In this document: in pieces, positions 1-32,113 of the stretch
Layout of the letters: every line of letters starts with the position of its first letter
Position numbering within the stretch: position 1 is the stretch's first letter
Assembly (NCBI GenBank): GCA_031127225.1
Contig: JARIEV010000023.1
Coordinates: forward strand, 1 to 32,113
From: Gemmatimonadota bacterium
Lineage (GTDB): Bacteria > Gemmatimonadota > Gemmatimonadetes > Gemmatimonadales > Gemmatimonadaceae
Direction: 5' to 3'
DNA: 32,113 nucleotides
Position numbers and translations under genes: made by a program
Notes under the pieces: generated by a model
Databases searched by the model: none
Seen by the model: the letters and a program-made list of their open reading frames with translations, nothing else
What the model was told of the DNA's origin: nothing

Positions 1-1140
1 CGCACCGGTGCCATCCGCCTTGGCGCCCTGCTGCTCCTCACCGTCGGCACAGTGCGCGCGCAGAGCAACGACGCGAAGCCCAACACGCGCCTCCCCAAAG
101 TGCTGCTCATCGCCACCGGAGGAACCATCGCCGGCGTGCAGGATGCGCCGGGTTCCCTCGGCAGCTACCGCGCCGGGACGCTAACCGCCGAACAGATCAT
201 CGCGTCGGTGCCCGAACTGTCCAAGCATGCACAGATCGAAACCGAGCAGTTCTCGAATGTGCCGAGCACGTCGATCACGCCGGCGCAGTGGCTGGCGCTG
301 TCGAAGCGCATCGAGAAGGTGCTCAAGGATCGCGATGATCTCGCGGGCGTGGTCGTTACCCACGGCACCGACCGGCTGGAAGAGACTGCCTTCTTCCTCT
401 ATCTGTCCGTGCGCTCCGACAAGCCCGTTGTCGTCGTGGGTGCGCAGCGCCCCGCCACGGGCATCAGCCCGGACGGCCCGATCAATCTCCTGTCGGCCGT
501 ACGGGTCGCCGCCGCGCCGCAAGCGGTCGGCAAGGGCGTGATGGTGGTCATGGACGACCGCATCATTTCGGCGCGCGAGGTGCGGAAGATCTATCAACGC
601 ACGGGCGGCTTCACGGGCGGCGAGATGGGCATGCTGGGCGTGGTGGGGGGCAATGGCCCCGACTTCCTCTTCGCCCCGACACGGCGGCACGGCGACGACA
701 GCGAGTTCGACCTGCGAAAGGTGGATTCGCTGCCGCGCGTGGAACTGGCCTTCTCCTATCCCGGGGGCGCTGGTCCGCGTTTTGACGGACAGCCAGCCGG
801 CGTTGCGGTGGCGAGCAACGGGATGACACGCGCCGAGTCGGAGGTCTTCACGGCGCTCCGCCGGGCTGGCGTGGTAGTCGTGACAGTGTTTGCGTACGGC
901 GACAACATGAGCGCCGCACGCGATCCGGATGCGCCCCGCGCGGAACCGCGCGCCACGTCGGCGCGCGGCGATAGCACGGCCGCTGCTGGTGACTCCGCCA
1001 GAGCGCCAACGCTGCCACCCGCGCCGCCGATGGTCACGGCGCAGCACCTCACACCGGCCAAAGCGCGGATCCTGCTCATGCTGGCCCTCACCCGCACGAA
1101 CAATCCGGTCGAGATCCAGCGGTACTTCCTGAGGTACTAG
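1..1140 (+). CDS. L-asparaginase, periplasmic type (5' end outside window)
   Basis: Hydrolyses L-asparagine (possibly glutamine) to the acid and ammonia, probably in the periplasm. The frame is open from base 1 and those first codons read as a hydrophobic signal peptide ending VRA-Q, so the true start lies upstream; the GTG at 52 is inside the signal peptide and is not the start. The first catalytic-threonine motif, ATGGTIAG, follows at bases 112-138 and the second, THGTD, at about 358-372; both are hallmarks of the asparaginase/glutaminase family. The C-terminus LTPAKARILLMLAL is also typical. A Pro/Ala/Arg-rich low-complexity stretch (about 900-1040) is inserted shortly before that C-terminal helix and is unusual for the family. 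A hairpin 24 nt after the stop may end the transcript. Family assignment is secure; substrate preference is not visible. Confidence 0.9.
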   Translation, partial: RTGAIRLGALLLLTVGTVRAQSNDAKPNTRLPKVLLIATGGTIAGVQDAPGSLGSYRAGTLTAEQIIASVPELSKHAQIETEQFSNVPSTSITPAQWLALSKRIEKVLKDRDDLAGVVVTHGTDRLEETAFFLYLSVRSDKPVVVVGAQRPATGISPDGPINLLSAVRVAAAPQAVGKGVMVVMDDRIISAREVRKIYQRTGGFTGGEMGMLGVVGGNGPDFLFAPTRRHGDDSEFDLRKVDSLPRVELAFSYPGGAGPRFDGQPAGVAVASNGMTRAESEVFTALRRAGVVVVTVFAYGDNMSAARDPDAPRAEPRATSARGDSTAAAGDSARAPTLPPAPPMVTAQHLTPAKARILLMLALTRTNNPVEIQRYFLRY

Positions 1141-1163
1141 TTGACGACGTAGTGCCACCGGCC

Positions 1164-1195
1164 AACCGGCGCACCGTTCCGGACCAGCGCCGGTT
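1164..1195 (+). terminator. Possible terminator hairpin after asparaginase
   Basis: Perfect 9-bp arms AACCGGCGC (1164-1172) and GCGCCGGTT (1187-1195) enclose a 14-nt loop, beginning 24 nt after the asparaginase stop. There is no clear T-tract, so it may be a stabiliser or Rho-assisted end rather than a classical intrinsic terminator. Confidence 0.45.
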
Positions 1196-1215
1196 CGTTG
1201 CGCCCGGTTGCTGTT

Positions 1216-1251
1216 TGTCACAGGGCCGTGACACCACCGAGACGCGGTGGT
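1216..1251 (+). promoter_or_regulatory. Paired palindromes upstream of the TonB-dependent receptor
   Basis: Two adjacent inverted repeats sit about 90-120 nt before the receptor start. The first is TGTCAC-N6-GTGACA (1216-1233), which has the geometry of a dimeric helix-turn-helix operator. The second is ACCACCG-N5-CGGTGGT (1233-1251), a 7-bp stem with a 5-nt loop. No convincing -35/-10 pair was found. The operator role is inferred only from symmetry and position. Confidence 0.35.
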
Positions 1252-1336
1252 ACACGTGCGTTGGGTTGTTCGAGACAGGGCGAGTGAAAGGTGAATCCGA
1301 TCCGCTGGATCGCCATTCCTTCCCCCTGACCGACCC

Positions 1337-3781
1337 ATGCATCACGATTCCCGACCGGCATTCCTGACGCTCGTCGCCGCGACGTCCTCGTCGCTGCTTC
1401 TCTCCGCGTCACTCCTCAACGCGCAGGCCACCACCAAGCGCGATTCCGCGCAGGCACTCGGCAAGGTGACGATCTCAGGTGTCACCGGCCGAGGCAGCGT
1501 ACGCGCCGCGTCCGGCATTGACAGTGCCGTGCTCAAGGCCGCCGCCCCCGGTACCAGTGCACTCAAGGCAGTCGAGCGCATCCCCGGCGTCAACATGCAG
1601 TCGGTGGACGGCTTCGGGATGTACGAGTGGTCCAATCGGATCACGATGCGTGGCTTCCAGACCGCGCAGATCGGACAGACGATGGACGGCATTCCGCTCG
1701 GCGACATGTCATACGGCAACTGGAACGGTCTTGGCGTAGGCCGCGCGGTTGACGCGTCGAACCTGGAGTCGACCGCCGTGGCGCAGGGCAGCGGCGCGCT
1801 GGGCACCGCATCCGCCAACAACCTCGGTGGCGTGGTGCAGTACGCGACCGCCGAACCGGCGGGCAAGCAGCAGTTCCTGCTGCAGCAGATGGGCGGTCAG
1901 AACAGCGCGCGCCGCACGCTGCTGCGCTACGACATGGGCTTGAAGACGTTCGGTGGCGGCAATGGCGTCTCCGCATTCATGTCGGTGTCCCGGTTTGACT
2001 CCGACAAGTGGAAGGGCGGCGGTGAGCGGCTCTCCAACTTCCCCGGCGAGCAGAACCTGCTCTTCGGTCAGAATGGATTCATTGGTGGCGCCGGCCAGAA
2101 CTGGCATGAGCAGATCAACCTGAAGTCCAACCTGTTCATCGGTTCGAGCAAGTTCACGGCGTTCTACAACTACGCGAACAAGAAGGAAAGCGATTACATG
2201 GACCTGTCGCTCGGCGTGTTCAACGCGACGGCGCCGGGATCGAGCACGTTCGGCTTCGGACCGATGTTCGACTACCACACCAGCTGGGCCACGGCGAAGC
2301 AGTTCGCCGAGGCATCGTTGCCGACGTACACGCCGCTGACCGATGCCTCGTACTACAGCTCGGCGCAGGGCGCACGCCTTGATCACCTCGCGTACCTGAA
2401 GGGTGAATTCAAGCCGACGGCATCAACCCGCATCGAAGTGCAGCCGTATCTGCACCTCAATCGCGGTGGCGGAGACTGGCATGCACCCAGCTACGGTGCG
2501 GCCTACAGCCCCGACCCGATCATGTTCCGCCAGACGCAGTACAAGGCCAACCGCTCCGGCCTCATGGCGAAGGCGACATCATCGTTCATGATCGGCGGTG
2601 TGTCCAACCAGTTCGAAGTCGGTGGCTGGTACGAAATGAATGAATCGAGCAACCGTCGTCCGCGCTGGCGGATGAAGAATTATCAGGCCAGCCCGGAAGT
2701 GGATTTCACGAAGGTGCTCCGACTCGACTATGACCGCACCGCCGACGTCAGCACCACGCAGCTGCACGTGCAGAACACGAATCGTCTGCTCCAGGATCGG
2801 CTCACGCTCTCGTACGGCGCCAAGCTGCTCACGGTCAACGCGGATTTCACGAACAACGGGAACACTCCGACGGCCGGCATCGTGGCGCCGATCTTTGCGG
2901 ATGCCACGCGCCCCTCGCTCAACGTGAAGACGGACGCGGGAATCCTCCCGCAGGTCGGTGCGGTGTTCAAGATGAATGAAAACAATGAAGTGTTTGCCAA
3001 CTGGTCGGAGAATGTGAACCAGTTTCCCCTCAGTCCGGCTGGTGGCGTGTACAATGCGGCGCCGGCAACCTTCGAGTTCTTCAAGACCACCGCGAAGGCC
3101 GAACGCGCGACGACCCTGGAAGTCGGCGCCCGGACGCGCCGCGGCAAGGTCGAAGCGGGCGTGACCGGCTACACGATCGACTATCGCAACCGCCTGCTCG
3201 GCATCGCGCTCTGCCCGCAGACGGTCACCTGCGCGACCGGCTTCGGCAACGTGGGATCGGTGAACACAGTCGGACTCGAAGGCGTGGTGAACGCGGATCT
3301 TGGCAATGGCCTGCGCGCGTTCGGTTCGGCGTCCTTCAACAGCTCGAAGTTCGGCGACGACTACCTCGCCAATCAGGCCAACGCGTCATCGCGCGTGAGC
3401 ACCAAGGACAAGTACGTGCAGGACGCGCCGAAGCAGATGGCCACGGCGTCGCTGTCCTACACGCGCGCCAAGCTCAATCTCACGCTGGGTGGCCGCTATG
3501 TGGGCGAGCGGTACTTCACGTACACGAACGACCTGATCACGGCGGGCGACGGAGAAGGCAAGGTGCCGGGCTACTTCGTGTCCGATCTCTCGGCGCGCTA
3601 CCGCCTGGGCCGCATCGGCGCACTCAAGATGCTCGAGCTGCAGCTCAACATGAACAACCTGCTCGACGAGCGGTACATCGGCACCATGGGCAGCGGCGGC
3701 TTCACGGCCAGCGGCGACAACACCACGTTCCTGACCGGTGCCCCACGGCAGATCTTCTTCTCAGTCAGCACGTCCTTCTGA
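1337..3781 (+). CDS. TonB-dependent outer-membrane receptor
   Basis: Outer-membrane beta-barrel (814 aa) that imports a ligand into the periplasm using TonB energy. The N-terminus from ATG 1337 is a signal peptide ending near LLNAQA (residue 31). It is followed by a plug domain (about 55-175) with the usual features: KAVERIPGVN, ITMRGFQ, a DGIPLGD turn and NNLGGVVQY. The remainder is barrel-like, with alternating aromatic strands, a late MNNLLDERYIG motif and a C-terminal phenylalanine (SVSTSF), the usual signal for barrel assembly. There is no N-terminal carboxypeptidase-regulatory domain, so it is not a SusC type. The plug resembles siderophore/metal-chelate receptors, but the ligand cannot be read from sequence. 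No strong Shine-Dalgarno precedes the ATG. It converges with the sulfatase gene across a long hairpin. Confidence 0.92.
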   Translation: MHHDSRPAFLTLVAATSSSLLLSASLLNAQATTKRDSAQALGKVTISGVTGRGSVRAASGIDSAVLKAAAPGTSALKAVERIPGVNMQSVDGFGMYEWSNRITMRGFQTAQIGQTMDGIPLGDMSYGNWNGLGVGRAVDASNLESTAVAQGSGALGTASANNLGGVVQYATAEPAGKQQFLLQQMGGQNSARRTLLRYDMGLKTFGGGNGVSAFMSVSRFDSDKWKGGGERLSNFPGEQNLLFGQNGFIGGAGQNWHEQINLKSNLFIGSSKFTAFYNYANKKESDYMDLSLGVFNATAPGSSTFGFGPMFDYHTSWATAKQFAEASLPTYTPLTDASYYSSAQGARLDHLAYLKGEFKPTASTRIEVQPYLHLNRGGGDWHAPSYGAAYSPDPIMFRQTQYKANRSGLMAKATSSFMIGGVSNQFEVGGWYEMNESSNRRPRWRMKNYQASPEVDFTKVLRLDYDRTADVSTTQLHVQNTNRLLQDRLTLSYGAKLLTVNADFTNNGNTPTAGIVAPIFADATRPSLNVKTDAGILPQVGAVFKMNENNEVFANWSENVNQFPLSPAGGVYNAAPATFEFFKTTAKAERATTLEVGARTRRGKVEAGVTGYTIDYRNRLLGIALCPQTVTCATGFGNVGSVNTVGLEGVVNADLGNGLRAFGSASFNSSKFGDDYLANQANASSRVSTKDKYVQDAPKQMATASLSYTRAKLNLTLGGRYVGERYFTYTNDLITAGDGEGKVPGYFVSDLSARYRLGRIGALKMLELQLNMNNLLDERYIGTMGSGGFTASGDNTTFLTGAPRQIFFSVSTSF

Positions 3782-3800
3782 TCGCGTGAGATCACCCATC

Positions 3801-3839
3801 GTCCAGCCAGCGTTGCACACCGTGCGACGCTGGCTGGAC
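3801..3839. terminator. Bidirectional terminator hairpin between receptor and sulfatase
   Basis: A perfect 13-bp stem (3801-3813 with 3827-3839, GTCCAGCCAGCGT and its complement) continues through one T-G wobble into GCAC/GTGC, leaving a 3-nt loop. That makes a near-perfect 18-bp hairpin. It lies in the 93-nt gap between two convergent genes, so it can end both transcripts. No T-tract follows on either strand. Confidence 0.7.
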
Positions 3840-3874
3840 CGGTGGATTCGTTCGGCCTCGGCGCGCGTGTCCCG

Positions 3875-5395
3875 TCAGCCGGGGGTCCGCAGTCCGAACA
3901 GGTTTTGCGCCATCGCCGTCTCCCAGCGGACCATCCCGTCGTTGAGGGCGCGGACGCGCTCCGGATAGCGCCCGGCGAGATTGTACGCCTCGCCGGGGTC
4001 GCTGCGGAGATTATAGAGAAGCGGGAGCGGACCGGTGGTCTGTCGGCTGAGCCAGCCGAGAATCTGGTTGACCGGCAGTGGCCACACGTAGTGATTGACG
4101 GTCCGAATGAACTTCCAGTCGCCGGAGCGCATGCCCTCAAGCGTGCCCTGGTGATAGAAATAGAGCTCGCGGGGCGTCGCCGACGGCACGTCGGGCCGGG
4201 TGAGCAGATTCACCATCGACTCCCCGTCGATCAGACGGTCCGACGGCATCCCAATGCCGGCGAGCGACAGCATCGTGGGAAAGACATCAATGTTCATCGT
4301 CGGTGCCTCGCACAACCGGCCCGCCGGGATCGTCCCGTTCCAGCGGGCGATCATCGGCACCCGGTGACCACCCTCGAAGCTCTGTCCCTTCCGTCCGCGA
4401 AAGCCCGCCGGGCTGCCATCATACCACGGCCCATTGTCGCTCGTGAATAACACGAGCGTATTCGCGTCGAGGTTGTGTCGCGTGAGCGTCTCCATGAGAC
4501 GCCCCACATTCCAGTCGATCTCCTCGACAGTATCACCGTAGAGACCGCCATCCGACGTGTTCTTGAACTGCGTGGACGCGGCGAGCGGACGGTGCGGGTA
4601 GGTGTGGGCGAGATACAGGAAGAACGGCATCTCGGTATTCGATTCAACGACCTTGATCGCTTCATCGGTATACAGGCGGGTGAGCGCCGTGCGGTCCTGC
4701 ACGTTCGCCTCGATGACATCACGTCCCCGGTACAGCGGAAACGGCTGCATGTCGTTGCTGTGCGGCACGCCGTAAAAGCTCTGGAAGCCATGCTCGAGCG
4801 GATGGTACTGCGGCGCGTTCGTGAAATCGCCGAGGTGCCATTTACCGATCATCGCCGTGCGGTACCCACGCTGTTGCAGCGCCTGACCCATCGTGACTTC
4901 GAACGCATCCAGCCCCTCCGCGCCAACCTCGGAGTCCATGTCCATCACCCCGGCAGAACCGGCCGCGAAGCCGAGCTGATTCACCAGCTTGGTCTTGATC
5001 GCCGTCGTGCTCGGCATAAGCGGGAAGTCGAGCCGCATCCGCTTCGGGTACCGGCCGGTCAGGAGCCCCGCCCGAGACGGGGTACACACAGAATCGCACG
5101 CGTGAAAATCGGTGAAGCGCATGCCGCCCGCGGCCAGCGCGTCGATGTGCGGTGTTTTCACCGCGCTGCTGCCGTAGCAACCGAGATCACCGTAGCCGAG
5201 ATCGTCACAGTTGATCAGAATGACGTTCGGTGGCCGCCCCGTGAAGGTGGGGTTGAGCGCCAGGATATCGCCGATGGCGCGTGGCGCGGGAAAGGGCGCG
5301 CGCTTCTCACCCAGCAGATATCGGCTTCCGATGGCGAGGCCGATGCCGCCAGCGGCGAGCCCTCCGATGAATGTCCTGCGCGAAACACGTGGCAT
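3875..5395 (-). CDS. Tat-exported Cys-type sulfatase (arylsulfatase A family)
   Basis: Hydrolyses sulfate esters, probably in the periplasm; 506 aa. The frame extends upstream to 5554, but the ATG at 5395 is chosen because it places a twin-arginine signal (SRRTFIGG, residues 5-12) at the N-terminus. Metal-binding Asp64-Asp65 occur in NCDDLGYGD. The sulfatase signature CTPSRAGLLTG begins at Cys104, the residue converted to formylglycine in this family. GKWHLG (Lys185, His187), TYPHRP (His268) and TSDNGPW (Asp320, Asn321) complete the expected active site. The Cys form needs a formylglycine-generating enzyme, not seen in this window. It is divergent from the next amidohydrolase and convergent with the TonB receptor. 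A link to sulfated-glycan use is plausible but there is no SusCD pair nearby. Substrate unknown. Confidence 0.93.
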   Translation of the reverse strand: MPRVSRRTFIGGLAAGGIGLAIGSRYLLGEKRAPFPAPRAIGDILALNPTFTGRPPNVILINCDDLGYGDLGCYGSSAVKTPHIDALAAGGMRFTDFHACDSVCTPSRAGLLTGRYPKRMRLDFPLMPSTTAIKTKLVNQLGFAAGSAGVMDMDSEVGAEGLDAFEVTMGQALQQRGYRTAMIGKWHLGDFTNAPQYHPLEHGFQSFYGVPHSNDMQPFPLYRGRDVIEANVQDRTALTRLYTDEAIKVVESNTEMPFFLYLAHTYPHRPLAASTQFKNTSDGGLYGDTVEEIDWNVGRLMETLTRHNLDANTLVLFTSDNGPWYDGSPAGFRGRKGQSFEGGHRVPMIARWNGTIPAGRLCEAPTMNIDVFPTMLSLAGIGMPSDRLIDGESMVNLLTRPDVPSATPRELYFYHQGTLEGMRSGDWKFIRTVNHYVWPLPVNQILGWLSRQTTGPLPLLYNLRSDPGEAYNLAGRYPERVRALNDGMVRWETAMAQNLFGLRTPG

Positions 5396-5665
5396 GAGCG
5401 ATCCGGAGCCGCCCGGCAACGCCGGTGGCGATTGGTGGGCGCGTCGCGCGAGCGACGCAGACCGATGGGGGCGAACATGGTGGGACACGGTGCGGCACAC
5501 AGGTGCGCAGTCGGTCGAATGAGTCAAACTGCGGTCGGCGCAGAGCGCGGGCAATGGCCGGTGGCGCTGGCCAGGCCACGCCGCGCGCCCTCGCCAAGCT
5601 TCTCGCGGGGCGGCATACTCTCACGCAGACTCGCCGTCCACCTGCTGATTTTTCACGGAGACCCG
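5396..5665. promoter_or_regulatory. Divergent intergenic region between sulfatase and amidohydrolase
   Basis: These 270 bases must carry the promoters for both flanking genes. The one structure I can support is a perfect hairpin GCGTCGC-GCGA-GCGACGC at 5441-5458, about 46 nt upstream of the sulfatase start. The right end carries a good Shine-Dalgarno (GGAG, 5657-5660) 5 nt before the amidohydrolase ATG. No confident -35/-10 pair was recognised. Open frames crossing this stretch have no signal or domain and are treated as extensions of real genes. Confidence 0.4.
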
Positions 5666-7390
5666 ATGACCAACCAACGCTCGCGGCGCGATTTCATGGG
5701 CCTGACCATGGCTGGCGCGGTTGGCGCGCTGACCCCGTCCTGGCTCGGTGCCCTGCGCCAACCGGCGTCGCGGCCGGTGCCCACCGCCCGCGCCATCGAC
5801 CCGGATCTGGTGGTCATCAACGCCAAGGTCTACACGATGGACGGGGTGCGCGCCGACGCTTTTGCGGTCAGTCAGCACCGGTTCGTCGCCGTGGGCACCA
5901 CGGCCGCGGTGAAGGCAATGGCGGGAGCACGCACGCGCGTGATCGATGCCGGCGGTCTCACGGTCGTGCCGGGATTCATCGACACGCACAATCATGCGGG
6001 CGGCAGTACGCTGCTGTACGAGGTGCTGGTGGGCAATCCATTCGACGTGGAATTCGTCAGCATCGAGGGCATCGTCAGCAAGCTGCGCGAGCGGGCGCGG
6101 GAGACGCCGGCCGGTACGTGGGTGTCCGGATACTTTCACGACGATACGAAACTCACCGACAAGCGGCAGCTCACGCGGCAGGATCTCGACCGGGTGAGCA
6201 CCGAGCACCCCGTGGTCGTGCGGCATCGCGGCGGACACACGGCGTTCTACAACAGCCGGGCGTTTGAGTGGGCAAAGGTGACGAAGGACACCGTCAATCC
6301 CGCCGGTGGGACGTTCGACAAGGACGCCACGGGCGAACTGTCGGGGCGCGTGACGGATCGCGCGATGAATGTCCTCAATGCCGTGGGGACGCGGCCGCAG
6401 TTCACGGACGCCGAGCGCGCGCGGCGCGACCGGGATGGCATCGCCCACATGTCGAAGCAGTTCGCGCGCTACGGTCTCACGACCGTGCACCACGAGGGTG
6501 GCGATCTGGCGGCAATGCAGGACGTCCGGGCGCGCGGCGACCTTCGGCACCGCATCAACTACGAGGCGTCGGGCGCCGTGCTGGAAGGGATGATCGCCAG
6601 CGGCATCCGCAGCGGCTTCGGCGACGACTGGATCCGGTTCGGTGCGACGTCGGAACACACCGTGGACGGCTCGTTCTCCGAGCGGACGATGGCCATGAGC
6701 GTGCCGTACGCCGGGACGGACTATCGAGGCAACGTCACCGAACCACAGGACACCCTGGACGCGTGGGTGGCGCGTGTGCACCGCGCTGGTATTCAGGTGA
6801 ACTGCCACGCCAACGGTGACGTGGCCATCGACATGTATCTCACGGCCTTCGAACGGGCACAGCGTCAGTTTCCGCGGGCCGATGCGCGCCCCAAGATCAC
6901 GCACTGTACGCTTGTCACCGATGATCTGGTCCGGCGCATGAAAGCGCTCGACGCGGTCCCGTCGATGTTCACCACGTACGCCTACTACAACACGGACAAG
7001 TTTCCGTTCTACGGCGAATCGCTCATGCAGCGCAGCATGGCCTTCCGTACGCTGCTGGACGCCGGTGTGCGGGCCGCGGCCGGGTCAGATTTCAGCCCGG
7101 GCCCCTTCGCGCCACTCATGGGGATGCAGGGGATGGTCACCCGCACCGGCTGGGACGGCAGCTCATGGGGACTGAATCAACGCATCAGCGTCAGCGAGGC
7201 GCTGCGTGTGAACACGCTCCACGGTGCGTACGCCGCGCACGAGGAAGCGATCAAAGGTTCCATCACCGTAGGCAAGCTGGCCGACTTCGTCATGCTGTCT
7301 GATGATCCGCACACGGTGAAGCCCGACGTCATCAAGGATATCGCCATCGTGCGCACCGTGGTGGGGGGCGACACGATGTACGAGGCGTAG
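5666..7390 (+). CDS. Tat-exported amidohydrolase, YtcJ-like (amidohydrolase 3 family)
   Basis: Metal-dependent hydrolase of the amidohydrolase superfamily, 574 aa, probably periplasmic. The frame is open far upstream, but ATG 5666 is supported by GGAG 5 nt before it and by a twin-arginine signal (SRRDFMG, residues 6-12) immediately after it. An N-terminal beta-sandwich segment (LVVINAKVYTMDG, 48-60) is followed by the metal motif PGFIDTHNH (His108, His110). NCHANGD carries His381, and the late GSDFSPGPF carries Asp475, the usual catalytic Asp position. The C-terminal GKLADFVMLSDDP is characteristic of YtcJ-type proteins. Substrate is unknown; family members act on amides, carbamates or N-acyl amino acids. 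A 17-bp hairpin follows the stop. Confidence 0.9.
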   Translation: MTNQRSRRDFMGLTMAGAVGALTPSWLGALRQPASRPVPTARAIDPDLVVINAKVYTMDGVRADAFAVSQHRFVAVGTTAAVKAMAGARTRVIDAGGLTVVPGFIDTHNHAGGSTLLYEVLVGNPFDVEFVSIEGIVSKLRERARETPAGTWVSGYFHDDTKLTDKRQLTRQDLDRVSTEHPVVVRHRGGHTAFYNSRAFEWAKVTKDTVNPAGGTFDKDATGELSGRVTDRAMNVLNAVGTRPQFTDAERARRDRDGIAHMSKQFARYGLTTVHHEGGDLAAMQDVRARGDLRHRINYEASGAVLEGMIASGIRSGFGDDWIRFGATSEHTVDGSFSERTMAMSVPYAGTDYRGNVTEPQDTLDAWVARVHRAGIQVNCHANGDVAIDMYLTAFERAQRQFPRADARPKITHCTLVTDDLVRRMKALDAVPSMFTTYAYYNTDKFPFYGESLMQRSMAFRTLLDAGVRAAAGSDFSPGPFAPLMGMQGMVTRTGWDGSSWGLNQRISVSEALRVNTLHGAYAAHEEAIKGSITVGKLADFVMLSDDPHTVKPDVIKDIAIVRTVVGGDTMYEA

Positions 7391-7425
7391 GCGCCGACCA
7401 AATGGACGGCGCCGACCCCCGACGC

Positions 7426-7467
7426 CACAACGCCCGGCCGCCTTGTACGAGGCGGCCGGGCGTTGTG
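7426..7467. terminator. Bidirectional terminator hairpin
   Basis: A perfect 17-bp stem (7426-7442 with 7451-7467, starting CACAACGCCCGGCCGCC) and an 8-nt loop lie in the 97-nt gap between the convergent amidohydrolase and BNR-repeat genes. The plus-strand 3' side continues CGGTGTTTCT, only a weak T-run. Length, perfection and location make termination for both genes the simplest role. Confidence 0.75.
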
Positions 7468-7487
7468 CGGTGTTTCTGGACCCATCC

Positions 7488-10400
7488 TTAGCGGTCGAAG
7501 CCGGCCCCGTCCTCCGGCACAAACACCGCCTGCGGCGCACCAGGTCCGCCCTTCTCCACCTTGCTCCGCGTGATCTCCGGCAATCCCGCCGCCTTCAACA
7601 TCGCGTTGATCTTCGGCAGGTCCGCGGCAATGATCCGCTCCATCCGCGCCATCTGCAGGTCGAGCTTCGGATTCAACACCGCCAGCACATCGTACGCCTG
7701 CTTAGGCGGGCGACGCTCGCCGCTCGACACGAAGCTCAGCAAGCTCGAGAACTGGTTGTTGAGTCGGATCGGGAAGTTCAGCGGGTCCTGTCCCGACTGA
7801 TTCTTCGTCTGATACACTGAATCCTCAACGGCACTGAGCGAATCCGCGAACTTCTTCGCCAACGGCGCGAACGCGGCGTTTGCCGTCATCTTCGCGGTGC
7901 GATCGGTGACATCCGTCTTCAAGTTCCGGATCTCGATCACGCCCTTGTTCGCGTCGCTCATGCGGTCGCGCACCTGCAGCGCCATCCGCGTCTGCTCCAC
8001 GAGATCGGCTTCCGTCGCGTCCGAGCGCGGATCGGGCTTCACCACGAACGTGTACTGCACCGGCGCCGCACTGCCGGCGGTCATCTTCACGCTATAGGTG
8101 CCCGGCGCCATCGACGGGCCCGTGCCACGTCCGCCCCACAAAATCATGCCGCGGAACGTGGTGGCATCAGGATGACGCATGGTCCACGTGTAGCGATTCA
8201 CACCCTTCCGGTTGCTTGGGCGAGCCGGCGCCGCGGCGCCGAAGCCACGACCGCCACCAGGGCCGCCCGCGGCAGGCGTGGGGTTGGTATCGGTGCTCGC
8301 CACCGTGGCCAGCAGCTTGGCCTTGCTGTCGTAGAACTGGAACGTGACCGGCATCGAATCGGTCGGCAGTCGATACACGAACGTCGGCGCCGCCTGTCCG
8401 TTCAGGCGCAACACGGGCACCGGCTTGTACAGGTACGGCGCGCTCACGGCCTTCTCGGTTTCCGGCTCCCAACGCAACGGCGTGAGGTTCTCCATCACCC
8501 AGAACGCACGGCCATGCGTGCTGATCGCGAGATCATCGTCGCGCAGCATCATGTCGCTCACCGGCACTGGCGGCAGATTCTTTTGGAGGCTCTTCCAGGT
8601 CGCGCCCGCATCATGCGACACGTACACGCCACGCTCGGTGGCCGCGTACACCATGCCCGCGCGATGCAGGTCTTCACGGATCGCGCGCGTGAAGTGATCC
8701 GCCGCGATGCCGTTCGTGATCTTGGTCCACGTCACACCGTAATCGGTGGTGCGATACAGATACGGCGTGAAGTCGTCCATCTGATAGCGGTTGCCCGCCA
8801 CCCACGCCGTGCCGGCCGCATGCGGCGACGATTCGATGATGCTCCAGCGCATCCACTCCGGCAGTCCCTTCGGGGTCACGTTCTTCCACGTCACGCCGTT
8901 GTCGCGCGACACGTGCAGCAGTCCGTCATCACTCCCCGTCCAGATCAATCCCTTCGTGAGCTTCGACTCGGCGATCGTGAACACGGTGCCGTAGTACTCC
9001 ACGCTGGTCTGGTCCTTCGTGATCGGGCCACCCGAGCTGCCCAGCGTGGCGGGATCGTTGCGCGTCAGATCGCGCGAGATCGGCGTCCACGTGGTACCAC
9101 CGTTGGTGGAACGGAACACGACGTTCGAACCGACATAGATCGTGTTCGGATCATGCGGCGAGTGCACGATCGGGTACGTCCACTGGAAGCGATACTTCGA
9201 GTCCTTCGCATCATGACCCATCGGGTCGAGCGGCCACGGATCGATGCTGCGCGACTTGCCGGTGCGACGGTTCAGCACGTCCATGCTGCCACCGTAGTTC
9301 GCACCGAACATCATGTCGGGATCGTCCGGCTTGCTGCTGATGTAGCCCGACTCACCGCCCGCCACACCGTAGAACGTGGAGAACGGCGATGGCGGCGCGA
9401 CCGGCGCACCACCACCGAACCCGCCGAATCCACCGCGACCGAAGGCCGGCGTTTCGCGCACCGGGCCGCACGACGAACCGGCGTCCTGCTTCGCGCCGCA
9501 CACATGGTACGGGTAGTGGCTCGTGAGGTGCACGTGGTAGTACTGACCCGTTGGCGCATTTACGGCCTGGCGCGTGGTACCGCCGTCCTTCGTGATGATC
9601 AGGCCGTTGTCATGCGCCACTGCGATGCGCTTGGGATCGGTGGGGTCGATATAGATGTCGTGATTGTCGCCGCCACCGAAGCCGGCCGCGAACGTCTTGC
9701 CACCATCCTTCGACACCAGCGGACTCACCTGCGGCGCGTACACCACATTCGTATCCTTTGGATCGGCGTACAGCTTGGAGTAGTACCACGAGCGCTGACG
9801 CAGATTGCGATCGCCGCTCATGAAGGTCCACGTGGCACCGGCATCGTCGCTGCGATACACGCCACCATTCGCCTCATGTTCGAGAATCGCCCACAGGCGA
9901 CTCGGCTTTGCCGGCGACACCGTGATGCCGATCGCGCCCAACAGGCCGGTCTGCGGCAAGCCCTTCGCACGCGTGATCTCGGTCCACGTATCACCACCGT
10001 CGGTGGTCTTGAAGATGCCGCTGCCCGCGCCACCGCTCACCAGCAACCACGGCTTCCGCCCGGCCTGCCAGAAGGTGACGTACATGATCTTCGAGTTCGA
10101 CGGATCCATGATCATATCCGCGACACCGGTGCTGTCGTTGCGGAACAGGATGTTCTTCCACGTCTTGCCGCCGTCGGTCGTGCGATACACGCCACGTTCC
10201 TTGTTCGGTCCGAACACATGACCCAGCGCGCCCACGAACACGATGTCGGGGTTGTTGGGATCGATGCGCACGCGCGATATGTATTGCGTCTCCTTGAGGC
10301 CCATATACGTCCACGTCTTGCCGGCATCGAGGCTCTTCCACACGCCGTCGCCATGCGACACGTTGCCGCGGATCGGCGTTTCACCACCGCCCACCCACAC

Positions 10401-10736
10401 GACGTCAGGATTGCTGTGCTGCACGGCGATCGAGCCGATGGTGCCGCCGAAATACTTGTCGGTCACGGGGACCGACGTCTTACCACCATCGACGGTCTTC
10501 CAGACGCCACCGCCGGTGGTGCCCATGTAGTACTCGTCGGGGCGCTGGGTCGAACCCGCCACGGCGACCATACGGCCGGTTTGGTTGGGGCCGATGTTGC
10601 GCCACGAGACACCGAAGGTGGTATCGGCGCCGCGGGTTTGCGGAGGGCCGCCGGGGCCGCGCTGGGCGGACGCGGTGGCTGCGCCGACGGATGCGAGGCA
10701 GCCGGCGACGAGGAGGAGACGGGAAGTCGGGTACAC
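7488..10736 (-). CDS. Secreted BNR/Asp-box repeat protein (sortilin/VPS10-like propeller)
   Basis: A 1082-aa exported protein often annotated as a glycosyl hydrolase-like or VPS10 protein. It begins with GTG at 10736 and a signal peptide ending TASAQ (about residue 25). At least ten Asp-box-like motifs of the form S/T-x-D/N-x-G-x-T-W occur across roughly the first 700 residues, such as DGGKTWKNI, DAGATWTFM, NGGTTWTPI and DNGVTWKNV; these indicate one or two large beta-propellers. A Gly/Phe-rich segment (FGRGGFGGFGGG) interrupts the propeller region. After the propeller comes a beta-sandwich-like stretch containing YTWTMRHPDATTFRGM and APGTYSVKM, then a helical tail. Asp boxes are structural, so no enzyme activity can be claimed. 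No good Shine-Dalgarno precedes the GTG. It lies downstream of a second amidohydrolase on the same strand, 164 nt apart. Confidence 0.88.
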   Translation of the reverse strand: MYPTSRLLLVAGCLASVGAATASAQRGPGGPPQTRGADTTFGVSWRNIGPNQTGRMVAVAGSTQRPDEYYMGTTGGGVWKTVDGGKTSVPVTDKYFGGTIGSIAVQHSNPDVVWVGGGETPIRGNVSHGDGVWKSLDAGKTWTYMGLKETQYISRVRIDPNNPDIVFVGALGHVFGPNKERGVYRTTDGGKTWKNILFRNDSTGVADMIMDPSNSKIMYVTFWQAGRKPWLLVSGGAGSGIFKTTDGGDTWTEITRAKGLPQTGLLGAIGITVSPAKPSRLWAILEHEANGGVYRSDDAGATWTFMSGDRNLRQRSWYYSKLYADPKDTNVVYAPQVSPLVSKDGGKTFAAGFGGGDNHDIYIDPTDPKRIAVAHDNGLIITKDGGTTRQAVNAPTGQYYHVHLTSHYPYHVCGAKQDAGSSCGPVRETPAFGRGGFGGFGGGAPVAPPSPFSTFYGVAGGESGYISSKPDDPDMMFGANYGGSMDVLNRRTGKSRSIDPWPLDPMGHDAKDSKYRFQWTYPIVHSPHDPNTIYVGSNVVFRSTNGGTTWTPISRDLTRNDPATLGSSGGPITKDQTSVEYYGTVFTIAESKLTKGLIWTGSDDGLLHVSRDNGVTWKNVTPKGLPEWMRWSIIESSPHAAGTAWVAGNRYQMDDFTPYLYRTTDYGVTWTKITNGIAADHFTRAIREDLHRAGMVYAATERGVYVSHDAGATWKSLQKNLPPVPVSDMMLRDDDLAISTHGRAFWVMENLTPLRWEPETEKAVSAPYLYKPVPVLRLNGQAAPTFVYRLPTDSMPVTFQFYDSKAKLLATVASTDTNPTPAAGGPGGGRGFGAAAPARPSNRKGVNRYTWTMRHPDATTFRGMILWGGRGTGPSMAPGTYSVKMTAGSAAPVQYTFVVKPDPRSDATEADLVEQTRMALQVRDRMSDANKGVIEIRNLKTDVTDRTAKMTANAAFAPLAKKFADSLSAVEDSVYQTKNQSGQDPLNFPIRLNNQFSSLLSFVSSGERRPPKQAYDVLAVLNPKLDLQMARMERIIAADLPKINAMLKAAGLPEITRSKVEKGGPGAPQAVFVPEDGAGFDR

Positions 10737-10803
10737 GATTGGTCGTCGGGGTGGGCGGGGGTGGAACAGCTTCGATAAAGAAACGTTGCGCGGCGTAGGA
10801 GCG

Positions 10804-10900
10804 CTGGGGGCTGGGGGCTCTCAGCTCTCGGCCGTGGGCCATGGGACTTGGGCCATGGGCCTAAACTCAGAACGCCGAACTTGAACTCAGAACGCCGAAC
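10804..10900. repeat. Cluster of short direct repeats
   Basis: The 164-nt gap between two minus-strand genes contains several tandem or near-tandem duplications in a row. They are CTGGGGG twice (10804-10817), CTCTC-AG-CTCTC (about 10818-10829), TGGGCCATGGG twice with 14-bp period (10835-10845, 10849-10859), and AACTCAGAACGCCGAAC twice with 20-bp period (10864-10880, 10884-10900). The last copy abuts the stop codon of the amidohydrolase gene. Confidence 0.8.
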
Positions 10901-12700
10901 TCACGGAACGCTCGTGGAACGGTAGGCTTCGCGGCCGCCGACGATGGTGAGGACCACCTTCGTTGTAAGCAGGGCAGATGGTGGAATGGCCAGGATGTCA
11001 GCCGACAGGACCACGAAGTCGGCGAACTTGCCGACCTCGAGTGTGCCGGTCTCCTTCTCCATAAACGCGGCGTAGGCGGCGTCCTTGGTGTAGTGCCGCA
11101 GGGCGGCTTCCACGGTAATGCGGTTCTCGGGGTACCAGCCGCCCTTTGGCGTGCCGTCCGGGGTCTGGCGGGTGACGGCGGTGTAGATGCCCAGCAGGAC
11201 ATCCATCGGAAAGACGGGATAGTCGCTGCCGAAGGCTTGGATGGCGCCGGCGTCATCGAATTTCTTGAAGGCGTTCGCCCGCGAACTACGCTCGGGGCCC
11301 AGCAGCGGGGCGTAGTTCTGGAGGGTGGTCTGGTCGGGGGTGGCGAAGATGGCCTGGGTGCTGGCGATCACGCCGAGCTGCTTGAATCGGGGCAAGTCGG
11401 CCAGCGCGGGGACTTCGATGTGTTCGATGCGGTGGCGGCGGCCGGTGGTGCGATTCACCTTCGCGGCGTGGGCATAGGCGTCGAGCGCGGTTCTCACGGC
11501 GCGGTCGCCGATGGCGTGGAGCTCCACCTGCAGGCCGGCGGAGTCGTAGCGCGCGACGCCCGTGTTCAGGGTGGCGGCGGGCCAGAAGGGGAGCCCCGTA
11601 TCGTCCGATCCGACATAGGGTTCGAGCATCGCGGCGGTCTTCGCGTCGACGGTGCCGTCGAGCATGCCTTTGGCGATCCCGACGCGCAGCCACGGGCCGG
11701 TGGTGCTGTCGCGCAGCATGGTGTACTGCCGAACTGTTGCCGCGGTGGCGTCGGGGGTGAACGGGAAGGCGGCGCGGTAGCGCACGCGCATGGTGTCGGC
11801 CTTGGCGGCGGCGCGCAAGATCGCGAAGACTGGGTGCTCGGGGGCCCGACCGCTGGCGTCCTGAATCAGTACGATACCGAACGATGCAGCCTTCGCGGTT
11901 TCCTCATCAATACGCCGGGCGATATCGGCCACGGTGGGCTCGGGCACGAGACGCCCCACGAGCTGGCGCGCGGCCTCTTTCAGCAGACCGGTAGGCACAC
12001 CTTTCGCCTCGCGCTCGATTACGCCGCGCGGGGGGTCGGGGGTTTCGGCGGTCACCTTGGCCAGCGCGAGGGCGCGGCCGTTGGCGATGGATTGGTGGCC
12101 GTCGCGATCGGTGAGGACCACAGGCTGACCGGGAAACGCTTGATCCAGAAACCGACGATGCGGCGCGTTCCCGGGGAAGTCAGACGGGGTCCAGCCTCGC
12201 CCCAGCACCCACGCCCCGGCCGGCCTTTTCGCCGCCCACGCTTTGAGACGACGCACGATCTCGGCGGGCGACCGAGCGTCGGTGAGGTCGGCCTGATCGG
12301 TCGTGGGGAGATGCCAGTGGGCATCACTGAAGCCCGGCACCATACGGCGTCCCTGCAGGTCCACCACTTTCGTGGCCGGCCCGCGGTGTGTGAGCGCGTC
12401 GGCGGTGCTCCCCACGGCGAGCAGCTTGCCGTCGCGGATGGCGATGGCCTGCGCCTGCGGGCGAGCGGCGTTTCCGGTCCAGATGCGGGCGTTGGTGTAG
12501 ATCGCGTCGGCGGGCGCGTTGGCGGGCGGCGCCGCGGGCTGGGCATGCAGCGACGGCGCCAGGGCCGACGGCGCCAGGGCCGACGGCGCCAGGGCCGACG
12601 GCGCCAGGGCCGACGGCGCCAGGGCCGACGGCGCGAGGGCCGCGAACACGGCCGCGGCGGCGAACGTACGGAGGGGGAGGTGCATCGGCGAGGTCGGCAT
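10901..12700 (-). CDS. Secreted amidohydrolase, YtcJ-like, with repeat-expanded signal peptide
   Basis: A second member of the amidohydrolase 3/YtcJ family, 599 aa, probably periplasmic. Metal-binding His128 and His130 lie in VPGFSDAHWH. A later ELHAIGDRAVR supplies the family His, and QAFGSDYPVFP the catalytic Asp; GTLEVGKFADFVVLS closes the fold. The N-terminus is odd: after LRTFAAAAVF come six tandem ALAPS pentapeptides (about residues 21-50) before the likely cleavage site LHAQ. ATG 12700 is used; an in-frame ATG at 12685 would also leave a basic n-region. A TATATC element ends 7 nt before ATG 12700, so the mRNA could be nearly leaderless. Substrate unknown. The gene is divergent from the ABM-domain gene. 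Confidence 0.9.
   Translation of the reverse strand: MPTSPMHLPLRTFAAAAVFAALAPSALAPSALAPSALAPSALAPSALAPSLHAQPAAPPANAPADAIYTNARIWTGNAARPQAQAIAIRDGKLLAVGSTADALTHRGPATKVVDLQGRRMVPGFSDAHWHLPTTDQADLTDARSPAEIVRRLKAWAAKRPAGAWVLGRGWTPSDFPGNAPHRRFLDQAFPGQPVVLTDRDGHQSIANGRALALAKVTAETPDPPRGVIEREAKGVPTGLLKEAARQLVGRLVPEPTVADIARRIDEETAKAASFGIVLIQDASGRAPEHPVFAILRAAAKADTMRVRYRAAFPFTPDATAATVRQYTMLRDSTTGPWLRVGIAKGMLDGTVDAKTAAMLEPYVGSDDTGLPFWPAATLNTGVARYDSAGLQVELHAIGDRAVRTALDAYAHAAKVNRTTGRRHRIEHIEVPALADLPRFKQLGVIASTQAIFATPDQTTLQNYAPLLGPERSSRANAFKKFDDAGAIQAFGSDYPVFPMDVLLGIYTAVTRQTPDGTPKGGWYPENRITVEAALRHYTKDAAYAAFMEKETGTLEVGKFADFVVLSADILAIPPSALLTTKVVLTIVGGREAYRSTSVP
12552..12641. repeat. Six-copy 15-bp tandem repeat (VNTR) inside a signal peptide
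   Basis: The unit GACGGCGCCAGGGCC is repeated six times head-to-tail over 90 bp. Five copies are identical and the sixth (12627-12641) differs at one base. On the minus strand it encodes Ala-Leu-Ala-Pro-Ser in the hydrophobic region of the amidohydrolase signal peptide. Because the unit is a multiple of three, copy changes lengthen or shorten the signal peptide without frameshift. Confidence 0.97.
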
Positions 12701-12707
12701 GGAGTCC

Positions 12708-12740
12708 GATATAGTGTTCTGTCTCCCCGAACACTATATC
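12708..12740. promoter_or_regulatory. Perfect 12-bp palindrome in divergent promoter region
   Basis: GATATAGTGTTC (12708-12719) and its exact reverse complement GAACACTATATC (12729-12740) flank a 9-nt spacer. The palindrome sits in the 95-nt gap between the divergent amidohydrolase and ABM-domain genes. Each arm ends outward in TATATC, a 4/6 match to a -10 box facing its own gene. It may therefore be overlapping divergent promoters, a dimeric operator, or both. Confidence 0.55.
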
Positions 12741-12795
12741 CGACCACGACCGGTCGCCGATCGCGTACGGCTCTCCTCCCTACCGACTCCCCGCC

Positions 12796-13092
12796 ATGCT
12801 CGTCGTTCAGGTGTTTGTGCACGTCCTCCCCGAGCACATTGCTGCGTTCAAGGCTGCCACGCTCGATAACGCCACGAACAGCGTGCTCGAACCGGGCATC
12901 GCCCGCTTCGATGTGCTACAGCAGGCCGACGACCCCACGCGCTTCACGCTGATCGAAGCCTACCTCACCGACAGCGCCCCGGCCGAACACAAAGCCACGG
13001 CGCACTACGCGAGGTGGCGTGATACGGTGGAACCGATGATGGCGTCGCCGCGCACGAACGTGAAATACGAGTCGCTGTTTTTTCCTGTGTGA
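12796..13092 (+). CDS. ABM-domain protein (LsrG/YgiN-like putative monooxygenase)
   Basis: A 98-aa cytoplasmic protein with the length and pattern of the antibiotic biosynthesis monooxygenase (ABM) family, which forms dimeric ferredoxin-like alpha/beta sandwiches. Visible hallmarks are the first strand [20 protein letters not shown], a central [16 protein letters not shown] with the usual loss-of-turn pattern, [10 protein letters not shown], and the helix [19 protein letters not shown]. Members include quinol monooxygenases, haem degraders and LsrG (an AI-2 phosphate processing enzyme); the sequence resembles the LsrG/YgiN group but none of those activities can be assigned. No signal peptide, unlike its neighbours. 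ATG 12796 has no strong Shine-Dalgarno. A long imperfect palindrome begins 5 nt after the stop. Confidence 0.85.
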
Positions 13093-13096
13093 GCTT

Positions 13097-13219
13097 TTCT
13101 CTGCGCCTCTGCCTCTCTGCGTTCCCGCGAGCGCAGCGAGCCCCTCCTGGGTCGGACTCGGGGCGGCATCAACGGAAATGATTACGCAGGGAACGCAGAG
13201 GGGCAGAGAGCACAGAGAA
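13097..13219. repeat. Long imperfect inverted repeat upstream of the amidase
   Basis: The left arm 13097-13129 pairs with 13185-13219. Perfect blocks are TTCTCTG/CAGAGAA, CTCTGCC/GGCAGAG and CTCTGCGTTCCC/GGGAACGCAGAG, plus GCG/CGC, broken by a small internal loop, one wobble and one bulge. A roughly 55-nt region separates the arms. The element fills almost the whole gap between the ABM-domain gene and the amidase and could terminate the former. No gene lies inside it. Confidence 0.85.
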
Positions 13220-13244
13220 CCGATTTTTCTTTAGGGGTGTGATC

Positions 13245-15188
13245 GTGAAGATTCGTGCGATGATGGTGGTGGGGAGTCTGCTTGGCGTGAGCTCAACGGT
13301 CGGAGCACAGCCGGCGAAGGCGAGTGCACCAATGGAACTGACCGAGGCGTCGATCACCGATGTGCAGGCGGCGCTCACGGCGGGGCGGATATCCAGCGTG
13401 CAGCTCGTCAAGCAGTACCTCGCGCGCATCGCGGCGTACGATCACGCAGGGCCCGAACTCAACTCGCTCATTCGCATCAACCCCAAGGCGGCGGCAGAAG
13501 CGGCGGCCCTCGACGCCGAACGCAAAGCCGGCAAGGTGCGCGGGCCAATGCACGGGATCCCCGTGATCATCAAGGACAACTACGACACCGGCGACATGCC
13601 AACCAGTGCAGGCTCGCTGGCGATGGCGACCAGTCAGCCGAGTCGCGATGGGTTCGTGGTGAAGAAGCTGCGCGACGCGGGGGCGATCATTTTGGGCAAG
13701 TCCAACTTGCACGAGCTCGCAGCCGGCATCACCAGCATCAGCTCACTCGGCGGACAGACGCGCAATCCGTACGATCCCACGCGATGCCCGGGTGGCTCGA
13801 GCGGTGGGACCGGTGCGGCGATCGCGGCCAGTTTTGCCACGGTGGGCTGGGGCTCGGATACCTGCGGTTCCATTCGCATTCCCAGCGCTTTCAATGCGCT
13901 GGTGGGATTGCGTCCCACGCAGGGCATGATGAGCCGACGCGGTATTGTGCCGCTATCGCACACGCAGGACATCGGTGGGCCGCTGGCGCGCACCGTGACC
14001 GATCTCGCGATCGCGCTCGATGTGAGCGTAGGCTACGACAGCGAGGACCCGGTCACGAGTGTGCTGCGCGACAAGCCGGCGCCGAATTTTGTAGCTGCAC
14101 TCGACCGGAACGCGCTGCGCGGCGCGCGCATCGGCGTGTTCCTGCCGTACTTCCGCGATACCGACGCCGAGATCGCCGATACCGTGCGTTCGGCCATCGC
14201 GGCCATGCGCGCGCAGGGCGCCACGGTAATTGATGTACCGATGGCGGAGTTCGACACGCTCATGGCCAACACCAGTGTGATCAACTTGGAAACGAAGTTC
14301 GATCTCATCGACTACCTGCGCACCGTACCGAACGCGCCGGTCACGTCAATGCGTGACATTCTCGATCGTGGTCTGTACGACCGGCAGCTGGAGGTGCGCT
14401 TCCGCGTGATCGACACGGTCATCAATGCCGACAGCCCACAGCATCGCACCGCACTGACGCGGCAGGCAGCACTGCGCAATCGCATGGAGCGCATCCTCGA
14501 TAGCCTGCAACTCGATGCGATCGCGTATCCCACCGTGCGGCAGAAACCCACGCTCGTGGGCGAAGTGCAGAACGGCAGCACCTGCAATCTCGGTGCACAG
14601 AGCGGACTGCCCAGCATCAGCGTACCGGCGGGATTCGCGGGTGATGGCCTGCCGATCGGTATCGAACTGTTGGGCAAGGGCTTCACCGACACGCGCTTGG
14701 TGGCGATGGCGTACGCCTTTGAGCAATCGGGGTCGCGACGCTTGGCACCGAGCACCACACCGGCGCTGGTGGCGGGTAGGGCGCCGGTGGCGGCGGCGAT
14801 CGTGGTGACTACGCGCACCCGTGGGCTGGTGGCCACCACGCGCATTACACTCGATCGCGTGCACAGTGTGCTGCGCTGGTCGGCGACGGTGCAGCGCAGT
14901 GGCGGTGCGCCGCTGTCGGCGCTGGTGCTGCGTCGCACCGGTGATGCGGGCCGTATCTCGGGTCCAATCTCCGGCGCCGTGGCCAGCGGCACCACCTCGG
15001 CCAGCATTGCCATCCCGGCGGGGGCCAGCCGAGTGAGCGCGCGGTTGCTGGGGCCGGGTCAGAGCGCGGGGAGTGGATCGTTCCCGCTCACGTATGCCGA
15101 TCGCGTGGCGTTCGAGACCGGACGGCTGACGGTCGCGATGTACACCGGGGCCGGTGTGGAGCCGGTTGAGGTGAAGGTGGGGCGGTAA
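13245..15188 (+). CDS. Secreted amidase-signature enzyme with extra C-terminal domain
   Basis: Amidase-signature hydrolase of 647 aa, exported. An in-frame GTG at 13239 is too close to the AGGGG ribosome site (13233-13237); GTG 13245 has a 7-nt spacer and gives MKIRAMM followed by a hydrophobic stretch and cleavage near VGAQ, so it is preferred. The Ser-Ser-Lys triad is present: Lys110 in IIKDNYDTG, the cis-serine in PGGSSGG (183-188) and the nucleophile Ser209 in SDTCGSIRIP. The amidase fold ends near residue 505. The last 140 residues are an added beta-rich region (RVHSVLRWSATVQ, RISGPISG, FETGRLTVAMYT) that resembles a CHRD-type domain by pattern; this is inference. Substrate unknown. Flanked by two long palindromes, so probably transcribed alone. 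Confidence 0.9.
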   Translation: MKIRAMMVVGSLLGVSSTVGAQPAKASAPMELTEASITDVQAALTAGRISSVQLVKQYLARIAAYDHAGPELNSLIRINPKAAAEAAALDAERKAGKVRGPMHGIPVIIKDNYDTGDMPTSAGSLAMATSQPSRDGFVVKKLRDAGAIILGKSNLHELAAGITSISSLGGQTRNPYDPTRCPGGSSGGTGAAIAASFATVGWGSDTCGSIRIPSAFNALVGLRPTQGMMSRRGIVPLSHTQDIGGPLARTVTDLAIALDVSVGYDSEDPVTSVLRDKPAPNFVAALDRNALRGARIGVFLPYFRDTDAEIADTVRSAIAAMRAQGATVIDVPMAEFDTLMANTSVINLETKFDLIDYLRTVPNAPVTSMRDILDRGLYDRQLEVRFRVIDTVINADSPQHRTALTRQAALRNRMERILDSLQLDAIAYPTVRQKPTLVGEVQNGSTCNLGAQSGLPSISVPAGFAGDGLPIGIELLGKGFTDTRLVAMAYAFEQSGSRRLAPSTTPALVAGRAPVAAAIVVTTRTRGLVATTRITLDRVHSVLRWSATVQRSGGAPLSALVLRRTGDAGRISGPISGAVASGTTSASIAIPAGASRVSARLLGPGQSAGSGSFPLTYADRVAFETGRLTVAMYTGAGVEPVEVKVGR

Positions 15189-15192
15189 GAGC

Positions 15193-15383
15193 AAACAGCT
15201 CTACCGCGAATTTTCACGAATCTCCGCGGATTGATGCGGTGAGCGCGACTGAGGCCGGGCGGTCCCGGTAGAACGCTTTTTGATGTTTCATCACAAAAAG
15301 CGATCTGCCATCGTGCGCAGACCCTCGCGGCGCGCACAGATCGCATCCGCGGTCATTCGTGAAAATCCGTGGTCAAGCTGTTT
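15193..15383. repeat. Structured palindromic element with 39-nt arms
   Basis: Arms 15193-15231 and 15345-15383 pair over 39 positions with five mismatches and one G-U. Blocks include AAACAGCT/AGCTGTTT, CACGAAT/ATTCGTG and CCGCGGAT/ATCCGCGG. Two smaller hairpins lie inside: CGCTTTTTGATG-TTT-CATC(AC)AAAAAGCG (about 15274-15302) and GCGATCTG/CAGATCGC (about 15300-15344), the latter nesting GTGCGC/GCGCAC. It begins 5 nt after the amidase stop. No coding potential or flanking target duplication is visible. Confidence 0.9.
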
Positions 15384-15604
15384 ATTCCTCCTGCACCATG
15401 AGCATGCCGAGAGGGTCGCGCACGGCGGACAACGGAGGCGAGGCAAAGAGCATGCTAAGTAAGGCGATGGTTCTCAGCGATGCGTGAATCACACTCGTAC
15501 GGCTTATCAGTGTAATCGCTCGGTGAATCCGTTTTCCTGCTGTTGGCGTTGCCGTTTGGTGAAATCCCCGTGACAGAACCCCCGCACGGCGCGAAGTTGT
15601 CGGT
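15384..15604 (+). promoter_or_regulatory. Leader region of the M14 peptidase gene
   Basis: After the palindromic element, 221 nt precede the peptidase ATG. This stretch should hold its promoter. It is less GC-rich around 15480-15560 than its neighbours, but I see no convincing -35/-10 pair, no riboswitch-like structure and no strong Shine-Dalgarno. Confidence 0.3.
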
Positions 15605-18235
15605 ATGTCGACCTCATCATTCTTCCGCACCACTCTAGCCGCCGCGGCACTCGGCGGCGGGCTCGTCGCCCTCCCGGCGCAGGCCCAACACGCCTTCGCC
15701 GACCCTGGCGCCACCTTCGATCCGCGCGTGCCCACTCCCGCGCAGATCCTGGGCTACGACATCGGCGCCCGCTTCACCCCGCAGCGCGCCATGATGCGCT
15801 ACATCGAGCGCATTGCCGCCGCCTCGAAGCGGGTGAAGGTGGACACCGTGGCCCGCACGTTCGAAGGGCGCGAGATGCTTATCATCACCATCTCGAGCGA
15901 AGCCAACATGGCGCGACTGGCCGAGATTCAGCGGGATGCCAAGCGCATCGCGGATCCCCGCGGCGCGAGCGCGGGGGAGGTCGATGCGGCGGTGAAGCGC
16001 ATTCCCAGCATCGTGTGGCTCGAGCACTCCGTGCATGGTGGTGAGGCGTCGGGCGCCGAGGCGGGACTGGCGCTGCTGTATCAGCTGGCGGCCGGCACCG
16101 ATGCCGATACCAAGCTGGCGCTCGACAGCACCGTAGTACTGATCGACCCCAACGAGAATCCCGACGGACGCGAGCGGCACACGCACGACATCGAGCGCTA
16201 CGGCAGCTCGCAGAGTGTGCCGAGTGAGCCGGGCGCGCTCAACAACGCCGGGTCGTGGCCGGGGCCGCGCACGTCACACTACTACTTCGATCTCAATCGA
16301 GATTGGTATGCGCAGTCGCACCCTGAGACGAAGGGGCGCGTGAGCACGTACATGAAGTGGTGGCCGCATGTGGCGGTGGACCTGCACGAGCAGGGGAGCA
16401 GCTCGTCGTTTTACTTCGCGCCGCCGCGCGAGCCGGACAACAAGAACAATCCCGCGCACCTGCCCAAGTGGTTCGACATCTTCGCGGCGGCCCACGGTGC
16501 GGCGTTCGACGTGCACGGGTGGTCGTACTTCCGGCGGGAAGGCTACGACTCGTTCTATCCAGGCTATGGCGAAGGATGGCCCATGCTCACGGGCTCGGTC
16601 GGCATGCTGTTCGAGAGCGCGTCGAGTTCGGGCGGTGCCGTGATGCGCAACGACGGGACGCTGCGCACGCTGCGTCAAGCGGCGTTCGAGCATTTCACGG
16701 CCGAGTGGGCCACGGTAAAGACGTCGGCGCGTCAGCGTACGGATCTGGTGCGCGACTATGCGGCGGCGCGCGCGAATGCGATCACGATGCACGCCAAGGG
16801 ACCGCTGCGGGCGGTCATGCTGATGCGTGATGCGCAGGGTCGGGCCGATTCGCTGGTGCAGAAGCTGCGCGACAACGGCATCGAAGTGCAGCGGCTCACG
16901 ACCGATGTATCGGTGGCCAACGCCACGCAGTACGCCGGTGGGACGGTGCCCACGATGACCGCCAAGGCCGGCAACTATGTGGTCGATCTCGCACAGCCGC
17001 AGGGTCACCTGGCTAAGGCGCTGCTTGAGCCCGACGCGGCGCTCGACTCGGCGTTCCTCAAATTCGAACTCGAACTGCGGCGCACCGGGCAGCGTAATCG
17101 CTTCTACGACATGACCGCGTGGTCGTTGCCGTTGGCATGGCGCGTCGATGCGTATACGCTGTCGGCGTTGCCGGGCTCACTGGCCATGGTGACCGACATG
17201 CCGCGCACGTTCGTGGCGCCGGCGCGCTCGGTGTACGGCTATGCCTTCGCGCCGGGCAGCGAGTCGAGCATTCGTCTGCTGGCGTCGCTGCTCACCGACT
17301 CGGTGCGGGTGTGGTACGCGCCGTACTCGTTCACGTCGAAGACCAACAAGTTTCCCAACGGCGCCTTCGTGATTCGCGCGGCGCTCAATCGCACCGACGT
17401 GCACGACGTCGTCATGCGTCGCGCCGCCGAAGCGGGCGCGCAGGTCGCCTCGATTCCGTCGGCCGGCGTAGACGAAGGCACTGACTTGGGGAGCAACTCG
17501 GTGGTCCCGGTGCAGCGCCCGAAGGTGGCGTTGCTGGGTGGCGCGCCGGTGAACGGCACGTCGATGGGCTTTGCGTGGTATGCGATGGATCAACGCATCG
17601 GCTACGCCAGCACCATCGTCGACGCGAACTTCGTGGCCGGCGGCGACATGAGCGCCTTCAACACGCTCATCATTCCGTCGGTGCAAGCCGGTGCGCTTGA
17701 TCGCGCGCTGGGCGACGCAGGCCGCGCACGACTGGCCGACTGGGTGCGCAACGGCGGCCTGCTGATCACGATGGACGCCGCGAGTGCGTGGGTGGCACAG
17801 GAACGCGTGGGACTCGTGCGTACGCGTGTGAAGCGCGATTCCACGCGCGCCGACAGCACGGGCGGTGCACCACTGCCGGCCAGCTTGCCGGGTGTGCTGG
17901 CGCGCGCCACGGTCGACACGCTGTCACCGCTCATGGCGGGTGTGTTGAACCGGGAGATGCCGGTGTTCGTGAACAGCGATCGCGTGTTCACGATCCCGAA
18001 GGATCTCGCCGCCGGCGACGCCGTGATGCGCTTCGCCCCGGCGGCGCGGGTACGGATCGCGGGCTACTACTGGCCGGAGGCCGCGGCCAAGCTTGGCGGC
18101 TCGCCGTACTTGTGGACCGAGCGCGCGGGACGCGGACGGGTGATCATGTTCGCGCACGATCCGGTGTACCGGGATCAGCAGCGCGGGACGCTGGCGATCT
18201 TTGCCAATGCGGTGCTGCTGGGCGGCAGTTACTGA
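15605..18235 (+). CDS. Secreted M14 zinc carboxypeptidase-like protein with C-terminal amidotransferase-like domain
   Basis: An 876-aa exported protein starting at ATG 15605, with a signal peptide ending LPAQAQ. The N-terminal domain (about 40-400) is of the M14 carboxypeptidase fold. Zinc ligands are His144 and Glu147 in HGGE and His261 in VAVDLHEQG. The substrate-site motifs PNENPDGR (182-189) and DLNRDW (229-234) are present, and Glu337 in LFESASSSGG is at the expected catalytic position. This is more complete than many M14-like proteins that lose the zinc site, so peptidase activity is plausible. Residues about 640-760 (VALLGGAPVNG, TLIIPSVQAG, RLADWVRNGGLLITMD) look like a glutamine-amidotransferase/ThuA-like Rossmann domain without a visible catalytic Cys. 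It ends 15 nt from the convergent sugar transferase gene. Confidence 0.9.
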   Translation: MSTSSFFRTTLAAAALGGGLVALPAQAQHAFADPGATFDPRVPTPAQILGYDIGARFTPQRAMMRYIERIAAASKRVKVDTVARTFEGREMLIITISSEANMARLAEIQRDAKRIADPRGASAGEVDAAVKRIPSIVWLEHSVHGGEASGAEAGLALLYQLAAGTDADTKLALDSTVVLIDPNENPDGRERHTHDIERYGSSQSVPSEPGALNNAGSWPGPRTSHYYFDLNRDWYAQSHPETKGRVSTYMKWWPHVAVDLHEQGSSSSFYFAPPREPDNKNNPAHLPKWFDIFAAAHGAAFDVHGWSYFRREGYDSFYPGYGEGWPMLTGSVGMLFESASSSGGAVMRNDGTLRTLRQAAFEHFTAEWATVKTSARQRTDLVRDYAAARANAITMHAKGPLRAVMLMRDAQGRADSLVQKLRDNGIEVQRLTTDVSVANATQYAGGTVPTMTAKAGNYVVDLAQPQGHLAKALLEPDAALDSAFLKFELELRRTGQRNRFYDMTAWSLPLAWRVDAYTLSALPGSLAMVTDMPRTFVAPARSVYGYAFAPGSESSIRLLASLLTDSVRVWYAPYSFTSKTNKFPNGAFVIRAALNRTDVHDVVMRRAAEAGAQVASIPSAGVDEGTDLGSNSVVPVQRPKVALLGGAPVNGTSMGFAWYAMDQRIGYASTIVDANFVAGGDMSAFNTLIIPSVQAGALDRALGDAGRARLADWVRNGGLLITMDAASAWVAQERVGLVRTRVKRDSTRADSTGGAPLPASLPGVLARATVDTLSPLMAGVLNREMPVFVNSDRVFTIPKDLAAGDAVMRFAPAARVRIAGYYWPEAAAKLGGSPYLWTERAGRGRVIMFAHDPVYRDQQRGTLAIFANAVLLGGSY

Positions 18236-18250
18236 CGCAGCAAACGGACG

Positions 18251-19252
18251 CTACTTGCCGTGCCGGTCAAAACCCGGACCGAGCACGGCACCGACCGTCC
18301 GGAGCATGATACGCACATCGCCGAGCATCGAGCGCGTACGCACGTACGCCAGTTCCACATCGGCACGCTGCGGATACGCGAGGTGATGGCGACCACTGAC
18401 CGCCCACGCGCCAGTCAGCCCGGGACGCACGGACAGCAGCAGCAGGACATCCCCACGATAGTGCGACAGTTCCTCGGACACGACCGGACGGGGACCCACC
18501 AGGGACATCTCGCCGGTCAACACGTTCCAGAGTTGCGGTAACTCGTCGAGACTGGTTTTCCGCAGCAGCCGCCCCACGCGGGTGACCCGGGGATCAGTGT
18601 GATCGGGCAGCTTGAAGTCGTTACGGCGGTACGCCTCCAGCAGCACCGCATCGTCGCCGAGGCGTCGCTCCGCGTCCATGTACATGGTACGGAGCTTCCA
18701 GCAGTGGAAACGCCGACCACCACGGCCGATCCGTACGTGGCCGAACAGCGGATTCCCTCGCTGTTCGACACAGATCGCGAGAGCGGCGAGGGCCATCATC
18801 GGGGTAGCGACGACGAGCGCGGCCGACGCCACAACGATGTCGACCACCCGCTTCACCGTATCACGGCGCTGGGTCGACGGGGCAACGGCAACCTCGACGG
18901 CGCGGCGCCCTCCTTCCCACACGAGCACCGGATCCGTGGGCGCGGCGTGTGTATCGGGAAGCAACGACAGCAACCGGCAGCCAACAATGATGGCCAGCTC
19001 GCCAAAGGCGTTGATGGCCTCGCGCTCGACTCGGCCCGCGATCAGGATGGTGTCCACGTCGTGCGCCCCGATCATGGCGCGGATTTCCGCCGCCGGAAAC
19101 CACTCCCTCCCGGCTCCCAATGGCACCGCGCCGACGACGACGAAGCGTTCCGGATCGCTCAGGACGGGATGCTGGAATGCGTGCGCAATGTCGTAGAGCG
19201 CACCGACAACGACGATGCGACTGCAGTGGTGCGCCTGCGGTGTCTCCCGCAT
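18251..19252 (-). CDS. Priming sugar transferase, WbaP/PssY type (polyprenyl-phosphate glycosylphosphotransferase)
   Basis: Transfers a sugar-1-phosphate from a nucleotide sugar to undecaprenyl phosphate, starting repeat-unit synthesis at the inner membrane. The frame runs to 19423, but residues before ATG 19252 are unlike protein; ATG 19321 is a second option. With 19252 the protein has 333 aa. A Rossmann-like N-terminal region (13-130) leads to a single membrane helix (about 134-160). The catalytic domain follows, with [33 protein letters not shown] (catalytic Asp236-Glu237) and [11 protein letters not shown]. The four N-terminal membrane helices of the long WbaP/WcaJ form are missing, leaving a short version. 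It is divergent from the GT4 gene and opens the polysaccharide locus. Confidence 0.92.
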
Positions 19253-19488
19253 GGGCTCGGGCCTGCTTCTGGGCGGCACCGCACGCGGTGCCTTGCGCGG
19301 CGCGGCCTTAGAGTGCCGCATCGGCTGGCAGGAACATCGGAGTTGGCAGAAGGTCAGCACCGCACGCCGTGACGACGGATACGTCCCGATTCCGGAGGCG
19401 CCCAGTCGATTATGCTTGTGCAAGCTACCGATCGGCGTGCCGCTCGATCAAGGTCGCTGACGCACGCGAGCGGAGGCCGGGAATCGTT

Positions 19489-20661
19489 GTGACAGCCAAG
19501 GCGGAGACAGTGATACTCGGCGACGCGCCGCGCGTGGCCCTCGTGCATGAGTGGCTGGTGACCGCGGCCGGCTCGGAACAGGTGCTGCGGGAACTGCGCG
19601 CCCTCTTCCCGGACGCCGACCTCTTCTGTGTGATCGACGGGCTCTCCGCGGCGGATCGACAGCGGCTGGGCGTTGGGCGACCCCGGACGACGTATCTGCA
19701 GTGGCTTCCGTGGGTGTCGCGGTACTACCGCCTGCTGCTGCCGCTCATGCCCCACGCCATCGAGCAGCTGGATCTATCGCGCTACGATCTGGTCATCTCG
19801 AATTCCCACGCCGTCGCCAAAGGGGTTCGCCCGCGGCCGGGGTCGCTGCACCTGTGTCATTGCTGCTCGCCGGTACGCTATGCGTGGGATCTGCGGGAGC
19901 GCTATCTCAGCGAGGCGGGCGTGGGCACGGGCCTTCGCGGGGTACTGCTTCGCCACCTGCTGGAGCGGCTGCGCCGGTGGGATCTTGCCGCCACCACGCG
20001 TGTGTCAGCGTTCGTCGCCATTTCACAGTTCATCGCCGAGCGAATCCAGCGGGCGTACGGGCGGCCGAGCACCGTCATTTTTCCGCCGGTCGACACCGGG
20101 TATTACACCATCGACGACACCGTGCCCCGGGGGACGCACTACGTCACGGCGTCGCGTTTAGTGGGCTACAAACAGATTCCGCTGATCGTGGAGGCCTTTC
20201 GCGCACTCCCTGATCGGGAGTTGGTGGTGATCGGTGACGGACCCGACCGCGACCGGGTACTGGCCGCGGCGGGACCGAATGTGCGCTGGATGGGGCACCA
20301 ACCGCAGGAGGTACTGCGACACGAACTGCGCCGCGCACGCGCCTTTCTCTTCGCCGCGGAAGAGGATTTCGGCATTCTCCCGGTCGAGGCACAGGCCTGT
20401 GGCACACCGGTGATCGCGCTGGGGTGCGGGGGCAGTCTGGAAACCGTCGTCGCCACGGGCGACCATCGGACGGGGGCCTTTTTCTCCGAAGCCACACCGG
20501 AGGCCATCGCCGCCGCCATCCGCGCCTTCGAAGCCTCGCCGCCTCCGGCTCCCAGCGACTGCCGCCGAAACGCCGAGCAGTTCAGTACCGAACGGTTTCG
20601 AAGCGCCTTTGCACAGTTTGTCGCGGAGCACTGGGAGCGCCACCGGACCGCACGAGGCTAG
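19489..20661 (+). CDS. GT4 glycosyltransferase, WbaZ-like
   Basis: Adds a sugar to the lipid-linked repeat unit at the cytoplasmic face; about 390 aa. The frame starts at 19369, but the family N-terminus RVALVHEWL appears only after codon 41, so GTG 19489 is preferred; GGAGG at 19472-19476 lies 12 nt before it, rather far. Family features are VHEWLVTAAGSEQVL (19-33), SNSHAVAKGV (105-113), the CCSPVRYAWD segment (125-134), a nucleotide-sugar site VIGDGPDRDRVL, and the retaining GT4 motif EEDFGILPVEAQACGTPVIA with the E-x7-E pair. This matches WbaZ-type mannosyltransferases, but the donor sugar cannot be deduced. The region 19253-19488 between it and the divergent sugar transferase must contain both promoters. 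Confidence 0.88.
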   Translation: MTAKAETVILGDAPRVALVHEWLVTAAGSEQVLRELRALFPDADLFCVIDGLSAADRQRLGVGRPRTTYLQWLPWVSRYYRLLLPLMPHAIEQLDLSRYDLVISNSHAVAKGVRPRPGSLHLCHCCSPVRYAWDLRERYLSEAGVGTGLRGVLLRHLLERLRRWDLAATTRVSAFVAISQFIAERIQRAYGRPSTVIFPPVDTGYYTIDDTVPRGTHYVTASRLVGYKQIPLIVEAFRALPDRELVVIGDGPDRDRVLAAAGPNVRWMGHQPQEVLRHELRRARAFLFAAEEDFGILPVEAQACGTPVIALGCGGSLETVVATGDHRTGAFFSEATPEAIAAAIRAFEASPPPAPSDCRRNAEQFSTERFRSAFAQFVAEHWERHRTARG

Positions 20662-20798
20662 CGACCCACCGACGACAAGGGAGCCGTCGATCACGGGCGC
20701 GCCACGACGGACCAGCGGGGTAAGGGCGGGAGCAGGCGTGCCGAGGTAAGTTACCGCGGTCGCCACCGATCCCCGCGCAGCCCTCCTCGAGTCCCGCG

Positions 20799-21458
20799 AT
20801 GATGTCCTACCGCATCCTGACGGCATATCTGTTCTGGTCCATCGCCGGCGCGTCGGTCCTCGTGGCGCAGGGCGCCCCACTGCGTCGCGACTCCGTTGCG
20901 CCGCGCCTGAGCGGTATCGCCAGCGACGATCAGCGGTTGCAGGCCGGCGATGTCGTCCGTGTCAACATCTGGCGTGAACCCGCGCTCACCGGCGATTTCC
21001 CGGTGGATGAATCGGGCGTGGTCACCCTGCCGCTGATCGGGCGCCGACAGGTCACGTACACGGCGTGGGCGCCGCTCCGCGATTCGCTCATCACGGCCTT
21101 CCGCCGCGACGTAACGACTGAGGTGATCACGATCGTGCCATTGCGGCGCGTATACGTTCTCGGGGCCGTGCTGCGGCCGGGTATCTACATGCTCGATCCC
21201 ACCATGGGCGTCGAAGCCGCCGTCGCCTTAGCCGGCGGTGCCGCCATCGACGGCAATCTGGAGCGCCTGCGCATCCTGCGCGGGGGCCAGGTAATCGTGC
21301 GCAATCTCTCGATCACCGCTGCCGTCGGGCGACAGCCGCTGACATCGGGTGATCAGGTGTTTGTGGATCGACGCTCGTGGGTGGACCGGAACAGCGCGTT
21401 GCTGCTCACTTCGGTCCTCTCCATCGGCGGGATCATCGCCGCACTCAGCCGGAACTGA
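20799..21458 (+). CDS. Polysaccharide export protein, Wza-like
   Basis: A 219-aa periplasmic or outer-membrane protein for polysaccharide export. ATG 20799 or the adjacent ATG 20802 starts a signal peptide ending near LVAQG (residue 25). There is no lipobox Cys, unlike E. coli Wza. The poly-export domain (about 45-115) shows LQAGDVVRVNIWREP and DESGVVTLPLIGRRQV. An SLBB-type segment follows: VYVLGAVLRPGIYMLDPTMGVEAAVALAGG (119-148). The protein ends in a hydrophobic helix (ALLLTSVLSIGGIIAALS, 200-217), which may insert in the outer membrane. It is shorter than Wza because it has only one SLBB repeat. It lies 137 nt after the GT4 gene on the same strand and ends 18 nt from the convergent Wzi-like gene. 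Confidence 0.88.
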   Translation: MMSYRILTAYLFWSIAGASVLVAQGAPLRRDSVAPRLSGIASDDQRLQAGDVVRVNIWREPALTGDFPVDESGVVTLPLIGRRQVTYTAWAPLRDSLITAFRRDVTTEVITIVPLRRVYVLGAVLRPGIYMLDPTMGVEAAVALAGGAAIDGNLERLRILRGGQVIVRNLSITAAVGRQPLTSGDQVFVDRRSWVDRNSALLLTSVLSIGGIIAALSRN

Positions 21459-21476
21459 CGGGCCCACCGCAACGCC

Positions 21477-23135
21477 TTACCGCCAGCCGCGCACCGACAC
21501 CGCCGCCCGCAGGTTGAAGACGTCGTTGCCGGGCACGAGGTTGCGGTTGAGATCCATCATGGCGCTCAGCGTGCCGGACACCTCACGCCCACCGACAAAC
21601 TGCAACATTTCTCCGGTCACAGCATACCGGATGTCACGCCGCACCAAGCTGTCGCCGCGCACGTCGGCACGCCAATCCAGGCGCATCATCCGCTCCGCCA
21701 GGAGCGAGCGGCGCCCGCGGGCGGTGAACCGATCGAAACCGACGCGCCATCCCGCACCGCCATATGCCACCGGCGATGCCAGGATCAAGCCGTTCTGCGT
21801 GTGCCCCTGACCCACGGCACCATGCAGGTACGGGGGAAACGGAGCGGAGAAGCCGCGCTCCGCTCCCACGCCGCGCTCCCCCCGGTTGGAAGAGGGCAAC
21901 TCCCCGTTCACCAGTTCGGCGTGCAGCGTATGCAGGTGCGTGGCGGATGATGACAGCACGCGTTGCAATCCCAGCATGGAGGTACGCAGATCGTCGGGAT
22001 ACTGAATGAGCCGCCGGCGATCGAGTGAATAGTCATCGCGGAACATCTCGCCGAACAGCACCAGCCGCGCTCCGCTGAATTGCCAGCGAAAAAACAGCGA
22101 GGCCATCTGGTTCTCCATCCGCTGATTCAACTCGCCGGTGCCGCTCAGACCTCCGGAAATCAAACGACGGAAGGCCGCCGTGCCGGGCCAGGTGCGTTCC
22201 GAAATCCCGTGGATGAACCGGGACGCGCCGACTTCCAGCCCTGTGAGCCCGCGCGGCAGGAACACGAACACCCCCGCCGTGGCGGTCCGAATGGCCTGAT
22301 CGGCCGGCATTGGCGACCACGCAGACTGCGTGAGCTGACCGCCAATGACGCGCAGATGGACGGCACCGATGCCCACCGGGACGGGCAATGGCGTCCCGAG
22401 AAAGACGTGGGGAAAGCCGCCAGCATTTCCACCCAGCAGCAGCGGATACTCCCGGGCGGGCCCCCAGCTCTGTGCCGCCGTCGAGAGACCGATCGAGAGG
22501 AGCGGTAAATCGAGTGACAGCGTGCTGTTGCCGGCGTCGATGCGCTGGTATGCGCCCACGCCAAAGGCTTGCGGCGCATCGATGTTCCGAGGGAAGCGCG
22601 GATCGGCGAACGCGCCGTTTTCCCGACGGCCGTTGGGCGCCAGCGCGAAGGCCTGATTCTGTGCACGGAAGAGCACGGGAGCCACCTGCAAATGCACGCG
22701 CCAGAGCTGCGCGGAAAAGCCGAATCGCGCATCCGCCGTGACACCGCGCCCCGTCCAGACGGGGCCACGCTCATCGCCGCTGGGCACGGCGGAATTCCAC
22801 GTCACACGCACCGATGGGCGCAGGAACCGTGCACGGATGAATGATCGTGTCGTATCCGTGACCCAACGCGACTGCCATGGGTGTACGCTGTCCGCGATGG
22901 CCCCGCGCAGCCAGCGCGGGGTGACCGGACGAATCGTCCAGGACTGCGGTGCCGCGACACCCGCCAACTGCAACGCGCGCAAGTATCGTTCCGCCTCGCC
23001 GCCAACTTCGAGATTGCCGCCAGCGTCAAGACGCAACGACCCCTGCGCCCGCAGCGGCGCGGACACACACAGCGCCAGTCCGCACAGCAGTACGGCGGCC
23101 GGCGCGATAGATTGACGACATGCGCGGGACATCAT
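21477..23135 (-). CDS. Wzi-like capsule assembly barrel protein (copy 1)
   Basis: A 552-aa outer-membrane beta-barrel resembling Wzi, the lectin-like protein that anchors capsule to the cell surface. ATG 23135 (or 23132) is preferred over 23156 because it places a clean signal peptide ending PLRAQG at the N-terminus. Family features are a region with RVTWNSAVP, then GPVWTGRGVTADARFG, and SWGPAREYPLLLGGNAGGFPHVFLGTPLPVP. The rest alternates polar and aromatic residues as expected for a 16-18-strand barrel. A TATATT element (23148-23143 on this strand) lies 8-13 nt before the ATG, suggesting a nearly leaderless transcript. Its 5' end overlaps that of a divergent paralogue. Family call is good; the sugar bound is unknown. 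Confidence 0.82.
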   Translation of the reverse strand: MMSRACRQSIAPAAVLLCGLALCVSAPLRAQGSLRLDAGGNLEVGGEAERYLRALQLAGVAAPQSWTIRPVTPRWLRGAIADSVHPWQSRWVTDTTRSFIRARFLRPSVRVTWNSAVPSGDERGPVWTGRGVTADARFGFSAQLWRVHLQVAPVLFRAQNQAFALAPNGRRENGAFADPRFPRNIDAPQAFGVGAYQRIDAGNSTLSLDLPLLSIGLSTAAQSWGPAREYPLLLGGNAGGFPHVFLGTPLPVPVGIGAVHLRVIGGQLTQSAWSPMPADQAIRTATAGVFVFLPRGLTGLEVGASRFIHGISERTWPGTAAFRRLISGGLSGTGELNQRMENQMASLFFRWQFSGARLVLFGEMFRDDYSLDRRRLIQYPDDLRTSMLGLQRVLSSSATHLHTLHAELVNGELPSSNRGERGVGAERGFSAPFPPYLHGAVGQGHTQNGLILASPVAYGGAGWRVGFDRFTARGRRSLLAERMMRLDWRADVRGDSLVRRDIRYAVTGEMLQFVGGREVSGTLSAMMDLNRNLVPGNDVFNLRAAVSVRGWR

Positions 23136-24853
23136 TGCGAAAAATATACAGCGCACGACATGCGCTCGTGGCCGTACGCGTCGTCGCCGTGCGCGTTGTC
23201 GCCGTCAGCGTGGTCGCCGTGACCGCTCCGTTACTGCTGCGCGCACAGGCTGCTCCCGCACGACCTCTGGTCAGCATCGGTGGCCCAGTGCTGCTGGGGA
23301 GTGAAGCCGAGGAACGACTACGCCTCGAGTCGCTGCGACGCCGAGCGACGGCGGCCGAGCGCAAGAGCGCAAGCGATCTCTCCATCGCGTTTTCAACGGT
23401 GCGCAGTGCGTCGGTGCTGGCATCGCTCGCGCGCTCACGCGCCCCCCGACGCTACGCCGTTGACGTGCTCTCCCCCGAGGTACGGGTGGTGCAGAACTCG
23501 GGGCTCCCATTCTCCATCAACGAGGGGCCGCTCTGGGCGGCACGCGGCACGAATACCATCGCGACAGCCGGCGTCGCGTTGCACATCGGTCCGCTGAGCG
23601 CGCAGATCGCCCCGCAGTACATCCGCAGCGAAAACCGGCGCTTTCAGGTGATTCCGTACCCGCAGGGGAATGTGCCGGCGCGCAGCGTGTGGGCGAATCC
23701 CTTCCACCCGCCGGCGTCCTCCATCGATCTGCCGCTCCGCTTCGGGGACCGCCCGATCGAGCGGGTCGTGCCCGGACAAAGCCGCATCGCGCTCGACCTG
23801 CCACTGATTACCGTCGGTGCCAGCACGGAAAATGTATGGTGGGGACCGACGATCAGAAATCCGATCCTGCTCGGCGCGAACGCCGAAGGGATACCCCACC
23901 TTCTCGCCGAGACACGTCAGGGGCTCGCGACACCTGTCGGCCGACTGCATGCCGTCGGTATGCTCGGGCGCCTGCGCGAATCGTCGTATTTCGATGCGAA
24001 TCCATCGAACGATGTGCGATCGCTGAGTGGTGTGCTCTTCGCGTGGACCCCATGGTTCGATCAGGCGTTCACGATCGGTGTGGCCCGCCTCGTGATGAGC
24101 ACCACCACTGGCCAGGTGCCGATCCGTCATGCGGCGAATGCCTTCCTGAAAGTCAGCCAGCCGATTCTGTCCGATCCCAACGGCAGCGTCACGACGGCGC
24201 GGCGCGACCAGATCGCCACGCTCTTCGCACGCTACGCGATCCCGTCGGTGGGAACCGAAGCCTGGGCGGAGTGGGCGCGGTTCGCGGAGCCGGTCTCGCT
24301 GCGTGATGCGTTGGAGTATCCGGGCTATTCGTTCGGCTTCACCGCCGGCCTGCAATGGGCACGATCCCTCGGGGGGTCACGACTGCTGCGACTGCAGGGT
24401 GAGGCCACCAACCTCGAACCCGATGCCTCGATTCGCGTCCGCCCGGTGGCCACCACGTACACCAGTCGGACGGTGCTGCAGGGGTTCACCAATCACGGTC
24501 GGACCATCGGAGCGCCCATCGGACCGGGGGCCTCATCGCAATGGATCGCCGCCGATATCCTCGGTGACCGGGTGCGGGTCGGCGTCTACGGCGGTCGCAT
24601 CCGGTGGGACAATGCTACATTGTGGGATCCGGTCGTCCCGCAAGTGAAGCTCGAAGATGTGTCATTGCTGGGCGGCCTGCGCGGCAGTGTCAGTCTCAGC
24701 CGCATGAGGCTCTCCGTCGACTACACCTCGGCGATACGTCTCAGCTATCTCTACCAGAGCAAGGTCCTGGATCCCGCTCGCGGCACCACCGGCGGAGTCG
24801 ACCTCGCCAACCGCACGCTGGCCGTAACGCTGTCCACCGCCGTGGGACGGTAA
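23120..24853 (+). CDS. Wzi-like capsule assembly barrel protein (copy 2)
   Basis: Divergent paralogue of the preceding Wzi-like protein; 577 aa from ATG 23120. Shared features in the same order include VRVVQNSGLPFSINEGPLWAARG, and VWWGPTIRNPILLGANAEGIPHL, equivalent to the WGP...LLG.NA.G.PH segment of copy 1. The start is uncertain: ATG 23120 lies inside the 5' end of the divergent gene; TTG 23135 and GTG 23168 are in-frame alternatives that still leave a signal peptide ending LLLRAQA. That signal peptide contains a threefold AVRVV-like repeat. It is followed after 12 nt by the chain-length gene, so the two are probably co-transcribed. The role is inferred as surface attachment or export of the polysaccharide. 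Confidence 0.8.
   Translation: MRGTSLRKIYSARHALVAVRVVAVRVVAVSVVAVTAPLLLRAQAAPARPLVSIGGPVLLGSEAEERLRLESLRRRATAAERKSASDLSIAFSTVRSASVLASLARSRAPRRYAVDVLSPEVRVVQNSGLPFSINEGPLWAARGTNTIATAGVALHIGPLSAQIAPQYIRSENRRFQVIPYPQGNVPARSVWANPFHPPASSIDLPLRFGDRPIERVVPGQSRIALDLPLITVGASTENVWWGPTIRNPILLGANAEGIPHLLAETRQGLATPVGRLHAVGMLGRLRESSYFDANPSNDVRSLSGVLFAWTPWFDQAFTIGVARLVMSTTTGQVPIRHAANAFLKVSQPILSDPNGSVTTARRDQIATLFARYAIPSVGTEAWAEWARFAEPVSLRDALEYPGYSFGFTAGLQWARSLGGSRLLRLQGEATNLEPDASIRVRPVATTYTSRTVLQGFTNHGRTIGAPIGPGASSQWIAADILGDRVRVGVYGGRIRWDNATLWDPVVPQVKLEDVSLLGGLRGSVSLSRMRLSVDYTSAIRLSYLYQSKVLDPARGTTGGVDLANRTLAVTLSTAVGR
23171..23215 (+). repeat. Degenerate 15-bp triplicate inside a signal peptide
   Basis: Three imperfect 15-bp units (23171-23185, 23186-23200, 23201-23215; GCCGTACGCGTCGTC and variants) followed by a partial fourth encode AVRVV-AVRVV-AVSVV-AVTA. 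The units differ mostly at third codon positions, so this is an older or selected version of the same kind of repeat seen at 12552-12641. Confidence 0.8.
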
Positions 24854-24865
24854 CGACACCGATGA

Positions 24866-26464
24866 ATGATGCCTGCTGAACTCACGCCACCGGTGATCAC
24901 CCGCGCACCAAGCCGATCGCTCTGGTTCCCGCTCCTGGCCGGCAGTTGTGTATTTGGCATCGTAGCAACATGGACGTTGCTGGCGACGCCACGATACCGC
25001 AGCAGTGCGCTGCTGCGCATCGAGAGCGCCGCGGGCGGCACGCCGCTTCTCGATGAGCTCAAGGCCGTTCCCGGTGTTGAGCTCATGGGGCTCGGGCGCG
25101 ACGACCTCGAAACAGAAATCGGCGTACTCAAGAGCCGTCGACTGGCCGACGCCGTGATCGACTCACTGGTGTACATGGTACGCGTGGACCCGGCGGCGGT
25201 GCCGCGCGCATCGCTGGTCGAGGTGATCCGTCGCGATACGACGGATGCGAGCGGTCGCATCGTGCTGACACGGAGTGACCGTGGACGCTTCTCGGTCACC
25301 AGCAGCGATCTGAAACCCACCGCAGCACTGCCCACAACAGTTGGTGCCGGCGATACGCTGCGCATCGGCGGCCTGCATCTCCGGCTGGCCACGTCCGCAG
25401 CACTGGACACAACGGCGACGGTGACCATCACCTTGCTCCGTCGGTTCAGAGCGGAGGAGCGCTTCGACGACCGGATGGAGATTCGCACGCAGGAGGGCGG
25501 CTCCCGCCTCGTGCAGATTTCCTTCGAAGACGCCGACCGTGTGCTGGCGGCAACGGCGGTGGAGCGGCTGGTCGCGGAGTATCTGCGCTACACGCTGGAC
25601 AACAGTGGTCGCGATGACTCGCGTCGGCTCACCGAATTACGCCGGGAAGTGGCAACGTTCGCGCAGCGTTTGGCGGCGGCCGAGCAATCGCTGCGCCGCT
25701 TCAAGGAAAGCCGGGAGCTCGTCATCCCTGATGAGCAGGCATCCGCGCAACTCAAGCGGATAGCCGCGCTACGCACCGGGCTGGATGAGCTCGAGGTGGA
25801 ACGCACCGCACTCGCACGCATGCTCGCGCTCATCGAGACGCGATCCGGTGGCGGACGTGATCCACTCGCGTATCGCCAGCTCGCCACGTTCCCGTCACTG
25901 ATCGCCAACCGGGCGATTCAGGATTATCTCATGACATTGGTCGCGCTGGAGAACAAGCGCAGCGAGATCGATGTGCGCCGCACCGGCGAGAACGATGAAG
26001 TCCGGCAACTCACGGGACGGATCGGAGAGCTCGAACAGCAGTTGATGCGGGTCGGGACACAGTATCTCGAAAGCCTGGACCAGCAAATCGGTGTGGCAGC
26101 CAGCAGTGTGAAGTCCATCAGCAGCGATCTCGCGGTATTTCCGCAACAGGAGATGGAGTTCGTGCGGCTGGTGCGTGACCGCACGGTGTTGACGGAGGGC
26201 TACGTGGTCCTGCAACGGCAGCTCAAACAGCTGGAACTGCAGACCGCCATGCGGAGCGATCGGATCCGGGTTGTCGATGCACCGCGCGTGGCCGACGCCG
26301 ACGATACCGCCTATCCACGCATCACCGTTCAATTACTGCTCGGTGCGATCCTCGGCGTGGCCGTCGGGCTGCTGGTGATGTTTGGCCGGCTGCTCGTCTC
26401 ATCGAGCGGTATCCAGCCCGCGACCAACGCCGTCCAAAAGGTAGGCTCGGCCAGCGCACCGTAA
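24866..26464 (+). CDS. Wzz-type polysaccharide chain-length determinant
   Basis: A 532-aa inner-membrane protein of the polysaccharide co-polymerase class, which sets polymer length. ATG 24866 is followed by another ATG. The first membrane helix is about residues 19-40 (LWFPLLAGSCVFGIVATWTL), followed by the Wzz motif TPRYRSSALLRIE. A large periplasmic part contains long charged coiled-coil segments (about 250-430, for example LRREVATFAQRLAAAEQSL). PRITVQLLLGAILGVAVGLL (about 484-503) starts the second helix. There is no C-terminal tyrosine kinase domain, so it is Wzz/Wzc-N-like rather than full Wzc; a separate kinase might exist elsewhere. The last 136 nt overlap the 3' end of the convergent ligase-like gene. 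Confidence 0.87.
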   Translation: MMPAELTPPVITRAPSRSLWFPLLAGSCVFGIVATWTLLATPRYRSSALLRIESAAGGTPLLDELKAVPGVELMGLGRDDLETEIGVLKSRRLADAVIDSLVYMVRVDPAAVPRASLVEVIRRDTTDASGRIVLTRSDRGRFSVTSSDLKPTAALPTTVGAGDTLRIGGLHLRLATSAALDTTATVTITLLRRFRAEERFDDRMEIRTQEGGSRLVQISFEDADRVLAATAVERLVAEYLRYTLDNSGRDDSRRLTELRREVATFAQRLAAAEQSLRRFKESRELVIPDEQASAQLKRIAALRTGLDELEVERTALARMLALIETRSGGGRDPLAYRQLATFPSLIANRAIQDYLMTLVALENKRSEIDVRRTGENDEVRQLTGRIGELEQQLMRVGTQYLESLDQQIGVAASSVKSISSDLAVFPQQEMEFVRLVRDRTVLTEGYVVLQRQLKQLELQTAMRSDRIRVVDAPRVADADDTAYPRITVQLLLGAILGVAVGLLVMFGRLLVSSSGIQPATNAVQKVGSASAP

Positions 26465-27606
26465 AACACGCCGAACACAGCGACCGCACATACCAACGGC
26501 GCCAGCGGCGCATCACGAACGACCGGCAGCGCCATCAGCAGGAGCAGTGCGAGCAGCGCGAAAATGCCCGACTCGGCGAAGAGGCCGACGTACACCGAAT
26601 GAAAATTTCCGTAGCGATCACCGGGAAAGAAGTCTTGCAGCACCAGATGCGAGCTTCCATAGCCGATACCATGCAGCGTGGCCGGTACCGACCGTGTGGC
26701 CGTGGACAGACCGCGCTGCAGGAGACGGAGGTGATCGCGGGACGATCCTTCGGTGACGGCAAAACGCTGTCCCAGCGGCTGCACCGCGCGCGCCCCCACA
26801 GCTCGCACAGCCGGGGAGACCAGGAGCGCGCCCGTGGTGACGATCACGGATGTCGCCACCGCGACAAGGAGAGCCGGCGGTATCTGGATCAGGCCGCCAC
26901 GTTGGCGGACGTGCCGAACGAGCAGCACCAACAGACCGGTCGCTCCGGCCAGCAGCGACGAGCGGGACAACGTCAGGAGGAGCATCACGGCCGTGCCGGC
27001 CAGCCATGGCCATCGGTTGACGCGCAATCCCGTGGCCAGCAGCATACCGTACAGCACGAGCACGAGGCCGCCGCGGTTCGAATCAACCACCGGTCCGGAG
27101 AGACGCGGAATCAGTCCGGCGTACACATCGGGGACGAGCGACACGAGTGAGAGCTGCGATGACGGCCAGTGGCCGGGCAGCAGCGCCGCAAGCGCCGCGA
27201 GCTGTGCGATGTTGAAGGCCGCGAACAGCAGCACACCGGCACGCGCGCCACGAACCACCACGGCCTGCGCATCGTGGCGGTCACGGATCGACAGCCACAC
27301 GGCCAGTGCGCCGAACGAGATGATGATCAACTGTGACACGCGGGTGGCCGATCGCGTCACGTCGTTGCTCACGAACACCGAGATCAACACCAGCGTGACC
27401 AACGCGAGCAACAACAGGGCGAACACCCCGGCCGAAGGGGGTATCCGGAACACGATTCTGTATCGGAGGCGCTGCCACAGTGCGCCCGCCACGACAAGCG
27501 GGGTGAGAAGCAGAAACGGCGTGAGTACGATCGGTCCCGTTCCCCCCAACAGATCGATCCGATCGGCCGCCAGCAGTGCAAACCAGCAGCTGATCAGGAG
27601 ACTCAC
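26329..27606 (-). CDS. O-antigen ligase/polymerase-like membrane protein (Wzy/WaaL type)
   Basis: A polytopic inner-membrane protein of 425 aa with about ten hydrophobic segments, of the O-antigen ligase/polymerase superfamily. The diagnostic LLLTLSRSSLLAG helix lies in the middle. The late periplasmic region holds GIGYGSSHLVLQDF and GNFHSVYVGLFAESGI, whose NFHS-Y-x-L-x-E pattern matches the functional histidine region of the family. In this context polymerisation of repeat units (Wzy role) is the likeliest job, but ligase activity cannot be excluded. It starts with GTG 27606, whose GTGA overlaps the stop of the upstream lipoprotein gene by 4 nt, indicating translational coupling. Its hydrophilic C-terminal tail, about 45 codons, is antisense to the end of the Wzz-like gene. 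Confidence 0.86.
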   Translation of the reverse strand: MSLLISCWFALLAADRIDLLGGTGPIVLTPFLLLTPLVVAGALWQRLRYRIVFRIPPSAGVFALLLLALVTLVLISVFVSNDVTRSATRVSQLIIISFGALAVWLSIRDRHDAQAVVVRGARAGVLLFAAFNIAQLAALAALLPGHWPSSQLSLVSLVPDVYAGLIPRLSGPVVDSNRGGLVLVLYGMLLATGLRVNRWPWLAGTAVMLLLTLSRSSLLAGATGLLVLLVRHVRQRGGLIQIPPALLVAVATSVIVTTGALLVSPAVRAVGARAVQPLGQRFAVTEGSSRDHLRLLQRGLSTATRSVPATLHGIGYGSSHLVLQDFFPGDRYGNFHSVYVGLFAESGIFALLALLLLMALPVVRDAPLAPLVCAVAVFGVFYGALAEPTFWTALVAGWIPLDETSSRPNITSSPTATPRIAPSSN

Positions 27607-28823
27607 GGTCGGGTGAACCGGAACGTGTAGAGACGCGTCTCCCCATCCCGCAGTCGGATACCATCCTCAAACGTGCGCCCCCGGCCCTCCTCGACCACAT
27701 AGCCCGTGGGATTGACGACCCGGAGGCCGTACTCGCTGTCCACCAGGATATCGGTAAACACCAGTTGTCCCGCGGCATCCGTGCGCCCGTCGCGAACAAG
27801 GCCAGCGCTCGTGTACAACACCGCCCGCGCACCGCTCACCGGAGCATCAGTCTGATCGACCACCCGGATGCGCATGGACGCCGACCCGATCCGAACCACG
27901 GTAAACGACGCCTGCAGCGCGCGCCCACGTCGAATGCGCAATCCATCCACGAACGTCACCCCGCGGCCTTCAGTCGCACTGAACCCGCGCGGCAAACGGA
28001 CACGGAGCCCGTACTCGCCACACGGCAGTGACCCGAGCTGCAGCCGATCGCCGGTGACCGGATACTCGCCCTGAACGCCCGCTCCGGTGTACAGGAGGAG
28101 GCCGGCACCGGGGACGGCGCCGCCAAACTGGTCGCGCACGGATGCGGCAATCGATCCGATACACCTTTCAAACGTGAAGCGCACTTGTTCGCTGCTGCCC
28201 GCTTCGACAATCAGACCATCACGGGCCGGCAGCGTGGTTTCCCCGCTGTCGACATAGACCAGCGGCCGTTGCACGAACACACCGTAGTTGCCGAACGGGA
28301 CGCCGCCGAACATCACCCGGCCGTCACGATCGGTGTTCGCCTCACGCACCACCCCACGAGGGCTGAAAAGCAGCACGCGCGTGTCGGAGACCGGAGCCCC
28401 TGCCGGCTCGGATACCTGAACTGCGATCGAGCCTGGGCCACGCCGGAGGAACTCAAAGCGAGCGGTGCGCGTCGCCCCACCGAGCACGCGAAGCTCCTGC
28501 ACCACATCGCTGGGCGACGCCACAGAGTAGAGCTCTTCGGGACGGGCGTAGCCGCTCGGTACGCTGGCATACACCCCGTAAACCCCCTCCGGTACATCCA
28601 GAAACGTGTAGCCTCCGGTGGAGTCCGTCGTGCCATAACCCATGGGGCGTTGGCCGGTATACAACACCAACGGAGCTCCGGCGATCGGCTCTCCGGAACG
28701 GCGGGCAGCGGTCACGGTGACCGTACCGTAGAGACCCGGCCGCGTGAGGAGCGACTCACAACCCGCGACCATCATGAATAGCAGGGCGGCTCCGGCCCTC
28801 ACGGTCCGTATCAAGCGCGCCAT
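27603..28823 (-). CDS. Lipoprotein with four tandem carboxypeptidase-regulatory-like domains
   Basis: A predicted lipoprotein of 406 aa. The frame extends to 29198, but ATG 28823 gives a perfect lipoprotein signal (LLFMMVAGC, lipid-bearing Cys22), so it is chosen. The mature part is four repeats of about 90 residues (about 32-125, 131-219, 222-311, 316-405). Each has the pattern of an Ig-like beta-sandwich of the CarboxypepD_reg/Cna-B/SdrD type: a VxVxDxxGAPVxGARVxLYTxxG opening, a DxxGxxxFxxVPxGxYGVxV middle, and an exposed EGRGxTFxDGLxxRxG edge in the last two. Such domains usually bind or present surface ligands; no enzyme motif is visible. It overlaps the upstream GT2 gene by 13 nt and the downstream ligase-like gene by 4 nt, so it is made together with polysaccharide enzymes. 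Specific function unknown. Confidence 0.85.
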   Translation of the reverse strand: MARLIRTVRAGAALLFMMVAGCESLLTRPGLYGTVTVTAARRSGEPIAGAPLVLYTGQRPMGYGTTDSTGGYTFLDVPEGVYGVYASVPSGYARPEELYSVASPSDVVQELRVLGGATRTARFEFLRRGPGSIAVQVSEPAGAPVSDTRVLLFSPRGVVREANTDRDGRVMFGGVPFGNYGVFVQRPLVYVDSGETTLPARDGLIVEAGSSEQVRFTFERCIGSIAASVRDQFGGAVPGAGLLLYTGAGVQGEYPVTGDRLQLGSLPCGEYGLRVRLPRGFSATEGRGVTFVDGLRIRRGRALQASFTVVRIGSASMRIRVVDQTDAPVSGARAVLYTSAGLVRDGRTDAAGQLVFTDILVDSEYGLRVVNPTGYVVEEGRGRTFEDGIRLRDGETRLYTFRFTRP

Positions 28824-29806
28824 AGCACGCCCGCATTCCTGATCCATCCAAACTCCGAAAGGAGGTGCAGGCGTATCACAGCGAGTTTGCGTGGAAGCCA
28901 GGCGGCGGTGGGGATTTGTGCGTACGCGTTGAGAAAAGTACGCTCCGGCAGAGAGAGTTCGGTACCGAAGCGTACGGACAGCGCGCCGGCCTGCCGTGCC
29001 GCCATGGCGATATCGGCGCGCACGGCCGCACGGCGCGACAGCGCGCGGACGGCCAACCCCGGCCAGCGATGCCACGGTTGCTGCTGCAGAGCCGTGCGGG
29101 CACCGATCACATTCGTCGCATGCTGCCGATACCGCACGGTGGCCACAGGCAGCGCGATGACCCGACCAACGGTCGCCGCAACCAGAGCAAGCCACCAATC
29201 GTGCATGGCACAGTCAGCAGGAATCCGGCCGGCGCGTTCACGAAGAGCCCGGTTCACCAGCACGGTACATCCCGTCACGACGTTGTGTGACGCGAGCCGG
29301 CGGAGGGTCGCGGGCTGCGGACGGATACCGGCCGACGTCCAGAAGGAGGAGGCGATCGGCCGCAGTTGCGCATCGACCACTTCGAGATCGGTGTGCACCA
29401 GCACCGCTCCACCATGCTCCCGCTCGGCGGCCTGCATGGCTTCAAGCGACCACTCGATCTTGCGCGGGTGCCAGACGTCATCCTGGTCGGCAAACATCAC
29501 GTACTCAGCGTCGGGTGGGACATGATCCCACAACCAGGCAAAGGAGCCGGCCGCACCGCGTTGATCGCCCAGCGTCGGGAGCACGACGATGCGCTGATCA
29601 CGCGCCGCCGCCTGCTCCAGGATTGCCGGAGTGCGATCGGCGGACGCATCGTCGCGCAGCAGCAGCACCCAGTGCGGGCGGGACTGGGCCGCCAGACTCG
29701 ACAGCAGCTCTTCGAGATACGCCGCACCATTGTGCACCGCGCACAGGATGTACACGCAGGGGGTCGGTTTATCGGCACCGACACCACACGCATTGTCACC
29801 CGTCAT
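28811..29806 (-). CDS. GT2 glycosyltransferase (rhamnosyltransferase-like)
   Basis: A 331-aa cytoplasmic glycosyltransferase of GT-A fold, inverting family 2. The N-terminal nucleotide-binding region has VYILCAVHNGAAYLEELLSSL (18-38) and LLLRDDASADRT (48-59). The metal-binding Asp motif is FADQDDVWHP (105-114), the variant typical of rhamnosyltransferase-like GT2 enzymes. Further on, NRALRERAGRIPADCAMHDWWLAL carries the acceptor-side HDWW signature common to that group. It likely adds one sugar to the lipid-linked repeat. ATG 29806 overlaps the stop of the upstream CapD-like gene as ATGA, and its own stop lies within the start of the lipoprotein gene. Donor sugar not determined. Confidence 0.9.
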   Translation of the reverse strand: MTGDNACGVGADKPTPCVYILCAVHNGAAYLEELLSSLAAQSRPHWVLLLRDDASADRTPAILEQAAARDQRIVVLPTLGDQRGAAGSFAWLWDHVPPDAEYVMFADQDDVWHPRKIEWSLEAMQAAEREHGGAVLVHTDLEVVDAQLRPIASSFWTSAGIRPQPATLRRLASHNVVTGCTVLVNRALRERAGRIPADCAMHDWWLALVAATVGRVIALPVATVRYRQHATNVIGARTALQQQPWHRWPGLAVRALSRRAAVRADIAMAARQAGALSVRFGTELSLPERTFLNAYAQIPTAAWLPRKLAVIRLHLLSEFGWIRNAGVLWRA

Positions 29807-31722
29807 CCGGAGACAGCGACGGGCTGAACGGACGCCCCTGCCCCGAAGATCTGGGCGGTGGGGATGTCGGGGGCCGGGTCTGCGCCGAAGTCCTCGACGA
29901 GACCATGCATAGCCTCAAGCAACCAGGCATCGTCCGGCGCGTGGTCCAGCGCGTCCAGCAGCGACTGCAAACGCACCCGTGCGATTTCCGGCACGCCGAC
30001 GTGTTTGCTGCGGAGCACCTTCGAGTGCGCGGTCGGCTCAGCCATCTCGGCACTGAAGAACATCTCTTCGTACAGTTTTTCGCCGGGACGGGCCCCGGTG
30101 AAGCGGACCTCGATATCCACGCCGGGTTCGAGTCCCGACAGCTGAATCAGGTCACGTGCCAGATTCACGATCGGCACGGCTTCGCCCATGTCGAGACAGT
30201 ACACCTCGCCGCCCGTTCCCATGGCGCACGCCTGCAACACGAGCTCCACGGATTCGGGGATCGTCATGAAATACCGGCGCATTTCGGGGTGCGTGACCAG
30301 CACGGGACCACCCGCGAGAATCTGTCGCATAAAGGTCGGCACCACGGACCCACGGCTGCCGAGCACATTGCCGAACCGCACGGCCACATACGCGCGTCCG
30401 CTGTCCTGTGCGGCCAGCTGGACCGTCTGCTCGGCGATACGCTTCGTAGCGCCCATCACGCTGGTGGGACGCACAGCCTTGTCCGTCGAGATGAGCACCA
30501 GACGCATCACGCCGCACGCCATGGCGGCATCCACCACACTCTGCGTGCCAACCACGTTGTTCCGGAACGCCTCGAGCACGTTCGCCTCCATCAGCGGCAC
30601 GTGCTTGTGTGCTGCCGCATGAAACACCACCGCTGGGGCATAGCGCTGCATGACCGCACTCATGGCCGCCCGGTCGCGAACATCGAGAATGACCGGCGTC
30701 GTCACCATGCTCGGGAAACGCGCCCGGAGCTCCTGCTGAATCTCAAAAATGGAGTTCTCACCACGACCCAGGAGCACGAGCTGAGCCGGTTGGAACACCG
30801 CCAGTTGACGGCATAGTTCCGATCCGATCGAACCACCGGCGCCGGTCACCAGCACCGTCTGTCCGCGAATCAGGCGGCGAACCGGCGCGGTATCGCCGGC
30901 CACCACCTCGCGTTGCAGCAGGTCCTCGATCCGTACCTGGCGCAGTGCCGCCACTGCCGTGCCGCGGGTGATCTGTTCATGCAACGACGGGACGGTGCGG
31001 GTTTCCAGACCACTGGCGCGCGCCAGTTGCAACACGCTGCGGATCGCCGAGCCCGACGCGGACGGCATCGCAATGATGACGTGCCGGACACCCGTCGCGA
31101 GCGCCACGCGCGGCATGGCCGTCGCAGCGCCGAGCACGGGAAGATCCCCGATCTGCAAGCCGTGCTTCCGCGAGTCATCATCAAGGAAGGCGACCGGCAC
31201 GAATCCGGCGCGGTCCTGCGATAACAGTTCGCGCGCCACCATCTGTCCCGCCTGCCCGGCGCCAACAATAAGGACCGGCACCGAACCGGAACGACGACGG
31301 TCGAGCGCACGACGCTCGCGGCGACGGCGCAACAGACGCGCCGTAATACGCGAGAGCGTCACCGCGCCGCCAGACAGCAACGCATCAAGCGCGAGCACGG
31401 ACAACGGAACCCGCGACGCAATCAGCCCAGCACCGGGTAGGGCCACGGCACCGACGACGAACGAGCAGACACCGGCGGCGGCGACGGCCACCAGAATGCG
31501 CTCCAGTTCGGCCACACTGGCCAGCGACCAAATGCGCCCGTACATCGCGAGGCTCCAGAAGATCACGATCCGCGCCGGGATCGTGATCAAAAGGAACAGT
31601 GTGACGACCCATCCTTCCCCGGCGACCCACCAACTGACGCCTTCGAAACGGATGGTATAGGCCGCGACGATCGACAGACAGAGCGCTGCCAGATCGAGGA
31701 GGAGAAAATACCGGTTTCGCAT
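29803..31722 (-). CDS. Nucleotide-sugar 4,6-dehydratase/epimerase, CapD/FlaA1/WbpM type
   Basis: A 639-aa inner-membrane-bound enzyme of the extended SDR family that modifies a UDP-sugar (commonly UDP-GlcNAc) for polysaccharide synthesis. Four membrane helices occupy about residues 5-125. A CoA-binding-like Rossmann domain starts at VPVLIVGAGQAGQ (148-160). The SDR domain follows with VTGAGGSIGSELCRQ (292-306), HAAAHKHVP (368-376) and STDKAVRPTSVMGATKR (412-428). The catalytic YxxxK is replaced by Met423-x3-Lys427, the substitution known for WbpM-type dehydratases. This is the full-length form with membrane anchor. CAGGAG lies 12 nt before ATG 31722. It is followed by a 4-nt overlap with the GT2 gene and heads the four-gene operon; the aminotransferase gene ends only 30 nt upstream and may be co-transcribed. 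Confidence 0.93.
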   Translation of the reverse strand: MRNRYFLLLDLAALCLSIVAAYTIRFEGVSWWVAGEGWVVTLFLLITIPARIVIFWSLAMYGRIWSLASVAELERILVAVAAAGVCSFVVGAVALPGAGLIASRVPLSVLALDALLSGGAVTLSRITARLLRRRRERRALDRRRSGSVPVLIVGAGQAGQMVARELLSQDRAGFVPVAFLDDDSRKHGLQIGDLPVLGAATAMPRVALATGVRHVIIAMPSASGSAIRSVLQLARASGLETRTVPSLHEQITRGTAVAALRQVRIEDLLQREVVAGDTAPVRRLIRGQTVLVTGAGGSIGSELCRQLAVFQPAQLVLLGRGENSIFEIQQELRARFPSMVTTPVILDVRDRAAMSAVMQRYAPAVVFHAAAHKHVPLMEANVLEAFRNNVVGTQSVVDAAMACGVMRLVLISTDKAVRPTSVMGATKRIAEQTVQLAAQDSGRAYVAVRFGNVLGSRGSVVPTFMRQILAGGPVLVTHPEMRRYFMTIPESVELVLQACAMGTGGEVYCLDMGEAVPIVNLARDLIQLSGLEPGVDIEVRFTGARPGEKLYEEMFFSAEMAEPTAHSKVLRSKHVGVPEIARVRLQSLLDALDHAPDDAWLLEAMHGLVEDFGADPAPDIPTAQIFGAGASVQPVAVSG

Positions 31723-31752
31723 GATGAGTGACGGCTCCTGACGCGGTACGAT

Positions 31753-32113
31753 TTATCGCGACGCGGGTGCGATCGCCGCGGCGTACGCGGCCGCAAACCG
31801 CCCTGCATCCGCCGCTTTCATCCCGCACACCCCCACACGCAGTCCTTCCGGCATCGGAATGACGAACACGTCGGCCGCCTGCAGCATGGTACATACCGCA
31901 AACGGATCCGGCGGCGCCGGGAGTGTAACGAAGAAGCCACCGTCCCACGGGGCGCCTGGGAGGCCTTCCGTCTTGAGGGCCGCATCGAGCGCCGCCACAC
32001 GCTCCGTGAGCACACCACGCCAATGCGCATGCTCCGCCGCCAACGCCTGTTGCGCCGCGTCACTCGTGCTCATGCGCACCAGCACGCTCATCGGTGCCCG
32101 CGCGCAGTTGCTC
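31753..32113 (-). CDS. Class I aminotransferase, aspartate/aromatic type (C-terminal part only)
   Basis: The last 120 or so residues of a PLP-dependent class I aminotransferase; the frame stays open to the window edge, so the ATG at 32091 is internal. The edge reads SNCARAPMSVLVRM, corresponding to the substrate-contact region SNPP.HGA.VV of AspC/TyrB-type enzymes. Further matches are APWDGGFFVTLP and the terminal EGLRVGVCGMKAADAGRFAAAYAAAI, equivalent to GRVNVAGM and the final helix of AspC. The PLP lysine is outside the window. It might be a general amino-acid enzyme rather than a sugar aminotransferase, as DegT-type sugar enzymes have a different C-terminus. Its stop is 30 nt before the CapD-like gene. 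Confidence 0.82.
   Translation of the reverse strand, partial: SNCARAPMSVLVRMSTSDAAQQALAAEHAHWRGVLTERVAALDAALKTEGLPGAPWDGGFFVTLPAPPDPFAVCTMLQAADVFVIPMPEGLRVGVCGMKAADAGRFAAAYAAAIAPASR

Follow-up and report, generated by a model that had tools for sequence, protein, structure and literature searches.

The window, by which we mean the whole 32,113-nt stretch of DNA analysed here, belongs, as contig 59, to a Gemmatimonadota draft genome of 3.6 Mb (sister MAG, JARIEX010000016.1) and carries a polysaccharide locus that includes four consecutive minus-strand open reading frames, 29803-31722, 28811-29806, 27603-28823 and 26329-27606. These overlap by 4, 13 and 4 nt, as the initial annotation had it, and an aminotransferase fragment, truncated by the contig end at 32113, extends the operon. 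Beyond the wzy operon the locus encodes a Wzz protein, two Wzi-like barrels and a short OPX protein. The features, in window coordinates, are as follows.

29803..31722, minus strand: nucleotide-sugar 4,6-dehydratase of the PglF/CapD type (PF02719, Polysacc_synt_2, 6e-114)
28811..29806, minus strand: GT2 glycosyltransferase (PF00535, Glycos_transf_2, 3e-16)
27603..28823, minus strand: lipoprotein of 406 aa with four tandem prealbumin-like sandwiches, family A (PF13620, 3.6e-21; lipobox; AF2; domain HMM)
28758..28823, minus strand: signal peptide and lipidation Cys22 of the lipoprotein (VAG/CES; from sequence, with a lipobox in nearly all homologues)
28443..28736, minus strand: domain D1, the sole domain of one-domain homologues (AF2, domain HMM)
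28167..28442, minus strand: domain D2 (AF2, domain HMM)
27888..28166, minus strand: domain D3 (AF2, domain HMM), with Cys221 and Cys268 invariant in four same-genus sequences
27609..27887, minus strand: domain D4 (AF2, domain HMM)
26329..27606, minus strand: polytopic membrane protein of the Wzy_C family, taken to be the repeat-unit polymerase, Wzy (PF04932, 1.1e-9)
24893..26464, plus strand: polysaccharide co-polymerase of the Wzz/GNVR type, lacking a kinase domain (PF13807 above cut-off, PF02706 weak)
23288..24853, plus strand: Wzi-like putative outer-membrane barrel A (PF14052, 27.9 bits, below the 30.1 cut-off)
21477..22811, minus strand: Wzi-like putative outer-membrane barrel B, homologous to barrel A (PF14052, 21.5 bits, below cut-off)
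20799..21458, plus strand: short non-lipidated OPX protein, 219 aa (PF02563, Poly_export; PF10531, SLBB)

The Wzz gene is convergent with the wzy operon and is found in nearly all homologous loci. The two mutually homologous Wzi-like barrels are divergently oriented (21477-24853), the start of barrel B being uncertain, with its frame open to 23156. The OPX protein is short and without an outer-membrane-spanning domain, consisting of Poly_export and SLBB only, as composite OPX/beta-barrel systems require. Such systems also call for an 18-stranded outer-membrane barrel encoded close by, for which the two Wzi-like genes, with their sub-threshold PF14052 matches, are candidates.

The lipoprotein and its same-genus loci

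The product of 27603-28823 had been described as a lipoprotein of four tandem carboxypeptidase-regulatory-like sandwiches, and the lipobox, the Pfam matches, a domain HMM and an AlphaFold2 model all confirm this. The domain HMM and the model (mean pLDDT 86) give exactly four sandwich domains of 92-97 residues each; the CarboxypepD_reg model (PF13620) is matched with 75.7 bits against a gathering cut-off of 32.3, three stretches passing singly, and SdrD_B and SpaA matches are present in addition. The lipobox (VAG/C22 in the window protein) is clear in nearly all homologues of the same family, here called family A, and also in a second family, B, described below, while the conserved residues of D1 are mostly Gly, Pro, Tyr and hydrophobic. 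Tandem sandwich architecture and fold are shared with the CnaB/SdrD_B/SpaA stalks of Gram-positive pilins and MSCRAMMs, but unlike these the window protein has a lipid anchor, lacks a C-terminal LPXTG-type sorting signal (its C-terminus reads ...YTFRFTRP) and goes with a polysaccharide polymerase. It also shows no sign of a CnaB-type isopeptide cross-link, since the invariant columns of the four same-genus homologues contain no Lys. The GfcB/YjbF family model was absent from its Pfam matches up to E 0.05.

Single-protein queries placed the lipoprotein and Wzy_C matches in the same four genomes of the window genus, in one locus, and the best GT2 and Wzz matches fall in those four genomes as well, the GT2 gene being the upstream neighbour of the lipoprotein gene in the same-genus loci. 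Among the four, lipoprotein identity drops to 44%, and two of the proteins have five domains. The 4-nt overlap of dehydratase and GT2 genes occurs in the window genome only; in the sister locus (G020, 88% identical) a flippase and a divergent GT2 separate the two, so the overlap reflects a local rearrangement. The 13-nt overlap of GT2 and lipoprotein genes recurs in G020 and G011, with a 23-nt gap in G012, and the spacing between the lipoprotein and wzy genes across the four loci is -4, -4, +7 and +8. The pairing is conserved and the overlaps are not. Translational coupling therefore gives no support to a fixed stoichiometry of lipoprotein and polymerase, the overlaps being unconserved and the gene lying apart from wzy in six genomes. 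As to the genes intervening in the sister locus, the flippase and divergent GT2 of L021:12600-15500 are missing at window positions 29780-29830; in G020 flippase and GT2 form one 768-aa open frame (L021:11625-13931), and a G011-like flippase is encoded on another contig of the window genome, C193 (L042:1513-2736).

Pairing of the lipoprotein with Wzy across the phylum

A profile built solely from the four lipoproteins of the window genus was searched against 395 Gemmatimonadota genomes and gave strong matches in 26, all in polysaccharide loci. This overturned an early impression of a narrow distribution, which was an artefact of sensitivity, single-sequence searches having missed homologues outside the genus (a single-sequence scan of genome contigs returned the sister genome only; the lipoprotein, barrel A and Wzy had no matches on plasmids). 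A Wzy profile gave strong matches in 25 of the 395 genomes, followed by a gap from about 1e-43 to 1e-9, and all 25 also have a family-A lipoprotein in the same locus, that of G183 being counted as one locus though split over contigs. In the 26th lipoprotein genome (G249) the locus lies on a 9.1-kb contig and is cut by the contig end. The matches span at least 15 genera in three families, and the Fisher p for co-occurrence is ~1e-38, a value that does not allow for shared ancestry. Only sequences of the window genus went into the lipoprotein profile, so the other 22 lipoprotein matches are independent of Wzy; the profile for Wzy took in loci found via the lipoprotein, though 10 of its 25 genomes lie outside it.

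Within these loci the lipoprotein gene overlaps wzy or sits within 100 nt of it in 18 of the 25 genomes and is fused to it in one (G278), which makes it, fusion included, the next gene to wzy in 19; five loci have it between opx and wzz, with wzy 1.6-1.7 kb off, and one has it 4.3 kb from wzy, the gene starts behind these spacings being partly inferred. The earlier suggestion of a recurrent part of Wzx/Wzy loci tied to the polymerase is thus supported, both by this co-occurrence and by the fusions described below. For this Wzy family, within the phylum, homologues do not lie mostly in unrelated contexts, nor is the lipoprotein missing from otherwise syntenic loci. Carboxypeptidase-regulatory-like domains are common in these genomes, with many weak matches elsewhere, so a generic lipoprotein of this kind might have come to lie in the locus by chance; co-occurrence without exception across some 14 genera, together with fusions that arose twice, leaves this strongly disfavoured, to the point of being hardly credible.

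Weak lipoprotein matches in G286 and G134 were rejected as generic multidomain proteins outside recognised polysaccharide loci, that of G134 being a 3012-aa protein with many similar sandwich domains (L126:7315-16353). Wzz-like loci elsewhere in the order (L034 and L036-L039), which have neither barrels nor such a lipoprotein, were set aside.

A typical family-A locus encodes Wzz, WziA, WziB and OPX, often with Wzx and a GT2. The Wzy_C protein scores 38.7 bits with PF04932 against a cut-off of 31.7, and its relatives are polytopic; from locus content only, with Wzx, Wzz and OPX present and no other polymerase candidate recognised in the inspected family-A loci, we infer that it is the Wzy polymerase and not a WaaL ligase. 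The distinction matters for a role that the initial annotation had offered, in which the lipoprotein is the acceptor of the polymer; the PF04932 enzyme would then be the ligase that joins the two. PF04932 does include ligases, and adjacency or fusion would suit an enzyme and its acceptor, but the enzyme is needed as Wzy in loci of this content, the number of domains is free to vary and we noticed no conserved patch of the kind expected in an acceptor; we found no specific support for an acceptor and consider it very unlikely.

The variation in domain number is modular. The mature length of family-A proteins steps by whole domains, from one to five by the domain HMM, and D1, which adjoins the lipid anchor, is the only domain always kept, standing alone in G378, G275 and G294. 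The G332 gene contains three tandem copies of ~279 nt, the closest pairs 90-94% identical (L076:9201-10156), and the congener G093 has one domain.

A second lipoprotein family and fusions to the polymerase

A search for the Wzi-like barrels found 99 of the 395 Gemmatimonadota genomes positive, with the genes often in pairs, and loci reached through the barrels carry a different Wzy_C protein together with a different lipoprotein, family B. Its members have CDPC...C at the anchor followed by 3-6 sandwiches, with a pilin-like fold in the AF2 model (pLDDT 85.5); families A and B have the domain type in common, but a profile comparison of the two (probability 47%) did not establish homology along their entire length. 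Family B is strong in 20 genomes, none of which carries family A and 19 of which have barrels. Wzy_C lies on the same contig within ~1-6 kb in ten of these genomes, and in six more (G030, G107, G160, G248, G274 and G314) lipoprotein and Wzy_C form one open frame; the remaining four have no Wzy_C gene on the same contig, which ends nearby in three of them.

In the fusions (L199:1327-4146, L200:6687-9209, L201:9516-11987, L202:2820-5594, L203:6555-8945 and L204:5007-7913) the lipoprotein is joined to the polymerase C-terminus, the order being polymerase, a further hydrophobic segment, a lipobox-like sequence, an invariant Cys with a CxPC motif, and the sandwiches. All six keep the internal Cys and the xPCxG...C after it without change, and since G160 is a single contig, misassembly is improbable as an overall explanation. 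The Wzy parts of the six form one clade (support 0.997) with long branches, which points to one old fusion that has been kept, and the family-A fusion of G278 is separate and represents a second origin, less certain in that it is known from one MAG only. An invariant lipobox inside a polytopic enzyme is unusual and predicts either a lipidated polymerase or a polyprotein cut by signal peptidase II.

Membrane location and role

In E. coli, Asp at position +2 after the lipidated Cys favours retention in the inner membrane. An acidic residue occupies +2 in 18 of the 26 family-A lipoproteins and in every one of eight standalone family-B proteins aligned, but never in BamD-like lipoproteins, sampled from 24 related genomes; a baseline of nine other lipoproteins includes the family-A proteins of the window and G020, and with those excluded none of seven is acidic. 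We take this as a hint of inner-membrane retention, qualified by the small baseline and by the chance that the E. coli rule may not hold in Gemmatimonadota. The surface location originally assigned to the lipoprotein stays a conjecture, and the fusions and the acidic +2 residues point, if anything, to the inner membrane.

We lean, with modest confidence, towards reading the lipoprotein as a periplasmic subunit dedicated to partnering Wzy, and not as a free adhesin, in the Wzx/Wzy-dependent polysaccharide systems of Gemmatimonadota. It would be a stalk of 1-6 prealbumin-like sandwiches, anchored in the inner membrane with its membrane-proximal end beside Wzy and in contact with it, that would most likely hold or guide the chain as it grows, between Wzy and its co-polymerase Wzz, in the direction of the short OPX protein with its outer-membrane barrel. 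Pairwise distances of D1 correlate better with those of Wzz (r 0.87) and of Wzy (0.80) than with those of the barrels, which fits such a partner, though the correlation is confounded by inheritance of the whole locus. About half of the 99 barrel-positive genomes have neither lipoprotein family, which indicates that the lipoprotein is no generic or fixed part of the exporter and goes instead with particular polymerases.

Both of these results argue against a GfcB-like role, in which the protein would be an outer-membrane partner of the OPX/beta-barrel exporter and contribute the lipid anchor missing from the OPX proteins. The OPX proteins of these loci are indeed without a lipobox, the five loci with the gene between opx and wzz would agree with such a role, and so would the near-constant presence of barrels (19/20) in family-B genomes; fusions are nevertheless to Wzy, with none to OPX or a barrel, and we judge an exporter partner improbable.

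Some of the evidence that sits awkwardly with a periplasmic partner of Wzy would suit a surface anchor specific to the polymer, a stalk lipoprotein of the outer membrane that would bind the finished polysaccharide and keep it attached to the cell, as the lectin Wzi does for group 1 capsules, and track Wzy because both are polymer-specific. Tandem sandwiches of rapidly varying copy number typify surface stalks and adhesins, the matches by fold are to pilin shafts and MSCRAMM stalks of Gram-positive bacteria, and each Wzy family has its own lipoprotein family, never both in one genome. Such an anchor deserves more weight than the exporter role but is still rather unlikely, given adjacency and fusion to an inner-membrane polymerase, the Wzi-like barrels that nearly all loci already hold, and the acidic +2 residues, unlike BamD. 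Three further points count against the periplasmic partner: the gene stands apart from wzy in six family-A loci, one-domain versions are hard to picture as a trans-periplasmic guide, and the internal lipobox may be cut, freeing an ordinary lipoprotein able to move elsewhere. A stronger form of the same proposal, plausible although we lean slightly against it, makes the lipoprotein an obligate, so far undescribed subunit of one class of Wzy polymerases, a variable-length stalk that would couple polymerisation to Wzz and the OPX/barrel exporter, its fixed ratio to Wzy being secured by position as the next gene or by a fused polyprotein with an internal lipobox.

Among known systems, GfcB, a lipoprotein of the E. 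coli group 4 capsule, binds GfcC and the outer-membrane barrel GfcD (PMC8592465). The window lipoprotein resembles it in being encoded among capsule-export genes, with a product that acts in a complex in the GfcB case, but belongs to a different domain family and is tied or fused to Wzy. The Wzi lectin is an 18-stranded barrel, an envelope protein implicated in holding the capsule and not in repeat-unit synthesis (PMC3791409), whereas in our loci Wzi-like barrels occur alongside the lipoprotein. In the literature searched, which omits most subscription journals, we found no description of a Wzy-linked lipoprotein or of a PF04932/PF13620 fusion. The Wzx/Wzy pathway, the idea of a composite OPX/barrel and a capsule lipoprotein with an export protein as its binding partner are all known. 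In the strict pairing and the natural fusions we see a concrete candidate for a component that would couple Wzy to chain-length control and the exporter in capsule and exopolysaccharide assembly, and a defined pair, a single polypeptide in some genomes, for structural work.

The closest comparison is with EpsX/EpsY and WzpX/S/B of Myxococcus xanthus, Wzx/Wzy pathways with a composite OPX/beta-barrel translocon (PMC9601211, PMC9603273), papers in which we found no Wzy-linked sandwich lipoprotein described. Wzx, Wzy, a Wzz-type co-polymerase, a short OPX protein with no outer-membrane domain and an outer-membrane barrel, putative in our loci, are encoded together in both, but our loci differ in that two Wzi-like barrels are paired, the OPX proteins have no lipobox and a sandwich lipoprotein is linked to Wzy. 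The OPX protein of the window (20799-21458) has a hydrophobic C-terminus of ~20 residues, and the short OPX proteins of myxobacteria are mostly lipidated.
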